Origin: Williamsia faeni
Lineage (GTDB): Bacteria > Actinomycetota > Actinomycetes > Mycobacteriales > Mycobacteriaceae
Assembly: GCA_003202005.1 (NCBI GenBank)
Contig: QJJF01000001.1
Span: 961,099 to 1,025,098, forward strand
Length of the DNA: 64,000 nt
Direction: 5' to 3'
Notes under the pieces: model-generated
What the model saw: only the letters and a program-made list of their open reading frames with translations
What the model was told of the DNA's origin: nothing
Databases searched by the model: none
Shown: piece after piece, positions 1-64,000 of the stretch
Position numbering within the stretch: the first letter of the stretch is position 1
Layout of the letters: each line of letters begins with the position of its first letter
Translations under genes and position numbers: made by a program

Positions 1-550
1 GCTCGTCGCGGCGGAAGATCTTTCCGGTTGGGTTGTGGGGATTGACGAGAATGAACAGACCCGGTCGTTCGTCCCGGAAGATCTGGCGGTGCCGCTCGAT
101 GTCGATGGACCATCCGTTGTCGTCGCGGTCGAGTGGCAGCGGAATGATCCGTCGTCCGGCTCGTTCGATGGCCGCGAGGAACGGTGGGTAGGTGGGAACA
201 TGCAGTGCGACCGCATCTCCCGGCTGGGTTGCGTATTCGATCACGACCTGAAGGATCTGGATCAGGTCGCTGAATACTCGGGTGTCTCCGGTTTCGGGCT
301 CCCAGCCGTACTGGTCGCGCATCCGGTCGGAAAACGCCTGTACCACCGGATCAACTGCGCGCCAGAAGGGGTATCCGAGATCGCCGCGGCGCAGAGTGCA
401 TTCGATCTTGTTCTTGACCTGCTCGGGGACCCCCAAGTCCATGTCGGCGACCCATGCGGGAATGACATCGTCGTCGACGGCGGTCCATTTCGCGCCGTGA
501 CCGTCTCGTAGACGGGCGGGATCAGGGAAGGGTGTACGGGTTTCGGTCAT
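1..550 (-). CDS. MalY/PatB-like PLP-dependent aminotransferase (C-S lyase), 5' part only
   Basis: The frame opens at an ATG (550-548) and stays open to the window edge, so only about 183 N-terminal residues are present. The translation has the WVADMD signature near residue 35, a YPFW segment, and NPHNPTGK near the window edge. These are features of fold-type I PLP enzymes of the MalY/PatB group, which act as cystathionine beta-lyase or aminotransferase. The PLP lysine lies outside the window. The start overlaps the stop of the upstream DinB gene as ATGA, so the two are probably translationally coupled. Substrate unknown; a plain class I/II aminotransferase is the alternative. Confidence 0.8.
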   Translation of the reverse strand, partial: MTETRTPFPDPARLRDGHGAKWTAVDDDVIPAWVADMDLGVPEQVKNKIECTLRRGDLGYPFWRAVDPVVQAFSDRMRDQYGWEPETGDTRVFSDLIQILQVVIEYATQPGDAVALHVPTYPPFLAAIERAGRRIIPLPLDRDDNGWSIDIERHRQIFRDERPGLFILVNPHNPTGKIFRRDE

Positions 551-1032
551 CGGCTCGTCGCCGGATCTGGTTGCGCGGCGGTGATCAAGACGTCACGTAG
601 TGTCTCCATCTGACCGTGGTGTTGCGCGAGCTCCTCGAAGACGTGCTGCAGCGCAGCACCCTGGGTCAGATTCCCCGGTGGCCCGAGATACTCCCGCGGT
701 GGTTCGCTCAGGAGTGCGGCCTCCGGTTCTGCCGCGGCAACGTCGCGGTGCAACTGTGCCTTCGCGACCCGGGTTCGTTCGATCAGTTCGTCGACGCTGC
801 CCGTCGCGTGAAACTCTGAGTCACGGTCGCGGTCGACCGTCCTACCTCGGACGAATCCTCCTGCCCACGTTTCCATTACAGCCAAGCAGTGATGGAGCAA
901 GGTATATGGGGTGTTCGCGCCTGGGTAGGCGCTCCGGTTGGCCCGCTCGTCACCCAACTCACCGACCACCGTCACCATCCCGGACAGGGCCCGGTCGGTG
1001 TAGAACATGAACTCTTCGCGGCTCAGCATCAT
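547..1032 (-). CDS. DinB/DUF664-family protein (putative mycothiol-dependent enzyme)
   Basis: About 160 residues with the helical DinB-type pattern: LLHHC around residue 45 and a C-terminal EELAQHHGQME helix. The spaced histidines of this family usually bind a metal, and actinobacterial members are often thiol (mycothiol) transferases. Two adjacent ATGs follow a GAGGAG Shine-Dalgarno sequence; the second (1029) has the better spacing, and a GTG at 1047 is also possible. It is co-oriented with, and overlaps by 4 nt, the MalY-like gene, which suggests a small sulfur/thiol-related operon. The specific reaction is not predictable. Confidence 0.7.
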   Translation of the reverse strand: MMLSREEFMFYTDRALSGMVTVVGELGDERANRSAYPGANTPYTLLHHCLAVMETWAGGFVRGRTVDRDRDSEFHATGSVDELIERTRVAKAQLHRDVAAAEPEAALLSEPPREYLGPPGNLTQGAALQHVFEELAQHHGQMETLRDVLITAAQPDPATSR

Positions 1033-1079
1033 TCTCCTCGTCGTCACTACCTTAACTGGTGACGGAGTTTGCCCTATCG

Positions 1080-1649
1080 ATGGTCACCAGTCAAGATGGT
1101 GACGTGGGATATGTCTTTGTCAGTGGAAACTTGGCGCTCGACCTTGCGGGCACGCGCAAGTGGCGTCGCAGCGAGCACGAGGAGCTGCTTCATAACCCCT
1201 CTGACCTGGCAGCTTGGTGTGGCGAGTCAGGTCAGCTACCGAAGCGTCTACAGGTCGACGACCGTTCGTTTCATCGTGCCCTAGAACTCCGTGAGGCGAT
1301 CTACGACCTCGCCGTGGCCAGGATGGCGGATGCGACGTTTCCGGTCGCAGACCTCGAGACAGTCAACGGGTTGGCAGCTGGACCTGCAGTGGGGGTCGAG
1401 CTGACCAGTACCGGTGTCGTGCGGGCCGGTGATATCGACAGTGCTCTCGCGGAGATTGCGCGATCGGCTGTCCTCGTGCTGTCGGATGCCGACGCTCCCA
1501 TCAAGGAGTGCGGTCGCCCCAGTTGCACCCGCATCTACCTGGACCGTTCGCGCGGCGCCCGGCGCACTTGGTGCGGCATGGACGAATGCGGAAATCGTGT
1601 CAAAGCTGCGGCCTATCGGGCGCGCAAGCGCGCGGACAAGGATTCCTGA
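1080..1649 (+). CDS. CGNR zinc-finger (ABATE domain) transcriptional regulator
   Basis: About 190 residues. The N-terminal half fits the ABATE ligand/stress domain (NLALDLAGT near the start). The C-terminus is a CGNR zinc finger with CGRPSC followed by WCGMDECGNR and a basic tail, the DNA-binding part of this family. The start is uncertain: GTG 1059, ATG 1080 and GTG 1104 are in frame, and a predicted operator overlaps the ATG 1080 region. It is divergent from the DinB/MalY operon and lies upstream of an MFS gene carrying the same operator, so it probably represses itself and the transporter. Confidence 0.8.
   Translation: MVTSQDGDVGYVFVSGNLALDLAGTRKWRRSEHEELLHNPSDLAAWCGESGQLPKRLQVDDRSFHRALELREAIYDLAVARMADATFPVADLETVNGLAAGPAVGVELTSTGVVRAGDIDSALAEIARSAVLVLSDADAPIKECGRPSCTRIYLDRSRGARRTWCGMDECGNRVKAAAYRARKRADKDS
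1083..1103. promoter_or_regulatory. Predicted CGNR-regulator operator, copy 1
   Basis: Inverted repeat GTCACC-N9-GGTGAC at the 5' end of the regulator gene, with a further GGTGAC half-site at 1058-1063. The same arrangement with the same 9-nt spacing occurs before the MFS gene. If translation starts at ATG 1080 the site lies inside codons 2-8; a later start (GTG 1104) would place it in the leader. Confidence 0.55.
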
Positions 1650-1764
1650 GCCGAAATAAGCTCGGCGGCAACAGGGTTCGAGGGTGCCTATCTGGCAGGC
1701 AAGTTTTACGCTCCCGAAACATCACCCCCTTGACAGGTGACGAGCCGTGTCGGACTCTCTTAGA

Positions 1765-1785
1765 GTCACCTACTCAACTGGTGAC
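1765..1785. promoter_or_regulatory. Predicted CGNR-regulator operator, copy 2 (MFS promoter)
   Basis: GTCACC (1765-1770), 9 nt, GGTGAC (1780-1785), about 27 nt before the transporter start. A further GGTGAC (1736-1741) directly follows a TTGACA -35-like hexamer at 1730-1735. The identical arms and spacing to the site at the regulator gene suggest shared control. Confidence 0.55.
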
Positions 1786-1811
1786 GATCCCTCTAATGGA
1801 AGGCGCCGGCC

Positions 1812-3197
1812 TTGGTTTCCGCCACCTCGCACAGCACATCAACTCCCTCCATCACGTCCGGGGAGGTGGCAGCACGACTCGAACGTCTACCGTGGACCCG
1901 ATATCAGCGCGGCCTGTTCCTCGTGATCGCCACCGCATGGCTATTCGATTCAATCGACCTGGGAGCGTTGACCTTTCTCCTCGCTCCGATCAGCGCGGAC
2001 CTGGGATTGACAGCGACCGAGGCCGGCCTCCTCGGCAGCGCCACCTTTGCCGGGATGTTCATCGGGGCCATCGGAGCCGGAACGCTCGCGGACCGCTTCG
2101 GGCGCTTGCAGGTCTTCAAATACAGCATCATCGTCTGGGGTGTCGCGAGCCTTCTGTTGGCCTTCTCCTGGGATTTCTCCAGCATGGCCTCGTTCCGGTT
2201 CCTCCTCGGCATCGGCATGGGTGCGGAGTTCCCGGTCGCAGCAGCGTTGCTGTCCGAGTTTGTGCCCTCGGCCAAACGTGGACGGTATGTGGCACTCATG
2301 GAAGGTGCCTGGCCGATCGGCTTCATTCTGGCCGGCTGCGCGTCATACCTGTTGCTGGCCAACTCCATTGGATGGCGCGGCTTCTTCATCATCCAAGCTT
2401 GCCTTGCCGTGGTCGCCCTGGTTGCACGCCGGAACCTACCGGAGTCACCTCGCTGGCAGGTGTCGCGCGAACGGCACAACGACGCCATCGCCACGCTTGA
2501 ACGACTCGAGCGCAACACCGAACGCGCTTACGGGCAACCACTTCCAGCCCCGGAGCTCAGCCTCGGCGCCGAGGTGGTCACGGACGAGCACGACGGACTG
2601 CGAACACTGTTCTCGCGTCAGTATCGGACCAGAACCCTCGCCAGCTGGGCGATGTGGTTCTGTCTCCTCGGCGGCTACTACGGCCTGACCACATGGCTCG
2701 GAAAGCTGCTCACAGATGCGGGTTTCGACATCGTCAAGTCCGTCGGATTCATCATCGCGATGGCGTTGTGGGGCATCCCCGGATTCATCAGTGCCGCTTA
2801 TCTGATCGAGGTCATCGGCCGGAAGTTCTGCTTGGTCGGATTCGCTCTGGCAGCTGCCGTGGCGGCGTTCGCGTACGGCAACGCCTCCGGGGTGACCGAA
2901 CTCATCATCGCGGGCTCGTTCCTGCAGTTCTTCTTCTTCGGGATGTTCTCCTCGATCTTCGCCTTCACACCAGAACTGTTTCCCACCCGCGCTCGCGCCA
3001 TCGGGATGGGAAGTTCGACGGCAGCGGGACGACTCGGCTCGATCTTCGGTCCCGTTGTAGTGCCACTCGTGATCACCGCATACGGGCCAAGCGTCGTATT
3101 CGCCTCGAGCGCAGTCTTGTTCGTGACCGGTTCCTTGATTGCGCTGATCTTTCTCCCCGAGACACGCAGCACAGTTTTAGAAGACATCTCCACCTGA
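1812..3197 (+). CDS. MFS transporter, metabolite:H+ symporter type
   Basis: 461 residues with about 12 membrane helices. The first long helix starts near residue 30 (LFLVIATAWLFDSID). The loop 2-3 signature G-x-LADRFGR (near residue 95) and a charged central loop (residues about 215-265) are typical of the Major Facilitator Superfamily. The overall pattern resembles aromatic-acid/metabolite proton symporters rather than drug exporters. The start is taken as TTG 1812, with GGAAGG about 8 nt upstream; no ATG is available in frame before the first helix. The substrate is unknown; the CGNR regulator next door probably responds to it. Confidence 0.82.
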   Translation: MVSATSHSTSTPSITSGEVAARLERLPWTRYQRGLFLVIATAWLFDSIDLGALTFLLAPISADLGLTATEAGLLGSATFAGMFIGAIGAGTLADRFGRLQVFKYSIIVWGVASLLLAFSWDFSSMASFRFLLGIGMGAEFPVAAALLSEFVPSAKRGRYVALMEGAWPIGFILAGCASYLLLANSIGWRGFFIIQACLAVVALVARRNLPESPRWQVSRERHNDAIATLERLERNTERAYGQPLPAPELSLGAEVVTDEHDGLRTLFSRQYRTRTLASWAMWFCLLGGYYGLTTWLGKLLTDAGFDIVKSVGFIIAMALWGIPGFISAAYLIEVIGRKFCLVGFALAAAVAAFAYGNASGVTELIIAGSFLQFFFFGMFSSIFAFTPELFPTRARAIGMGSSTAAGRLGSIFGPVVVPLVITAYGPSVVFASSAVLFVTGSLIALIFLPETRSTVLEDIST

Positions 3198-3254
3198 GAC
3201 GGTGGCGTTGCAGAGATGTCGGCCCTTGGTCGATGCCAAATAATGTAAATCCCC

Positions 3255-3335
3255 AACGAAATTCGCGCCGCTTGCCGACATGTGCGCCGTAGCATGCAAC
3301 AGGCGCGTACGTCCGCAAGCGGCGCGAATTTTGTT
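3255..3335. terminator. Long inverted repeat between convergent MFS and dnaB
   Basis: 21-bp arms at 3255-3275 and 3315-3335 differ by one base and share the core TTCGCGCCGCTTGC. The 39-nt loop can pair further. It sits between two convergent stop codons, so a bidirectional terminator is the simplest reading. Confidence 0.65.
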
Positions 3336-3341
3336 CCGTTG

Positions 3342-4727
3342 TTAGCCGCGCGCCATGTCGACGAATTTGCTGAGGTGCAGCTGATGGGCGACCGTGATGG
3401 TGGCGGTCGGACCGTTACGGTGTTTGCCCACAATGATATCCGCCTCACCGGCGCGTGGATCGTCGCGTTCGAAGGCATCGGGGCGGTGCAGCAGGATGAC
3501 CATGTCGGCGTCCTGCTCCAGTGATCCCGATTCACGAAGGTCGGACACCTGGGGGCGTTTGTCGGTACGTTGCTCGGGACCACGGTTCAGCTGACTGATC
3601 GCGACCACCGGAACTTCGATCTCTTTCGCCAAAAGCTTGATGCTGCGCGAGAATTCAGAGACCTCTTGCTGACGGGACTCCACCTTCTTGCCCGATGACA
3701 TCAGCTGCATGTAGTCGATCACGACAAGCTTGAGATCGTGCTTCTGCTTCATCCGCCTTGCCTTGGCACGGATTTCCATCATCGTGAGGTTGGGTGAGTC
3801 GTCGATGAACAGTGGCGCCTCGGAGATTTCACCCATCCGCCGCGCCAGTCGCGTCCAGTCGTCGTCGCTCATCCGGCCGGCGCGCATGTCACCGAGTTTG
3901 ATCTTCGCCTCGGCGGAGAGCAACCGCATGACGATCTCGGTTTTGCTCATTTCCAGCGAGAACATGGCACTGGCCATGCCGTGCTTGATCGAGCAGGACC
4001 GCAGAAAGTCCATCGCAAGTGTCGACTTACCGACACCGGGGCGTGCCGCGACGATGATCATCTGGCCGGGATGAAGTCCGTTGGTGAGTTCGTCGAGATC
4101 GTGAAAGCCCGTCGGCACACCCCGGGAGAGCCCACCCGTTGAGGCGATGGAGTCGATCTCGTCCATCGTCGGCTGCAGCAACTCTTCCAGTGGCACATAA
4201 TCTTCGGTGGTCCGGCGCTCGGTGACCTCATAGATCTCGGCCTGCGCACGGTCGACCACTTCGGCCACATCCTGACCGTCTGCACCGGCGTAACCGAACT
4301 GCACGATGCGGGTACCGGCCTCGACGAGCCGCCGCAGGATCGACTTCTCGGCGACGATTTCGGCGTAGTAACCCGCGTTGGCTGCGGTCGGAACCGTGGA
4401 GATCAGCGTGTGCAGGTACGGCGCACCGCCCACTCGACGCAGTTCACCCATCCGGTCGAGCTGGCCGGCCACGGTGACAGCGTCGGCCGGCTCGCCTTTG
4501 CCGTACAGGTCGAGGATGGCGTCGTACACGGCCTGGTGCGCGGGCTTGTAGAAGTCGCCCGGGCGCAGCTTCTCGAGAACGTCGGCGATGGCGTCTTTCG
4601 AGAGCATCATTCCGCCCAGGACGGATTGCTCTGCAGCCATGTCCTGCGGAGGTTGACGACCAAAATCCTCGCTCGGGGGTGCCTGATCCCTAGGTTCGGC
4701 ATGTCCGCGGTCATCAACGACGGCCAA
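3342..4727 (-). CDS. dnaB: Replicative DNA helicase DnaB
   Basis: 461 residues, normal length for an intein-free DnaB. The N-terminal primase-interacting domain begins near residue 28 (AAEQSVLGGMM). The RecA-like motor has a Walker A RPGVGKST with lysine near residue 234, a Walker B VVIDYMQLM, and the C-terminal DLRESGSLEQDAD segment. It loads at forks as a hexamer that unwinds DNA 5'-3'. The start is TTG 4727 with GAAGGGTGG upstream; no in-frame ATG precedes the domain. No intein interrupts the P-loop, unlike several mycobacterial DnaB proteins. DnaA-box-like sites lie upstream. Confidence 0.96.
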   Translation of the reverse strand: MAVVDDRGHAEPRDQAPPSEDFGRQPPQDMAAEQSVLGGMMLSKDAIADVLEKLRPGDFYKPAHQAVYDAILDLYGKGEPADAVTVAGQLDRMGELRRVGGAPYLHTLISTVPTAANAGYYAEIVAEKSILRRLVEAGTRIVQFGYAGADGQDVAEVVDRAQAEIYEVTERRTTEDYVPLEELLQPTMDEIDSIASTGGLSRGVPTGFHDLDELTNGLHPGQMIIVAARPGVGKSTLAMDFLRSCSIKHGMASAMFSLEMSKTEIVMRLLSAEAKIKLGDMRAGRMSDDDWTRLARRMGEISEAPLFIDDSPNLTMMEIRAKARRMKQKHDLKLVVIDYMQLMSSGKKVESRQQEVSEFSRSIKLLAKEIEVPVVAISQLNRGPEQRTDKRPQVSDLRESGSLEQDADMVILLHRPDAFERDDPRAGEADIIVGKHRNGPTATITVAHQLHLSKFVDMARG

Positions 4728-4742
4728 GACGCCACCCTTCGC

Positions 4743-5232
4743 TAGTTTGTTCGGTTCAAGTCTCGCAGGCCTGTCCGACAGGACGGAGCAGCCATGCCGG
4801 AGTCGACTTGATTCGACACGCTCCGGCAGACACTAAGGGTTGGTGACGATCCGGCCAAACGGGCCTGTGCACCATCCTGTTGACCAGCTGTGGACCGTCC
4901 GACACATCTTGTTAGCGCCCTGTGTGCAACTTGTGGATAACGCAAGTCGCAACCAACAACGCCGCAGGTCACATGGTGTTTAGAAAATTTAGTTACTGTG
5001 GATAGCGTTCTTGCGGCGTGTCCCGAGATGTCTGATTTCGGGCGTGTTCGGTTTGACTCACGATGAATTGCAGGGATCGCCGAGCTTTCGGAACTTCAAA
5101 CACCCCGGAAGTTAGTTTTGGTGGCAAACCTGATCGCCGGGATCGTTTTCGTAAGGACCCCGAACCTGCCACACGATCGCATGCAAAGTGATGCAATGAT
5201 GTGTTCACAGCATCGATTGCGGGGAGGCGTTC
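4743..5232. promoter_or_regulatory. 490-bp divergent intergenic region with DnaA-box-like sites
   Basis: No convincing gene is visible here between dnaB (-) and the secreted-protein gene (+). Three sites resemble the DnaA box on the same strand: TGTGGACCG (4889-4897), TGTGGATAA (4932-4940, exact complement of TTATCCACA) and TGTGGATAG (4997-5005). The middle part around 4980-5000 is AT-rich (AGAAAATTTAG). This could let DnaA control dnaB transcription. It is too sparse to call an origin. Confidence 0.45.
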
Positions 5233-5796
5233 ATGCGAAGAATATTTGGAATGATCGCTGCGGTGGCCGCGATGGCGGCATTGCTGACAACGGGCTCGGT
5301 GGCCTCGGCGGCACCCGCCCCCGACTATCACCAAGTGCCGGACCTGTCCGGTTACTCGGCGGTCGATCCGGCACCCTACCGCTCCCCCGATTACGCCGAC
5401 AACGGACGCACCTTCTTCGTCACCCCGAGCGGCCGCACCTGCGCACTGGGCCCCGGCCGCGGCTACAACGGCTGCAGCGGACATCCGCAGACCGCGCCCC
5501 CGGGGAAGGCCGGCGCGGCAATCTCAGGCGGGCAAAACGGGCCCTACTGGATCCCGTCCAACACCAGTTACCGGACCACACCAAAGGGATGGTTCAGCGC
5601 CCCGCTCCTCGACATCGGACAATCCATCACCGTCGACGAATCAACATGTGCGGTCAGCCACGACGGGGTGACCTGTGTTGCCGGTCCGCGTGCGTTCACC
5701 CTCACCGCGTTCTGGTTCAAGTTCGTCTATCCTGCCGGCGACCAGTACCACGACGCGAACTCCGACCCGAAGTTCTTACCTGCCGACCAGCGTTGA
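5233..5796 (+). CDS. Secreted hypothetical protein
   Basis: 187 residues. The N-terminus MRRIF plus a hydrophobic stretch ending in SVASAAPAP is a clear Sec signal peptide with AxA cleavage near residue 27. The mature part has four cysteines (TCALG, NGCSG, TCAVS, TCVAG) that could form two disulfides in the oxidising cell envelope, and many aromatic and glycine residues. A GGGGAGG Shine-Dalgarno sequence precedes the ATG. It resembles small exported proteins of mycolata, but I recognise no functional domain. It is monocistronic and convergent with the MarR gene. Confidence 0.7.
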   Translation: MRRIFGMIAAVAAMAALLTTGSVASAAPAPDYHQVPDLSGYSAVDPAPYRSPDYADNGRTFFVTPSGRTCALGPGRGYNGCSGHPQTAPPGKAGAAISGGQNGPYWIPSNTSYRTTPKGWFSAPLLDIGQSITVDESTCAVSHDGVTCVAGPRAFTLTAFWFKFVYPAGDQYHDANSDPKFLPADQR

Positions 5797-5843
5797 CAAC
5801 TGGTTCTCGAAAACCTTTGCACGCCCGCCCACCTCGCGTCGAT

Positions 5844-6338
5844 TCACTTGTCGCCACCGAGTGCTGCCGAATAGGTCTGCATCGCACCGCACATCGCCTC
5901 GAAAACGCGATGCGCGGCTTCGAGGTCGGCGTCGGGTAGGTCCGCGATCGCGTCGCGCATATGCGCACCCAGCGGTGCAAAGAATGCCCCCGCAACGGCC
6001 ATCCCGTGATCGTCGTAGTGCAACATCACTTTTCGGCGGTCGCCGGCGTGCGGAGCCCGCCTGATGTGATTGCTCGCGATCAGTCGCTCCACCAGATGCG
6101 TCACCGCACCGCCGGTCACCTGCATCCGGTGGCCCAGCGCACCCGCGGTCAACGGTTCACCCTGCGAGTCGGCGACCATCACGTACAAGAGCGCACGAAA
6201 ATCGTTCGCGGTGAGGTTGTTCCGCTGCGCGAACACTCGCGTGATCTGATCCGATTCGGCATTGAGTTGTCGCAGGTCGGCGGACATCTGTGCCTCCAGC
6301 GCCCCGCGCGGATCCTCTGCGTGCGGTTCGTCGGGCAC
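5844..6338 (-). CDS. MarR-family transcriptional regulator
   Basis: About 164 residues with a winged helix: TAGALGHRMQVTGGAVTHLVERL is the recognition region and the wing contains HAGDRRKVMLHY. The start is taken as GTG 6338 because GGAGGA sits 6-7 nt before it; a TTG at 6362 gives a longer product without a ribosome site. It is divergently transcribed from an MMPL exporter across a palindrome, the usual layout for a MarR repressor that senses a lipophilic ligand and controls the exporter. Confidence 0.88.
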   Translation of the reverse strand: MPDEPHAEDPRGALEAQMSADLRQLNAESDQITRVFAQRNNLTANDFRALLYVMVADSQGEPLTAGALGHRMQVTGGAVTHLVERLIASNHIRRAPHAGDRRKVMLHYDDHGMAVAGAFFAPLGAHMRDAIADLPDADLEAAHRVFEAMCGAMQTYSAALGGDK

Positions 6339-6385
6339 TGGAGTTCCTCCTTCGGCCGCCAACGAGGCGACACCAATAGTTTAGT

Positions 6386-6402
6386 TGCTCAATATTTGAA
6401 CA
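6386..6402. promoter_or_regulatory. Predicted MarR operator
   Basis: 17-bp palindrome TGCTCAA-TAT-TTGAACA (one mismatch between arms) in an AT-rich patch midway between the divergent MarR and MMPL genes and 18 nt before the MMPL start codon. Size, AT content and place fit a MarR dimer site. Confidence 0.6.
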
Positions 6403-6419
6403 TGTGAGACGGTTTTGCA

Positions 6420-8552
6420 ATGGTGACCACTAACCCCATCGATTCTCGCACCCCGTGGGACCGGTTTGCCGCGGTTGTTACCGGGCGTCGGTCGTGGTTG
6501 GTTGCATTGGTCATCTTGATCCTCGCCGGCAGCGCGATGGGCTTGATCGGCAACAACGACTCCGAGGGCAAAGCGCCCCAGTCTCTACCCGCATCTGCTG
6601 ATTCGGCGCAGGTCAAGGACATTCTCGAAGAGTTCCCCGACGCCGACGTCGCCCCTGCGGTGTTGGTGGTCGAACGCGTCGACGGTGCACCCCTGACCCC
6701 GGCTGATCAGCAGTCCGTGGCAGCCGCCCGGGAACAAATGCTTGCCGTTGATCGATCCGTTCCCGCGGGTACACCGGCCGGCCCGCCGGTCATCATGTCC
6801 CCCGACGGCAAAGCCGCGATCTCGATCGTCCCCGTCAACACCGACCTCAGTGGCTTCGAACTCACCGACCTCATCGACGAACTCCGCAGTGCCGCCGACG
6901 ACGGACTGCCTGCCGACCTCAAGACCTACGTCACCGGAGGCCCCGCATTCGGCGCCGACACCGCCAATGCGTTCTCAGGCGCCAACACCACGTTGCTCGC
7001 CGTGACCGCGCTGGTGGTCGCGATCCTGCTCATCGTGACGTACCGGTCACCGACCCTGTGGCTGATCCCGCTGCTCGTCATCGCGTTTGCCGACCGCGTG
7101 GCCAACTCGATCGGTATCTGGCTGGCCGACCTCACCGACTTGTCGTTCGACGGATCCACCGCCGGTATCACCAGTGTTCTGGTCTTCGGCGCCGGAACCA
7201 ACTACGCATTGTTGCTGATCTCTCGGTACCGGGAAGAACTCCGCGCCGAACCCGACCATCGGATCGCACTCCGGCATGCGGTGCGTCACGCCGGCCCGGC
7301 GATCCTGGCATCCAACGCCACCGTCGTCCTGGCATTGCTGACACTGCTGTTCGCCGTCCTGCCGAGCACCCGCAGCCTCGGCGTGCTGGCCGCCGCCGGT
7401 CTGGTGGTTGCGGTGCTGTTCGCCCTCGTGGTCCTGCCACCTCTGCTGGCACTCTTCGGAACTCGCGTGTTCTGGCCGTTTGTACCCAAGGTCGGTGACC
7501 CGGTTCCCACCGAGGGTGGTGTGTGGTTCCGGATCGCCGGTGGTGTCTCACGACATCCGATTCGCGTGTTGGGCATTTCCCTCACCGTTCTCATCGCCTG
7601 CGCGCTCGGCCTGGCCGGCGCCGACATCGGGCTGTCCCAGACCGAACAGTTCCGCGTGAGCTCCGACTCGGTGGACGGTTACGACGTGCTCGCCGAACAC
7701 TTTCCACCCGGCCAGGCCGATCCGACCACTGTTGTCGCGAAAACTGCGACAGCAGAACAGGTTCAGGTGGCCATCGACAACACCGACGGTGTGGTGTCGG
7801 GTACCGAGAACGGACAGTCCGACACCGGATGGACCCAATGGTCAGTTGTGATCGACGCCGCTCCGGGCTCCCAGCAGGCCTTCGACATCATCGAAGGCCT
7901 GCGCAGCGCGACCGCCGATGTGCCGGACTCCGAAGCACTGGTCGGCGGGTCCGACGCCGAGGCGCTGGACACCCAAAATGCCGCCACGACAGACCGATTC
8001 GTGATCATCCCGCTGATCCTCGCCGTCGTGTTCATCATTCTGATCGTGTTTCTTCGAGCTCTGGTTGCACCGGTGGTCTTGGTGGCCACCACGGTCCTGA
8101 GCACTCTCGCCGCGATCGGCGTGGGCAGCCTCATCAGCGAACACATCTTCGGCTTTCCGGCCCTCGACGACAACGTGCCGCTCTACGCCTTCCTGTTCCT
8201 GGTGGCATTGGGCATCGACTACACCATGTTCCTGGTGATCCGGGCGCGCGAGGAGACCCCCGGCCACGGGACCCGCAACGCGATCGTCCGCGCCGTGGCC
8301 TCGACCGGAGCTGTGATCACCAGTGCCGGAATCGTTTTGGCTGCCGTCTTCTGTGTCCTGGGCATCCTCCCGCTGATCACCCTCACCCAGCTCGGCATCA
8401 TCGTCGGAATCGGCATATTGCTCGACACCTTCCTGGTACGTACCGTGGTGATCCCGGCGATCTTCAGTCTGATCGGGCCACGCATCTGGTGGCCCGGCAA
8501 CGTGGATACACAAGCGCGTCCACACTCACAGTTGGAACCGCTCTCGAATTAG
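6420..8552 (+). CDS. MMPL-family RND transporter
   Basis: 710 residues. One N-terminal membrane helix (residues about 25-45) is followed by a periplasmic loop, then blocks of five to six helices at about 190-350 and 530-695, with a second extracytoplasmic loop between. This duplicated layout defines MMPL/RND proteins. The helices carry GAGTNYALLLISRYREEL in the first half and ALGIDYTMFLVIRARE in the second, the matching GxxxDY/R motifs of proton relay and cytoplasmic loops. Members export lipids or amphiphilic drugs. It is the first gene of an operon with a lipocalin and is likely repressed by MarR. Confidence 0.9.
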   Translation: MVTTNPIDSRTPWDRFAAVVTGRRSWLVALVILILAGSAMGLIGNNDSEGKAPQSLPASADSAQVKDILEEFPDADVAPAVLVVERVDGAPLTPADQQSVAAAREQMLAVDRSVPAGTPAGPPVIMSPDGKAAISIVPVNTDLSGFELTDLIDELRSAADDGLPADLKTYVTGGPAFGADTANAFSGANTTLLAVTALVVAILLIVTYRSPTLWLIPLLVIAFADRVANSIGIWLADLTDLSFDGSTAGITSVLVFGAGTNYALLLISRYREELRAEPDHRIALRHAVRHAGPAILASNATVVLALLTLLFAVLPSTRSLGVLAAAGLVVAVLFALVVLPPLLALFGTRVFWPFVPKVGDPVPTEGGVWFRIAGGVSRHPIRVLGISLTVLIACALGLAGADIGLSQTEQFRVSSDSVDGYDVLAEHFPPGQADPTTVVAKTATAEQVQVAIDNTDGVVSGTENGQSDTGWTQWSVVIDAAPGSQQAFDIIEGLRSATADVPDSEALVGGSDAEALDTQNAATTDRFVIIPLILAVVFIILIVFLRALVAPVVLVATTVLSTLAAIGVGSLISEHIFGFPALDDNVPLYAFLFLVALGIDYTMFLVIRAREETPGHGTRNAIVRAVASTGAVITSAGIVLAAVFCVLGILPLITLTQLGIIVGIGILLDTFLVRTVVIPAIFSLIGPRIWWPGNVDTQARPHSQLEPLSN

Positions 8553-8563
8553 GAGACGACGAT

Positions 8564-9181
8564 ATGGCGTTCTCATCTCGACGAATCAGTCAGCTGGTCA
8601 CCGGAGGTCTGGCGGTGGTGTTTGCACTCGCTTGTGCCGCACCGGCATCCGCCGACATCAGCTCCACCCCTCCGCCGTTGAAACCCGTGGCGAAACTCGA
8701 CACACAGCGCTACCTCGGTGACTGGAATCAGATTGCCGCAGTTCCACAGCCGTTCAATCTCATCTGCGCCCGCGATACGCAGGCCAACTACCAACTGATC
8801 GACGAGTCGAACATCCGGGTCGAGAACACGTGTACCACCTGGACCGGCGGCGACAACCGGATCGTCGGTAATGCTCGAGTCAACGACACCGTCACCGGCG
8901 CGCAGCTGCACGTCAGTTTCCCCGGTGTCCCGTCACAGGAATCCAAGAGCGGCCCGACCAATTACGTTGTCTCCCATATCGCCGATGACTACTCATGGGC
9001 CTTTGTCGGCGACCCGTCGCGCTCGTCGGGGTTTGTGCTGTCCCGCGATCCGGGGGTCAGCGCCAGTCGGTGGAAGGAAATCCGCAAGGTCGCCGAGGAC
9101 GACGGCTACAACGCCTGCCTGATCCTCACCTCACCGACAACCGGCGGCTTCGGCGAGATCCGGCCCCTCTGCACGGTCTGA
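8564..9181 (+). CDS. Exported lipocalin (Blc-like)
   Basis: 205 residues. The ATG lies 12 nt after the MMPL stop behind AGGAGACG. A signal sequence (residues 1-30) ends in PASADIS; the ALAC segment is a weak lipobox, so lipoprotein anchoring is possible but unsure. The mature domain opens with the lipocalin motif RYLGDWNQIA (G-x-W), followed by NYQL, NTCTTW and VGDPSRSSGFVLSRDP, as in bacterial Blc lipocalins that bind lysophospholipids or fatty acids. Co-transcription with an MMPL exporter suggests it carries or receives the exported lipid in the envelope. Confidence 0.85.
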   Translation: MAFSSRRISQLVTGGLAVVFALACAAPASADISSTPPPLKPVAKLDTQRYLGDWNQIAAVPQPFNLICARDTQANYQLIDESNIRVENTCTTWTGGDNRIVGNARVNDTVTGAQLHVSFPGVPSQESKSGPTNYVVSHIADDYSWAFVGDPSRSSGFVLSRDPGVSASRWKEIRKVAEDDGYNACLILTSPTTGGFGEIRPLCTV

Positions 9182-9209
9182 TCCCTGACGGCTCACCCGT
9201 CTTGCCTCT

Positions 9210-9273
9210 CGCCCACTCGTTTTCGCACGGACCAACCACAATTGTGGCTGGATAACGCAAAAACGGGTGGGCG
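9210..9273. terminator. Inverted repeat after the lipocalin gene
   Basis: 17-bp arms at 9210-9226 and 9257-9273 (two mismatches) enclose the perfect palindrome CCACAATTGTGG (9236-9247). It is probably the terminator of the MMPL-lipocalin operon, stacked beside the rplI terminator on the other strand. Confidence 0.5.
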
Positions 9274-9298
9274 GCGGGCGAGGGCGGCCCCAACTACA

Positions 9299-9330
9299 AA
9301 AGACCCCCGACCAATGGGCCGGGGGTCTTT
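9299..9330 (-). terminator. Rho-independent terminator of the rpsF-ssb-rpsR-rplI operon
   Basis: Perfect 11-bp stem AAAGACCCCCG / CGGGGGTCTTT with a 10-nt loop; on the minus strand it ends in TCTTTTG directly after rplI. The A/T flanks make it usable from both sides. Confidence 0.8.
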
Positions 9331-9345
9331 CTCGTAAAGCGGTGA

Positions 9346-9801
9346 CTACTCGGCAGCTGCCACGGTCAGGTCGAACTTCGCAACGATGTCGTTGTGAAGG
9401 CTGACCACGACCGGGTACTTACCGGTGGCCTTGATGTGCCCCTTGGGCAGGTTGATGCTCCGCTTGTCGAGCGCCGGTCCACCGGCGGTCTTGATCGCGC
9501 CGACAACATCGTTGACGGTCACAGAACCGAACAGCTTGCCGGAATCGTGGGTCTTGACACCCAGCTTGACCTCGGCGAGCCCTTCGATGGCCTGCTTGAT
9601 CTCGTTGGCGTGCTCGACACCGCGAACTTCGCGAGCCGCACGTGAACGACGGATGCCTTCGACCTGCTTCTCTGCGCCGCGGGTGGCAGTGATCGCCAGT
9701 CCACGCGGGAGCAGGAAGTTACGGCCGTAGCCGTCCTTGACCTCGACGGTGTCGCCGGGGACGCCCAGGTTCTCAACCTCTGCGGTGAGGATCAGTTTCA
9801 T
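9346..9801 (-). CDS. rplI: 50S ribosomal protein bL9
   Basis: 151 residues, normal bL9 length. The N-terminal domain [34 protein letters not shown] contains the family signature that binds 23S rRNA. A long helix (about residues 40-80) links it to the C-terminal domain. It is the last gene of the ribosomal/ssb operon, 18 nt after rpsR, and is followed by a strong terminator. The order rpsF-ssb-rpsR-rplI is that of mycobacteria. Confidence 0.97.
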
Positions 9802-9819
9802 GTTCTTGGTCCTTTCCGC

Positions 9820-10083
9820 TTATCGAGAGGTGGAGGTGAAGGGCAGCAAGGCAACCTCGCGCGAGTTCTTCACCGCGATGGCCACGTCACGCTGATGCTG
9901 GACGCAGTTACCGGTGACCCGACGCGAGCGGATCTTGCCACGATCCGACAGGAAACGACGCAGCAGCGCGGTGTCCTTGTAGTCGATCAGGAGGTTCTTC
10001 TCTTTGCAGAAGGTGCAGGCCTTGGCCTTGACAACCTTTTCTGCGCCACGGACCTTCCGTCCGCCTTTAGCTTTTCCAGCCAT
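9820..10083 (-). CDS. rpsR: 30S ribosomal protein bS18, cysteine-containing form
   Basis: 87 residues. The core [19 protein letters not shown] and [15 protein letters not shown] are the conserved bS18 motifs that contact 16S rRNA and bS6. It keeps CTFC near residue 23 and a third cysteine in TGNC, the zinc-containing (C+) form. Actinobacteria often also carry a cysteine-free paralogue for zinc starvation, which is not in this window. It lies between ssb and rplI in the operon. Confidence 0.97.
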
Positions 10084-10147
10084 GTGTACTTACTCCAAAA
10101 GGTTCAGACGTCTCGGGGTTGATCCCGATGGCGTCTGGAAATGTTCG

Positions 10148-10681
10148 TCAGAACGGTGGTTCGTCGTCCCCGCCACCAAACGATCCACTCGCGGGAGCAC
10201 TGCCCCACGGATCGTCGTTCGATGCAGCTGCAGCCTGACCGCCGCCTCCGCCGCCACGGTTTCCACCGCCGCCGCTGGATGCGAAGTTGCCACCGCCACC
10301 TGCGCCGCCGCCTCCGCGCGAGGCCCGATTGACCTTCGCGGTGGCGTAGCGCAGTGAGGGACCGATCTCGTCGACCTCTAGTTCCACCACTGTGCGCTTC
10401 TCGCCCTCACGGGTTTCGTACGACCGCTGCTTGAGCCGGCCGGACACGATCACCCGCGAGCCCTTGGTGAGAGATTCGGCAACATTCTCCGCGGCATCGC
10501 GCCAGATGTTGCACCGCATGAACAGTGCTTCGCCGTCTTTCCAATCATTGGACTGCCGATCGAACGTCCGCGGCGTCGAAGCCACGGTGAAGTTCGCGAC
10601 AGCCGCACCGGACGGTGTGAACCGGAGTTCCGGATCGGCTGTCAGGTTTCCAACGACGGTGATGACGGTATCGCCTGCCAT
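10148..10681 (-). CDS. ssb: Single-stranded DNA-binding protein
   Basis: 177 residues. The OB-fold spans about residues 1-110 ([16 protein letters not shown] at the start and [15 protein letters not shown] in the middle). A glycine-rich linker (about 120-165) leads to the acidic tail GGGDDEPPF, which recruits repair and replication partners. It coats single-stranded DNA at forks. It lies between rpsF and rpsR, so it is expressed with the ribosomal proteins; a hairpin upstream may modulate this. Confidence 0.97.
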
Positions 10682-10791
10682 GTGTATCTCCCGAGTTCAG
10701 TTGCGGTTGCGCAGTGGTTTGGGGTCGATGTGCACCGAGCGAGCCCCCTTGGAAAGGAAGCCTAGAGCCCGGTACCGACACGCACTAGGAC

Positions 10792-10822
10792 GTTCATGGA
10801 GAACGTTCGGTTCTCCGTGAAC
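10792..10822 (-). promoter_or_regulatory. Hairpin between rpsF and ssb
   Basis: 13-bp arms (10792-10804 and 10810-10822) pair with one G-U and a 5-nt loop in the 151-bp rpsF-ssb gap. No T-run follows on the minus strand, so an attenuator, processing site or stabilising stem is more likely than a full terminator. It would let rpsF transcripts differ in level from ssb. Confidence 0.45.
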
Positions 10823-10832
10823 AACCAGATAG

Positions 10833-11198
10833 CTACTTGGCTACCTTCGGCGGCTTGGCCGCAGCCTTGGCAGCGAACTTGGCAGCGATCTTCGCCCGTC
10901 GCACCTTGGCACGCTCGTCCACGCGCATCACCTTGGTGCGGAGCACCGACTCGTTCAGCTTGAGCTGGCGATCGAGCTCGGAGACCGTCGCCGGTTCCGC
11001 GTTCAGATCGACAACTGCGTAGATGCCCTCGGTGTGCTTGAGGATTTCGTAAGCAAGACGACGCTTGCCCCAGACATCCACACCTGCAACATTTCCGCCA
11101 TCTTGGCGAATCACATTGAGGAAAGTATCCAACGATGGAGCAACTGTTCGCTCATCCAGGTTGGGGTCAAGAATGACCATCAATTCGTAATGACGCAT
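10833..11198 (-). CDS. rpsF: 30S ribosomal protein bS6
   Basis: 121 residues. [25 protein letters not shown] and [10 protein letters not shown] are the standard bS6 motifs. The C-terminus is a 25-residue Lys/Ala-rich extension ([15 protein letters not shown]) beyond the usual core. A GGAGGTGATGAGG Shine-Dalgarno sequence precedes the ATG. First gene of the rpsF-ssb-rpsR-rplI operon. Confidence 0.97.
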
Positions 11199-11229
11199 AA
11201 GACCTCATCACCTCCTATGGACTAGGTAG

Positions 11230-11248
11230 GCCACGGACGTTCCGTGGC
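11230..11248 (-). promoter_or_regulatory. Hairpin in the rpsF 5' leader
   Basis: Perfect stem GCCACGGA / TCCGTGGC with a 3-nt loop, about 30 nt upstream of the rpsF start codon and just before its ribosome site. Many rpsF leaders carry an S6:S18-binding hairpin with a CCG box; this stem contains CCG, but I cannot confirm the full motif. Feedback control of the operon by bS6/bS18 is a reasonable guess. Confidence 0.35.
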
Positions 11249-11357
11249 AGGAGGGTCGCCTGCGTCGGCAACCGGCCCAGACTACCCCACGCGACCCTGA
11301 CCAGCGAAATCCCCCAAACGGGCCATCGAAAACTGCACCACCGGTTAGCTTCTGCTG

Positions 11358-13343
11358 ATGAGCACCCCGACTGTGATCGCGGTCACCGACGATCTGACGA
11401 CCGGCTGGCTGACCGGAGCGATCGGCGCCGGCACGGTCGCGTCGTTCCAGACCGCCGCGATCGGGACCGGGCAGATGAGCGAAAGCCACCGCGTCACACT
11501 CAGATACGGCGACGGCACCGGGCCGGACACCGTGGTGCTGAAGATCGCGGCGTCCGACGAGACCAGCCGGTCGACCGGTGTCTCGCTCGGGCTGTACGAA
11601 CGAGAGGTGCGTTTCTACTCCGACATCGCCCCCACCATCGGAGACGGCGCACTCGCCCGGTGCCACCACGCGAGCCACGAACCCGAATCCGGAACGTTCG
11701 CCCTGGTGCTCGAGGACGCCGGACCCGCGGAGGTCGGCAACGACATCGCCGGTGCCACCCTCGACCAGGCCGTCCTCGCGATCCGGGCCCTGGCACGTAT
11801 CCAGTCCGCCGTCGTCGGCAGCGATCACCTCGCCGCCACCGACTGGCTCAACCGCGAACCTCCCATCAACCAGGTACTGCTCGCCTCGCTCTTCCCCGCG
11901 TTTGTCGAGCGGTACCGCGATCGGCTCGACCCACGTCATATCGAATTGGCACAGAGGATGGTCGACAGCTGGGACCGGTACCTCGCCGAGGAACTCGAGC
12001 AGCCACATCAGAGCCTGGTCCACGGAGACTTCCGGCTCGACAACCTGCTCTTCGGACAACCCGGTGCCGCCCGCCCGGTGACGGTCGTCGATTGGCAGAC
12101 CGTCACGTGGGGCCCGGCGACCAACGACCTGGCCTACTTTCTCGGCGCCTCGCTGCCCACCGAGCTGCGTCGGGCGCACTTCGACGAGCTGCTGCGGACA
12201 TACTTCGACGAACTCGGCGGACGTGGGCCGGCCACCGTCGACGAGGTTCGCGAAGGCGTGCGGCGGCACACCTTCCTCGGAATCCTGATGACCATCGTCC
12301 CGTCGGTGCTGGTGGAGCAGACCGAGCGTGGTGACGAGATGTTCATGACGATGTTCGCGCGACATTGCGAGCTGGCCATCGACCTCGCCTCCGCCGCAAT
12401 CCTGCCCGCGCCGGCCACCGTCGAGTCGCTTGCACCCGAACCGTCCGACGAGTTCGCCCACGCACCCGGCTCCGAAGATCTGTGGAACGAGAGCTGGTAC
12501 TTCGATCTGGCGGATGTCGATGCCGGCGTCGGCGCGTATGTCCGACTCGGGATCACCCCCAACCAGCGCAGTTCCTGGTACACCGCGATGATCTGCGGAC
12601 CCGGACGGCCGACCGTGGCGGTCCTCGACTTCGACCTGCCGACACCGGACGACCTGACCATCACCACCGGATCCCTGCAGGCCACCCATCGGTTCGATGA
12701 GCCGCTCACGACCGCGACCGTCACCCTGCGCGGCCGGGGTGAGGCCTTCGACGATCCGTCGGCGATCCTGCGTGGCGAGCCCGGACGAGTCGTCGATGTC
12801 CGGATGGACTTGCACTTCGCCAGCGCGGGCACGGCGTACCAATACCGGCTGACGCCGCGGTACGAGATTCCGTGCCTTGTCAGCGGGACCATCAGCATCG
12901 ACGACGAGACCATCACGTTCGACGAGGTACCCGGCCAGCGTGACCATTCCTGGGGTGTCCGGGACTGGTGGGGCATGGACTGGGTGTGGAGTGCGATCCA
13001 CTTCCCCGACGGCACCCATCTCCACGGACTCGATCTGCGGATCCCGGACCTCCCACAGATCAGCGTCGGCTACGCGCAACTGCCGGGTCTGCCGTTGATC
13101 GAGCTGTCGGAGCATGTCGCCACCTCGGAGTTCACGTCGGACGGTTTGCCCGTCTCCACCCAGCTGACCATCGAACCCGGGCGGGCGATCCTCGACTTCG
13201 AGCCGCTGGGTCACGGGCCCTTGCGGCTGGAATCGGAAGACGGACGCCTGGCTTTCTTCGCACGCTCGTGGGGTCGCGTGATCAGCGCCGATGGCCGCGA
13301 AGGCGTCGGTTGGGTGGAGTGGAACCGCAATCAGAGTTCGTGA
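11358..13343 (+). CDS. APH-like kinase fused to a CrtC/DUF2804-like lipocalin-fold domain
   Basis: 661 residues in two parts. Residues about 1-330 form an aminoglycoside-phosphotransferase/ecdysteroid-kinase-like domain: LVHGDFRLDNLLFG (catalytic Brenner-type loop, near residue 220) and VVDWQTVTWGP (metal-binding Asp). Residues about 370-661 resemble the hydroxyneurosporene-synthase/DUF7064-type domain with HSWGVRDWWGMDW and a final FFARSWGR. The first half probably phosphorylates a small hydroxyl compound; the second usually binds or hydrates terpenoid-like ligands. The gene starts 160 nt from divergent rpsF. The function of the fusion is not known to me; a terpenoid or sterol modifier is a guess. 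Confidence 0.7.
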   Translation: MSTPTVIAVTDDLTTGWLTGAIGAGTVASFQTAAIGTGQMSESHRVTLRYGDGTGPDTVVLKIAASDETSRSTGVSLGLYEREVRFYSDIAPTIGDGALARCHHASHEPESGTFALVLEDAGPAEVGNDIAGATLDQAVLAIRALARIQSAVVGSDHLAATDWLNREPPINQVLLASLFPAFVERYRDRLDPRHIELAQRMVDSWDRYLAEELEQPHQSLVHGDFRLDNLLFGQPGAARPVTVVDWQTVTWGPATNDLAYFLGASLPTELRRAHFDELLRTYFDELGGRGPATVDEVREGVRRHTFLGILMTIVPSVLVEQTERGDEMFMTMFARHCELAIDLASAAILPAPATVESLAPEPSDEFAHAPGSEDLWNESWYFDLADVDAGVGAYVRLGITPNQRSSWYTAMICGPGRPTVAVLDFDLPTPDDLTITTGSLQATHRFDEPLTTATVTLRGRGEAFDDPSAILRGEPGRVVDVRMDLHFASAGTAYQYRLTPRYEIPCLVSGTISIDDETITFDEVPGQRDHSWGVRDWWGMDWVWSAIHFPDGTHLHGLDLRIPDLPQISVGYAQLPGLPLIELSEHVATSEFTSDGLPVSTQLTIEPGRAILDFEPLGHGPLRLESEDGRLAFFARSWGRVISADGREGVGWVEWNRNQSS

Positions 13344-13394
13344 TCGGGACGGGTGGTCCGCTCTGACGATGACCGGATCTCTACCCTGTAGCCC

Positions 13395-14852
13395 ATGCCT
13401 TCGCCGCCGGTCCCTTCAACGTGGGAACTGACGACTCCCGACAAACCGTCCTGGCGCACGCGTCTGAGTTCTGGTCGTGGCGAACTGGTTTTGATCCTGC
13501 TCATCGCGCTGGTGATCAGCTCGCTGTTCATGTGGCTCGGCTATCTCGGCAAGGCCACCTGTGGCGGACCGCCGTTCGACCAGTCCGGCCGGAGCGCGCA
13601 CTGGCCGGTCGGAACCGGCGAGATCATCATGCCGTGCTACTCCGACCTGCAGTTCCTGTGGATCGGACGGGACATCAACAATCACGTCTTCCCCTACATC
13701 CACGGTGGCATCACCGACAACGGTGTGCTCTACGGCGGTGTCGTCGAATACCCGGTGCTGTCGGGGCTGCTGATGTACTTCGGTGCCAGCGGCGCACACA
13801 CCGATTCCGACTTCCTCTTCCAGTCCGCTCTGCTCCTCGCACCATTCGGCATTCTGATCGTCATCCTGCTCACGCTGCTGGCGCGCTGGTGGGTATTGCT
13901 GTGGGCGGCTGCCCCGGCACTGATTCTCTATGCCTTCCACAACTGGGAACTCCCGGTTGTCGCCACGACCGTGGTCGCCGTCGCGATCATGGTGTTCGGT
14001 GCCCGGATCAATCCCCGTACCGGACTGCCCTGGCTGTCGTTGCGCACCAGTGCATTTTGGACGTCGTTTGTCCTGGCGCTCGGATTCTGTCTGAAGATCT
14101 ATCCGGGCCTGTTCGTCGTACCGCTGGCGATCCTGGTGCTGACCCGGGCGCTTCGTCCAACCCAGATCTCGAAATCCGAACTGGACTGGAAGGGCGCCGG
14201 CGGTGTTGTCGGAGTGGCGGCCGCCACGGTGATCGCCGTTCAGTTGCCGTTCATGATCGCCGGCTTCGACGGCTGGAAGGCGTCGTTGACGTTCCAGGGC
14301 AAACGCAAGGCCGACGTCGACACCAACACCATCTGGTACTGGGGCCTGCGACATCTCGTCGGCGACGGGCCACAGGATGCGGGCAGTGTCTACAACTCGA
14401 TTGTCGGCGTTGCCTCGCCGCTGCTGATCATCGTCGGGATGGCCGCGGCCGTATGGTTCGGTGTCCGGCATTGGCAGCAGGGCAACGTCTTTCCGTGGAT
14501 CGGCACGAGCGCCGCCATGCTGGCCGCCTTCATGCTCTTCCACAAGGTGCACTCACCCCAGTACACCCTGTGGATCCTGCCGTTTTTCGTGCTGCTCGCC
14601 GTCGACTGGCGGATCATCGCGCTCTATCTGATCGGCGATATCGCCCTCGACCTCACCATCTTCCGGATGTTCGGAATCCTCACCCGCGGTGACGACATGA
14701 CCTGGTGGGTGATGGGCGGTGTCCAGCTGGGTGTCTGGTCGCACGCACTGTGCCTGCTGATCCTGATCTACCACTTCGTCGGCGCCCCGCTACGGGTGCC
14801 GCCGAAAACCACTTCTCCGGAGATGGCCGCAGGCGCTACCGTTCCGGCATGA
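13395..14852 (+). CDS. GT87-like (DUF2029) membrane glycosyltransferase, paralogue 1
   Basis: 485 residues with about ten to twelve membrane helices and a first extracytoplasmic loop carrying DLQFLWIGRDIN and YPVLSG. Helices near residues 220-235 contain LKIYPGLFVVPLAIL, and a late loop has HKVHSPQYTLWILP, motifs of the GT87/DUF2029 polyprenyl-phosphate-mannose transferases that add mannose to phosphatidylinositol mannosides or lipomannan. It is paralogous to the gene at 15479-17176, which shares the YPVL, KLYP and SPQYSLWL motifs. Its stop overlaps the GNAT start (ATGA), so the two are coupled. The acceptor is unknown. Confidence 0.75.
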   Translation: MPSPPVPSTWELTTPDKPSWRTRLSSGRGELVLILLIALVISSLFMWLGYLGKATCGGPPFDQSGRSAHWPVGTGEIIMPCYSDLQFLWIGRDINNHVFPYIHGGITDNGVLYGGVVEYPVLSGLLMYFGASGAHTDSDFLFQSALLLAPFGILIVILLTLLARWWVLLWAAAPALILYAFHNWELPVVATTVVAVAIMVFGARINPRTGLPWLSLRTSAFWTSFVLALGFCLKIYPGLFVVPLAILVLTRALRPTQISKSELDWKGAGGVVGVAAATVIAVQLPFMIAGFDGWKASLTFQGKRKADVDTNTIWYWGLRHLVGDGPQDAGSVYNSIVGVASPLLIIVGMAAAVWFGVRHWQQGNVFPWIGTSAAMLAAFMLFHKVHSPQYTLWILPFFVLLAVDWRIIALYLIGDIALDLTIFRMFGILTRGDDMTWWVMGGVQLGVWSHALCLLILIYHFVGAPLRVPPKTTSPEMAAGATVPA

Positions 14853-15460
14853 ACTGGTTCACCGCACCTGTCCTGGCCGGAGCCCGAGTCACCCTGCGCC
14901 CGTTGGCATTGTCCGACGCGTCCGAATTGTGTGGTGCGGTCGACCGGCCGGAGGCCTTCCGATGGACAACCGTCCCGACCGACGCCGACGGCGCCACCCG
15001 CTACATACAAACCGCCCTCGACACCCCTGATCGGGTGGCGTTTGCAGTTGTCGACAACGACAGCGGACACATCGTGGGATCAACCAGCTTTTACGACATC
15101 ACTCCCGCGAACTGGACCCTGGCGATCGGCCACACCTGGTATTCGACCGCGGTCCAGGGCACCACGGTCAACCCCGAAGCCAAGCTCTTGCTGCTGCAGC
15201 GGGCCTTCGAACAACTCGGTGCGGTCCGCGTCGTATGGCACACCGACGAGCGAAATGCCCAGTCCCGCGCCGGGATCGCCAAGCTGGGAGCCACCTTCGA
15301 GGGGCTACTCCGCAAACACCGGCCACTTCCCGGGCCGCCGGAACAGACACCGCACAACGGCCCTCGGCCGTCGGTCTGGCGCACCACAGCGCAATATGCG
15401 ATGACTGACGTCGACTGGCCGGCCGCCAAGGCCGTCCTGGAACAGCGCACGCTGGGGTGA
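14849..15460 (+). CDS. GNAT-family N-acetyltransferase (RimJ/RimL type)
   Basis: 203 residues. GARVTLRPLALSDA at the start and the acetyl-CoA-binding part (GTTVNPEAKLLLLQRAFEQLGAVRVVW, then ERNAQSRAGIAKLGATFEG) are typical of RimJ/RimL-like enzymes, which acetylate protein N-termini or small amines. The ATG overlaps the preceding stop by 4 nt, giving a two-gene operon with the GT87 transferase. It is convergent with the second GT87 gene. Substrate unknown. Confidence 0.82.
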   Translation: MNWFTAPVLAGARVTLRPLALSDASELCGAVDRPEAFRWTTVPTDADGATRYIQTALDTPDRVAFAVVDNDSGHIVGSTSFYDITPANWTLAIGHTWYSTAVQGTTVNPEAKLLLLQRAFEQLGAVRVVWHTDERNAQSRAGIAKLGATFEGLLRKHRPLPGPPEQTPHNGPRPSVWRTTAQYAMTDVDWPAAKAVLEQRTLG

Positions 15461-15478
15461 GCCACCCCTGACAGCGCG

Positions 15479-17176
15479 TCAGACCCTCACGACCGCCTCG
15501 AACGCCTCGGTGGGTGGATCCGTTTCCCGGACAGGGGTTTTGGTGGCCTTACACGGCCACGGCATCCGGTCCGGCGCATTGTCGAGAACGCCACCACCGG
15601 GATCGTCGACCACGATGGCGCGCCATCCCCGGCCGCGGCGGACAAGGTCTTCCACCGGGTGGTAGATCTGCCAGATCACCATCACGCACAGACCGATCAC
15701 GGCCAGGTCGCGGATGACCACCATCGACAGGAACCACTGCTCGGGCAGGCCGTCACCGGTTTCCTTGAACAGGTACCACATCATCCGCGGCACCCAGACG
15801 AGCGCGTCGATCAGCATCCAGCCCAACAGGATTCGTGTGTGCGGCAGTGCCAGCACCGCCAGCGGCACCAGCCACAGCGAATACTGCGGGCTCCATACCT
15901 TGTTCACCAGCAGGAAGCCGGCCACGGTCAGAAACATCAACTGCGCCAGGCGTGGACGCATCGGCGCATGAAATCCGATGAACACCACGGCCAGAGCGAC
16001 GAGAACGAACAAACCCATGCTGATGGCGTTGAGCAGCGCCGGTGCCTGACCGGGCTCATTGCCCCACTGATAGCCGGTGATCTCGGAGATGACGTTGAAC
16101 AGTGTGTCGGGGTCGGTGCCGCGATCTGAGTTGTACCGGAAGAATTCGGTCCAGCCGCGGTAGTGCGTGATCATGATCGGCAAGTTGATCACCAGCCACG
16201 TCGCGGCCGTCAATGCCGCGGTCACGCCGAAGTCGCGGACCTTACCGGCGCGCAGACACAACACCAGCAGTGGGATCAGTAGCAACGCCGGATACAGCTT
16301 CGCCGACATACCGATACCCAGGAAAATTCCGGTGAGCCAAGGGTTTCGGCGCGACCAAGCCAACATGGCCACCGAGAGTGCCGCGATGGCGATGGCATCG
16401 AAGTTCGTGAAGATGTGCACGACCACCAGCGGTGACGCCGCGGCCAGAGCCGCGGCCCACACCCGCCGCTGTGCGGTGAGCGCCGTCGCCCAGATCGTCA
16501 CCAGCCAGCACAGGGCCAGACCCAATGCCACCAGGTTGAAGAACAGGACGACGTCCAATGCCCCCGGCACGCCCCAGTTCTCGTGCGCCCACTCCCAGCC
16601 CTGGGCGCTCTGGGCGGCGGCATACATGAACACGCCCGTCAGGACGGGGTACTCCATGAATCGTTGCTGTTGCCCCCCTGCACCGTCGTCCTCGTACCAG
16701 GATTTCTTGTAGGGGAACGCACCCTCGTCGAGCCGTTCGGCGCCGTACAGGGGAATGGTGTCGGCGTAACACATTGCGGTGTATTGCCGGTGGTTGTCCC
16801 AGTCCAGCCCCATCACGCCGGTCTCGGCGTTGGGGGCTTGCTGCAGACAACCGGCCTTCGTATACCAACCGAGTGCCAGGAACACCAGGGCGATCAGCAT
16901 CAGAACCCGAACCGGTGTCCAGGTGCGGCCGCGGCCGACAACGGCGTGCAGCCCGATCGGGCCGCCGATCACGAAGCTGCCCGGCGCGACCACGGGGTCG
17001 GTGCGACTGGGTAGGTCGCGGGTGGTCACCTCACGGCGATCCGCCGCGTACACCTCCGGTGAATCGAACAGATTCAGCGCATCGGTGGGGTGGTTGTGGT
17101 CAGGATTTGTGTCCTGCTCCGGCACGTGATGTTCGGCCGGTACCGCAGAGCCCCCCAGATCCCCGTCGGTAGCCAC
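15479..17176 (-). CDS. GT87-like membrane mannosyltransferase next to ponA (Rv0051-like by position)
   Basis: About 565 residues. A hydrophilic N-terminal tail (about 90 residues) precedes about twelve helices. Motifs: DWDNHRQYTAMCYADTIPLY, FMEYPVLTGVFMY, GMSAKLYPALLLIPLLVL and NKVWSPQYSLWLVPLAVLAL, typical of DUF2029/GT87 polyprenol-linked mannosyltransferases of the envelope. The start is set at GTG 17176, 7 nt after the ponA stop; a longer frame from 17278 would run into ponA. Position directly downstream of ponA matches mycobacterial Rv0051, so a cell-wall role is likely. Confidence 0.82.
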   Translation of the reverse strand: MATDGDLGGSAVPAEHHVPEQDTNPDHNHPTDALNLFDSPEVYAADRREVTTRDLPSRTDPVVAPGSFVIGGPIGLHAVVGRGRTWTPVRVLMLIALVFLALGWYTKAGCLQQAPNAETGVMGLDWDNHRQYTAMCYADTIPLYGAERLDEGAFPYKKSWYEDDGAGGQQQRFMEYPVLTGVFMYAAAQSAQGWEWAHENWGVPGALDVVLFFNLVALGLALCWLVTIWATALTAQRRVWAAALAAASPLVVVHIFTNFDAIAIAALSVAMLAWSRRNPWLTGIFLGIGMSAKLYPALLLIPLLVLCLRAGKVRDFGVTAALTAATWLVINLPIMITHYRGWTEFFRYNSDRGTDPDTLFNVISEITGYQWGNEPGQAPALLNAISMGLFVLVALAVVFIGFHAPMRPRLAQLMFLTVAGFLLVNKVWSPQYSLWLVPLAVLALPHTRILLGWMLIDALVWVPRMMWYLFKETGDGLPEQWFLSMVVIRDLAVIGLCVMVIWQIYHPVEDLVRRGRGWRAIVVDDPGGGVLDNAPDRMPWPCKATKTPVRETDPPTEAFEAVVRV

Positions 17177-17183
17177 AACCCGC

Positions 17184-19412
17184 CTACGGATTCCCGATGG
17201 GTGGCCCGAACTCGTCGGATGGCACTGCCGGTTCGGTCTCGGTGTCAGGTGCGGACTCGGTCGTTTCGCCCTGCCCACCCGGCAACGGGATCACGATACC
17301 CGGTGCCAAGGTCACGCCCGGTTGGCTGGTCGGCGCCTCGGTTGTCGTGGTCGGAGGCGTGGTGCGGGTCGCGGTGGTCGACGTTGCGGTCGGGGTCTCG
17401 TACGGAACACCCGACACACCTCCGACCGCGGCCGGCTTCGGGAAGTCCACGATCGGCTGTCCGTCGAGCGCACTGTTCATGGCCGTCCGCCAGATCTGCG
17501 CAGGCAATCCCGAACCGTAGATCGTCGAGCCTGCGTAGTTCACCAACTCCGTGCCGTTGTCGGTGCCGACCCAGACCGCCGTGGACAGCTGCGGTGTGTA
17601 GCCCACCATCCAGGCGTCCTTGTTCATCCCGGTGTCGCCGAGCTGAGTGGTGCCCGTCTTGGCGGCCGACGGCCGCTCACCCCCGTCGAGCGCGTTGCCC
17701 CTGGAGTACGCGGCGATGGGTTCGAGTGCAGCGGTGGTGTTGTCGGCGACCTCGGCCGGGAGCCGGCGTTCGCCCTGGTTGTCGGTACGTTCGAAGAGCA
17801 CGTCACCCTTCGAGTTCTCAACCTTCTGGACGAAGTGTGGCGTGTGATACGTCCCCGACGCTGCCAGGGTTGCGTACGCCGACGCCATATCGATGACACG
17901 CGAGGTATATTGCCCCAGCACCACACCGCCTTCGACGCCACCGTCATCATTCTGCAAGGTTTTGGTGCCATCGGGACGCGTCTCCGGGATACCGGCCTGG
18001 TGGGCGGCGTCGGCGACCGCGTTGGGTCCTCCGTTGAGGTCCATCATCAGTCGGTAGAACACCGTATTGAGCGACATCTTCATCGCGGTGGCCAGGTTGC
18101 AGGTACCGCACGACTCACCGTCCGAGTTGGTGATGGTGATGCCCGCATTCTCGAAAGGCGCGGAGTTGTACGTCTTCGACAACGGGATGCCCTGCTCGAG
18201 GGCGGCCACCATCGCGAAGACCTTGAACGACGAGCCGGTCTGCAGATCGGCCTGCGCGTAGTCGTAGCCGTTGCCGTCATTGCCACCGAAGTAGCCCTTC
18301 ACAGCGCCAGTTTGCGGATCGACCGAGACCACCGCAGTCCGCAGATCCTTCGGCTCGCCGTCCAGCGAACCGTTGGCTGCCTGGACATTTGCGTTCTGCA
18401 CCTTCGGATCGATCGTGGTGGTGATCTTCAGTCCGCCGGTACGGATCTCGTCCTCGGAGATGTCGAGGCCACCCAGTTCGGCGAGTACCTGGCGTTTGAT
18501 GAGTCCGTTGGGTCCGTCGCTGGCCGGATCGCCGGCTGCGGCCTGCGGATCGACGACGTTCGGGTACTGCTGCGCAGCCGCCTCGTCCTTCGTGATCGCG
18601 CCGGTGCTGACCATGCCGTCGAGCACATACTGCCAACGACCTTGGGCAGCTTCCAGATTGGTGGCCGGATCGTAGTACGAGGGTGACCGGATGGAACTCG
18701 CCAGCACCGCCGCCTCAGGCAACGTGATGTCCTTGATGTCCTTGTTGAAGTAGGCCTTTGACGCCGCGGCAACACCGTAGGCACCTCGCCCGAAGTAGAT
18801 GGTGTTGAGGTAGGCCGCCATGATCTCCGGCTTGGACCACTCGTTGGCCATCTTGGTGGAGATCGCCAGTTCACGGAACTTGCGCTGGTAACTCGCCTCA
18901 TCGCCGGTGAGCACGTTCTTCACGTACTGCTGGGTGATCGTCGAACCACCGCCGGCGCTTTCGTTGCCGGTGATCTTGCCCATCACGGCGCGACCGTAAC
19001 CGCTGATGGAGAAGCCCGCGTTCTGTTCGAACTCGCGATCCTCGGCGGCCATGACGGCCTCCTGGAGCACTGGCGGGATCTCCTCGATCGGGACGTCGGT
19101 GCGATTGCCTTCCGCCGGGACGATCCTGGCGATCTCACCACCGTTGGAGTCGACCACGGTGGCGACCTGACTCTGCTTGATGTCGCCGGGAGCGGGCACG
19201 GCCACATCTGCGTAGGTGAACAGGAAGACCGCCGCCATCACCACAACGAAGCCGGGCAGCAGGGCCCCACCGAGCCCGAGAATCCACGCGACCACCTTCT
19301 GCCAGGTCCGCTTCTTCTCCACCGGACTCCGACCGGCAGGCGCGGATTGCCGCGCGTCACCATTGTCGGTGGTCCAACCGGACCGGTTCGGTCCGTCAGG
19401 GCCGTTACTCAC
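17184..19412 (-). CDS. ponA: Class A penicillin-binding protein (PonA1/PBP1-like)
   Basis: 742 residues. A short cytoplasmic segment and one membrane helix (about residues 40-65) are followed by a GT51 transglycosylase domain with AAEDREFEQNAGFS and GGGSTITQQYVKN. The transpeptidase domain has SSFK with Ser near 394, SLN and KTGTTQ. The C-terminal 70 residues are Pro/Thr-rich (TTTRTTPPTTTTEAP), as in PonA1. It polymerises and cross-links peptidoglycan. The start is GTG 19412, overlapping the DUF5318 stop by 4 nt (GTGA); upstream in-frame codons lie inside that gene. Confidence 0.94.
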   Translation of the reverse strand: MSNGPDGPNRSGWTTDNGDARQSAPAGRSPVEKKRTWQKVVAWILGLGGALLPGFVVVMAAVFLFTYADVAVPAPGDIKQSQVATVVDSNGGEIARIVPAEGNRTDVPIEEIPPVLQEAVMAAEDREFEQNAGFSISGYGRAVMGKITGNESAGGGSTITQQYVKNVLTGDEASYQRKFRELAISTKMANEWSKPEIMAAYLNTIYFGRGAYGVAAASKAYFNKDIKDITLPEAAVLASSIRSPSYYDPATNLEAAQGRWQYVLDGMVSTGAITKDEAAAQQYPNVVDPQAAAGDPASDGPNGLIKRQVLAELGGLDISEDEIRTGGLKITTTIDPKVQNANVQAANGSLDGEPKDLRTAVVSVDPQTGAVKGYFGGNDGNGYDYAQADLQTGSSFKVFAMVAALEQGIPLSKTYNSAPFENAGITITNSDGESCGTCNLATAMKMSLNTVFYRLMMDLNGGPNAVADAAHQAGIPETRPDGTKTLQNDDGGVEGGVVLGQYTSRVIDMASAYATLAASGTYHTPHFVQKVENSKGDVLFERTDNQGERRLPAEVADNTTAALEPIAAYSRGNALDGGERPSAAKTGTTQLGDTGMNKDAWMVGYTPQLSTAVWVGTDNGTELVNYAGSTIYGSGLPAQIWRTAMNSALDGQPIVDFPKPAAVGGVSGVPYETPTATSTTATRTTPPTTTTEAPTSQPGVTLAPGIVIPLPGGQGETTESAPDTETEPAVPSDEFGPPIGNP

Positions 19413-19909
19413 AGATACTTCTCCATACCTTCTGTGCCCATGCCTGCTGGGCCTCCATCGGCGTCCACATTCGCGGAACGACCGGTAGTCGCATTGTTCG
19501 ATGTCCGTCCGCCGGCAACCCGACGGCTCCGCCGCACCGGCGGCCGTGGTGGCAATCCCGACACATACGACTGGACCAGATGGTTCCAGCTGCACGTGCG
19601 GCACACTTCCACCACGTGTACCGAGAATTCCTCCCGGCTCATCGCCAGGTGCTGAATCTCTTCATTTGTACGGGCCGAACCTGAAATTTGGCCAAGTTTT
19701 TCCCCGAATACCCAGGAGACAATCGTCACCTGCTCTTTTCGGCATATCGGGCATCGCTCTGAACTGGTCAGTCCATGAAACTTGGCCGCACGCAGCAGAT
19801 AGGGGCTGGCGTCGCAGACCTCGGCCACACCGGTACGCCCGGCGTAGACCTCGGCCAGCCGGGACTTCCGCTGTAGCGCGTAGTCCACCACCTGTCGCTG
19901 CGATCGCAC
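19409..19909 (-). CDS. DUF5318 family protein (Rv0049-like by position)
   Basis: 166 residues. MRSQRQVVDYALQRKSRLAEVYAGR is a conserved start. Two CxxC pairs, CPIC (near residue 53) and CRTC (near 102, followed by SWNHLV), suggest a zinc ribbon. It is found just upstream of ponA in mycolata, overlapping it by 4 nt here, which implies coupled expression and perhaps a role in envelope growth. No enzymatic motif is seen, and the molecular role is unknown. Confidence 0.78.
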   Translation of the reverse strand: MRSQRQVVDYALQRKSRLAEVYAGRTGVAEVCDASPYLLRAAKFHGLTSSERCPICRKEQVTIVSWVFGEKLGQISGSARTNEEIQHLAMSREEFSVHVVEVCRTCSWNHLVQSYVSGLPPRPPVRRSRRVAGGRTSNNATTGRSANVDADGGPAGMGTEGMEKYL

Positions 19910-19992
19910 TCGTCAAGAGTACGTGGCCCGGACCGGCAATCGTTCAGGGTCATCCGACGCGGCGGCTGTGAACAACCTCCCCGCCCGTCCGC

Positions 19993-20055
19993 CGACCGGG
20001 CCGAAAACCCCGTCGACCGTGCCCTTACGACCGCCGACCGTGCCAATCGGTGCAG
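19993..20055. repeat. Short array of the 21-bp GTGCC repeat
   Basis: Three 21-bp units begin CGACCGTGCC or CGACCGGGCC; GTGCC (or GGGCC) recurs at 19998, 20019 and 20040, exactly 21 bp apart. It lies in the divergent gap between DUF5318 and PadR. The mirrored right-hand half seen in the two larger arrays is missing here. Confidence 0.6.
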
Positions 20056-20081
20056 GTCAACCCATTGTGACGTACCGGTTA

Positions 20082-20094
20082 TATCGGCGCGATA
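20082..20094. promoter_or_regulatory. Possible PadR operator
   Basis: 13-bp palindrome TATCG-GCG-CGATA followed by an AT-rich stretch (ACATATGTGTG), about 63 nt before the padR start. Autoregulation through such a site is common for PadR repressors; this one is only a candidate. Confidence 0.35.
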
Positions 20095-20156
20095 CATATG
20101 TGTGTAGCATCAGACTCACAGGTTTCTGCAACACGTCGGATGGAGGTGTAATCCCG

Positions 20157-20798
20157 ATGCTCGAACTCGCAGTACTCGGCTTGCTCCTCGAGTCACCGAT
20201 GCACGGCTACGAGCTGCGTAAGCGGCTCACCGGTCTGCTCGGTGCGTTCCGCGCGTTTTCGTATGGATCGCTGTACCCGTCGCTGCGCCGTATGCAGGCG
20301 GACGGTTTGATCGCTGAGGATTCGGGTGCACCGGGGACCTTGAAGCGACGCGCTCGCCGCGTCTACGCATTGACCCCGAAGGGACGGGAGCGGTTCGCCG
20401 AACTGCTCGCAGACACCGGCCCGCAAAACTACACCGACGATGGCTTCGGAGTGCACCTCGCATTCTTCAGCCGGACTCCCGCAGAGGCGCGCATGCGCAT
20501 CCTCGAGGGTCGGCGCCGGCAAGTGGAAGAACGCCGCGAGGGTCTCCGAGAGGCTGTCGGTCGTTCGAACCGCACAGTCGATCGCTACACCAAGCAGCTC
20601 CATCAGTTGAGTCTCGAGTCCAGCGAGCGTGAAGTCCGCTGGCTCAACGAGCTCATTGCCGCTGAAGGTTCAGAGCGGGTCGAGGGTTCGACAGAGGTGT
20701 CGAGAAACCCGGGGCCGTTGCCTTCAGAAACGGTCATTGCAGAACCCGAAACAACCTCAGTAACACCACACAAAGAAGGGGAACCCGACCATGGGTGA
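20157..20798 (+). CDS. PadR-family transcriptional regulator (Rv0047c-like by position)
   Basis: 213 residues. The N-terminal winged helix is typical Pad[24 protein letters not shown], then [19 protein letters not shown] and [16 protein letters not shown]-terminal coiled coil (about residues 115-170) gives dimerisation. The ATG follows GGAGGTG by about 9 nt. Its last codons overlap the ino1 start by 8 nt, so the two are co-translated; the same order is known from mycobacteria. It may link an effector to inositol supply. Confidence 0.9.
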
Positions 20799-21888
20799 CA
20801 ACAATTCAGTTCGCGTGGCGATTGTTGGCGTGGGAAACTGCGCCTCATCCCTGGTCCAGGGCGTGCAGTACTACCAAGATGCCGATGAGAACGCCAACGT
20901 TCCCGGCCTCATGCACGTGAAGTTCGGCCAGTACCACGTCCGCGACGTGCAGTTCGTCGCCGCGTTCGACGTGGACGCCAAGAAGGTCGGATTCGATCTC
21001 TCCGACGCCATCTTCTCCAGCGAGAACAACACGATCAAGATCGCTGACGTGCCGCCGACCGGTGTCAACGTCCAGCGTGGCCACACCCTCGACGGACTCG
21101 GCAAGTACTACCGCGAGACCATCACCGAGGCTGACGGCACCGGCGTCGACGTGGTCCAGGTCCTCAAGGACAACAAGGTCGACGTCCTCGTCTCGTACCT
21201 GCCCGTCGGATCCGAAGAGGCCGACAAGTTCTACGCACAGTGCTGCATCGATGCCAACGTCGCATTCGTGAACGCCCTCCCGGTGTTCATCGCCAGCGAC
21301 CCGGTCTGGGCCAAGAAGTTCACCGATGCCGGTGTTCCGATCGTCGGCGACGACATCAAGAGCCAGGTCGGTGCCACCATCACCCACCGCGTGATGGCGA
21401 AGCTGTTCGAAGATCGCGGCGTCACGCTCGATCGCACGTACCAGCTGAACGTCGGCGGCAACATGGACTTCAAGAACATGCTCGAGCGTGAGCGCCTGGA
21501 GTCCAAGAAGGTCTCGAAGACCCAGGCCGTGACGTCCAACCTGACCGGTGCCCTGGCCAACAAGATCTCGGACAAGAACGTCCACATCGGACCTTCGGAC
21601 CACGTCGCGTGGCTCGATGACCGCAAGTGGGCCTACGTCCGCCTCGAAGGCCGTGCCTTCGGTGACGTGCCGCTGAGCCTCGAGTACAAGCTCGAGGTCT
21701 GGGACTCCCCCAACTCGGCCGGCATCATCATCGACGCCGTGCGCGCCGCCAAGATCGCCAAGGACCGCGGTATCGGCGGACCCATCCTCCCGGCATCGGC
21801 TTACCTGATGAAGAGCCCGCCGGAGCAGCTCGCCGACGACGTCGCGCGCGATCAGCTCGAGGCCTTCATCATCGGTGCAGACGCCTGA
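20791..21888 (+). CDS. ino1: Inositol-3-phosphate synthase
   Basis: 365 residues, the actinobacterial short form. The NAD-binding start is [16 protein letters not shown], and the conserved core [32 protein letters not shown] and [12 protein letters not shown] surrounds the active site. It converts glucose 6-phosphate to 1D-myo-inositol 3-phosphate, the first step towards phosphatidylinositol, PIMs/LAM and mycothiol. It overlaps padR and is followed by a strong terminator. It marks the end of the conserved core block; catabolic genes begin beyond it. Confidence 0.97.
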
Positions 21889-21933
21889 TTCAGGTCTGCA
21901 CACCGGTCCACGACCGGTTTTGACAAAACAGAG

Positions 21934-21961
21934 TGCCGCACACCTTTCGAGGTGTGCGGCA
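21934..21961 (+). terminator. Rho-independent terminator after ino1
   Basis: Perfect 12-bp stem TGCCGCACACCT / AGGTGTGCGGCA with a TTCG tetraloop, followed by TTTTGT; upstream ACAAAA can extend the stem. Confidence 0.88.
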
Positions 21962-21982
21962 TTTTGTCTTCCCTGGTCCGTT

Positions 21983-22059
21983 GCCCTGAAAACCGGTCCC
22001 TACTAGGGCTCCGAGGGGAAATAGCCCTCGGCGATCCGCCATAGGACAGTTTTCAGGGC
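21983..22059. terminator. Second, branched inverted repeat between ino1 and gntR
   Basis: Outer arms GCCCTGAAAAC (21983-21993) and GTTTTCAGGGC (22049-22059) are perfect complements. Inside are GGTCC/GGAC and GGGCT-GAGGG/CCCTCGG pairings, so the RNA could fold into a branched stem. Probably the terminator of the gntR gene on the minus strand. Confidence 0.6.
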
Positions 22060-22070
22060 CGGAGCAGGTC

Positions 22071-22817
22071 TCACATCTGCCAGTGCACGGGGCGCGAGAT
22101 GATGTCCGCCAGCCGACGCCGGTAGTACTTCGCGGACTCCTCGTTGAATGCGTTCATGGCCGCAGCAGTTGCCTCGGAGTTCCGCTCCCGCATCGCGTCG
22201 AGAACATCCTGCTGCATCTCGATCGCGGCGAGCCGGGTGGCCATCGGATGCTCGTTCGGCTCGGCATCGCGCACCAATAGCCAGAGCGTCTCCATCACGA
22301 TCTTCAGGACGGGGTTACCCGCCGCCTCGTACACACTGCGCTGAAAGACGGCATTGTTGTCCTGGAAGTTCGGATAGTCACCGGGATCTTCGCGCATGCG
22401 GTCGAGGGCCGTCTGCATCACCTCGATCTGCTTGTCGGTGACGTTCGCCGCGGCCTCACGGGCCACGATGGGTTCGAGCATCAGCCGCACGTCGATGACA
22501 TCGCTGATGTTGGCTCCGTCGATCTGCAGGAACAGCTTCATCGTGTTGCCGAGCGACTCCAGCTCCGGCCGTTTCGCCACCGGGCCACCGCCGATACCCG
22601 ACTTGATCGTCACCAGGTCGCGGCTCTCGAGCAGGCGCAGCGCCTCGCGAACGGTGGTCCGGGCGACGCCGTGGTCGGCGACCATCTCCTTCTCGGTGGG
22701 CAGGCGCTGACCCTCGACGATGCCTCCACCGAGGATCTCGTCAGCGATCAGATTCGCGACCCGGGCCGACACCTTCGGCACGCGGGCACGCGGCCCGGAG
22801 TTCTCATCGACGGTCAT
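22071..22817 (-). CDS. GntR-family regulator, FadR/FCD subfamily
   Basis: 248 residues. The N-terminal winged helix is GntR-like: VANLIADEILGGGIVEGQRLPTEKEM and TTVREALRLLESRDLV, with the wing SGIGGGPVAK. The C-terminal all-helical FCD domain starts near residue 95 (VIDVRLMLEPIVAREAA) and holds D/H-type ligand and metal residues. Such proteins bind organic or acyl-CoA acids. It is divergent from the acyl-CoA ligase operon across the palindrome at 22885-22905, which suggests it represses that operon. TGTACAT sites elsewhere in the region could extend its regulon. Confidence 0.88.
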   Translation of the reverse strand: MTVDENSGPRARVPKVSARVANLIADEILGGGIVEGQRLPTEKEMVADHGVARTTVREALRLLESRDLVTIKSGIGGGPVAKRPELESLGNTMKLFLQIDGANISDVIDVRLMLEPIVAREAAANVTDKQIEVMQTALDRMREDPGDYPNFQDNNAVFQRSVYEAAGNPVLKIVMETLWLLVRDAEPNEHPMATRLAAIEMQQDVLDAMRERNSEATAAAMNAFNEESAKYYRRRLADIISRPVHWQM

Positions 22818-22884
22818 TCGGCCCCCAACTGGTTGGTCACGCGGGTGGTGCGTGTTATCGCGACCTTACCCAGCTCTGAGTGTG

Positions 22885-22905
22885 ATGTACGGCAAATCTG
22901 TACAT
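22885..22905. promoter_or_regulatory. Predicted GntR operator
   Basis: Perfect inverted repeat ATGTAC-N9-GTACAT in the divergent gap between gntR and the acyl-CoA ligase. TGTACAT also appears in three other intergenic regions of the catabolic block (32257, 44286, 47068). Confidence 0.6.
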
Positions 22906-22970
22906 AGTTAGCGTTTTTAGATACTGTAGTCACTATCAGGAAAGTTGGCGAGCCGGACAGGAGGTCTCGG

Positions 22971-24647
22971 ATGTTGCCGTCGCGGCCACCGAATGCCGAA
23001 GTCGCACAGTCGTTCCGCTCTTCCGGATACTGGCAGGACCTCCCGGTGGGCCATTTCCTTACGCGCACCGCAGCGCGGTATCCCGACGCCATTGCGGTGA
23101 TCGACGGCGAGCGTCGACTCACATTCGCCGATGTGAACCGGGAGGCCACCCGTCTGGCAGCGGCCCTGCGGGCCCGTGGGGTGACGGCCGACGATGTTGT
23201 TTCCTTTCAACTCCCCAACTGCACCGAAGCCGTGATCGTCTTCCAGGCCGTGATGAAGATCGGCGCGACGGCGAACCCGATCGTTCCCATCTACCGCGGC
23301 CGCGAGCTCCGCTTCATCCTCGGCCAGTCGCGGGCGAAGATCGCATTCATCCCTGGCACGGTGCGCGGGGTGGATTACTGCGCGATGTATGCCGACCTCG
23401 CCGCCGAACTGCCCGACCTCGAACTGGTCGTGACAATCGGCGACGATTCCACTTCCGCGCCGGTGACGGCGTGGGACACCCTGATGTCATCGGTCACCGC
23501 ACCCATGATCTCGGCGGTGGTCTCGCTGACCGAGCCGGATCCAGACAGCATCTGCCTCCTGCTCTATACGTCCGGGACCACCGCCGAACCCAAGGGCGTC
23601 CTCCACAGCCACAACACTCTCGTCTACGAAAACCGTTCGATGATCGAGTGGTTCGGGCTGAACGAACGCGATGTGATCTTCAATCCGTCCCCGGTCACCC
23701 ATGTCACCGGCATCAACTGCGCGCTGATACTGCCTTTCCTCCTCGGCGCACCTGTTGTCCTGCAGGACATCTGGGATCCGGCCACCGCCCTGCACCGGAT
23801 CACCGAGGAACGCGCCAGTTTCATGATCTTCTCGACGCCGTTCCTGCGCGGCCTGCTCGATGCAGCCGAATCGTCGGGGCGGCGAACCCCGTCGATCCGA
23901 TACATCGTCTGTGGCGGCGCCGACATCCCCGACACCCTCACCGCAGCCGCGACTGAACAGCTCGGTGTGGTCACCCGCATGTACGGGGCCACCGAGGGTC
24001 CCTCCGTCACGGCGGCGACCCGGTGGGATTCATTCTTCCTGCGAACCAAGACCGACGGTCGACCGATGGCACCCACCGACGTGGTGGTCTCGGACGGACA
24101 GGGCGGTGTGGCCCCGGCCGGTGTGGTGGGTGAAATCCTCTGGCGCGGACCCGATACCTTCCTCGGCTACCTCGATGCCACCCTGAACGACGAAGCCTTC
24201 ACCCCGGACGGATACTTCCGCACCGGCGACCTCGGCAGATTCGACAGCAGCGGCGGAATCCACATCGTCGGCAGGATCAAAGACATCATCAACCGCTCCG
24301 GCGAGAAGATCAGTGCCCACGACGTGGAGAACCAACTCAGTGAACATCCGGCCGTCGTAGAGGTCGCAGTGGTCGCCGGACCCGATCCCAAGAACGGTGA
24401 ACGCGGTTGTGCCTTCGTCGTCACCCGCGATCAACGGGACCTGACACTGTCCGAGGTCTACACGTTCCTCGTCGAACGCGAGATCGCCGTCCAGAAGATC
24501 CCCGAGAGTGTCTTCATCGTCGACTCGCTGCCCAAGACGGCCAGCGGCAAGATCCAGAAGTTCGCGCTGCGTGACTGGACCCGTGACCGCGGTGCCGTAC
24601 CACCCCAGATGCAGGCGATGAGATTCGCCGCGACACACGAGAAATAG
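22971..24647 (+). CDS. Acyl-CoA synthetase, cyclohexanecarboxylate/medium-chain ligase type (AliA-like)
   Basis: 558 residues of the ANL superfamily. Motifs in order: LLYTSGTTAEPKGV (P-loop, about residue 193), MYGATEGPS (A5), YFRTGDLGRFD (A7), RIKDIINRSGEKIS (A8) and PKTASGKIQ with the adenylation lysine near residue 530. It forms an acyl-AMP and then an acyl-CoA from a free carboxylic acid, entering beta-oxidation. The nearest family I can name is AliA (cyclohexanecarboxylate-CoA ligase). GGAGG precedes the ATG. It leads an operon with enoyl-CoA hydratase and a split acyl-CoA dehydrogenase. Confidence 0.86.
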   Translation: MLPSRPPNAEVAQSFRSSGYWQDLPVGHFLTRTAARYPDAIAVIDGERRLTFADVNREATRLAAALRARGVTADDVVSFQLPNCTEAVIVFQAVMKIGATANPIVPIYRGRELRFILGQSRAKIAFIPGTVRGVDYCAMYADLAAELPDLELVVTIGDDSTSAPVTAWDTLMSSVTAPMISAVVSLTEPDPDSICLLLYTSGTTAEPKGVLHSHNTLVYENRSMIEWFGLNERDVIFNPSPVTHVTGINCALILPFLLGAPVVLQDIWDPATALHRITEERASFMIFSTPFLRGLLDAAESSGRRTPSIRYIVCGGADIPDTLTAAATEQLGVVTRMYGATEGPSVTAATRWDSFFLRTKTDGRPMAPTDVVVSDGQGGVAPAGVVGEILWRGPDTFLGYLDATLNDEAFTPDGYFRTGDLGRFDSSGGIHIVGRIKDIINRSGEKISAHDVENQLSEHPAVVEVAVVAGPDPKNGERGCAFVVTRDQRDLTLSEVYTFLVEREIAVQKIPESVFIVDSLPKTASGKIQKFALRDWTRDRGAVPPQMQAMRFAATHEK

Positions 24648-24656
24648 AGGCCGAAG

Positions 24657-25436
24657 ATGACTGTTCAGCCAGCCGGGGTAGAGCACCTGGTGGTCACCGA
24701 ACCGGAGCCGGGTATCGCGCTGGTCGAATTGGCCCGGGGCAAAGTCAACGCGATCGATACGCAGATGTACGGCGAGATCGCGACGGTCTTCGATGCCCTC
24801 TCGGACAATCAGGACATCCGTGCCGTCGTCCTCACCGGTCGCGGCCGGATCTTCTGTGCCGGCAACGATCTCGGCAACTTCCGTGTCATGGACGCGATCA
24901 GCGGTGAGATCGAGATGCGCGAGGTCCGCCGGTCCCTGTTCTCCGTGCTGGACTGTTCCCTGCCCGTCATCGCCGCCGTCAACGGCCCCGCCCTCGGCAG
25001 CGGATTCGGGCTGGTGGCGCTGGCGGATCTTGTGGTCGCCTCCGAACGCGCCACGTTCGGACTGCCCGAAATGGGTGTCGGGGTCCTCGGTGGTGGCCGT
25101 TTCACTGCCCGGATGCTCCCGCAACAGGCGATGCGGCGAATGTTCTTCACCGCCGAAGCCGTTGATGCCGAAACACTTCGGACCTGGGGTGCACCGATCG
25201 AGGTCGCCCGGCACGACGATCATCTCGAGATCGCGATGTCACGGGCCCGCTCGGTCGTCGCCAAGAGCCGGTATGCGATCACCCTTGCCAAACAATCACT
25301 GAACGCCTGTGAAGCCCTGGACGTCAAACGCGGCTACGAGCTCGAACAAGGATTCACCGTCCGTCTGTCCGAACATCCCGATTCCAAGATCGCCGTCGAG
25401 GCACGCATCGCCGAGATGGCGAAAGGAGCGAAATAG
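24657..25436 (+). CDS. Enoyl-CoA hydratase/isomerase family protein
   Basis: 259 residues of the crotonase fold. The first oxyanion-hole segment is FCAGNDLGNF (near residue 65) and the second is NGPALGSGFGLVALADLVVAS (near 110), followed by ATFGLPEMGVGVLGG. It hydrates a 2-enoyl-CoA or isomerises its double bond. The usual catalytic Glu after GxGxE is not obvious at the second loop, so isomerase or ring-hydrolase variants remain possible. It starts 9 nt after the ligase and 2 nt before the next gene. Confidence 0.85.
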   Translation: MTVQPAGVEHLVVTEPEPGIALVELARGKVNAIDTQMYGEIATVFDALSDNQDIRAVVLTGRGRIFCAGNDLGNFRVMDAISGEIEMREVRRSLFSVLDCSLPVIAAVNGPALGSGFGLVALADLVVASERATFGLPEMGVGVLGGGRFTARMLPQQAMRRMFFTAEAVDAETLRTWGAPIEVARHDDHLEIAMSRARSVVAKSRYAITLAKQSLNACEALDVKRGYELEQGFTVRLSEHPDSKIAVEARIAEMAKGAK

Positions 25437-25438
25437 TC

Positions 25439-26671
25439 GTGGCAACAGCCAGTTTCGATCACGAGGCACAGACCGAGATGATCAGCGTCGAAGCATTCGC
25501 GGACAAGTCCGCGGCCTGGCTCGAGGAGAACCTCGAACGTCGCACCGACGACTCGTCCACTGCACCGGAGCCGAACTACGCGATCTTCCACAACCGGACC
25601 CACGACGAGGAACGGGTACTCATCGATGCGGCCCGGGCGTGGCAGGGCCGCCGTGTGGACGCCGGTTTCGGTGCGATCACCTGGGGTCCGGAGTGGGGTG
25701 GGCCCGGTCTGACCGCCAGTCATGAACGCGTCTATGCGTCCCTGGAACGTCAATACCACGCACCTGATCGCCACGAAAGCGTCTTGGTGACAGTCGAATT
25801 GGTCGCCCCGACACTCCACGTACTGGGTACCGCCGAGCAACAAGAACGATTCGTCGCTCCCTTCCTGCGCGCCGATGAACTGTGCTGCCAGCTGTTCTCG
25901 GAACCGGGCGCCGGATCTGACCTCGCCGGCCTGTCGACCAAAGCCGTCAAGCGCGAGGACGGTTGGCGCGTCACCGGGCAGAAAGTCTGGAGTTCAGGCG
26001 CGCAGTTCTCGGAATGGGGCCTGCTCATCGCCCGGACAGATCCGGCAGCACCCAAGCACCGTGGAATGACCGCGTTCATGGTCCCCATGGACGCACCCGG
26101 TGTCGAGGTACGGCCGATCCGTCAGATGTCGGGGGGATCGACGTTCAACGAGGTCTTCCTGACCGACGTCGAACTACCGGATTCGCTGCGTATCGGCGCG
26201 GAGGGCGACGGCTGGAAGGTGGCCCTGACAACACTGGGTTTCGAGCGCAGTTCCAGCGCGGGCATCGTAAGCGCCGGCGGCAACGGCACCGACCTGGTGC
26301 GCTTGGCGAAGAGTCTCGGCATCACCGACGATCCCCTCGTCCGGCAACAGCTCGCCGACGTGGCCATCTACGAACGGGCTTCGGCCCTGATGGTCGCGCG
26401 GTACGCCGAGCGTGAGCTCGCCGGAGGTGTTCCCGGAGTTGAGGGTTCGATCGGCAAGCTGATCTGGACACAGAACCTCAAGCGGATCGGCGACGCGGCG
26501 GCCGCATTTCTCGGGCCCAAGATGGTCGCCGACACCGGCGAACCGGACACGTTCGCCTGGACCGAACATCTTCTCGGCGCCCCCGGCTACCGCATCGCCG
26601 GTGGTTCGGACGAAATCCAACGCAACATCATCGGTGAGCGCGGCCTGGGTCTGCCGCGCGAGCCACGTTAG
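25439..26671 (+). CDS. Acyl-CoA dehydrogenase, long subunit
   Basis: 410 residues. Motifs: CCQLFSEPGAGSDLAGLSTKA (FAD and substrate contacts), KVWSSGAQFSEWGLLIARTD, and at the C-terminus APGYRIAGGSDEIQRNIIGERGLGLPREPR. It oxidises an acyl-CoA to the 2-enoyl form, passing electrons to ETF. With the shorter partner that follows it resembles the heteromeric FadE pairs of actinobacterial steroid side-chain catabolism. The start is GTG 25439 with GAAAGGAG upstream. Paralogous to 51527-52777. Confidence 0.9.
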   Translation: MATASFDHEAQTEMISVEAFADKSAAWLEENLERRTDDSSTAPEPNYAIFHNRTHDEERVLIDAARAWQGRRVDAGFGAITWGPEWGGPGLTASHERVYASLERQYHAPDRHESVLVTVELVAPTLHVLGTAEQQERFVAPFLRADELCCQLFSEPGAGSDLAGLSTKAVKREDGWRVTGQKVWSSGAQFSEWGLLIARTDPAAPKHRGMTAFMVPMDAPGVEVRPIRQMSGGSTFNEVFLTDVELPDSLRIGAEGDGWKVALTTLGFERSSSAGIVSAGGNGTDLVRLAKSLGITDDPLVRQQLADVAIYERASALMVARYAERELAGGVPGVEGSIGKLIWTQNLKRIGDAAAAFLGPKMVADTGEPDTFAWTEHLLGAPGYRIAGGSDEIQRNIIGERGLGLPREPR

Positions 26672-26679
26672 GAGCAACC

Positions 26680-27741
26680 ATGGCACTCGAATTGACGGTC
26701 GAACAGCGTGATCTCGAAGACAGCCTGCGGGGGTCGCTGGCGAAAACAGCCCCGGGAGACAATGTCTGGGACTCGCTTCGTGAGATGGGACTGACCGAGA
26801 TCCCCTTTCCCGAGAGTTACGGCGGGGCCGGGTTCACCCTCAAGGACACCGCCGTGGTCATGTCGGAGCTGGGTCGATCATTGGGCAGCTCGCCCTACTT
26901 CCCATCTGTCGTCCTCGCCGGACTCACCCTTCTGCACGCCGGCTCCGAAACTGCTTGTGCGCAACATCTTCCTTCGATCGCCGACGGTACCTCGGTCGCG
27001 GCCCTGGTGACCGGCTATCCGTTCGAATCGTCGGACGTGACCGCGGTCGACGATGGTCACGACGTCCTGGTACTCGACGGCGCGCAGGAGGCGGTCATCG
27101 CCGGCGCGAGTGCCGATCTGCTCGTGGTGATCGCCGGTGGAGCCGATGGTCCGGAGCTCGTGGTGGTCGATGCCGAGGCAACCGGGATCACGCGCACCGT
27201 CCGCGAGTCCCTCGATCTGACAAGGGAGTTGGCACGGATCGAGTTCGACGGAGTGCGGGCACAGCGCGCCGGCCGCGGCGACCTGTCGGATCGGCTGACA
27301 CGTGCCCAGGCAATGTCGATCACAGCGCTGGCCGCTGAACAGGTGGGCGCGGCCCGGGCCTGCCTGGAGATGTCGGTGGCCTACGCGATCGAACGACAGC
27401 AATTCGGACGTGCGATCGGGTCGTTTCAGGCGATCAAGCACCGACTGACCGACATGCTGGTCGCGATCGAATTGGCCGAGGCAGCCGTGCTCGATGCAGC
27501 CGGCGCCGACACCCGTTCGGACAGTGAGTTCATCGTCGCGGCTGCTACGGCGCGGGTACTGGCATCACGCGCCGCCACCTATGCCGCCGAGGAGTCCATC
27601 CAGGTGCACGGGGGCATCGGATTCACCTGGGAACACCCCCTGCACCACTACTTCCGGCGGGCAAAGACCAGTGAGTTGCTGTTCGGAGACACCCGCGTAC
27701 ACGCCGAGACCGTGGGCCGCGCCCTCGTGGCGGGCGCCTGA
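26680..27741 (+). CDS. Acyl-CoA dehydrogenase, short subunit
   Basis: 353 residues, about 50 fewer than a classical enzyme. It has the N-terminal helical domain (EIPFPESYGGAGFTLKD), a reduced middle domain, and a C-terminal domain with RQQFGRAIGSFQAIKH and QVHGGIGFTWEHPLHHYFRRAKTSE. It is preceded by AGGAGCAACC and is 8 nt after the long subunit. Likely the second half of an alpha2-beta2 acyl-CoA dehydrogenase. Paralogous to 50379-51449. Last gene of the operon; a perfect terminator follows. Confidence 0.88.
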   Translation: MALELTVEQRDLEDSLRGSLAKTAPGDNVWDSLREMGLTEIPFPESYGGAGFTLKDTAVVMSELGRSLGSSPYFPSVVLAGLTLLHAGSETACAQHLPSIADGTSVAALVTGYPFESSDVTAVDDGHDVLVLDGAQEAVIAGASADLLVVIAGGADGPELVVVDAEATGITRTVRESLDLTRELARIEFDGVRAQRAGRGDLSDRLTRAQAMSITALAAEQVGAARACLEMSVAYAIERQQFGRAIGSFQAIKHRLTDMLVAIELAEAAVLDAAGADTRSDSEFIVAAATARVLASRAATYAAEESIQVHGGIGFTWEHPLHHYFRRAKTSELLFGDTRVHAETVGRALVAGA

Positions 27742-27755
27742 CCACACCCACGGAG

Positions 27756-27789
27756 GATGCTGTCGCCCGGGGGGCCGGGCGACAGCATC
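27756..27789. terminator. Bidirectional terminator hairpin
   Basis: Perfect 15-bp stem GATGCTGTCGCCCGG / CCGGGCGACAGCATC with a GGGG loop between convergent acyl-CoA dehydrogenase and SDR genes. There is no T-run. Confidence 0.8.
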
Positions 27790-27792
27790 TGA

Positions 27793-28635
27793 TCAGGGAC
27801 GGTTCACTGCACCGGCATCGATCGAGTACTGCGACGCGGTGACGTGCCGGGCCTCGTTCGATGCCAGCCAGGCGACGAGATCGCTGACCTCTCGGGGTTC
27901 GATCCAGGGAATCGGGAGCAGATTCGACACCTTCATCGCCTCCGCCGCCTTCTCTTGACTGGGGTTGGGATCATCCGGCGAGAACAGACCCCAGGTGCGT
28001 TTGTTCTGGATCATCGGGGTGTTCACTCCCGTCGGGTGGATGGTGTTCACGCGAATACCATGCGGACCCAGTTCCTGGGCAAGGCTTTTCATCAGTCCGA
28101 CCACACCGTGTTTGCTCGCCGTGTAGTGCGGTGCGTTCGCATAGCCCTGTATACCGGCGGTCGAGCTCGTCAGCAGGATCACGCCCCCATCCCCCTGCTC
28201 GATGAGGTGCGGAATTGCCACCTGCGCGGTGAAGAACACACCCGTCAGGTTGATGTCGATGACATCGCGCCAGGCATCCTCGGGCATGTCGGCAGCGTCG
28301 TGGCTGATGAAGATTCCGGCATTGGCGAGCACGATGTCGACCCTGCCGAGTTCTGCAATTCCTTCGGCGAGAGCCGCTTTCAGCGCACCGTGATCGCGGA
28401 CATCCGCCTCTCGCGCCACGATTCGTCGATCCAGGCCTTCGACCAGGCGGACCGTCTCTGCCAGGTCGGACGGTTCCGCCAGCGAATAGAACGGCGTGAC
28501 ACTGTCGATCGGCCGACAGATGTCGATCGCGATGATGTCGGCCCCCTCTTCGGCGAGCCGCACTGCGTGCGACCGGCCCTGTCCCCGTGCAGCTCCGGTG
28601 ATGAAGGCGACTTTGCCTTCGAATCGACCTGTCAT
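27793..28635 (-). CDS. Mycofactocin-type SDR oxidoreductase (carveol-dehydrogenase-like)
   Basis: 280 residues. The NAD site AFITGAARGQGRSHAVRLAEEGADIIAIDIC and the insert after it (PIDSVTPFYSLAEPSDLAETV) are typical of the actinobacterial SDR subgroup with tightly held nicotinamide re-oxidised by mycofactocin. The catalytic residues are Ser in LTSSTAG and Tyr/Lys in YTASKHG. It likely oxidises a secondary alcohol, often of terpenoid type. It lies 27 nt downstream of pyc in one operon. The mycofactocin genes themselves are not in this window. Confidence 0.82.
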   Translation of the reverse strand: MTGRFEGKVAFITGAARGQGRSHAVRLAEEGADIIAIDICRPIDSVTPFYSLAEPSDLAETVRLVEGLDRRIVAREADVRDHGALKAALAEGIAELGRVDIVLANAGIFISHDAADMPEDAWRDVIDINLTGVFFTAQVAIPHLIEQGDGGVILLTSSTAGIQGYANAPHYTASKHGVVGLMKSLAQELGPHGIRVNTIHPTGVNTPMIQNKRTWGLFSPDDPNPSQEKAAEAMKVSNLLPIPWIEPREVSDLVAWLASNEARHVTASQYSIDAGAVNRP

Positions 28636-28662
28636 GTGATTCTCCTTTGTTCAGTTGCTTTG

Positions 28663-31600
28663 TTACGAGGGCTCGCCCGTCACCAGGAGCAGATCGCCGC
28701 CGTCGACCTGCGCGGCGACACCGATCGGAACCCGGGTGACGACGCCGGTCCGTGTGGCCGTGATCGTGGCCTCCATCTTCATGGCCTCGATCGTTCCGAC
28801 CGAATCACCTTGCGCCACAGTGTCTCCCTCTTTCACCGAGAGGGTGACCACGCCGGTGAACGGTGCCGGCAGATGTCCCGGATCGGACGGGTCTGCCTTC
28901 TCCGCCGATCGGACGGCGGTCTCGATGCCGCGATCTCGCACCTGTACCGGACGCAGCTGCCCATTGAGGATGCACAGGACATTGCGCATGCCCTTCTCGT
29001 CCGGTTCGGAGATGGCCTCGAGCCCGATCAGGAGTTGGACGCCTTGCTCCAGCTGGACCCGATGTTCCTCACCTTGGCGCAGTCCGTAGAAGTATTGATT
29101 TGTCGAGAGCTGTGACGTGTCGCCGTAGCTGTCACGGTGTGACTCGAACTCGGCAGTGGGAGCGGGGAAGAGCAAGCGATTCAATATCTCTCGCCGCTCC
29201 TCCGACGATCCGGCGAGTGCTGCCTGTTCTCCATCGGTCAGGGGTGTGACCGGGCGCGGCTCACGGCGGCCGACGAGCGCCCGGGTGCGCAGGGGCTCCG
29301 GCCAGCCGGCCGCTGGTTCGCCGAGGTCACCGCGAAGGAAGTCGATCACCGAACGCGGGATGTCGAAGTTCGCGGGCTCGGCGGCGAAGTCGGCGGCGGT
29401 GGCGTCTGCACCCACCAGCGCCAGCGCCAGGTCGCCCACCACCTTGGATGACGGCGTGACCTTGATCAGTCGGCCGAGTACCCGGTCCGCGCCCGCGTAG
29501 GCGGCCTCGATGTCTTCGAATCGGTGGTCCAGGCCCAATGCGGCCGCCTGCTGTCGTAGATTCGACAGTTGGCCCCCTGGGATCTCATGGGTGTACACCC
29601 GGCCCGTCGGCGCCGGCAGTCCTGACTCGAACGGTGCGTACACCGAACGAACTGCGGCCCAATATGGTTCGAGGTCACAGACCCCGGCCAGGTCCAAACC
29701 GGTGTCGCGGTCGGTGTGTTCGGTCGCCGCGACGATGGCCGACAGGGACGGCTGGCTGGTCGTTCCGGCCATCGCGGCACTGGCACCGTCGACCGCGTCC
29801 ACACCCGCCTGCCAGGCAGCGTAGTAGGTGGCCAGCTGTCCACCCGGGGTGTCGTGAGTGTGTAGGTGGACGGGCAGATCGAAACGCGAACGCAAGGCGC
29901 TGACCAGTGTCGTCGCCGCCGCGGGGCGCAGGAGGCCGGCCATGTCCTTGATCGCCAGCACATGCGCGCCGGCGTCGACGATCTGCTCGGCCAGCCGCAG
30001 GTAGTAGTCGAGGGTGTAGAGCGTCTCGCCGGGGTCGGCGAGGTCGCCGGTGTACGACATCGCCACCTCGGCCACAGCGGTCCCGGTCTCCCGCACCGCG
30101 TCGATCGCCGGCCTCATCTGGTCGATGTTGTTGAGTGCGTCGAAGATCCGGAAGATGTCGACGCCGGTGGCGGTGGCCTCCCGCACGAACGCTTCGGTCA
30201 CCTGTTCGGGGTAGGGCGTGTAGCCGACGGTGTTTCGCCCGCGCAGCAACATCTGCAAGCAGATGTTCGGCATCTCGCTACGGAGGACCGCGAGACGCTC
30301 CCACGGGTCCTCATGGAGGAATCGCAGCGCCACGTCGTACGTGGCTCCGCCCCATGCCTCGACCGACAACAACTGCGGGGTCAGTCGCGCGACGTACGGT
30401 GCCACCGTGGCCAGGTCACGGGTGCGCACCCGGGTCGCCAGCAGCGATTGATGCGCATCCCGGAACGTGGTGTCGGTGACGGCAAGCGCGCTCGCCGCCC
30501 TCAGGTCGGCGGCGAAGCCCTCCGGCCCGAGGCGTACCAGCCGATCACGAGAACCCGGCGGCGGTGCGATCGCCGTATCGATCGGCGGTAGCTTGTCCAC
30601 CGCGTAGACCGACGACGGGCGCTCGCCATGCGGGCGGTTTACCGTGACATCGGCGAGGTACCTCAGGATTCGGGTTCCCCGGTCCGCGGAAACGTTCTGG
30701 GTCAGCAGTTCCGGATGCTCCTCGATGAACGAGGTGGTCACCCGCCATTCCAGGAAGTCCGGGCTGTCGAGGACGGCCTGCAGGAACGGGATGTTGGTCG
30801 CCACACCACGCACCCGGAACTCGGCGATCGCCCGGCGCGACCGGGAGCAGGCCGTCGCGAAGTCACGGCCGCGACATGTCAGCTTCACCAGCATCGAATC
30901 GAAGTGTGATCCGACCTCAGAGCCCAGTCCGACACTGCCATCGAGACGAACACCCGAACCACCCGGCGTTCGATAAGCGGTCACCCGGCCGGTGTCCGGT
31001 CGGAAACCGTCGGTCGGATCCTCCGTGGTGATCCTGCATTGCATTGCGGCGCCGCGTATCTGGATGGAATCCTGGGTCAGACCGAGGTCGCGCAGCGTCT
31101 CGCCCGACGCGATGCGCAGCTGCGATGCCACCAGATCCACGTCGGTGATCTCCTCGGTTACTGTGTGTTCCACCTGGATCCGAGGGTTCATCTCGATGAA
31201 GACATGGTTTCCGTTCGGATCGACAAGGAACTCGACCGTGCCCGCGCAGGTGTATCCGATGTGCCGGGCGAACTTCACCGCATCGGCACAGATACGTTCT
31301 CGCAGTTCGGGATCGAGACCCGGTGCCGGAGCCACCTCCACCACCTTCTGGTGCCGGCGCTGCAGCGAACAGTCCCGCTCGAACAGGTGGATGACATCAC
31401 CGGTCGCGTCAGCGAGGATCTGGACCTCGATGTGGCGGGGATCGACCACAGCCTGCTCGAGGAACACGGTGCCGTCGCCGAACGCGGTTCGGGCTTCGCG
31501 CGACGCGGCCTCGATCGCCGCCCGCAGCAGCGACGGCTCGGCAACGCGTCGCATCCCGCGTCCACCACCGCCTGCCACCGCTTTGACAAACAGCGGAAAC

Positions 31601-32055
31601 TTCATGGACTCGGCAGCCGAAACAAGCTCTGCCACATCATCCGAGGGCTCGGACGACGCCAGGACCGGCAGGCCGGCCTCCCGGGCTGCCGCCACGGCGT
31701 GGGACTTGTCGCCGGTGAGCCTCAGGATATCGGCGGAAGGGCCGACAAAAGTAATTCCCGCCGACGCGCAGGCCGCGGCAAGCCCCGGGTTCTCGGAAAG
31801 GAATCCGTATCCCGGGTAGATCGCGTCGGCCTCGGCACGCTGGGCTGCGCCGATGATCTCGTCGATCGACAGGTACGCGCGGACGGGATGGCCGGGTTCA
31901 CCGATCTGATACGCCTCGAAGCCTTTGGCCCGGTGGGCCGAGTTCCGGTCCTCGTAGGGGTAGACGGCGACCGTCGACGCGCCCAATTCGACGGCTGCCC
32001 GGAACGCGCGGACCGCGATCTCTCCACGGTTCGCGACGAGGACCTTCTTGAACAT
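28663..32055 (-). CDS. pyc: Pyruvate carboxylase
   Basis: 1130 residues in one chain. The biotin carboxylase domain (1-450) has ANRGEIAVRAFRA, the glycine loop KAVAGGGGRGMR and EMNPRIQVEHTVTEE. The carboxyltransferase domain starts near 530 (TDTTFRDAHQSLLATRVR) with the metal site HLHTHDTPGG. A biotinyl domain at the end has EAMKMEA with lysine near 1093. It makes oxaloacetate from pyruvate. Start at ATG 32055 behind AGGGAG. Its place inside a catabolic block suggests the pathway delivers pyruvate. Shares a promoter region with the divergent PEP-utilising gene. Confidence 0.95.
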   Translation of the reverse strand: MFKKVLVANRGEIAVRAFRAAVELGASTVAVYPYEDRNSAHRAKGFEAYQIGEPGHPVRAYLSIDEIIGAAQRAEADAIYPGYGFLSENPGLAAACASAGITFVGPSADILRLTGDKSHAVAAAREAGLPVLASSEPSDDVAELVSAAESMKFPLFVKAVAGGGGRGMRRVAEPSLLRAAIEAASREARTAFGDGTVFLEQAVVDPRHIEVQILADATGDVIHLFERDCSLQRRHQKVVEVAPAPGLDPELRERICADAVKFARHIGYTCAGTVEFLVDPNGNHVFIEMNPRIQVEHTVTEEITDVDLVASQLRIASGETLRDLGLTQDSIQIRGAAMQCRITTEDPTDGFRPDTGRVTAYRTPGGSGVRLDGSVGLGSEVGSHFDSMLVKLTCRGRDFATACSRSRRAIAEFRVRGVATNIPFLQAVLDSPDFLEWRVTTSFIEEHPELLTQNVSADRGTRILRYLADVTVNRPHGERPSSVYAVDKLPPIDTAIAPPPGSRDRLVRLGPEGFAADLRAASALAVTDTTFRDAHQSLLATRVRTRDLATVAPYVARLTPQLLSVEAWGGATYDVALRFLHEDPWERLAVLRSEMPNICLQMLLRGRNTVGYTPYPEQVTEAFVREATATGVDIFRIFDALNNIDQMRPAIDAVRETGTAVAEVAMSYTGDLADPGETLYTLDYYLRLAEQIVDAGAHVLAIKDMAGLLRPAAATTLVSALRSRFDLPVHLHTHDTPGGQLATYYAAWQAGVDAVDGASAAMAGTTSQPSLSAIVAATEHTDRDTGLDLAGVCDLEPYWAAVRSVYAPFESGLPAPTGRVYTHEIPGGQLSNLRQQAAALGLDHRFEDIEAAYAGADRVLGRLIKVTPSSKVVGDLALALVGADATAADFAAEPANFDIPRSVIDFLRGDLGEPAAGWPEPLRTRALVGRREPRPVTPLTDGEQAALAGSSEERREILNRLLFPAPTAEFESHRDSYGDTSQLSTNQYFYGLRQGEEHRVQLEQGVQLLIGLEAISEPDEKGMRNVLCILNGQLRPVQVRDRGIETAVRSAEKADPSDPGHLPAPFTGVVTLSVKEGDTVAQGDSVGTIEAMKMEATITATRTGVVTRVPIGVAAQVDGGDLLLVTGEPS

Positions 32056-32180
32056 TTCGGGCTCCCTTGAGATGTGTGACTGGCGCCGGCCGGATGGCGG
32101 ATGGAGAAATACGCCGCGCAGAGGATTGCTCGCGGCGCACAAGAGGGGATGTGAGCTGAGTCTCCCACAGAATCGACCCT

Positions 32181-32291
32181 GTTACTAGATGCGTCATCAA
32201 GTTAGTGGATCGTACGATATCGCGGAATAGTTGCTCAACTTGCTGAGGAATATCTCTGTACATGTTTCAATTCAGGCGATGTTTCTATAGT
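32181..32291. promoter_or_regulatory. Divergent promoter region pyc / PEP-utilising operon
   Basis: The 279-bp gap holds a 19-bp pseudopalindrome at 32184-32202 (ACTAGATG-CGT-CATCAAGT), TGTACAT at 32257-32263, GTTTCAATTC at 32264-32273, and a TATAGT -10-like box at 32286-32291 about 45 nt before the plus-strand start. Related elements recur at 47042-47074 and 57989-58012. Confidence 0.5.
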
Positions 32292-32334
32292 GTGACTTGA
32301 AATACAGTCCGGCACCGACTTCCAGGAGGACTCC

Positions 32335-34089
32335 ATGAGTAACGCGCAGGAACCCACGTCGGCTGTGCCCGATCGATGGATCACGGACTGGGACTTCAGC
32401 GAGGAATACCCCGTCTACACCCGGGCGAATGCCGGCGAGGTCCTACCTGATCCGTCGAGCCCACTGAACGTCACATTGGTCTGGAACAAGGGCCTCAACA
32501 TCGGCTGGCGCGAGGGATACGTCGAGCATCTCGGGACCCATCTTCCGTCGGAGATCGACGAAGTCATGCCCCAGATCATCGGCAACTTCGGCGGCTACCA
32601 CTACACCAATTTCTCGATGACCGAACTCAACGGCGCCCGCCTGCCGGGTTTGACGGTGCCCGTCTGGAACACCCTGTGGGTCGGCGATCATCCCGACATT
32701 CCGGAGTACGTCGAGAAGCCGGGGCACGCGAACGCCGAGTTGACCGCCGGGCTCGCCGAGAAGACCGCGTGGTCGCTGACCACCGACACCTATCCCGAGG
32801 CCGAGGAAACCAAGCGTCGAGCTGATCGCGCTCGCGAGCAGCGCCCGGACCTGACGTCGCTGAGCGATCAGGAACTCATCGATCATGCGCGCTCATTCGT
32901 CCCCGACCTCATCTTCTGCTACGCCTACCACCCGGTCACCACCACCCTGTCGACGATGGGCCCTGCTGTTGCGGGTGCCCTGCTGGAGGCAATCGGCGAG
33001 GCCGACAAACTCGGCGATTTGCTCAGCGGACTCGGTGGAGTCGACTCGGCCGCACCGTCTTACGCCCTGTGGAACCTGGGCCGATCAGTCGCGGCTTCCG
33101 AAGAATTGACCGCGATGTTCGACAACGGTCTGGCCACGCTCCTCGACGACCTCGCCGCCAGCGGATCCCCCGATGCCAAGCAGTTCGGAGCGGACTTCGA
33201 CGACTTCCTCTACAAGTACGGTTCGCGCGCGCCGAACGAGTGGGATATCCGTTCGGACAGTTGGGAATCCAAGCCCGTCCTGGCCTTGCTGGCCATCAAC
33301 GGGATGCGGCTGAGCCCGCCGGAGGCGGACCCCGCATTGATCCGCGAACGCAACGAGGCCAAACGAATCGCGCTCACGGCTGAACTCGCAGCGAAGATGC
33401 CCGACGCCGAAACCCGGCAGAGTTTCCTCGATGCCGCCAAATCGATCACGAAGTTCATGCCGTGGCGCGAGCGCACCAAGACTGCCTGCGTCAAGGTGAT
33501 GGGCGAGATGCGCATGGCCCTATACGAACTCGGTCAGCGCATGGTCGACCGCGGGATCATGGAAGATCACCACGACATCACCATGCTGCTCGACGACGAA
33601 CTCGACTCGTTCGCGGCCGATCCCGAGTCATTCAAGGGCACCATCGCCGAGCGCCGCGAGCAGTACCTCGCCCTGTTCGACCTCCAACCGCCGTTCTTCC
33701 TGTTCGAGCCGCTCCCGCTCTCCCAGTGGCCCAAGCGAACCGAGCACAAGGCTCAGATCGCGGTCCCGGGTGATTCGTTGTCCGGTGTGGCCGGCGCCCC
33801 CGGTATCAGTCGCGGACGCGCCCGGATCCTGCACGACCCGTACGACATCGGCGATCTTGGTGAAGGCGACATCATCGTTGCGCCCCAGACGGATCCGGCC
33901 TGGACGCCGCTGTTCGTCTTCGCGGGCGGCGTGGTGGTCAATGTCGGTGCGACCATCACCCACTCGTCCATCGTCTGCCGTGAACTCGGCATCCCCTGCG
34001 CGGTGTCGGTACATGACGCGACCGCCCGCATCCCCGACGGTGCCATGATCGAGGTCGACGGCAACACCGGAACGGTCACGGTGCTCTAG
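32335..34089 (+). CDS. PEP-utilising (rifampin-phosphotransferase/PEP-synthase-like) protein without ATP-grasp domain
   Basis: 584 residues. The start region FSEEYPVYTRANAGEVLPDPSSPL matches the substrate-binding module of rifampin phosphotransferases and phenylphosphate-synthase-type proteins. A helical middle (about 160-440) follows. The C-terminal swivelling domain has AGAPGISRGRARI, VAPQTDPAWTPLF and ATITHSSIVCRELGIPC with the phospho-accepting His near 543. The N-terminal ATP-binding half of the superfamily is absent, so a separate ATP-grasp subunit should be needed. Likely role: phosphorylation of a hydroxyl substrate. GGAGG precedes the ATG. Paralogue at 63127-64000. Confidence 0.75.
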   Translation: MSNAQEPTSAVPDRWITDWDFSEEYPVYTRANAGEVLPDPSSPLNVTLVWNKGLNIGWREGYVEHLGTHLPSEIDEVMPQIIGNFGGYHYTNFSMTELNGARLPGLTVPVWNTLWVGDHPDIPEYVEKPGHANAELTAGLAEKTAWSLTTDTYPEAEETKRRADRAREQRPDLTSLSDQELIDHARSFVPDLIFCYAYHPVTTTLSTMGPAVAGALLEAIGEADKLGDLLSGLGGVDSAAPSYALWNLGRSVAASEELTAMFDNGLATLLDDLAASGSPDAKQFGADFDDFLYKYGSRAPNEWDIRSDSWESKPVLALLAINGMRLSPPEADPALIRERNEAKRIALTAELAAKMPDAETRQSFLDAAKSITKFMPWRERTKTACVKVMGEMRMALYELGQRMVDRGIMEDHHDITMLLDDELDSFAADPESFKGTIAERREQYLALFDLQPPFFLFEPLPLSQWPKRTEHKAQIAVPGDSLSGVAGAPGISRGRARILHDPYDIGDLGEGDIIVAPQTDPAWTPLFVFAGGVVVNVGATITHSSIVCRELGIPCAVSVHDATARIPDGAMIEVDGNTGTVTVL

Positions 34090-35040
34090 ATGTTGAAGGT
34101 AGGTCTGACCCTCCCCCAGCTCGGCGAACACGTCGACGCCGGCGCGATCTGCGACTTCGCCAGGTCGGCAGAAGAATTGGGCTTCGCGAGCCTGTGGGTC
34201 CAGGAACATCTGTTCTACCCGGAAGCGAACGAGTCGGTCTACGGCGGCCGGCACACCACCAGCGTGCACCCGGCTTATCGATCGGTGCTCGGCGCCACCG
34301 AGCTGATGGCCTTCGTGGCGGCTTGTACCGGGGACGTGACGATCGGCAGCAGCATTATGGTCGCCGGCTATCACCGTCCTGTAGAACTGGCCCAACGTCT
34401 TTCGACACTCGATGTGCTGTCCGGCGGACGTCTCGTCGCCGGTCTCGGGGCGGGCTGGTCCGATGAGGAACACGCCCAGATGGACGTCGATCCCCGTACC
34501 CGCGGCCGGCGGATGAGTGAGCTCGTCGCCGCAGTGCAGGCCTGTTGGGGTCCCGATCCGGTCGAGTTCTCGGGTGAGTTCTTCACCATCCCCCGCTCGG
34601 TGATCCGGCCCAAGCCCATCCAGCAACCGCATCCGCCACTGCTCTCCGGTCTGCGCTCGGCCACGGGGCTGGCTCGCACCGCGGCGCTCTTCGACATCTG
34701 GAATCCCAGCAGCGGAACATCCGAGGCGCTGCTGGCGCAGCTGGACACGATGCGCGAGATGCGCCCTGCCGGTATGGATCCGGTCCGATTGTTCCTCCGG
34801 TCCTACCTGCAGCGGCCGACCGACGCGGTGGGATCCGGTGGGCAAGGCATCGAGGGTGTGCGTGGCGACATCCGGACAGCCGTCGCCGCCGGTGCCGAAC
34901 AGTTCATCGTCGAGATCAATTTCTGGGACGAGATGCGATCCGCGCGTGACTGGGCTCAGGCACCGGCCCGGCTCGCGACCTTGCTCGAGACCGCCCGTGA
35001 CGAATCCGAAGCGACCGAATCCACGAAAGAGGTTGTGTAA
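34090..35040 (+). CDS. F420-type LLM-class oxidoreductase
   Basis: 316 residues of the luciferase-like fold. The start is MLKVGLTLPQLGEHVDAGAI, then SLWVQEHLFYP, the GSSIMVAGYHRPVELAQRLSTLDVLSGGRLVAGLGAGW stretch, and RPKPIQQPHPPLL. This pattern is that of actinobacterial F420-dependent (TIGR03619-like) enzymes; FMN monooxygenases cannot be excluded. The ATG directly follows the stop of the PEP-utilising gene with no gap, so they are coupled. It probably reduces or oxidises a pathway intermediate. Confidence 0.8.
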   Translation: MLKVGLTLPQLGEHVDAGAICDFARSAEELGFASLWVQEHLFYPEANESVYGGRHTTSVHPAYRSVLGATELMAFVAACTGDVTIGSSIMVAGYHRPVELAQRLSTLDVLSGGRLVAGLGAGWSDEEHAQMDVDPRTRGRRMSELVAAVQACWGPDPVEFSGEFFTIPRSVIRPKPIQQPHPPLLSGLRSATGLARTAALFDIWNPSSGTSEALLAQLDTMREMRPAGMDPVRLFLRSYLQRPTDAVGSGGQGIEGVRGDIRTAVAAGAEQFIVEINFWDEMRSARDWAQAPARLATLLETARDESEATESTKEVV

Positions 35041-36147
35041 GTGAAAGCGGCAGTATGGGACGGCTCCGGCCCGACCCTCACCATCGAAGACATACCCCGG
35101 CCCGAGCCAAAGCGCGGCGAGATCCTCCTGAAGGTCACCGCCTGCGGTGTCTGCCACACCGATCTGCACGTGCTGAAGTCGGAGGTGAAGTTCCCGGCGC
35201 CAGCCGTCCTCGGGCACGAGGTGTCCGGTGTGGTCGAACACATCGGAGAGGGTGTCGACAACGTCGCGATCGGCGACCGGGTGGTCTGCAGTTTCATCAT
35301 GCCGTGCGGCGATTGCCGACATTGTGTGCGGGGTCTGGAAGACCTATGCGAGAAGTTCTTTGCGCACAACCGACTGAACGGGACCCTGTACGACGGGGAA
35401 TCGCGCCTCGCCCGCCATGACGGCACACCCCTCGCGATGTACTCGATGGGTGGACTGGCCGAATACTGTGTGGTCCCCGCGTCCGACGCCTTCAAAGTGC
35501 CCGACGGTGTCGGCCTCGGCGAGGTTTCGATCCTGGGCTGCAGCTCCTTCACCGCGCTCGGAGCGGTGCACAATGCAGACCTCGAACTGGGCGATCGCAT
35601 CGCCGTGATCGCTGCCGGCGGCGTGGGTTCGTCGATCGTCCAATTTGCGGTCGCGGCGGGTGTCTCGCAGATCATCGCGATCGACGTCAACGACGACAAG
35701 CTCAAAGCCGTTGCCGCCCTGGGCGCCACCCACACGATCAATTCACGGGACACTGACGCGGTGGCCGCGGTGAAGGCGTTGACCGACGGACACGGCGTCG
35801 ATGTCGCATTTGAGGCGCTCGGCAACCCGCACACCTTTGCAACCGCGATGGACATCCTCGACGACGGCGGCCGCGCGGTCGTCGTGGGTATCGCCCCGGC
35901 CGGGAGCACCGGCCAGATCGATCTGGCGCGCCTGGTTCGGCGCAAACTCGAGATCCACGGTTCGTACGGCGCCAAGGCCCGCAGCGATATGCCGGCGCTC
36001 CTGCGCATGGTGTCGGCCGGAATCGTCGAGCCGGAGCACATCATCACCCGGCGCTACACGCTCGACCAGGTGGACGAGGCATACCAGGCATTGGCCCGCG
36101 GCGAGATCGTCGGCCGCGCAATCATCGAAATGGAAGCGACACCATGA
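35041..36147 (+). CDS. Zinc-dependent alcohol dehydrogenase (MDR family)
   Basis: 368 residues. The catalytic zinc site is CGVCHTDLHV with GHEVSG, and the structural zinc site has CGDCRHCVRGLEDLC. The Rossmann motif is AAGGVGSSIVQFAVAAGV, followed by an aspartate (IDVND) expected for NAD preference. It oxidises an alcohol to an aldehyde or ketone, possibly with a mycothiol or CoA adduct as substrate. The GTG start abuts the previous stop. The next gene overlaps by 4 nt (ATGA). Third gene of a tight four-gene operon. Confidence 0.88.
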   Translation: MKAAVWDGSGPTLTIEDIPRPEPKRGEILLKVTACGVCHTDLHVLKSEVKFPAPAVLGHEVSGVVEHIGEGVDNVAIGDRVVCSFIMPCGDCRHCVRGLEDLCEKFFAHNRLNGTLYDGESRLARHDGTPLAMYSMGGLAEYCVVPASDAFKVPDGVGLGEVSILGCSSFTALGAVHNADLELGDRIAVIAAGGVGSSIVQFAVAAGVSQIIAIDVNDDKLKAVAALGATHTINSRDTDAVAAVKALTDGHGVDVAFEALGNPHTFATAMDILDDGGRAVVVGIAPAGSTGQIDLARLVRRKLEIHGSYGAKARSDMPALLRMVSAGIVEPEHIITRRYTLDQVDEAYQALARGEIVGRAIIEMEATP

Positions 36148-36926
36148 ACAATCCAGCCCGCGGCATCGTGGCAGTGGTGACCGGTGCCGCCTCCGGTATC
36201 GGACGCGCGGCGGTCGAGATCATCCTGGAGCGCGGTGGGTCCGTTGTCGCCTTCGACACCTCGCCCGAGTCGCTGACCTGGTTGAGCGAGTATTCGAACG
36301 CGGTTCCGTTCATCGGCGACGTCACGATAGATGCCGACAACCGCGCTGCCATCGAACTGGCCGAGACGTCGTTCGGTCGCCTCGATGCCCTGATCCTCAA
36401 TGCCGGAGTTCCGGCGTCCGGATCGATCGAGACCCTCGACATGGAGGTGTTCGATCAGTCCATCAACGTCAACCTGCGAGCGGTCGCTCTCGGTGTCCGC
36501 GAGGTCATCCCGGCCTTTCGCCGCAACGGCGGCGGCTCCGTGGTCGTCACCGCGTCCGCGACGGCGCTGGGCGGCGAGCCGAACCGTTGGCCGTATGCGG
36601 CCGCGAAGGCGGGTGTCGTGAATCTGGCCCGCTCATTCGCCCTCGATCTCGCGAACGACGGCATCCGGGTGAACACCGTCTGCCCCGGGCCGATCAGTAC
36701 CGGTATGACCAAGCGCATCGAGGAGAACACCCCCGACCGCTACGAATCCCTCAAAACCATGGTTCCCCTGCATCGTTGGGGAACCGCACGTGAGGTCGGT
36801 GAGGTCATCGCCTTCCTGGCCTCACCACTGGCATCGTTTGTCACCGGCGCCACGGTCCCAGTCGACGGTGGCGCGACCTGCGGCAGCGGCCAGACCATCC
36901 CCGTCCCCCAGCGCGCCGCGGTCTGA
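36144..36926 (+). CDS. Short-chain dehydrogenase/reductase
   Basis: 260 residues of the classical SDR type. The cofactor motif is VTGAASGIGRAA, with Asp of AFDTSP for NAD preference, NAGVPASGS, then the catalytic YAAAKAG and a PGPISTGMTKRI loop. The usual Ser appears as TASATAL, where Ser/Thr is present. The ATG overlaps the preceding stop. Last gene of the operon; the 21-bp repeat array begins 30 nt after its stop, and the final codons have been copied into the array by a duplication. Confidence 0.88.
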   Translation: MNNPARGIVAVVTGAASGIGRAAVEIILERGGSVVAFDTSPESLTWLSEYSNAVPFIGDVTIDADNRAAIELAETSFGRLDALILNAGVPASGSIETLDMEVFDQSINVNLRAVALGVREVIPAFRRNGGGSVVVTASATALGGEPNRWPYAAAKAGVVNLARSFALDLANDGIRVNTVCPGPISTGMTKRIEENTPDRYESLKTMVPLHRWGTAREVGEVIAFLASPLASFVTGATVPVDGGATCGSGQTIPVPQRAAV

Positions 36927-37400
36927 CCACCCCCTCACCCCCGCCGCCCCCTCCGTCGAGCGTGCCCTCGTTACCGCCGAGTGTGCCTAACCTGTTCGTG
37001 TCCAATCCGTTTCGGCACACTGGACGGCGATTTCGGCACGGTCGACGGTGGGATGGGCACGCTCGGCGGCGGGCGGGTGGCCGGTTGGGCACGGTCGACG
37101 GCGATTTCGGCACGGTCGGCGGCAGTATCGGCACGCTCGACGGAAGTCGGTCTGAGCACCGTCGACGGGCACAAAGTGCGGCCGCGGTCTGACCCCGCCC
37201 CCTCCGTCGAGCGTGCCGATAACGCCGCCGAGCGTGCCCTCGTTACCGCCGAGTGTGCCTAACCTGTTCGTGTGCAAGGAGTTTCGGCACGCTAGACGGT
37301 TATTTCGGCACGGTCGACGGTGGGATGGGCACGCTCGGCGGCGGGCGGGCGGCGGTTGGGCACGGTCGACGGTGATTTCGGCACGGTCGACGGGGGTGGC
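36915..37400. repeat. Duplicated, mirrored array of 21-bp GTGCC/GGCAC repeats
   Basis: This 500-bp gap between convergent SDR and ADH genes has no gene. Copy 1: GTGCC at 36962 and 36983, centre, then GGCAC at 37014, 37035, 37056, 37088, 37109 and 37130. Copy 2: GTGCC at 37213, 37234 and 37255, then GGCAC at 37286, 37307, 37328, 37359 and 37380. Spacing is 21 bp, with one 31-32 bp step in each copy. The copies are offset by 272 bp over most of their length and by 266 bp at the left edge, where the SDR terminal codons (GCCGCGGTCTGACC at 36915 and 37181) are included. Confidence 0.85.
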
Positions 37401-37428
37401 GGGGGTGGTGGGGGTGGTGGGGTGGTGG

Positions 37429-38478
37429 TCAGCGGCGGGGGTCGACCAAGACTTTCGCGTGTTTGCTGGTGCCGGAATCCAACTCGTGGAACATGGGGAC
37501 CAGTTCGCCGAGGCCGATGGTGCCGGTGTGGAGCGACCGCACATCCACCCGTCCTTCGGCGATGAGTGTCATAGCACCCAGGAAGTCTTCGTGTGAATAG
37601 GCCAGCGATCCGATGACCGTCAGCTCTCGGCTCTGCCAATCCCCATAGCTCACAGATGAATTGGTTCCCGGGTAGCCGAGCAGGGCCAGGATCCCGCCGC
37701 GGCGTACCAATTCGGCGGAGGGCTGGAAGAGCTCTGCCACACCGGTACATTCGAACAGCACGTCTGCGCCGAGGCCGGACGACACCTCCATGAGCAGAGC
37801 AGACAGGCCTCCCGGTTCGACGACGTCCGTGAATCCGAGCGCGGACGCCGCGGCACGGCGGGCCTCCGACGGCTCGCTGACCAGGACCCGGCCGGCGCCG
37901 CCGGCGCGGGCGTGCTGGGCAGTCAGCAATCCGATGGGTCCGGCGCCCTGGACCACCACCGTCGATCCGAGGCGCAGGTTTGCGCGTCGAACCGCATGGA
38001 ACGTCACCGTCGCCGGTTCCATCAGTGCCGCCTCTTCGTCGGAGAGGGCGTCGAGGACGGGTATGGCCCGCCGTGCAGACACTTTCAGCCTGGTGGCGAA
38101 TCCGCCGTGCACCGGGGCATCCTCGGTGATCCCGTTGGCCTCGGCGAAGGCGAGATCACAGTTCGCGGCGTGCCCGGCCCGACACTGGGCACAGACGCCA
38201 CAGGCCGGCCCGACGCCGGCGACCACCCGCTGCCCGACCTCGAGATGGGTGACGTCGGCACCGATGGCGCTGATCCTTCCCATCCACTCGTGCCCGAACA
38301 CCGCAGGCGGCAGGGCAGCCGATGCGAATCCGTGGGTGTCGGTCGCACAGATCCCGCAGTACCCGATGTCGACGATCACCCCGTCCGGCGCGGGGACCAG
38401 GTCTTCACCGACCACGGTCTCCGCGACACCCGGCGCGCTCATGTGTACGTACTTGCTCTCGGTCGCTGTCGTCATCAC
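37429..38478 (-). CDS. Zinc-dependent dehydrogenase (sorbitol/threonine dehydrogenase-like)
   Basis: 349 residues. Catalytic zinc motif YCGICATDTHGF with GHEWMG; structural zinc CGVCAQCRAGHAANC; Rossmann site VVQGAGPIGLLTAQHARAGGAG, then EPSEARR. It oxidises a polyol or secondary alcohol with NAD(P). It is the last gene of the minus-strand ABC importer operon, 6 nt after the LLM gene, so it probably acts on the imported compound. The repeat array starts shortly after its stop. Confidence 0.86.
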   Translation of the reverse strand: MMTTATESKYVHMSAPGVAETVVGEDLVPAPDGVIVDIGYCGICATDTHGFASAALPPAVFGHEWMGRISAIGADVTHLEVGQRVVAGVGPACGVCAQCRAGHAANCDLAFAEANGITEDAPVHGGFATRLKVSARRAIPVLDALSDEEAALMEPATVTFHAVRRANLRLGSTVVVQGAGPIGLLTAQHARAGGAGRVLVSEPSEARRAAASALGFTDVVEPGGLSALLMEVSSGLGADVLFECTGVAELFQPSAELVRRGGILALLGYPGTNSSVSYGDWQSRELTVIGSLAYSHEDFLGAMTLIAEGRVDVRSLHTGTIGLGELVPMFHELDSGTSKHAKVLVDPRR

Positions 38479-38484
38479 TGGGTC

Positions 38485-39462
38485 TCACTTTCCTGTCATA
38501 CGCTCGACGACCGGCGCGAACTGCTCATACGCCCGATCACCGATGGTGAAGTAGGAGAAGCCGAACTCCTCGCGGCGTTGCTCCAGCTGGTCGCAGATGT
38601 CGTCGACGGATCCGACCAGCGCATGCGGGAACGCACGGAGTTCCTCGCTGGAGAACCCGGTGCGACCCATCAGGGCCTCTTCGGTGACGTCGGTCTGTCC
38701 GTCGATGGCAACGAAGTAGGCCCCGGTCTCGAGTTCGATGTCGTCGAACCGATCGCCGGCCCCGGCACGTACCCAACCGATCTTCTTGTGCGTCTCGTCG
38801 ACCGTGGACGTCAGGACGCTGTCGGACCCCAGCACACCGGATCGATTGTTGAAATTGATGCTGACGATGTCGGCGGACCTGCCCGCCAGCGTGAGTACCC
38901 GCCGGGCGCCACCGCCGATCATGATCGGCGGTATGGATTCCGGAACCGGCAGCGGGAGGAAGTCCTGTGCCTTCACGATCTGACCGTCGACCTTGATCTC
39001 CCTGCCGGAAAAGTGCTGGGCGATCAGGTCCACGGTCTCTTCGAGGCGGTCGACGCGCAGTCCCGCGGACGGGAACTCGATACCCATGGCCTCGTACTCG
39101 GCGCCGAGCCAGCCCGCACCCAGCCCGATCTCGATGCGGCCCGGAGCGAACATGGCAAGTGTTGCAGCCTCTTTCGCAAGCACCACCGGCTCGTGATAGC
39201 TGGTGCAGAACATTCTGCACCCCACCGTCAAGGTATCGGTGACCTCGGCAGCGACTGCCATGCTCGTGATCGGCGCCATCGTCACCGGGCGATGGCCGGT
39301 GGGGTCGAGCGCCGCACCCGGGCCGATGTAGTGATCGGACACATGGAGGGCCGAGTAGCCCATGTCCTCGACCTTGTGCGCGACGTCGCGCCATTCCTGC
39401 CCGGTGTTCGCCCGGTAGACCTGAGCAGCGAACCGAAAGGGTTTATGGAGTTTATTGGCCAT
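38485..39462 (-). CDS. F420-type LLM-class oxidoreductase (TIGR03621-like)
   Basis: 325 residues. The sequence opens with PFRFAAQVYRANTGQEWRD, then YSALHVSDHY, TVGCRMFCTSYHEPVVLAKEAATLAMFAPGRIEIGLGAGW and PPIMIGGGARRVL, typical of TIGR03621-like predicted F420 enzymes of actinobacteria. The acceptor is unknown. It lies between the TIM-barrel isomerase (32-nt gap) and a zinc dehydrogenase (6-nt gap), so it is part of the importer operon. It is only distantly related to the LLM gene at 34090. Confidence 0.82.
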   Translation of the reverse strand: MANKLHKPFRFAAQVYRANTGQEWRDVAHKVEDMGYSALHVSDHYIGPGAALDPTGHRPVTMAPITSMAVAAEVTDTLTVGCRMFCTSYHEPVVLAKEAATLAMFAPGRIEIGLGAGWLGAEYEAMGIEFPSAGLRVDRLEETVDLIAQHFSGREIKVDGQIVKAQDFLPLPVPESIPPIMIGGGARRVLTLAGRSADIVSINFNNRSGVLGSDSVLTSTVDETHKKIGWVRAGAGDRFDDIELETGAYFVAIDGQTDVTEEALMGRTGFSSEELRAFPHALVGSVDDICDQLEQRREEFGFSYFTIGDRAYEQFAPVVERMTGK

Positions 39463-39494
39463 GACTACAGTTTCTCATTCTTTTCGGGTTTTCA

Positions 39495-40334
39495 CTATGC
39501 CTGGCTTGGTATTTGGGTCACCGACTCGAGCACTTCACGCGTGGCCTCACCGAGTTCGGCAATCCATCCACCTGGATCGGAGACACTCCGGGCCGACGGC
39601 GCCTCGACGCTGATCGCGACAGCCGGGGGCATCGCGCGGAGGAGTTCGGTGAGTGGCAATGCCCCCATGCCGGGCGCGAGCCGATCGGTCCTCGCCTCGG
39701 TGATCGCCGCGTTGTGATCGGTGGCAGGTTCAGCGGAGACCGCATCGCAGATCTGGCAGTACGGCAGCAAATCGTCGTCGATCGCTGCGAGCTCGGCAAG
39801 ATCGGACCCCGCGCGCGACCAGTGCAGGGCATCGATGAGCACACCCGCATCCGAATTATGTGCGTCGGCAACGAAGTTCGTCGCTGCGGCCACGTCACGG
39901 ACCGACGAGAAGATCATCGGCTCCAGACAGCATCGGAGACCGTGGTCGGCGGCGAGCCCCGACAGTTCCGCGAAATTCGCGGTGGCCCTGTCGTAGTCGT
40001 CGTCGAGCACCGTCACCAACAGGAAGCTCGCATCCAGCTCCGCACCGGCCTCGAGCACCGCGAGCCAGTCGGCTCGTGAGCTGCCCGGATGGAGCTTGAC
40101 CACTTCGACGTCCAGGACGCGCATCCCGTTGTCGGCCAAAGCCGACTTGGTGTCGCGCAGCATCGCCGATCCCGCGATCAGCTGGAATCCGCGATCGGTG
40201 GGTGTCTGCGCCACCCGGACGCCCACGGCGTTGAACCCGCCGAGCGCGGCGTACTCGATGAACTGCGGTGGTGGAACCCGAATTGCCGACAGGTGGGAGA
40301 GGGACACGATGCGTTGTGCTTGAGGAGCTTTCAC
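39495..40334 (-). CDS. Xylose-isomerase-like TIM-barrel protein (sugar phosphate isomerase/epimerase family)
   Basis: 279 residues. VSLSHLSAIRVPPPQFIEYAALGGFNAVGVRV at the start, VLDVEVVKLHP, CLEPMIFSSV and VLIDALHWSRAG provide the Glu, Asp and His positions of metal-binding AP-endonuclease-2-type barrels such as IolE/IolI and hydroxypyruvate isomerase. The reaction could be isomerisation, epimerisation or dehydration of a sugar-like compound. It is separated from the upstream binding-protein gene by a hairpin, so its expression may be lower. Confidence 0.8.
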   Translation of the reverse strand: MKAPQAQRIVSLSHLSAIRVPPPQFIEYAALGGFNAVGVRVAQTPTDRGFQLIAGSAMLRDTKSALADNGMRVLDVEVVKLHPGSSRADWLAVLEAGAELDASFLLVTVLDDDYDRATANFAELSGLAADHGLRCCLEPMIFSSVRDVAAATNFVADAHNSDAGVLIDALHWSRAGSDLAELAAIDDDLLPYCQICDAVSAEPATDHNAAITEARTDRLAPGMGALPLTELLRAMPPAVAISVEAPSARSVSDPGGWIAELGEATREVLESVTQIPSQA

Positions 40335-40371
40335 TGGCAGATCCGATCTACGGTGTCAGGTCAGATGAACG

Positions 40372-40410
40372 GACACTGCCCGGGCGGTCACGCTCGGCCC
40401 GGGCAGTGTC
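40372..40410 (-). terminator. Hairpin after the ABC substrate-binding protein gene
   Basis: Perfect 14-bp stem GACACTGCCCGGGC / GCCCGGGCAGTGTC with an 11-nt loop, 20 nt after the binding-protein stop. No T-run; probably a partial terminator or 3' stabiliser, which would explain binding protein in excess over downstream enzymes. Confidence 0.65.
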
Positions 40411-40430
40411 GCGTCATACTCTGTTGTTCT

Positions 40431-41555
40431 CTACTTGAGCCACAGGGCCTTGAACTGGTCCTGGTAATCGGCCACACCGACGTAGTAGCCGGTGTCTTCG
40501 TCCAGCACCGCCGAATCGATGTTGTCGGAGTTCAGCAGCTGCGTCGGCAGGAAGGCGGCATCGGCCGGCGCGAGGTCGTCGCCGTTGAAATGCCGGGCCA
40601 GCATGTCGAGGACACGCCATCCGAGGATCTGGACCGGGAACCCGACCCACACGCTGTTGTCGCCGTCCTTGAGTGCCTTCAGGTTGTCCGGGGTAGGCGT
40701 CTGACCGGCGAAGGTCACCTGATCCTGCAGTCCGGCCGCTCGAAGGGCCGCGTCCACACCGAGTACGAGGTCGCCGAACGAGAACACCACGTAGTTGATG
40801 TCGGGATCACGCTGCAGCGTACTGACGATGCTCTGCGGGGTCTTGGTTCCCAGATCGGTGACCTGCTGGTTGACGAGTTCGACCTTGCAATCCGGGCACA
40901 GGGCCTTCATCTGCGCGGTGAAAGCGTCGGTGTACACGTTGAGGATCGGGTAGTCGGTGATGGTGATGACCGCGACGTTGGCGTCACCTTTGCTGTCGGC
41001 GACCACCTGGCTGGCGACCATCTTGCCCCACTCCTGAACCTGAGCGGTTCCGTCCAGAGACGTGGAGATGAGGCCCGGGACCGGTTCGTCACCGACACTG
41101 TCGGCGATCACCGCGATACCGGCGGCATCGGCCGCGTCGATCTGCTTCTTCAGCATCGAGACCGGCGTACCCGAGAAGTGAATGGCATCCGGCTTCAACG
41201 CAATTGCCTGATCAAATGCCTTGGGTGCGGCTTCGGCATCGGTTCCCATCAGGATCCGCTGGTAGCGCCAGCCGAGCAGATCGGCGGCCTGCTGGATCGC
41301 ATCGTTCTTCGCACTTGAGATGGGCTGCGGGGTTTCGATACTGATGACGTACTTGCCCTCCGCCGGGGCTTTGCTCAGCGGGGTGTCGAGGACGAGGTTG
41401 GTGGGCGCCGTCTCATATTGGTCCGCAACGGCTTGGGCACCGGATACGTCGGCCGCCTGACCGGTTCCACCGTCGTCCCCACTACTACATGCTGTCGCGA
41501 AGACACTCGCGGACACAATGGCGACGATCGCCTTTGTCCAGGTGCTGGTTTTCAC
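40431..41555 (-). CDS. ABC transporter substrate-binding lipoprotein, ribose type
   Basis: 374 residues. The signal peptide ends in a lipobox FATAC with Cys near 23, followed by a Ser/Gly/Asp linker, so it is membrane-anchored. The mature protein has the two-lobe type I periplasmic-binding fold: YVISIETPQPISSAKNDAIQQAADLLGW, KPDAIHFSGTP, AGIAVIADSV and VVFSFGDLVLGVDAALRAAG. Such proteins bind sugars, polyols or related small molecules; the ligand here is unknown. It follows the permease gene at 78 nt. Confidence 0.87.
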   Translation of the reverse strand: MKTSTWTKAIVAIVSASVFATACSSGDDGGTGQAADVSGAQAVADQYETAPTNLVLDTPLSKAPAEGKYVISIETPQPISSAKNDAIQQAADLLGWRYQRILMGTDAEAAPKAFDQAIALKPDAIHFSGTPVSMLKKQIDAADAAGIAVIADSVGDEPVPGLISTSLDGTAQVQEWGKMVASQVVADSKGDANVAVITITDYPILNVYTDAFTAQMKALCPDCKVELVNQQVTDLGTKTPQSIVSTLQRDPDINYVVFSFGDLVLGVDAALRAAGLQDQVTFAGQTPTPDNLKALKDGDNSVWVGFPVQILGWRVLDMLARHFNGDDLAPADAAFLPTQLLNSDNIDSAVLDEDTGYYVGVADYQDQFKALWLK

Positions 41556-41633
41556 TGAATTTCCTTTCAGAGGTAGGCCATTCGGCCATGAAGGTGACGC
41601 TGGTGCCGTGGCCGGTGTGGCCGCGGCGCGAAG

Positions 41634-42662
41634 TCAGGCCCGCCGGGCCGTCCTGGCGGCGAGCGCCACGGCGATGATGAGGGCGAGACCATTGAAGAGG
41701 TCGTTGACATAACTCGGGGCGCCCGCCAGCTGCAGCCCCTTGACGCCGGTGGCGAGGAGGTAGATCGCGATGAGGGTGCCGAGCACGTTGACGCGACCGG
41801 CGCGGATCTGGGTCGAACCGAGGAAGACGGCCGAGAATGCGGGGAGCAGGTACGACGGGCCGATGTCGGGTGCGGCGGTACCGAGCTTGGCAGCCAGGAT
41901 CACGCCTGTCAGCGCTCCGATGGTCGCCGATGTGACCAAGGCGCCGAACATGATTCGCTCGACTCGGAGTCCGGCCAGACGGGACGCCTGACGGTTACCG
42001 CCGGTGGCGTAGAGATAGCGGCCCAGTGGTGTCTTCTCCAGTACCAGGTACATGACAGCGGCGACCGCGATCATGTAGTAGAACGGCAGCGGCAGACCGA
42101 GGAACGGCTTGCTTCCCATGTCGAGGAAACCGTTGCTGAATCCCTCGGTGATCTGCTTCCCGTCGGTTACCCAGTAGGTTCCGGCCAGCAGGATGCTGGA
42201 CATACCCAAGGTGGCGATGAACGAGTCGACGTTGAGTTTGACCACCACGAAACCGTTGACTGCACCGATGAGAGCGCCACACAGCAGCGTCGTGATGATC
42301 GCTATCGGAACAGGGATCCCCTTGGAGAGTTGATAGGACACCATCGCCACGGAGAAGCCCATCACCCCGGCGATCGAGAGGTCGAAAACGCCTGCCGCCA
42401 GCGGCACGATGAGGCCGATGGCCAGCATCGCGGTGATGGCCTGATCGCCCGCAATGATACGGAAGTTGCCCTCGGTCAGGAAGAGATCCGGAATCCAGAT
42501 CGCGAACAGCACGATGATCGCGACCCACACGTACAGGCCACTGAATCGATCGAGTCCGAAATTGATCTTGCGACGCCCCGGTGCGTCTGGAACGGGGTCG
42601 CCGCCGCCCGGGGGTGGGCTCTTCGGCGATATCGCCTTACCTTCGTGCGATTGCGTTGTCAT
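41634..42662 (-). CDS. ABC transporter permease, ribose type (BPD_transp_2)
   Basis: 342 residues, about eight to ten helices. LAIGLIVPLAAGVFDLSIAGVMGFSVAMVSY is the conserved D-x-S segment of RbsC-type permeases, and RQASRLAGLRVERIMFGALVTSATIGALTGVILAAKLGTAAP contains the loop that couples to the ATPase. The N-terminal 35 residues are hydrophilic and proline-rich. It sits 30 nt after the ATPase gene and forms the channel of the importer. Confidence 0.9.
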   Translation of the reverse strand: MTTQSHEGKAISPKSPPPGGGDPVPDAPGRRKINFGLDRFSGLYVWVAIIVLFAIWIPDLFLTEGNFRIIAGDQAITAMLAIGLIVPLAAGVFDLSIAGVMGFSVAMVSYQLSKGIPVPIAIITTLLCGALIGAVNGFVVVKLNVDSFIATLGMSSILLAGTYWVTDGKQITEGFSNGFLDMGSKPFLGLPLPFYYMIAVAAVMYLVLEKTPLGRYLYATGGNRQASRLAGLRVERIMFGALVTSATIGALTGVILAAKLGTAAPDIGPSYLLPAFSAVFLGSTQIRAGRVNVLGTLIAIYLLATGVKGLQLAGAPSYVNDLFNGLALIIAVALAARTARRA

Positions 42663-42692
42663 GGTGATCCTTTCACGGATGCTCGGAGGAGG

Positions 42693-44219
42693 TCACGCCT
42701 CGGCGCGAGCGGGCTTCTTCAGAGTCGAGGCGGTCAACCGATCAGGGTCGATCCGGGGACGGGAGAAATCGTCGACCACACGGCCGACCGACAGAACGAT
42801 CACGCGGTCACACAAACGGGCCAGTTCCCCGTGATCGGTGGACACCACCAGCACCGCCGCGCCGGCCTGGGCGGCTTCGTCGACCAGCGTGTGGATATCG
42901 GCTTTCGCACCGATGTCGACGCCCTGGGTGGGCTCGTCGAGGAGCAGTACCCGTGGCTTGCGTCGCAGCCATCGCGCCAGCACGACCTTCTGCTGATTGC
43001 CGCCGCTCAGCGTGCCCAGATGCCGTTCGGTATCGCCGGTAGGGCGAACGCCGAGACGCTCGAGCCACGTTGCGACGTCAGACTTTTCGCGCTTGACCCG
43101 CAGCATTCCACCCTTGGTGTAGGCCCACGGGTCGGCCACCGAGACATTCTCGCGCAGGGATGCCGAGGTAAAGGCGGCGTTGCTCAACCGTTCGGCGGGA
43201 ACACAACCCATCCCGGCCGCCATCGCCAGGTCGGGGCGCCCGTTGCCGACCTCCTTGCCTTCGACGACAACCGTGCCGCCGCGCGTTTCGGCCCCGAACA
43301 GGGCCGGCACCATCTCTTCCCGTCCCGAACCGGTGATCCCGGCGATGCCGAGAACCTCACCCGCCCGGATCGTGAAGCTGAGGTCGTCCACCGCTCCGCA
43401 GGTCAGTCCGCTGACCTCGAGAACCGGTTCACCGGTGAAGTCTGTGGTCTCCCCCTCGGGATCCGCGAGGAACTCGTCGACGCGTCGGCCGATCATCAGC
43501 TCGACCAGCCCGGGTTCGTCGAGTCCTTCGAGCTTGCGGGTGGTGACGACCTTGCCGTCCCGCATCACGGTCACCGAATCACACAAGGAGAAGACCTCGT
43601 GGAGATGATGTGACACGAAGAGCACGGCGACACCCCGATCACGGATCCTGCGGACCAGGTCGAAGAGCCGAACTGCCTCGGCTGCAGGAAGATTCGCGGT
43701 GGGCTCGTCGAGGACGAGGACGTTGGCCTCACCTGCACGTCCCTGCACGGCCCGGGCGACGGCGAGCATCGTGCGCTCACTCATGGTGAGGTCGGAAGCG
43801 AGCTTCTTGAGGTTCAGGTCGAACCCCAGTTCGGCGAGCGCAGTTTTGGCCTGGGCCCGCTCGGCACGAACGTCGATGGTGCCGAAGGAAGTGGTCTTGT
43901 AACCGTGCCCGAGAGCGAGGTTGTCGACCACGTCCAGGCTGTCGACGAGGCCCAGCTCCTGATGGACGAATCGGAGGCCGGCAGCCTCGCCACTACCCGG
44001 GAGGCCGAGGTGCAGCTCGTGTCCGGTCACCTTGATCTCGGCGCCTTCGTCCGGATCATGGTATCCGGCAAGAACTTTGATCAGCGTTGACTTGCCGCAA
44101 CCATTCTGGCCGACCAGGCCCCGGATTTCGCCCGGCGCCAACAAGAGATCCACGTCGCTGAGGGCCCGCTGGCCGCCGAACGTCTTGGATAGACCGCTGA
44201 TTGTGAGCGCATCTGTCAT
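42693..44219 (-). CDS. ABC transporter ATP-binding protein with two NBDs, ribose type (RbsA-like)
   Basis: 508 residues with tandem nucleotide-binding domains. NBD1: Walker A GQNGCGKSTLIKVL (near residue 36), signature LTMSERTML (atypical) and VLVLDEPTANLP. NBD2: a degenerate Walker A (GITGSGREEMVPALF), signature LSGGNQQKVVLARWL and VLLLDEPTQGVD. The asymmetric pair is standard for carbohydrate importers of this class. First gene of the six-gene minus-strand operon; its promoter region has GTTACTTGAA and ATGTACAT. Confidence 0.92.
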   Translation of the reverse strand: MTDALTISGLSKTFGGQRALSDVDLLLAPGEIRGLVGQNGCGKSTLIKVLAGYHDPDEGAEIKVTGHELHLGLPGSGEAAGLRFVHQELGLVDSLDVVDNLALGHGYKTTSFGTIDVRAERAQAKTALAELGFDLNLKKLASDLTMSERTMLAVARAVQGRAGEANVLVLDEPTANLPAAEAVRLFDLVRRIRDRGVAVLFVSHHLHEVFSLCDSVTVMRDGKVVTTRKLEGLDEPGLVELMIGRRVDEFLADPEGETTDFTGEPVLEVSGLTCGAVDDLSFTIRAGEVLGIAGITGSGREEMVPALFGAETRGGTVVVEGKEVGNGRPDLAMAAGMGCVPAERLSNAAFTSASLRENVSVADPWAYTKGGMLRVKREKSDVATWLERLGVRPTGDTERHLGTLSGGNQQKVVLARWLRRKPRVLLLDEPTQGVDIGAKADIHTLVDEAAQAGAAVLVVSTDHGELARLCDRVIVLSVGRVVDDFSRPRIDPDRLTASTLKKPARAEA

Positions 44220-44242
44220 GAGTGCCTACCTACGTGAGGTGA

Positions 44243-44292
44243 GTTACTTGAACTGAACTTTTGTTACCTAGATCATACTGAACTATGTACAT
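44243..44292. promoter_or_regulatory. Promoter/operator region of the ABC importer operon
   Basis: The 262-bp divergent gap between the ATPase gene and the VOC gene holds GTTACTTGAA at 44243-44252 and the perfect palindrome ATGTACAT at 44285-44292. Both elements recur in other promoters of the catabolic region. A TTGCGA-N17-TATCTA pair (about 44389-44417) may drive the VOC gene. Confidence 0.5.
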
Positions 44293-44481
44293 GGATATGT
44301 CCAGCGTTCGGGCGAAAATCATTTTCTACCGCTTAACCTGCACTGTTAGTGCGTTGTGCGGATCAGAATCTGATCTTTTCGATCATCTTGCGACCATGAA
44401 CGGAGCTATCTATCTATAGTCAGTTCAAAGTTATGCGGCACTCCGGTGCCGGCCGAGGCCGCAACAGTGAGGACTGGTTCA

Positions 44482-45003
44482 GTGGTTGATTACGAGCTCG
44501 GGAGCGTCGTCCAGATCGCCTATATGGTCGACGACGTGGCCTTGGCCGCGAAAGAGTTCTCATTCCGCACCGGGGCGGGCCCCTTCTTCGTCCGGCGTAA
44601 CCCGGTGACAGATGCTCGTGGTCCGGGTGACACCGTCGGTGGTTTCGATCATTCCTCGGCCTACGGCCAATGGGGCCGCGTCCAAGTGGAACTGGTGCAG
44701 ACCCACACCGCGCAGCCGGCGGAGTTCGCCGAGACGACGTTGGCACGCAATCGGATCCATCACGTCGCGATCATGGTTTCGTCGTTCGACGATCAGCAAC
44801 GCCGCTATGCCGAGATGGGCTGGCCCGCCCTCCTGACGGCAACCACCCGCAACGGCAACAACTTTGCCTTCCACGACGCCCGGCCACAGCTCGGACACCT
44901 CGTGGAGATCTACGAACCACGGCCGACGATTCTGGCCCTCTACCGCAAGGTCGCCGACGCTGCCACGAACTGGGATCGCACCGACCCGGTTCGTGACATG
45001 TGA
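44482..45003 (+). CDS. VOC-family (glyoxalase/epimerase-like) protein
   Basis: 173 residues. VVQIAYMVDDVALAAKEF at the start and IHHVAIMVSSFDDQQRRYAEMG in the second half are the paired beta-alpha-beta-beta-beta units of the vicinal-oxygen-chelate fold, with His and Glu (HLVEIYEP) for a metal. It may be an epimerase, lyase or isomerase. The start is taken as GTG 44482 behind GAGGAC; earlier GTGs are possible. It is the only gene of its transcription unit and converges with the SnoaL-like gene 4 nt away. Confidence 0.75.
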   Translation: MVDYELGSVVQIAYMVDDVALAAKEFSFRTGAGPFFVRRNPVTDARGPGDTVGGFDHSSAYGQWGRVQVELVQTHTAQPAEFAETTLARNRIHHVAIMVSSFDDQQRRYAEMGWPALLTATTRNGNNFAFHDARPQLGHLVEIYEPRPTILALYRKVADAATNWDRTDPVRDM

Positions 45004-45007
45004 GCGC

Positions 45008-45502
45008 TCAGGCGGCGGCGAGCAATGCTGCCGCGCGTTCGCGCGCCATCGTCAGGACCTGCGGATTCCCGGAGTTCCAGAGAACTGTCAGCTGCTTGCG
45101 GCAGATCTTCCACTCACCATCAACCCGCACAACGGAATCGGTGTAGTACCCGCCGATGGTGAACATCGCGTCACCTGCCGTGTTCGGCAGGACGTGCTCG
45201 GCGCGCACATAGGAGATGACCGTACCGCGGTCACCGTCGACGGTGATGTCGAGGTTCGACAGGAAATGTTGCGACGCAGTCAATCCGGGAAAGAGCATCC
45301 GGCCGCGCTGCACCCAGTCGTCCGCCTTGAACGGGCCTGCGTTGCCCGGCCGATAGCTGCTGTAGTCGATCTCGATCTCTTCGGTGAACACCGACCGGTA
45401 GAGCTCCCAATCGCGAAGGTCGATACCGCGTGCGAAACGCGCCATCAGTCCGGTGATCTCACGATGTGCGGTGTTCAGGTCTGCGTCACTGGTCATCGGC
45501 AT
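45008..45502 (-). CDS. SnoaL/NTF2-like protein
   Basis: 164 residues. EITGLMARFARGIDLRDWELYRSVFTEEIEIDYSSY and VDGEWKICRKQLTVLWNSG are typical of SnoaL-like NTF2-fold proteins, which act as isomerases, cyclases, hydratases or dehydrases in catabolism of steroids, terpenes and aromatics. The catalytic residues are not fixed across the family, so the reaction is open. It lies 27 nt after the aldehyde dehydrogenase gene in a two-gene operon. Confidence 0.8.
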   Translation of the reverse strand: MPMTSDADLNTAHREITGLMARFARGIDLRDWELYRSVFTEEIEIDYSSYRPGNAGPFKADDWVQRGRMLFPGLTASQHFLSNLDITVDGDRGTVISYVRAEHVLPNTAGDAMFTIGGYYTDSVVRVDGEWKICRKQLTVLWNSGNPQVLTMARERAAALLAAA

Positions 45503-45529
45503 ATCACTTTCGTCGTCGGTTCTGGGGTG

Positions 45530-46963
45530 TCACGAGGGAAGCTGGAGGGAGATCGTCTCGAAGTACTCGTCGAGTCCGTCCGGACCCAGCTCGCGGCCGA
45601 TCCCTGACTTCTTCATCCCACCGAACGGTGCCAACGGATTGAACCGGCCACCGTTGATCGAGACCTGACCTGTTCGCAGCCGGCGCGCGATCGCGATCGC
45701 CGCATCGTCATCGGCCGCAAAGACCCCGCCCGAGAGCCCATAGTCGGAATCGTTGGCGATGCTGACCGCCTCGTCGACGCCCTCATAGGCGATGACGGCC
45801 AGGACCGGACCGAAGACCTCTTCACGCGCGATCGCCGCGTTGTTGTCGATACGGCTCACCACCGTGGGTCGCACAAAGAATCCGGTCTGCAACCGCTCGT
45901 CCAGGTCGGCCGGTTCTCCGGGACCGCCGACGAGGAAGTGCGCGTCGGCAGGTACCTCGGAGAGAAGCTTGAGAACCGTCTGCTGTTGCTCGCGCGATGC
46001 CATCGGCCCGATGTCGACCGTCTCGTCCAGTGGATCCCCGACCCGTTGAGATCCCACCAGTTCGACCAGCTTTGCCTCGACCTGCTCGAGCCGGTCGACC
46101 GGGATGAGCAACCGGGTGGTGGCGGCACAGGTTTGCCCGTTGTTGATGTAGCAACTCCGGACCGCCGCCGTGACCGCTGCATCGACATCGGCGTCCGGCG
46201 CAACGATGAAGGCCGACTTGCCGCCGAGTTCGAGGGTCACTTTCTTGATGTCGGCTGCAGCTACTTGCCCGACACGGGCGCCGGCGGACGTCGAACCGGT
46301 CAAACTGACGAGGTCGACATCCGGATGTCCGGCCAGTCGCTCCCCGACCCGGCCACCGGCACCGGTGACGACGTTGAGCACGCCCGGGGGCAGGCCCACC
46401 TCGTCGGCGATCTCGGCAACCACGAATGCGGCAAGGGGCGCAACACTGCTCGGCTTCACGACGGTGGTGCAGCCGGCAGCGATCGCCGGCGCGACCTTGG
46501 CCGCGAGCTGGTACAGCGGATAGTTCCAGGGCGTGATCGCCCCGACGACACCGATCCCGACCTTGAGGATCAGCGAGTTACCTCGACGTTCCTCCAGCGG
46601 CGTCTGTTCGAGAATGTCGGCCATCGAGCGGAAGATCGTGACACCCAGCCCGACCTGGACGCTGCGCGAACGCGCGATCGGGGTGCCGACCTCGCGGGCC
46701 ATCATCTCGGCGAGTTCAGTCTCGCGGCCGACCAGCCCGTCGGCGATCTGCCTCAGCACGGCGACGCGGTCGGCGACTGCCGAGTTCGACCACTCACCGA
46801 AGGCCACCCGGGCCGCCGCCACGGCGTTGTCGACGTCGTCTTCCGTGCCTGCCGGCACCGTCGCGAGCAGTTCACCGGTCGCCGCTTCGACGACGCTGAT
46901 CCGTTCATCGCCCGAGGACGGGACCCATTTGCCACCGATGTAGAGCTCGTGCCGATCGTCCAT
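45530..46963 (-). CDS. NAD(P)-dependent aldehyde dehydrogenase
   Basis: About 477 residues. ELYIGGKWVPSSGDE at the start, GAITPWNYPLYQLAAKVAPAIAAGCTTVVKPS (cofactor), LTGSTSAGARVGQVAA, LELGGKSAFI (general-base Glu) and NNGQTCAATTRL with the catalytic Cys. It oxidises an aldehyde to the acid, which the CoA ligases nearby could activate. The start is taken as ATG 46963; ATG 47008 is possible. It is divergent from the PPDK-like operon across the 47042-47074 regulatory sites. Confidence 0.9.
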   Translation of the reverse strand: MDDRHELYIGGKWVPSSGDERISVVEAATGELLATVPAGTEDDVDNAVAAARVAFGEWSNSAVADRVAVLRQIADGLVGRETELAEMMAREVGTPIARSRSVQVGLGVTIFRSMADILEQTPLEERRGNSLILKVGIGVVGAITPWNYPLYQLAAKVAPAIAAGCTTVVKPSSVAPLAAFVVAEIADEVGLPPGVLNVVTGAGGRVGERLAGHPDVDLVSLTGSTSAGARVGQVAAADIKKVTLELGGKSAFIVAPDADVDAAVTAAVRSCYINNGQTCAATTRLLIPVDRLEQVEAKLVELVGSQRVGDPLDETVDIGPMASREQQQTVLKLLSEVPADAHFLVGGPGEPADLDERLQTGFFVRPTVVSRIDNNAAIAREEVFGPVLAVIAYEGVDEAVSIANDSDYGLSGGVFAADDDAAIAIARRLRTGQVSINGGRFNPLAPFGGMKKSGIGRELGPDGLDEYFETISLQLPS

Positions 46964-47041
46964 CCGAGGACTCGCTTTCTCTGCCTGTTCGCCCCGAGTG
47001 GCGGCCATCACACATACCCTAGCCAACTTAGACGAGTCTGT

Positions 47042-47074
47042 GTCAAGTAACTAGCACGTTTCAATTCTGTACAT
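47042..47074. promoter_or_regulatory. Shared promoter elements between aldehyde dehydrogenase and PPDK-like operons
   Basis: GTTACTTGAC on the minus strand (47042-47051), GTTTCAATTC (47058-47067) and TGTACAT (47068-47074). On the minus strand TTGACA inside the first element can serve as -35 of the aldehyde dehydrogenase gene. The same elements occur in the pyc/PEP-utilising promoter in a different order. Confidence 0.5.
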
Positions 47075-47209
47075 ATTTCTGATGGCTTTCTTGACATCCA
47101 CTACTATTTGGGTAGGTTATGAGCACCGTCACAGTCAGGCCCGGTGGCGCGCGTCCGTCACCTGCCAACCAGTCCCCGACCGGGACCCGAACCGTTTTCA
47201 GGAGCACCC

Positions 47210-47833
47210 ATGAACGACCTCGCGACCAACACGCCCGCACCAACCGCTTCGAGTGAACTGGTCGATCTCGTGGTCAAGGGAATGGTCCGTGGGCCGATCA
47301 GTCCGGAGCTGCAGATGGTCATCGATTCCGGTGACGCGATCGCCAAGGGTCCGATGGTGATGCCCACCCCGGCCGGCAAGGCCACTGCGGGCGAGCTGGT
47401 CCGGCTCCCCCAAGGTGGCGAAGAAGAACAGGTCGTCACCGACTTCCTGCACGCCTTCCTGCCCGTCAACCGCCGTCTGCGCGAACTCTGCACGGCCTGG
47501 CAGTGCCGTCCCGATGGTTCGCCCAACGACCACTCCGACCCGCAATACGACGCCGGGATCCGGGATCAACTCGACGACATCCACACCGCGGTCTCGAAGA
47601 TGCTGCGACGTGCGGGCAAGCAGTCCGCACCGCTGCTCGACTACCGCGACCGCCTCGGTGTCGCCCTCGAGCGCTTCGACGGCGGTGACACCGCGTCGCT
47701 GACCTCACCCCTCACCGATGGCTACCACACCGTATGGATGTGGCTTCATCAGCACGTCCTGATGATGCTGGGTGTCAGCCGCGCCGAGGACGAGGCCCTC
47801 GAAGAGAAGCTCGTCCAGGGCAGCGCCGAATGA
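47210..47833 (+). CDS. Unrecognised helical protein paired with PPDK-like gene
   Basis: 207 residues, no signal peptide or membrane helix. A flexible N-terminus (20 residues) is followed by predicted helices, including LVDLVVKGMVRGPISPELQMVIDSG, FLHAFLPVNRRLRELC and YHTVWMWLHQHVLMMLGV. I do not recognise the family. ATG with CAGGAG upstream; its stop overlaps the start of the PPDK-like gene (ATGA), so a 1:1 complex is plausible. It could be an accessory or substrate-binding subunit of the phosphotransferase. Confidence 0.6.
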   Translation: MNDLATNTPAPTASSELVDLVVKGMVRGPISPELQMVIDSGDAIAKGPMVMPTPAGKATAGELVRLPQGGEEEQVVTDFLHAFLPVNRRLRELCTAWQCRPDGSPNDHSDPQYDAGIRDQLDDIHTAVSKMLRRAGKQSAPLLDYRDRLGVALERFDGGDTASLTSPLTDGYHTVWMWLHQHVLMMLGVSRAEDEALEEKLVQGSAE

Positions 47834-50373
47834 CACTGTTCGACAACTCCCTTCACACCGCGACCAGGGTGGCCGTACCCTACGGCCAGGGCCGCGCCCG
47901 CGGTCTGGGCGCCGATGTTCTCGGCGTCCACGGCGTCGAGATGGACAATCTGGTCGCACTCGGACTCCCGGTTGTACCCGGACTGACGGTCCCGATCGGC
48001 TCCGGTACCGGGCTCCAGAATCGGGAGACCGCCAACACCGCGATCGACCTGCTCGAGAAGCTTGCGGTCCGGGGGATCTGGCCCGCCGTGCGCACCGGGC
48101 GTCGCCCCATGCTCATGCACTTGCGTTGCAGCGCACCGGTTCCTGTCTCCGCACTACCTCCGGCGATCTCGGTCATCGGCCTGTCCAGCCGGAACATCGA
48201 CGCGCTCGTCGAGGTCATCGGCCGCGACCGCGACATCTACGACTCGTGGGCCGCCAACCTCCGCTTCGTCGCCGAGGGCGCGCTGGACGTCGACGTGGAC
48301 GATCTGGACGATCTCGACGACGACCACCCCGACAGCCGGACGCGGGTTCCCGCGTTGCTCGAACTCATCGAGAACACCACCGGTGCACCATTTCCCGCCG
48401 ATCCGGCCGAACAACTCGGGTTGGCTGCCAAGGCCATGCTCGCCCGCTGGGCTTCGCCGCGCGGACAGCGGGTACGCAAGGCACTGTCGCTGCCCGACGA
48501 TCTCGGCATCGCCCTGCACGTTCGGGCGCTGCGACTCGGGTCGTGGAACGAGTCCGGGTATGGCTCGGCGATCAGTCGCGATCTCGAGACCGGAAAGTAC
48601 TCGCCACACGGCGTCTTCCATCTCGGGGTCCGTCGGGCCGACCCGAATCCGGGTCCCGGTGAGTCGCTCGGGCACACCCCCGGTGGCATCCAGATCCTCG
48701 ACCAGATCTTCGCGACGCTCGAACCCCACCTGCGTGGCGTCGCGGAGATCGAGTTCGAGGTCCGCGACCGCCAACTTGCCCTGCTCAGCGCCGGTGCCCT
48801 CGAACATCCTGGGCCACGGGCGGTCACCAACCTCGCCGTCGATCTCGCGAACGCGAACTCGATCGACCGGAGTGAGGCCGTGCGCATGCTCGAACCCGAC
48901 CTCATGCAGGATCTTCTCCACGCCCAACTGAAACTCACCGGCGGTGAACAGCTCCTGGCCCGCGGGTTGCCGGCTTCGCCCGGAGCCGCAACCGGCGAGA
49001 TCGCGTTGTCCAGTGAGCGCGCACTACAGCTTGCCGCCCAGGGCAAAGACGTCATCCTGGTCGCTTCCGAAACCAGTCCGGCCGATGTCCCGGCCCTGAT
49101 GGCGGCCACCGCGGTCGTGACCTCCAACGGCGGGCTCGCCTCGCATGCCGCCGTGGTCGCCCGCGGCGCCGGACGACCCGCGGTCTGCGGTGCCACGACG
49201 CTGCGCATCGACGCCGGAGCCGGAACGGTCTCCGCCGACGGCACCACCCTGTCCGAAGGTGACACGGTGTCGGTCAACGGCCGCACCGGCGACATCTACT
49301 GCGGCACCGTCTCCATCCGTCCCGCCGAACCCTCCGCGGAGCTCGAGGTACTGCTGGGCTGGGCCGATGAGATCCGGCAGCTACGGGTCCGCACCAATGC
49401 CGACAACGCCGAAGACGCCGCCACCGCATTTCGACTCGGCGCCGAGGGAATCGGTCTGTGCCGCACCGAACATCAATTCCTCGGGCCGCAGCTGCCTCTG
49501 GTCCAGCGGCTGGTTCTCGCCGAGTCCGAGGCCGAGGAGATCGAGGCCATCGAGGCGTTGACCGCCGTTCAGCAGAGCGACTTCACCGACCTGTTGCGCG
49601 TCGTCGGGGATCGGCCGATCACCGTTCGGCTCCTCGACGCGCCGCTTCACGAATTCCTGCCCTCCGACGGTGAATACCGGGACGCGGCACAGGCCGAAAG
49701 AGCCGCGGCCACACATGAATCCAACCCGATGCTCGGTCTTCGAGGAGTTCGTTACGCGATGGTGCAGCAGCGGCTGTATCCCGCGCAGGCCGAGGCGCTG
49801 TTCCGGGCGTGGGTAACAGTGCGCGCCGAGGGCCTGACGCCGGTACTCGAGGTCATGATCCCGTTGGTCTCGCTACCCGGCGAACTCGAAAAGGCCATCG
49901 AGCAGGTCCATCAGGCGGCCGAGGTCGTCGCGGCCGATACCGGGGTCCAGGTCCCGTATCTCGTGGGCAGCATGGTCGAAACCCCGCGCGCGGCACTTCT
50001 CGCCGAATCTCTCGTCGAGCACGCACAGTTCATGTCGTTCGGGACCAACGACCTCACGCAGCTGACCTACGGGTTCTCCCGCGACGACGTCGAGAAGACG
50101 ATGCTCGTGCACTACCTGGAGCACGGCCTGCTCACCGACAGCCCATTCGCGGTCCTCGACAGCGACGGCGTGGGCGCGCTCGTCTCGATGGCCGCGCGCG
50201 CCGCCCGTGCGGCCCGGCCCGGCGTCAAACTCGGAGTCTGCGGCGAGCACGGCGGCGACCCGGCGTCCATCTCCTTCCTGAACAAGGTTGGCCTGGACTA
50301 TGTCTCGTGCTCCCCACGCCGCGTTCCCGTCGCCCGACTGGCAGCGGCCCACGCCGCCCTCGAAGAAGAGTGA
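47830..50373 (+). CDS. Pyruvate phosphate dikinase-like protein with degraded ATP site
   Basis: 847 residues, near full PPDK length. Catalytic parts that are intact: GGLASHAAVVARGAGRPAVCG with His439; the PEP/pyruvate barrel GAEGIGLCRTEHQF, ESNPMLGLRGVRY, VGSMVETPRAAL, SFGTNDLTQLTYGFSRDD and CGEHGGDP with Cys804. The N-terminal nucleotide domain is recognisable (LGLPVVPG, LRCSAPVPVSALP) but lacks the PPDK lysine of GGKG (HG here), and the LQTR end of that domain reads LLSA. It may need an outside phosphoryl donor or use PEP only. Coupled to the small gene before it; the acyl-CoA dehydrogenase follows at 5 nt. Confidence 0.78.
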   Translation: MTLFDNSLHTATRVAVPYGQGRARGLGADVLGVHGVEMDNLVALGLPVVPGLTVPIGSGTGLQNRETANTAIDLLEKLAVRGIWPAVRTGRRPMLMHLRCSAPVPVSALPPAISVIGLSSRNIDALVEVIGRDRDIYDSWAANLRFVAEGALDVDVDDLDDLDDDHPDSRTRVPALLELIENTTGAPFPADPAEQLGLAAKAMLARWASPRGQRVRKALSLPDDLGIALHVRALRLGSWNESGYGSAISRDLETGKYSPHGVFHLGVRRADPNPGPGESLGHTPGGIQILDQIFATLEPHLRGVAEIEFEVRDRQLALLSAGALEHPGPRAVTNLAVDLANANSIDRSEAVRMLEPDLMQDLLHAQLKLTGGEQLLARGLPASPGAATGEIALSSERALQLAAQGKDVILVASETSPADVPALMAATAVVTSNGGLASHAAVVARGAGRPAVCGATTLRIDAGAGTVSADGTTLSEGDTVSVNGRTGDIYCGTVSIRPAEPSAELEVLLGWADEIRQLRVRTNADNAEDAATAFRLGAEGIGLCRTEHQFLGPQLPLVQRLVLAESEAEEIEAIEALTAVQQSDFTDLLRVVGDRPITVRLLDAPLHEFLPSDGEYRDAAQAERAAATHESNPMLGLRGVRYAMVQQRLYPAQAEALFRAWVTVRAEGLTPVLEVMIPLVSLPGELEKAIEQVHQAAEVVAADTGVQVPYLVGSMVETPRAALLAESLVEHAQFMSFGTNDLTQLTYGFSRDDVEKTMLVHYLEHGLLTDSPFAVLDSDGVGALVSMAARAARAARPGVKLGVCGEHGGDPASISFLNKVGLDYVSCSPRRVPVARLAAAHAALEEE

Positions 50374-50378
50374 ACTCG

Positions 50379-51449
50379 ATGAGTACCGAACTGGACGACC
50401 TGCGGGCGGCCGTACACGCCGCGGCAACCGAACTCGGCGGTCCGGACCTGTGTCGCCGCCTCGACCCGAACGGTTCCGGATGGGACGAGCCCGCGTGGTC
50501 GGTCCTGGCCGAACAGATCGGCGTCAGTGCGATCGGACTACCCGAATCCGTCGGCGGCATCGGTGGTTTGGCCGAACTGGTTGTCGTTGCCGAGGAACTC
50601 GGCGCAGCGCTGCTGCCGGTGCCGTTCCTGTCCTCCGTCCTCGCCGGCCAGGTACTCATCCGGGTCAACGATGCCGAAGATGTACTCACGAGCATTGCCG
50701 AAGGGACGCCGGCCGCGTTTGCCGGACTGAATCGCCAGGGATGGTGGTCACCGGACGACACCCTGTTCACCGCAACAGAGTCAGATGATCGATGGCAGCT
50801 CGACGGTCACGCGCCGGCGGTTGTCGGTGCCGAGGCCGCCCCCTGGATCGTCGTCGTCGCAGATACCGAATCCGGGCCCGACATCTTCGCCGTCGAGGCA
50901 CCGCGCGATGGAGTCCTGATCTCCCCGCTGGAAACCCTCGATCTGTCGCGCGCCCAGGCATCGGTCACCCTGTCGAAGGCATCGGCCCGACGCCTGACGA
51001 CGGGTGGAACAGCTTCCGCCGCAGTCTTTCCCGCACTCGATGTCGCCTGCATCGTGCTGGCGGCAGAGCAGCTCGGTGGGGCACAGGCGAGCCTCGACAA
51101 CACCGTCGCCTACGTCAAGGAACGCCGCCAGTTCGGACGGGAGATCGGCAGCTTCCAGGCCGTCAAACACACCCTTGCCGACCTGTTGGTGCTCGTCGAG
51201 TCGAGTCGCTCTGCCATCACCCGGGCCGTCGATGCGGATGACCTAGCCGAGGCGAGTGCAGTGGCCCGCGCCTGGTGCTCGGACGCCTACCGCACGGTCA
51301 CCGCCGAAGCCGTCCAACTCCACGGTGGAATCGGGTTCACCTGGGAACACAACTGCCACCTGTACTTTCGCCGGGCCCGGGCTGACGCCCAACTCCTCGG
51401 CGGGTCAGCGATGCACCGCGAACGTCTGGCCGCCGCCCTCGCCTGGTGA
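50379..51449 (+). CDS. Acyl-CoA dehydrogenase, short subunit
   Basis: 356 residues. IGLPESVGGIGGLAELVVVAEELG (N-terminal domain), then a short middle, then RRQFGREIGSFQAVKHTLADLLVLVE and QLHGGIGFTWEHNCHLYFRRARADAQLL. This is the reduced form that works as half of a heteromeric dehydrogenase. It is paralogous to 26680-27741. The likely partner is the long-subunit gene at 51527-52777, which is on the opposite strand, converging across a hairpin. Last gene of the PPDK-like operon. Confidence 0.88.
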   Translation: MSTELDDLRAAVHAAATELGGPDLCRRLDPNGSGWDEPAWSVLAEQIGVSAIGLPESVGGIGGLAELVVVAEELGAALLPVPFLSSVLAGQVLIRVNDAEDVLTSIAEGTPAAFAGLNRQGWWSPDDTLFTATESDDRWQLDGHAPAVVGAEAAPWIVVVADTESGPDIFAVEAPRDGVLISPLETLDLSRAQASVTLSKASARRLTTGGTASAAVFPALDVACIVLAAEQLGGAQASLDNTVAYVKERRQFGREIGSFQAVKHTLADLLVLVESSRSAITRAVDADDLAEASAVARAWCSDAYRTVTAEAVQLHGGIGFTWEHNCHLYFRRARADAQLLGGSAMHRERLAAALAW

Positions 51450-51452
51450 CCG

Positions 51453-51517
51453 CCGATTTTGGTGGGTTTTGGCGTGCAAACCCGCAGGTCAGCCTCACCA
51501 AAACCCACCAAAATCGG
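51453..51517. terminator. Perfect 20-bp inverted repeat between convergent acyl-CoA dehydrogenases
   Basis: Arms CCGATTTTGGTGGGTTTTGG (51453-51472) and its exact complement (51498-51517), 25-nt loop. T-rich tracts are inside the arms. Likely bidirectional terminator. Confidence 0.75.
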
Positions 51518-51526
51518 AAGTCGGGG

Positions 51527-52777
51527 TCAGCGCTTGTCGCGCTGCGACCATGGTTGGTCGCGGTTCTCGCGGGGTTCCGGCGGGAGACCGAGGACCCGCT
51601 CGCCGATGATGTTGCGCTGGATCTGGTCGGTGCCACCGGCGAGGCGGTAACCCGGACTACCCAGAAGATGCTCGGTCCACGCGAACTGATCGTGATCGAT
51701 GTCCGCAGTGATGTTGTTGCCCAGCAGATCTGCCGCGATCTCGCCGATTCGGCCCAGGACGTCCGACGCCATCAACTTGCCAACCGACGCCGCCGGACCC
51801 GGTGACTTCCCGGCTGCGGCGGCCCGGGCAACCCGATCGGCGGTCGCTGCCCGTAGCTCGGAACGGATGTAGACGTCGGCGATGTTCTGACGCACCAACG
51901 GATCGTCGGCCATGCCGAGGGACTGCGCGAGTTCGACGAGTTCGGCGACCGAGCCGCCCTTCTTCCGGGTGACCGAACCCGACGCGGTGCGCTCGAAAGC
52001 CAGTGTGGCGTTCGCGACCTTCCACCCCTGCCCGACCTCACCGAGACGCATGCTGTCCGAGACCCGCACGTTCTGGAGGAATACCTCGTTGAACGAGCTG
52101 CCACCACTCATCTGGCGGATGGGCCGGATCTCCACACCGGGTGCGTCCAGTGAGATCAGAAATGCTGTGATCCCTTTGTGTTTCGGCACATCCGGATCGG
52201 TGCGTGCCAGCAGCATGCCCAGATCGGCGAACCGCGCACCCGACGACCACACCTTCTGTCCGTTGAACACCCATTCGTTGCCCTCGCGGACACCCCGGCA
52301 GCTCAGCGCCGCCAGATCGGAGCCGGCGCCGGGTTCGCTGAAGAGCTGACACGCCAGCAGGTCGGTCCGCAGCAGCGGATTCGCATAGGCGATGCGCTGT
52401 TCCTCGGTGCCGAACATGGCCACGGCAGGTCCGACCAGACCTGTTGTGACGCTGATCAGTTCGGTCGACGGCGGGACCTCGAAGTCTCGCTCGGCCTGTG
52501 CGATGGCGGATGCGAACGACGCCGGCAGCCCCCGCCCACCGTGCTCGACTGCCAACGTGACCGCGCCGTAGCCGGCATCAAAACGCCGTCGCCGATAGTC
52601 GCGCACCGCGTTCAGCAATTGCAACTCGTCCTCATCGGACAGATTTCGGAAGACCGCGAGGTCGGGTTTGTCGCGTGAGGACTGCGTCGAACGCGGTGCG
52701 AACATGGACGACAGCCAGGCACGTACCTCCTCGGAGAAGTCCGAGAGTTCCGGTACCTGATCGAGTGTTCTTGTCAC
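51527..52777 (-). CDS. Acyl-CoA dehydrogenase, long subunit
   Basis: 416 residues. LLACQLFSEPGAGSDLAALSCRG, QKVWSSGARFADLGMLLARTD, QMSGGSSFNEVFL and SPGYRLAGGTDQIQRNIIGERVLGLPPEPR match the long subunit at 25439-26671 closely, indicating a duplicated alpha-beta system. It contributes to 2,3-dehydrogenation of an acyl-CoA intermediate. Last gene of the six-gene minus-strand operon with thiolase, DUF35 and 2-oxoacid dehydrogenase genes; 16 nt after the thiolase. Confidence 0.9.
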   Translation of the reverse strand: MTRTLDQVPELSDFSEEVRAWLSSMFAPRSTQSSRDKPDLAVFRNLSDEDELQLLNAVRDYRRRRFDAGYGAVTLAVEHGGRGLPASFASAIAQAERDFEVPPSTELISVTTGLVGPAVAMFGTEEQRIAYANPLLRTDLLACQLFSEPGAGSDLAALSCRGVREGNEWVFNGQKVWSSGARFADLGMLLARTDPDVPKHKGITAFLISLDAPGVEIRPIRQMSGGSSFNEVFLQNVRVSDSMRLGEVGQGWKVANATLAFERTASGSVTRKKGGSVAELVELAQSLGMADDPLVRQNIADVYIRSELRAATADRVARAAAAGKSPGPAASVGKLMASDVLGRIGEIAADLLGNNITADIDHDQFAWTEHLLGSPGYRLAGGTDQIQRNIIGERVLGLPPEPRENRDQPWSQRDKR

Positions 52778-52793
52778 TGGATGCCTTTCGTGA

Positions 52794-53945
52794 TCACGCT
52801 GTCAGGACCGTGCAGGCGGACAGCCCCGGCGCACCGTAGACGTGGGTGAAGCCGACAACCGGTCCACCCGGGACCTGATTGCCCTCGGCCCGGCCCTGCA
52901 GCTGCCGCACCACTTCATGGACCTGCCGGAGACCGGAGGCCCCGATGGGTTCGCCGCCGGCCAGGCAGCCACCGTCGGTATTGATCGGCAGGCTGCCGTC
53001 ATGGTGGGTGGCACCGGACGCCAGCAGCTTTCCCTGCTCGCCGTGCGCACACAACCCGGTTTCGGCCATGTGGATGATCTCCGAGCCGGAGTCGGTGTCC
53101 TGCAACTGGGCGACCTGCACATCGGCCGGCGCAACGCCGGCACCGGCGAAGGCGGCCGCGGCCGCATCGATGCTCGGACTGTGGATTGGGTCGGTGTGTA
53201 GCCATGGCGAGAAGACCTCGAACGAACCGAACCGTCGGGTCCGGACTTCGACCGCGGCGAGCCGGATCGGCTTGTCGCACATGTCGTATGCGCGGTCACC
53301 GCGGGCCAGGATCAACCCGACCCCGCCTTCTCCCGGTGAGCAGAACATGTACTGGGTGAGCGGATCGTTCACCGGTGCCGACGCGAGTACCTGTTCGGCC
53401 GTCAAGGGTTTGCGTCGCCAGGCCATCGGATGCGCTGCGCCGTTGGCGAATGCCCGTTCGGACACCGCGGCCAAGGCCTGTTCGTCGAGTCCGTGTTCAT
53501 GGAAGTAGCGTCTGGTCTTCATCGCGAAATACTGCGTGGTGACCATCATTCCGGTGCGGGCATACCACTGGCCGAGACCGTAGGCCGCGGGATCGGTGCC
53601 GAAGGCACCCCGTGGGTGCTTGTCGAATCCGACCACCGCAACCACATTCGCCCGCTGCGACGTCAACATGTCGGTTGCCGTCGACAGCGCGACTCCTCCG
53701 GTGGCGCAACCGTTCTTGACGGTGGTGAACGGAATTCCGGTCAGACCGAGGCGCGACACCAGCGAATCGGGTTTGCCCGAGACGTTGCTGCCACCGACGG
53801 CGGCGTCCACGTCGGACCAGCCGATCTTTGCATCGGCCAACGCGGCCCGCAGAGCGTGTTCGCCCATGTCCATACCGGAGACACCGTCGTGCCGCCCGAA
53901 GGCATGCATTCCGGCGCCGACCACGTAGATGTCGGACGCACTCAT
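52794..53945 (-). CDS. Thiolase-superfamily lipid-transfer protein (SCP-x/Ltp-like)
   Basis: 383 residues. The nucleophile segment is VKNGCATGGVALSTATDM with Cys80. The C-terminal half has GEGGVGLILARGD, INTDGGCLAGGEPIGASGLRQVHE and GFTHVYGAPGLSACTVL. It overlaps the DUF35 gene by 4 nt. In steroid and branched-chain catabolism such pairs (Ltp2 with a DUF35 partner) act as retro-aldolases, while others are true thiolases; the sequence alone does not decide. It would cleave an acyl-CoA chain in the last step of side-chain shortening. Confidence 0.86.
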   Translation of the reverse strand: MSASDIYVVGAGMHAFGRHDGVSGMDMGEHALRAALADAKIGWSDVDAAVGGSNVSGKPDSLVSRLGLTGIPFTTVKNGCATGGVALSTATDMLTSQRANVVAVVGFDKHPRGAFGTDPAAYGLGQWYARTGMMVTTQYFAMKTRRYFHEHGLDEQALAAVSERAFANGAAHPMAWRRKPLTAEQVLASAPVNDPLTQYMFCSPGEGGVGLILARGDRAYDMCDKPIRLAAVEVRTRRFGSFEVFSPWLHTDPIHSPSIDAAAAAFAGAGVAPADVQVAQLQDTDSGSEIIHMAETGLCAHGEQGKLLASGATHHDGSLPINTDGGCLAGGEPIGASGLRQVHEVVRQLQGRAEGNQVPGGPVVGFTHVYGAPGLSACTVLTA

Positions 53946-54346
53946 GGGGCCACCCTCTCGAATGCGAAGGTGAATTCGGTGTCGTTCACCGGGATCAGCC
54001 GCAACTCGACCTGATCCCCGATCGCCACCGCACCCACGATGCGTGACTCGACGAGCACCGAACCCAGGTCGATGTACCCGACCACAAAGGGCTCGAATCC
54101 CGACGCCGGCTTCTCATACGGCGGTTTGGGGGCGAACGACTGTGTCGTCCAGGTCCAGACCGTGCCGCGAGTCGGCAGCGCTTGGCGCGCCACATTCTCA
54201 CCGGCACAGCCCGGACACCGTGCCGCCGCAGGAAAGACCACCACATCGCAATCCGCGCAGCCACTTCCGGCCAGGGCCGGAGGATCCAGCCGGGCGAAGA
54301 GTTCGTCGTCGACCGGTTTGCCATTCACGACGGCACTGTTCGTCAC
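53942..54346 (-). CDS. Zn-ribbon OB-fold (DUF35) protein
   Basis: 134 residues. A rubredoxin-like zinc ribbon with Cys30, Cys33, Cys44 and Cys47 (CADC, CPGC) is followed by an OB fold (GTVWTWTTQSF, FVVGYIDLGSVLVESRIVG). It is the partner of the thiolase-like protein, overlapping its start by 4 nt, and is probably needed for acyl-CoA binding and for stability of the complex. Preceded at 13 nt by the E2 gene. Confidence 0.9.
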   Translation of the reverse strand: MTNSAVVNGKPVDDELFARLDPPALAGSGCADCDVVVFPAAARCPGCAGENVARQALPTRGTVWTWTTQSFAPKPPYEKPASGFEPFVVGYIDLGSVLVESRIVGAVAIGDQVELRLIPVNDTEFTFAFERVAP

Positions 54347-54359
54347 GATCGGCTCCTCG

Positions 54360-55754
54360 TCACCCGGCCAGCAGACTCAGCGGTCGAGCCAGAACAGCAC
54401 TGAGGGTGCGCAGGTACTCCGCGGCCGGAGCCCCGTCGACGGCCCGATGATCGAACGTCAGACTCAGTGTGAGGACCTGGGTTTTCACCGGAGTCTCACC
54501 CTCCCAGCGGAATCCGTCCTTCACACGCCCCACACCGAGAATCGCGACGTTGCCGGGATTGATGACGGGTGTGAAGAAGTCGACACCGTAGGCGCCGAGC
54601 GTGCTCACCGAGAACGTCGCGCCTTCCATGTCTGCCAGAGCCAGCTTTCCGGTTCGGGCAGCGGTGGCCAGTGCTGCTGTCGCACTGCCGATCCCGGAGA
54701 CAGACAGCTCATCCGCCCCGCGCACGACCGGCACCACCAGACCGTTCTCGACCGCGACGGCCACACCGACATTGATCTCCTCGAAGAGGACGATCTTGTC
54801 GTCGGTGATGCCCGCGTTGAGCAACGGGTGCTCGCGAAGTGCCATCGCAGCGGCTTTCACGATGAAGTCGTTGAGACTCGGCGCCTTCGAACCGGACTGC
54901 GCGGCTTCGGCCTTGAGCTGTTCGCGTATTGCGACCAGCGCGGTCACATCGGCTTCGTACCCGTGGGTCAGTTGGGCCATCGTCTGCAGGCTGTCGACCA
55001 TGTTGCGGGCGATCGCACCGCGCATGCCCGTCAGCGGGATCACATCGCCGGGTTGCGGTCCGGCCACGAGGGCCGGAGTGGAGGACGGCTTCGCTGCTGC
55101 CGGTGCGCTTGACGAGCCGGCCGCCTTCTCGACATCCGACTTCGTGATGCGGCCACCGACTCCGGTGCCGGTGATCTGCGAGAGGTCGACACCGAGCTCT
55201 GCCGCGCGACGGCGGACGATCGGTCCGACGAATTGGCCGGCGACCTCGCCGGACACGGTGCTTGCCGGCGCCGGGACGGCAGCGGGACCCGCGGCCACGA
55301 ACTCTTCGACATCTTCGGAGACGATCCGGCCGCCGGGACCCGACCCGCGAACGGCCGAAAGGTCCACGTTCGCTGCTGCCGCGACGCGGCGCGCATTCGG
55401 CGACGATTTGATGCGAGACCCGTCGTCGGGGCCTCCCACGACCTGGGCCACCGGCGCAGCCGTCTCGACAACCGTCTCCTCTGCAGCCGCCGGGGCAGTG
55501 CCCTCGGGAGTCGATTCACCTTCGGCGAGCAGCCAGCCGATGAGTGCCCCCACCGGGAGGACCTCTCCGGTCTGGGCCACGGTCGCGAGAATGCCTTCGC
55601 CTTCTGCCTCCACGTCCACGTCGACCTTGTCGGTCTCCAACCGCAGCAAGGTGTCGCCGAGAGCGATGTGCTGGCCAGAACTGGCCACCCACTCCCCGAT
55701 GACGCCTTCCTGCATCGTGAGCCCCAACTTCGGCAGCACGATCTGCTGAGCCAC
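54360..55754 (-). CDS. 2-oxoacid dehydrogenase E2 (dihydrolipoamide acyltransferase) with two E3/E1-binding domains
   Basis: 464 residues. One lipoyl domain (1-78) with LETDKVDVDVEAE and lipoyl-Lys43. Two peripheral-subunit-binding domains: about 116-152 (SPNARRVAAAANVDL...GPGGRIVSEDVEE) and about 176-210 (PIVRRRAAELGVDL...GVGGRITKSDVEK). The catalytic domain ends with TFDHRAVDGAPAAEYL (His436). Most E2 proteins have one binding domain. It transfers the acyl group to CoA in an acetoin- or pyruvate-type complex. It follows E1beta by 2 nt. No E3 gene is nearby, so a housekeeping E3 must be used. Confidence 0.9.
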   Translation of the reverse strand: MAQQIVLPKLGLTMQEGVIGEWVASSGQHIALGDTLLRLETDKVDVDVEAEGEGILATVAQTGEVLPVGALIGWLLAEGESTPEGTAPAAAEETVVETAAPVAQVVGGPDDGSRIKSSPNARRVAAAANVDLSAVRGSGPGGRIVSEDVEEFVAAGPAAVPAPASTVSGEVAGQFVGPIVRRRAAELGVDLSQITGTGVGGRITKSDVEKAAGSSSAPAAAKPSSTPALVAGPQPGDVIPLTGMRGAIARNMVDSLQTMAQLTHGYEADVTALVAIREQLKAEAAQSGSKAPSLNDFIVKAAAMALREHPLLNAGITDDKIVLFEEINVGVAVAVENGLVVPVVRGADELSVSGIGSATAALATAARTGKLALADMEGATFSVSTLGAYGVDFFTPVINPGNVAILGVGRVKDGFRWEGETPVKTQVLTLSLTFDHRAVDGAPAAEYLRTLSAVLARPLSLLAG

Positions 55755-55756
55755 GA

Positions 55757-56779
55757 TCAGTTCCTTTCGAGCAGTCGGCGCGCTCCGGCCACGATGCGAT
55801 CCGCGTCGGGGACATATGCCTTCTCCAGCGGCGTGCTGAAGGGCACCGGGGTGAACGGCGCACCGATGCGCAGGACCGGGGCGTCGAGGTAGTCGAACGC
55901 CTCTTCCTGGATCTGGGCTGCGACCTCGGCGCCGATGCCCCCGAACGTCACGGCTTCGTGCACGACGAGGATGCGGTTGGTCTTGGAGGCCGACTTCACG
56001 ATGGCATCGGTGTCGAGGGGCTGGACCGAGCGGGGGTCGACGACCTCGACGGACACTCCGGATTGCTCGAGGATGTCGGCGGCCTTGAGTGCCTCGGCGA
56101 CCATGCGGCCGAACGCGACGATGGTGACGTCGTCACCTTCACGCGGGATCGCGGCCTCACCGATCGGGATCTCGTAGATCTCTTCGGGCACCTCAGCGCG
56201 TGCGCCGAGCAGCACCTTGTTGAGCATGAAGATGACCGGGTTGTCGTCGCGCACCGCGGCCACCATCAGACCCTTGGCGTCATAGGCGTTGGACGGCATG
56301 ACCACCTTGAGACCGGGGGTATGCGCCAGCCAGGTCTCCAGGCTCTGGGAGTGCTGCGCGCCGGCGCTCACACCCGCGCCGTAGGCGACGGCGATGACCA
56401 TCGGGACCTTGACCTCGCCGCCGTACATGAACTTCATCTTGGCGGCCTGGTTGACCACCTGGTCGAGCGCGACCGCGAGGAAGTCCATGAACATGATGTC
56501 GACGATCGGGCGCAGCCCGCGGGCGGCGGCACCGACTCCGAGACCGATGAGTCCCATCTCGGCGATCGGGGTATCAACCGCCCGGCGGGGACCGAACTCG
56601 TCGAGAATCCCGTCGTACATGTGGAAGACACCGCCGTAGCCGGCAACGTCCTCACCGATGATGAAGACGTTGTCGTCCTCACGCATCACTTGTGCGACGG
56701 CTTCGTTGTAGGCCTTGACGTAGGTGGTCTGGCGGGCTGCGGGTGCCTTTTCGGCTGCCAATTCGGTTGCAGTAGACAT
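55757..56779 (-). CDS. 2-oxoacid (acetoin/pyruvate-type) dehydrogenase E1 beta
   Basis: 340 residues. FIIGEDVAGYGGVFHMYDGILDEFGPRRAVDTPIAEMGLIGLGVGAA, then FMDFLAVALDQVVNQAAKMKFMYGG, and VVDPRSVQPLDTDAIVKSASKTNRILVVHE, typical E1 beta motifs. It pairs with E1 alpha to make the thiamin-diphosphate site. Closest in style to acetoin dehydrogenase AcoB and to actinobacterial branched or pyruvate E1 beta. It is 19 nt downstream of E1 alpha. Confidence 0.92.
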   Translation of the reverse strand: MSTATELAAEKAPAARQTTYVKAYNEAVAQVMREDDNVFIIGEDVAGYGGVFHMYDGILDEFGPRRAVDTPIAEMGLIGLGVGAAARGLRPIVDIMFMDFLAVALDQVVNQAAKMKFMYGGEVKVPMVIAVAYGAGVSAGAQHSQSLETWLAHTPGLKVVMPSNAYDAKGLMVAAVRDDNPVIFMLNKVLLGARAEVPEEIYEIPIGEAAIPREGDDVTIVAFGRMVAEALKAADILEQSGVSVEVVDPRSVQPLDTDAIVKSASKTNRILVVHEAVTFGGIGAEVAAQIQEEAFDYLDAPVLRIGAPFTPVPFSTPLEKAYVPDADRIVAGARRLLERN

Positions 56780-56798
56780 AGTTTGAGTTCTCTCGGGT

Positions 56799-57842
56799 TC
56801 AGTCGCTGTAGACGTTGAGGGCGAAGTCGGCCAGGTCTGGGAACGGGCTGTTCTCGGCGAATGCCACGGATTCGGCGATGTCGGCGTCGACCTCGGCCCA
56901 GATTGCCGCGAACTCGGACTCCGTGACGACGCCCTCGGACACCGCGCGCGCTTCGAGCAGTTTGATCGCGTCGCGATCTTTCCAGGCCTCGACCTCTTCC
57001 TCGGTGCGGTAGGTCTTGCGCAACCCCTTCACACCCTGGTGGTCGTAGTAGCGATACGTCTTGGCCTCGACCAGCGAGGGTCCGCCACCAGTGCGGGCAC
57101 GCTCGACAGCGCGTCCCACGGCCGCGCGCACCGCGATCGCGTCCATGCCGTCGCAGATCTCACTCGGGAAGCCATATGCCGGAGCACGATCGGCGACGTT
57201 CTCGAGTTTCATGTGATTGCGCAGCGCGGTGAACTCGGCGTAGCCGTTGTTCTCACAGACGAAAACCACCGGAAGGTTCAGGATTCCGGCAATGTTCGCA
57301 GCCTCGTGAAATGCGCCGATGTTGCTGGCGCCGTCACCGAAGAACGGGATGGCCACCGTGTCCTCGTCGCGGTATTTCGCGGCGAACGCAGCACCGACCG
57401 CGATCGGGATACCGCCGCCGACAATGCCATTGGCACCGAGCATGCCGATCGACAGGTCGTTGATGTGCATCGATCCGCCACGGCCTTTGCAGTACCCGTC
57501 GACCCGTCCGAAGAGTTCGGCGAACATCTGCCGGAACTGGGCGCCCTTGGCGACGGCGTGTCCGTGTCCACGGTGGGTGGAGGAGATCTGATCGGTATCG
57601 CGCAGGTTGCTCATCGCGCCGGCTGCCACAGCCTCCTGACCGACATAGAGATGCAGGAAGCCGGGAAGTTTGCCGCCCTCCATCAGACGGCCTGCCTCAG
57701 TCTCGAACTGCCGGATTTGCACCATGCGCCGATGCAGATCGAGTAGTACTTCCTTGCTCGGTGTCGGATCGTTGGAGCCGATCGGTTCCGAGACGGAGTC
57801 CGCCGGGGCCGCCGACGTTGCGTTGGTCGCGGTCGAAGTCAC
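56799..57842 (-). CDS. 2-oxoacid (acetoin/pyruvate-type) dehydrogenase E1 alpha
   Basis: About 347 residues. HRRMVQIRQFETEAGRLMEGGKLPGFLHLYVGQEAVAAG, HRGHGHAVAKG, then the thiamin-diphosphate motif GDGASNIGAFHEAANIAGILNLPVVFVCENN, and YRYYDHQGVKG in place of the usual YRxxGHS phosphorylation loop. It decarboxylates a 2-oxoacid or cleaves acetoin. The start is taken as GTG 57842 (AGAAGAGG upstream); an ATG at 57926 adds 28 residues without a better site. First gene of the operon ending with the thiolase and acyl-CoA dehydrogenase. Confidence 0.9.
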   Translation of the reverse strand: MTSTATNATSAAPADSVSEPIGSNDPTPSKEVLLDLHRRMVQIRQFETEAGRLMEGGKLPGFLHLYVGQEAVAAGAMSNLRDTDQISSTHRGHGHAVAKGAQFRQMFAELFGRVDGYCKGRGGSMHINDLSIGMLGANGIVGGGIPIAVGAAFAAKYRDEDTVAIPFFGDGASNIGAFHEAANIAGILNLPVVFVCENNGYAEFTALRNHMKLENVADRAPAYGFPSEICDGMDAIAVRAAVGRAVERARTGGGPSLVEAKTYRYYDHQGVKGLRKTYRTEEEVEAWKDRDAIKLLEARAVSEGVVTESEFAAIWAEVDADIAESVAFAENSPFPDLADFALNVYSD

Positions 57843-57988
57843 CACGAACACCTCTTCTCTGGTCTGGGCAAGGCAGCGACGGAGATCGGCTGACTTTGTT
57901 GATTTGTTCTTCAGTATGGACCACAACTGTAGCCCAATGTAAGTAGAATCACTATAAAGTTACTAAACAACTGATCCGAGCTTGCCGT

Positions 57989-58012
57989 GTTACTTGACTT
58001 GATGTCCAGTAA
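57989..58012. promoter_or_regulatory. Operator-like palindrome between E1 alpha and acyl-CoA synthetase genes
   Basis: GTTACTTGAC (57989-57998) forms the left part of a 23-bp pseudopalindrome (57990-58012) with outer arms TTACT / AGTAA and inner GAC / GTC. Its core is ACT-N13-AGT, the same length as the site at 32184-32202. It lies 45 nt before the acyl-CoA synthetase start and about 150 nt before the E1 alpha start. Confidence 0.55.
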
Positions 58013-58057
58013 ATCGCACGATAGGGCTCTACGTGGACACTTTGGAGGACTGAGCCG

Positions 58058-59599
58058 ATGCTCGACCGCATTCGAGACCGTGCAACGGTCGACCCCACTG
58101 GCCTCGCCCTCGTGGACGACCACAACACCATGACCTGGGACGATGTCGTCAGTACTCTCGATGCTCTCGGTCAGAACCTGCTGGCACTCGCCGCCGATCC
58201 CGATGAACGCGTGGCAGTGGTCGGCGAGAACTCGATCGAAACCCTCCTCGCCCACACGGCCGCCATCGCCCGCGGCGTCGGGACGGTCGCCGTCTCCCGC
58301 CAGCTGAAGGCCGACGAGATGGCCGACCAGTTACTCGACTCAGGGTCCGTCGCGATTGTGACAGGGCCCGCAGGCCTGGACGCTGCCCGAGCCGCCGCGC
58401 AGAAGACCGGATTACGCGCGGTCATCGCCCACAACACCGCCGGGACGGCCGGCGTGACGACGTGGTCGCAGATCGTCGCACCCGGCGCTCCGGCCGGACC
58501 CCCACCGACCGAGCGACCCGCACGACCTCCGCTGGTCTACACCTCCGGTACCACCGGGCGGGCGCGGGGCACCGAGGTCCGCTGGTTGCCCGGTCAGTCG
58601 GATAGCGCCGACGATTTCGCCGCCCGGGTCGCCGCCCGCTCCGGCTATCCCACCGGAACGCACCTGGTGGTGGGTCCGTTGCAGCACAACGGGCCACTCA
58701 CCTCCATCCGGCATCTGTTGTCCGGTCAGCCCGTGGTGGTCCTCGGTCGGTTCGACGCCGAGCGTGTCCTCGCGCTCATCGAGGAGTACGCCGTCACGTC
58801 CACTCTGATGGTGCCGACGCATTTCCAGCGGCTCCTCGCACTTCCTGATGAGGTCCGTGGCAGGTACAGCGTCACGAGCCTGCAGTATGTGGCGCATACC
58901 GGCTCGGCCTGCCCGCCGGACGTCAAGCGGGCGATGATCGACTGGTTCGGTCCGGTCCTGATCGAGTCCTACGGTGGCAGCGAGATCGGTACCGTCTGCA
59001 AGATCGACTCGACGGAATGGCTCGCGCATCCCCGGTCTGTCGGACGCGCGGTACCGCCCTTCGAGGCGATCGTCGTCGGCAGCGACGGCACCGAGCTCGA
59101 ACGCGGCAATGTGGGTGTTCTCGGGTTCCGGACACCACCCGACCGCAGCGTCGTCTACCACTCGGACCCCGAGAAGACCGCGTCCGCATACATTCTCCCC
59201 GGTGTCGCCACACTCGGCGATGTCGGATACGTCGACGAGGACGGCTACGTCTTCATCACCGACCGGATCGCCGACATGGTGGTGTCAGGTGGCGTCAACC
59301 TCTATCCCGCCGAGAGCGAGCGAGTGCTGTCGACCCATCCCGGCGTCGCCGAGGTCGCGGTCATCGGCGTGCCCGATGCCGATCTCGGCGAAGCCCTACT
59401 CGCCCTGGTGGTTCCCGCTTCCGGCGCCGCACTCGACATCGACGACCTGGCCGCATTCGCGAAGAAGTCGATGGCCTCGTACAAATGCCCGAAGAAGTAC
59501 GTCGTCGTCGATGAACTGACCCGCAACGTCATGGGCAAGCTCGACAAGAAGGCTTTGCGGGCTCCGTATTGGAGCACCGACCGCACCATCGCCGGCTGA
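58058..59599 (+). CDS. Acyl-CoA synthetase (AMP-forming), divergent member
   Basis: 513 residues. P-loop VYTSGTTGRARGTEV, in which Arg takes the place of the usual Lys; IESYGGSEIGTV (A5); GDVGYVDEDGYVFITDRIADMVVSGGVNLYPAE (A7/A8); KLDKKALR with the adenylation lysine near the end. It activates a carboxylic acid as its CoA thioester. It leads an operon with two histidine phosphatases, 30 nt before the first. Its promoter has the shared GTTACTTGAC element. Substrate unknown. Confidence 0.86.
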   Translation: MLDRIRDRATVDPTGLALVDDHNTMTWDDVVSTLDALGQNLLALAADPDERVAVVGENSIETLLAHTAAIARGVGTVAVSRQLKADEMADQLLDSGSVAIVTGPAGLDAARAAAQKTGLRAVIAHNTAGTAGVTTWSQIVAPGAPAGPPPTERPARPPLVYTSGTTGRARGTEVRWLPGQSDSADDFAARVAARSGYPTGTHLVVGPLQHNGPLTSIRHLLSGQPVVVLGRFDAERVLALIEEYAVTSTLMVPTHFQRLLALPDEVRGRYSVTSLQYVAHTGSACPPDVKRAMIDWFGPVLIESYGGSEIGTVCKIDSTEWLAHPRSVGRAVPPFEAIVVGSDGTELERGNVGVLGFRTPPDRSVVYHSDPEKTASAYILPGVATLGDVGYVDEDGYVFITDRIADMVVSGGVNLYPAESERVLSTHPGVAEVAVIGVPDADLGEALLALVVPASGAALDIDDLAAFAKKSMASYKCPKKYVVVDELTRNVMGKLDKKALRAPYWSTDRTIAG

Positions 59600-59629
59600 A
59601 GTCCGGCAACCGTCCCCTGAAAGGCACAC

Positions 59630-60229
59630 ATGATCGAGGTCCTGTTCGTTCGGCATGGCCAGCCCGTCTCGGGGGTGCGTAATCCGGAATTGGCGCCCGA
59701 GGGCATCGCGGACGCCGAGAGGCTCGCCACCTGGTTGCGTCATGAGCACATCGACGCCATCGTCGCGAGTCCCCTGGCAAGGGCTCTGCAAACCGCCGAA
59801 ACCATTGCCGCCGGGCTTGATCGGGGGGTCGATCTCGTTCTCGAGGACCTCCGCGAATGGGACGACGACATCAGCCCGGAAGACTACGTGGCCCTGGAGG
59901 ACATGGGTCCCGACGATCCCCGGCTGCGTGCTGTGATCGATGGTCGTTTCGAGGACTATGTGCCTGCCCTCAACCTCCCCAAGTTCCGGGCGCGGGCACG
60001 GTCGGCCTTCGAGCAGATCATCGACAAGTACGGTTCCGGCCGCATCGTCGCGGTCGCCCATGGTGGAATCATCAATGCCACCATCGCCGACGTCCTCGAG
60101 ATGCCGAAGACGTTCTGGCACAACCCCGCCTACACGTCGGTGGCCCGGCTGCGGCGGCTCGATTCGGGTGTGACCATCGTCGACTGCATCAACGACACCG
60201 CCCACCTGCGCGGCACGGTGTTCGCGTGA
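59630..60229 (+). CDS. Histidine phosphatase family protein, copy 1
   Basis: 199 residues. The catalytic motif is FVRHGQPVSG with His9, and the second histidine is in VAVAHGGIINA. Between them is an acidic DLREWDDDISPEDY stretch. It hydrolyses phosphate esters by a phospho-histidine intermediate. It overlaps the next gene, a paralogue, by 4 nt (GTGA). Presence with PEP-synthase-like phosphotransferases suggests removal of phosphate from a pathway intermediate; this is inference. Confidence 0.88.
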   Translation: MIEVLFVRHGQPVSGVRNPELAPEGIADAERLATWLRHEHIDAIVASPLARALQTAETIAAGLDRGVDLVLEDLREWDDDISPEDYVALEDMGPDDPRLRAVIDGRFEDYVPALNLPKFRARARSAFEQIIDKYGSGRIVAVAHGGIINATIADVLEMPKTFWHNPAYTSVARLRRLDSGVTIVDCINDTAHLRGTVFA

Positions 60230-60855
60230 CGGAGTTGGTCGACGCAGGACAGGTGTCGACCGCCGACACCGTCGCCGCCGCGAGCACCATCATCCTGGTG
60301 CGGCACGGACTCCCCGCCGCCTCCGGTGTCGCCGATCCAGGTCTCGGGGACGAGGGCGTCGAACAGGCTCGACGACTGGGTGAATGGCTCCGGAATGAAC
60401 CTGTGGCACAGGTTGTCTCGAGTCACTACAGCCGCGCGTACGAAACGGCACTGTACGCCGCCGGGCCGCACGGTCTCGACGTTGTCGTGGACAAGCGGCT
60501 ACGCGAATGGGACAGCGACCGCACCACATACGCCACACCGGAGGCCATCGCCGACACACCCCGCGGACGAGCATTCGCCGAGGGCCGGTACGACGAATTC
60601 ATCCCGGACTACGACAAAGTCGCCGCCGCCGAGCGCATGCGCGCCGCGGTCCTGGAGGCTGCTGCACGTAAACCCGGAGAACTCACGGTGATCGCCTCAC
60701 ACGGCGGCGTGATCAACACCCTGCTCACCGACATCCTGCAGGCGCCATCTCCATTCTTCTTCAACCCCGGCTACACCTCGATGAGTCGTATCGCAGTGCT
60801 GCGGTCCGGGCGATGTGTCATCCAATCGGTGAACGAGACCGCGCACCTGAGGTGA
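60226..60855 (+). CDS. Histidine phosphatase family protein, copy 2
   Basis: 209 residues. After a 20-residue N-terminal tail comes ILVRHGLPAASG, SSHYSRAYETALYAAGP, RLREWDSDRT and VIASHGGVINTLL. It shares the general layout and the NPxYTSxxR end (NPGYTSMSRIAVL here, NPAYTSVARLRRL in copy 1) with the preceding gene, so the two arose by tandem duplication. The start is GTG 60226, inside the stop of copy 1. A 21-bp repeat array begins about 16 nt after its stop. Confidence 0.88.
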   Translation: MTELVDAGQVSTADTVAAASTIILVRHGLPAASGVADPGLGDEGVEQARRLGEWLRNEPVAQVVSSHYSRAYETALYAAGPHGLDVVVDKRLREWDSDRTTYATPEAIADTPRGRAFAEGRYDEFIPDYDKVAAAERMRAAVLEAAARKPGELTVIASHGGVINTLLTDILQAPSPFFFNPGYTSMSRIAVLRSGRCVIQSVNETAHLR

Positions 60856-60870
60856 TCCTCACCCCCACCA

Positions 60871-61095
60871 CCGTCGAGCGTGCCCAAATCACCGCCGAGC
60901 GTGCCAAACCAACCGTCGACCGCGCCCAAATACCCGCCGAGCGTGCCGAACCAACCATCGAACGTGCCAAAACTGCTTGAGTTATCAATCTTTGGCACGC
61001 TCGGCGGCGATATCGGCACGTTCGGCGGCGATTTGGGCACGGTCGGCGGCGTTTTGGGCACGGTCGGCGGGCTTTTCGGCACGGTCGGCGGGGGG
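60871..61095. repeat. Mirrored array of 21-bp GTGCC/GGCAC repeats
   Basis: This is most of the 349-bp gap before 61205; no gene. Five left units have GTGCC (once GCGCC) at 60880, 60901, 60922, 60943 and 60964. A 26-nt centre (AAACTGCTTGAGTTATCAATC and flanks) follows, then five right units with GGCAC at 60994, 61015, 61036, 61057 and 61078. Each step is exactly 21 bp, and left and right halves are inverted copies, so a long imperfect hairpin can form. Confidence 0.88.
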
Positions 61096-61110
61096 TGCAA
61101 TCGTCGGAAT

Positions 61111-61158
61111 CAGTTACTTGACAGTCATACCTGTTTGGTGATTGACTGCCATTAACTG
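61111..61158 (+). promoter_or_regulatory. Operator/promoter before the mycothiol-enzyme-like gene
   Basis: GTTACTTGAC at 61113-61122 is part of an inverted repeat: CAGTTACTTGACAGTCA (61111-61127) against TGACTGCCATTAACTG (61143-61158), with one gap. TTGACA inside it could be the -35 box. It lies 46 nt before the ATG at 61205. Confidence 0.5.
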
Positions 61159-61204
61159 AGGCGCAGATCACACAGTTCGCGCCGGTGATTCGAGGGATCT
61201 CTCC

Positions 61205-61999
61205 ATGAGCAAAGCCGGACTGACCGCAAGTCGCATTCTCGCCGACAGGTATTCGACCGTGGTACGTAGCCTTACACCTGATGAGTGGGAGGCACCGAGC
61301 CGCTGTGCCGGCTGGTCGGTGAAAGACCTTGTCGCTCACACCGGTTCCAACTTCAAGGTCATGGTGGATCCCCCGGAGGAAGACCCTTCCGTCCCTCCGC
61401 CCACGACCGCCGAGGAGCTCCAGAATCGACTCGTCGACGTGCGCCGTGACTGGACGCCCACCCAGGTCGCAGACGAGTTCCTGGCCAGCGTCGACGGCGC
61501 GATGGGTGTACTCGACGCACTGCAGCAGGACGGTCTGGCGTCGACGCCGATGACGCTCACCGACCTGGGAACCTATCAGTCACATCAACTTTCGGATGCC
61601 TTCGCTTTCGATATGTGGTGCCACATGTATGTCGACCTCCTCGGCCCGGAAGCGCCGGTGACCCGCGAGGTACCCGATCCCGAGGACGATCTGGTCCGCA
61701 TCGCCGTGGACTGGATGTGGTCGGGCCTGCCGCAGATGTGCAAGCCTGTGAGTGGCGTACTCGACCGTCCGCTCGGCGTGCGACTAACCGGCGCCGGCAG
61801 TGGCGAGTGGACGTTGAAGCCGGGCTCAGACCTCCTGGTCGTCGAACCCGGGTTGTCCATCGCCGACACCGTGATCACCTCAGCGGCAACAGATTTTGTC
61901 CTCTGGGGCACCACCCGATCACCGTGGCGCGAGCATGTCACAGTCGAGGGTGACACCGCCTACGCCGAGACCGTGCTCGACACCGTCGACATCGTCTGA
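61205..61999 (+). CDS. Maleylpyruvate-isomerase/DinB-fold mycothiol-dependent protein
   Basis: 264 residues. The N-terminal DinB-like four-helix domain has EWEAPSRCAGWSVKDLVAHTG (metal His near 47) and HQLSDAFAFDMWCHMYVDLLG (second metal site). The C-terminal 90 residues resemble the SCP2/MDMPI extension (VRLTGAGSGEWTLKPG, TSAATDFVLWG). Members use mycothiol as cofactor for isomerisation or S-transfer. It could process an intermediate of this pathway. Its promoter has the GTTACTTGAC element. Convergent with the MDR gene. Confidence 0.82.
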   Translation: MSKAGLTASRILADRYSTVVRSLTPDEWEAPSRCAGWSVKDLVAHTGSNFKVMVDPPEEDPSVPPPTTAEELQNRLVDVRRDWTPTQVADEFLASVDGAMGVLDALQQDGLASTPMTLTDLGTYQSHQLSDAFAFDMWCHMYVDLLGPEAPVTREVPDPEDDLVRIAVDWMWSGLPQMCKPVSGVLDRPLGVRLTGAGSGEWTLKPGSDLLVVEPGLSIADTVITSAATDFVLWGTTRSPWREHVTVEGDTAYAETVLDTVDIV

Positions 62000-62022
62000 C
62001 GCGCGTCACTGCGCCCATAGCA

Positions 62023-62097
62023 GCAAAATTCGCTCCACCTCCCTGCATGTGATCCTGTTGCAACTGGATCGAACGCAGGGAGGTGGAGCGAATTTGC
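62023..62097. terminator. Long inverted repeat between convergent genes
   Basis: Arms at 62023-62046 and 62075-62097 are complementary over 23 bp except one extra A; core TTCGCTCCACCTCCCTGC; 28-nt loop. Likely bidirectional terminator. Confidence 0.7.
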
Positions 62098-62113
62098 GGG
62101 GGGTGGGCCGGTC

Positions 62114-63115
62114 TCAGCCGAGACCGACCAGCATCTTGCCGACGTTGCCGCCACGGAGCATGGACAGGAAGGCGTCGACCGCGTTGTCGAGGCCGTCGTA
62201 GATCGTCGATTCGGCCACCAGCTCACCGGCGTCAAGCCAGCCGGCGACCCGGTCCTCGAACTCGGGGCGCAGGTCCTCGTGGTCGCGAACGATGAACCCC
62301 CGGATGGTGATCCGCTTCAGGATGGCGTTCATCAGATGGTCGATCGGCGGACTGTCGGGGCCGCCGTTGGAGATCATGCCGCACAGGGCGATGCGTCCAC
62401 GCAATCGCAACGCCGTCAGTGCCGCCACCAGGTGGTCGCCGCCGACATTGTCGAAATAGAGATCGATTCCGTCGGGTGCCGCCTCGCGGAGACCGGCCCC
62501 GATGGGCTGGGCGCGATAGTCGATACCCACGTCGAAGCCGAGGCGCCCGGTCAACAACGACGCCTTCTCCGCCCCACCGGCGCTGCCGATCACCCGCGAA
62601 GCGCCGAGAAGTTTCGCGAACTGGCCGGCCGTACTGCCCACGGCTCCGGCGGCCGCGGACACAAAAACCTCGTCGCCGCTGCGTAATTCACCCGCACGTA
62701 CCAGCCCGCAGTAGGCCGTGAACCCGGTTTGGCCGAGCACGCCGAGCCAGTGGTGCAAGTCGATTCCGCGGGGGTCGATCACGGTGGCCGCGGCGGTGTC
62801 GACCACCGCATGTTCGCGCCAGCCGAGTCGATGCCTGACGTATGACCCGGCAGGTACCTCCCCGTTGCCCTCCACCACCACACCCAGCGCGGACCCGTCG
62901 AGCGGCGCGTCCACCTGAAAATTGGTGGTGTAGTGCATTTCTGAAGTGCCCAGGCGTCCACGCATCGACGGATCAACGCTCATGAACAAATTGCGGACGA
63001 GAAGCTGCCCGCTGGTCCGCTCGGGTATCGCCAGGTCCCGGACCTCGAAATGCTCGGGACCGGGATCGCCGTCTGCAGGACGCTCGGACAGGAAGACCGC
63101 CCGCGTCGTGGTCAT
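62114..63115 (-). CDS. NADP-dependent MDR oxidoreductase (CurA/prostaglandin-reductase-like)
   Basis: 333 residues. No zinc ligands. VRNLFMSVDPSMRGRL, LGVLGQTGFTAYCGLVRAG, VSAAAGAVGSTAGQFAKLLGASRVIGSAGG (NADP site), DLYFDNVGGDHLVAAL and the C-terminal GGNVGKMLVGL fit the leukotriene B4/curcumin double-bond reductase group. It would reduce an alpha,beta-unsaturated ketone or acyl group. The start is ATG 63115; longer frames run into the preceding gene. It follows the PEP-utilising gene by 11 nt in one operon. Confidence 0.9.
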   Translation of the reverse strand: MTTTRAVFLSERPADGDPGPEHFEVRDLAIPERTSGQLLVRNLFMSVDPSMRGRLGTSEMHYTTNFQVDAPLDGSALGVVVEGNGEVPAGSYVRHRLGWREHAVVDTAAATVIDPRGIDLHHWLGVLGQTGFTAYCGLVRAGELRSGDEVFVSAAAGAVGSTAGQFAKLLGASRVIGSAGGAEKASLLTGRLGFDVGIDYRAQPIGAGLREAAPDGIDLYFDNVGGDHLVAALTALRLRGRIALCGMISNGGPDSPPIDHLMNAILKRITIRGFIVRDHEDLRPEFEDRVAGWLDAGELVAESTIYDGLDNAVDAFLSMLRGGNVGKMLVGLG

Positions 63116-63126
63116 CACGCCGCTAC

Positions 63127-64000
63127 TCAAGGCAGTTCCAGGATCGTGACCGTGCCCTTGGACCCGTCGACCTCGACTAGCGCACCGTTCGGGATACGCC
63201 GCGTGGCCGCCTGAACACCGGCAGCACAAGCGATCCCGAGCTCACGGCTGACGATCATGGCATGCGAACCCATCGCACCGACATCGGTGATCGCGCCACC
63301 GGAGACCATGAACAGCGGAGTCCACGACGGATCGGTCTGCGGCGCCACGAGAATCTCGCCGACCTCGAACTCGTCCAGCGCTGCCATCGAGGTGATCACG
63401 CGCGTCCGCCCACGCGTGATGCCCGGCGATGCACCTGAACCCTGCAACACATCGCCCACCTTGACGGCCTCGACCGCGGTCTGACCCTTGCGGCCCAGCG
63501 ACGACAGCGGCGGCAGCGGTTCCCGTGCGTCGAGGAAGGTCGGCAGTTCGAGTCCGAACAACCCTTCCCATTCCTTGTGACGCTCGGCCAGCGTGACCTT
63601 CATCGACTCCGGGGCGCTTGCCAGCGCATCGAGTTCGTCATCCACGGCCATGAAGACGTGGTCGGCCGATTCGAGATGACCTTCCGCATGCAATCGGCGG
63701 CCGAGTTCGACAAGTGGGACCCGGGCCTCGTGGATCACCTTGATGCAGTTGGTCTTGGCCCGCTCGCGCCACGCCGCGAACCGGCGGGCCGAAGCCAACG
63801 CTGCGGCGAGCGTGGCCTGGCCCTCGGCGTCGTCACCCACGATGGCAACCGCCTGCGCCATCGCGGCCTCGGTGGCCGCGGCATGGTCGGAGAGTCGCGC
63901 CCCAGGTGAGGCCGCATCGTCCTGCAGCCGGAGACGGTCGATGAGCCCGTACACGAGCTCGGGCTGGGTCTCCCACGACACCGATCCGAGATCCCATTCG
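63127..64000 (-). CDS. PEP-utilising (rifampin-phosphotransferase-like) protein, 3' part only
   Basis: The frame is open to the window edge; about 290 C-terminal residues are present. The edge reads EWDLGSVSWETQPE, matching EWDIRSDSWESKP of the protein at 32335-34089, and the swivelling domain follows: GASPGITRGRTRV, VAPQTDPSWTPLF, GAMGSHAMIVSRELGIACAAG with His coded at 63262-63264. So it is a paralogue of that gene. A GTG at 63981 is an internal codon, not the start. Whether an ATP-grasp half is fused or separate lies beyond the window. Confidence 0.8.
   Translation of the reverse strand, partial: EWDLGSVSWETQPELVYGLIDRLRLQDDAASPGARLSDHAAATEAAMAQAVAIVGDDAEGQATLAAALASARRFAAWRERAKTNCIKVIHEARVPLVELGRRLHAEGHLESADHVFMAVDDELDALASAPESMKVTLAERHKEWEGLFGLELPTFLDAREPLPPLSSLGRKGQTAVEAVKVGDVLQGSGASPGITRGRTRVITSMAALDEFEVGEILVAPQTDPSWTPLFMVSGGAITDVGAMGSHAMIVSRELGIACAAGVQAATRRIPNGALVEVDGSKGTVTILELP

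Follow-up and report, generated by a model that had tools for sequence, protein, structure and literature searches.

The array and its surroundings in the window

The stretch of DNA analysed here, called the window, is 64,000 nt long and corresponds to positions 961099-1025098 of contig C1 in the host genome (G000), an assembly of 5.52 Mb in 44 contigs. A mirrored array of 21-bp units lies at 60871-61091, outside any predicted gene, in a tandem gap with both flanking genes on the plus strand. Two further sites of the same repeat were found at 36953-37393 and 19989-20044, so that the window holds three sites. The features are as follows.

60226..60855, plus strand: upstream gene, histidine phosphatase superfamily (PF00300)
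60856..60870, plus strand: C-rich linker (15 nt) separating the array from the stop codon
60871..60968, minus strand: left arm, five units, core starts at 60871, 60892, 60913, 60934 and 60955
60969..60993, no strand: centre, 25 nt (modal length in the host genome 26)
60994..61091, plus strand: right arm, five units, core starts at 60994, 61015, 61036, 61057 and 61078
61205..61999, plus strand: downstream gene, MDMPI_N domain (PF11716)
36953..37393, no strand: second site (L083), two successive mirrored arrays between convergent genes
19989..20044, minus strand: third site (L082), one arm with three units, in a divergent gap and followed by a PadR gene

The cores of the left arm are on the minus strand, and their plus-strand reading is CCGnCGAnCGTGCC. 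In the stretch fetched around this locus (L084), the array occupies 4070-4290. The first-pass annotation had described the array through GTGCC at 60880, 60901, 60943 and 60964, GCGCC at 60922, and GGCAC at 60994, 61015, 61036, 61057 and 61078. All of these were confirmed, and so was the period, which is exactly 21 bp in all eight within-arm steps. The centre, given before as 26 nt, measures 25 nt from the last GTGCC to the first GGCAC.

The array strand is predicted to fold strongly (-162.9 kcal/mol; z = -12.0 relative to 200 shuffles), a result that the complementarity of cores in opposed arms would produce by itself. This fold favours a giant RNA hairpin, formed by pairing of the two arms in the transcript, which would serve as a bidirectional intrinsic terminator or stabilise the 3' end. 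No Rfam model matched the window at its gathering score. A separate long inverted repeat with 21-bp arms and a 28-nt loop was observed at 62026-62095, between convergent genes ending at 61999 and 62114.

Repeat unit and array anatomy in the host genome

The unit consists of a 14-bp core, GGCACG(C/G)TCG(A/G)CGG (GGCACGnTCGnCGG), followed by a 7-bp variable spacer with a frequent TT(C/G) at its end. It was characterised on 458 units in 58 stretches fetched around matches, with at most one mismatch allowed in the 12 fixed positions; this set is a lower bound, in which later contigs are represented through BLAST matches. The earlier claim that a core is kept was right, but five bases are not its extent, as the conserved part is the 14-bp core with 12 near-fixed positions. 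Of 318 same-strand neighbours separated by less than 120 bp, 280 have a spacing of exactly 21 bp, which means that the copies elsewhere in the genome keep the 21-bp phase.

At least 62 sites with three or more units exist in the host genome (58 fetched stretches). Nineteen of them are one-armed, 41 are two-armed and start with reverse-complement units, and two (L074 and L118) are inside out. A uniform arm orientation is therefore wrong, although it applies to 41 of the 43 two-armed sites. BLAST of the window array against the host genome gave 108 matches. When the whole genome was scanned for two cores 0-28 nt apart, 121 forward and 117 reverse pairs were counted and the reversed-pattern control gave 0 and 0; the occurrence of the array exceeds chance.

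A centre of 26 nt is the commonest, found in 32 of 49 cases. The start-to-start distance across the centre is accordingly 40 bp in 32/49 and 39-41 bp in 36/49, and the rest are mostly 50-51 or 31 bp. For 31 centres in the 40-bp class, the consensus that includes the inner cores (54 nt) is a near-perfect palindrome. A single core is not its own reverse complement, and the palindromy comes from the opposed arms only.

A coding repeat was considered, as a 21-nt period keeps reading frames open. It was rejected because 59 of the 62 sites do not overlap a predicted gene (three do) and because some inner steps break the frame. Arrays were also seen about 100-450 nt from the ends of four contigs of the host assembly, C1 (end), C7 (start), C18 (end) and C24 (start). 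The repeats therefore probably break the assembly, and some copies are probably missing from it.

Occurrence in related genomes

The array is not unique to the host genome; further copies are present there and in congeners. Strict pairs of the repeat were found in 8 of 9 genomes of the genus, with 179 in the host and 0 to 39 in the others. Within the family, they were found in 11 of 301 genomes and 3 of 31 genera. The two of these family genomes that belong neither to Williamsia nor to G. araii (G151 and G097) were discarded as carriers, their strict pairs lying inside predicted genes. A three-unit scan of named genomes returned 45 stretches: 27 from Gordonia araii, 16 from Williamsia and 2 from an assembly labelled Kitasatospora arboriphila NRRL B-24581 (L018 and L044, genome G005). 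The last is probably mislabelled and belongs in the genus of the window. The repeat is thus found in Williamsia and G. araii.

In G. araii, 33 sites were counted in the fetched named loci. They are mostly single arms, often flush with a stop codon, and their neighbouring units are nearly identical. Beside one of its arrays, at 6580-6665 of L017, there is a different tandem repeat of the GTGCCCA(C/G)TCGGC type with a longer period. The search for GTGCC-N16 arrays proposed in the first-pass annotation was run across the phylum. It found four cores in step in 6 of 198 genomes; the five other than the host carry different sequences at 1-2 places each, and the reversed control of this search also matches the host genome (1 and 4).

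The variable copy number among congeners, the restriction of strict pairs to a few genomes of the family and the near-identical neighbouring units of G. araii, as expected of slippage, would all suit a selfish or neutral satellite, spread by slippage and copying and surviving only past stop codons, where it does no harm. We regard this as distinctly unlikely. The cores change less than the spacers between orthologous arrays, arrays recur at orthologous gaps, and the arms keep register (see below). The Y1 (RAYT) transposase (PF01797) was also absent from 9 of 9 genomes of the genus, with the control positive in 5 of 14.

Position relative to genes

Genes were called by a codon-usage script, whose stops are more reliable than its starts. 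Around the 59 non-overlapping sites of the host genome, the gene ends facing an array are 3' ends in 88 cases and 5' ends in 27, and the nearest 5' end to any array is 18 nt away. The 62 sites fall into 34 convergent, 18 tandem and 4 divergent gaps, 3 gene-overlapping positions and 3 places without a neighbour. In these stretches, the gaps of 30 nt or more that hold no array number 13 convergent, 115 tandem and 46 divergent, a baseline biased against convergent gaps because array-bearing gaps were left out of it. The position at gene ends makes a role in termination or insulation likely, which had not been suggested in the first-pass annotation.

Gene 3' ends are also where an RNA hairpin would stand. 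When the array-free gaps of the host genome were searched for inverted repeats with a score of 12 or more, these were present in 65% of the 17 convergent gaps, 11% of the 98 tandem ones and 2% of the 43 divergent ones, and such frequent long inverted repeats in convergent gaps count in favour of hairpins in this role.

At 75 of the 88 array-facing 3' ends, the arm at the edge is C-rich in the mRNA. In these 75 cases the median distance from stop codon to array is 13 nt, and it is 8 nt or less in 31; arrays thus often start no further than 15 nt past the stop. A C-rich arm past the stop codon, together with the C-rich linkers, could form a rut-like region in the RNA and serve as a Rho loading site. 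This explanation seems to us very improbable: it leaves the conserved 14-bp core, the 21-bp step and the register all unaccounted for, and the strand preference, although strong in the host, is weak outside it. Of 38 arms that face a gene end in G. araii, 22 are C-rich and 16 are G-rich. Among tandem gaps, those where the arm sign is the same at either edge have a C:G ratio of 6:1 in the host, against 5:3 for named Williamsia and 5:5 for G. araii.

Two arrays, L082 in the window (19989-20044) and L017 6472-6569 in G. araii, lie in divergent gaps preceding PadR-family genes. PadR was considered as the array-binding protein; one promoter-side array in each genome, before genes of different size, was too little to retain it. 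A link with the origin of replication was considered as well; DnaA is located at C1:1134627 in the host genome.

Comparison of orthologous gaps

Twelve comparisons of orthologous arrays were made, with some loci used more than once. The fixed core positions differ at 41/826 (5%) and the spacer positions at 75/340 (22%), a count that somewhat favours the core because only one array in every pair served for calling the units. Positions 7 and 11 differ at 45/141, the centres at 13/159 and the flanks at 204/1270. Arrays are present at the same gap, with both flanks matching, for example in L075-L183, L083-L163, L095-L177-L196, L100-L180, L103-L189 and L109-L152; L163, the counterpart of the second window site, is from W. 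soli.

Other gaps have different contents in different species. By eye, the gap that holds array L094 in the host is occupied in 8 of 8 congeners by a long stem-loop of one of three sequence types, placed directly after the same stop codon. This replacement of an array by hairpins is a further point in favour of an RNA hairpin. The gene at the L116 gap is present in four congeners; by eye, one of them carries two array units there (L149), one a short hairpin (L148) and two nothing evident. In the gap of the window array at 60871-61091, no array was found in the seven readable congeners (the eighth, L130, reaches a contig end), and in G002 and G003 a single degenerate unit directly abuts the stop codon.

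A second repeat family was noticed at window 51463-51507 (G000:C1:1012561-1012605). It consists of TGGGTTnTGG-N25-CCAnAACCCA stem-loops, which among the matches listed are nearly always 45 nt long, though loops of 13-40 nt were allowed, and in which an inner TTTCCGCAGGTC-like loop recurs. There are 7 in G000 and 24, 0, 0, 19, 0, 26, 20 and 1 in G001 to G008. The L094 gap of G006 is filled by a stem-loop of this family.

Helical register between the arms

The centres of the host genome suggested that the distance between the inner cores follows a 10.5-bp rule, and the congener sites, fetched afterwards, provided an independent test. With near-duplicates removed, the 20 core-to-core distances in congeners are 2, 12, 20, 21, 21, 29, 41, 51, 52, 52, 53, 62, 63, 72, 73, 77, 83, 84, 86 and 104 bp. 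Sixteen of them deviate by no more than about 1.5 bp from a multiple of 10.5 bp, a tolerance chosen after the distances had been seen; one third is expected (p = 2.5e-5). The register holds across centre lengths from 7 to 99 nt in these 16, and the four distances out of register are 2, 29, 77 and 86. A Rayleigh test at 10.5 bp on the same 20 distances gave R = 0.72 and p = 3.4e-5.

All 12 non-modal distances of the host genome are in register as well, but the rule came from these data. None of the three G. araii centres is in register. When they were included in a free scan of periods from 6 to 20, the best period was 10.50 for the 21 distances of at least 15 bp and 10.35 for all 23; for all 23, 3 of 20,000 jittered sets matched the observed periodic fit. 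The congener distances are not fully independent, because a centre in which 21-bp units had gone undetected would add to the distance in steps of 21 bp. Such units would not yield two classes, however, and modulo 21 nine of the distances are near 0 and seven near 10.5.

Orthologous two-armed sites with both flanks matching allow the centres to be compared directly. The core-to-core distances of L083 (31) and L163 (21) differ by 10 bp, as do those of L165 (21) and L192 (31), and those of L177 (84) and L196 (52) differ by 32 bp. The other differences are 41 (L100, L180), 0-2 (L075, L183), 1 (L166, L171), 0-1 (L153, L157, L190) and 0 (L160, L174).

The idea that all cores of an arm must lie on one face of the DNA was not supported. 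The 23 within-arm steps other than 21 bp have no clear phasing (R = 0.40 at 10.5 bp, phase 1.6 bp, p = 0.026), and strict phasing inside the arms was dropped. The protein-binding scaffold proposed in the same annotation gained support, both from the register across very different centre lengths and from the slow change of the core between orthologues.

Base pairing between the arms

If the arms were under selection to pair, mirror units should match each other better than units from other sites at the variable positions. No excess was observed. At position 7, pairing was 0.43 in 140 mirror cells versus 0.49 for other sites; at position 11, it was 0.42 for mirror units versus 0.51; in the spacer, it was 0.35 (91 cells) versus 0.40. 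Whole halves pair at 17.52 of 27 positions, compared with 18.47 in shuffled combinations (31 centres). After removing similar centres (n = 15), the values were 17.27 and 18.00, and 4793 of 5000 shuffles paired at least as well as observed. An actual deficit of pairing between the halves was not upheld: only 2 of 2000 shuffles were as low in the full set, but 279 of 5000 were so once similar centres were removed. Our claim is limited to the lack of an excess for this reason.

As far as the sequences can tell, the missing excess of complementarity speaks against a selected RNA hairpin. Besides, 19 of the 62 sites have one arm only, and steps of 10.5 bp are not needed by a loop. The giant RNA hairpin put forward in the first-pass annotation is thus not favoured, and with its strong fold, its place at gene ends and the stem-loops of congeners taken into account, we consider it unlikely.

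Comparison with known systems

A search of the open-licence literature returned no description of this element. REP/BIME sequences of E. coli, Pseudomonas and other bacteria are described as high-copy extragenic repeats at gene 3' ends and in convergent gaps, often near the stop (PMC12306157, PMC3733652), and gyrase and IHF are among the proteins that bind some of them (PMC2817692). The array sites are likewise extragenic and enriched at 3' ends. In contrast to REP, a single array unit is not palindromic, each arm is a tandem row of 21-bp units, and the register between the arms is quantised. Identity with the REP/RAYT system was rejected, as no Y1 transposase was found in the genus. The arrays work most like BIMEs (PMC2817692), yet they lack two features that define REP.

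Plasmid iterons are regularly ordered direct repeats of about 17-22 bp, about two helical turns each, to which Rep binds cooperatively, and binding is lost when two iterons are shifted by half a turn (PMC4980987). The 21-bp step resembles this layout. The arrays differ in being opposed and in occupying dozens of chromosomal gene-end sites, and these 62 dispersed sites argue against a place in a replication origin bound by Rep. A plasmid or phage origin was also rejected. Plasmid records gave no match to the array, and four Xanthomonas phage records matched at 75% over 101 bases; the one inspected match is inside an annotated coding gene.

BldC of Streptomyces, an actinobacterial protein, forms a head-to-tail coat on direct repeats, and the tracts that it protects are spaced by one helical turn (PMC5859096). 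Its sites as given there are AT-rich, have a shorter repeat (AATTxxxxC) and lie at promoters, whereas the array core is GC-rich and located at gene ends.

Bidirectional intrinsic terminators share with the arrays the position between convergent genes, and the array strand can form a long stem. They differ in that the arrays lack excess pairing between arms, so that no compensatory change keeping a stem is evident at the variable positions, and in that many sites are one-armed. The mycobacterial interspersed repetitive units (MIRU) of related bacteria also abut stop codons; unlike the arrays, they have longer units and are reported between co-directional genes.

A proposed DNA-bound complex at gene ends

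The ends of bacterial genes are generally ascribed to RNA hairpins and Rho. The fixed core, the fixed step, the register between arms and the lack of excess pairing together point to a row of protein on the DNA. A barrier to transcription in both directions is suggested by the place past the stop codon, by the convergent gaps and by the replacement with hairpins in relatives. We therefore hold, with moderate confidence, that the array is a gene-end element, dispersed in the genome and recognised in the form of double-stranded DNA, on which a row of protein would form a barrier to transcription from both sides.

In the mechanism that we propose, a candidate sequence-specific DNA-binding protein would occupy each 14-bp core, and the 21-bp step would line up its molecules as a cooperative row along the DNA. 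Plasmid iterons offer a precedent for such cooperativity (PMC4980987), and BldC one for molecules laid head to tail on direct repeats (PMC5859096). The opposed arms would let both rows share one face of the helix, where they probably touch across the centre. Placed just past the stop codons, the complex may stop or insulate transcription coming from convergent neighbours, and it would do the job of the hairpins that stand at the same place in relatives.

More generally, and only as a tentative proposal, some actinobacteria may mark gene ends with a dedicated, chromatin-like and helically registered array of DNA-bound protein, which would act as a two-way barrier, stand in for RNA hairpin terminators and evolve its spacing in whole helix turns. 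That the arms keep a B-DNA register across some 20 to 104 bp suggests gene ends that a DNA-bound protein would set. About 60 natural replicates in one genome, together with natural one-turn variants at orthologous sites, are available for its study, and the arrays may give a clue to what separates convergent genes in GC-rich actinobacteria.
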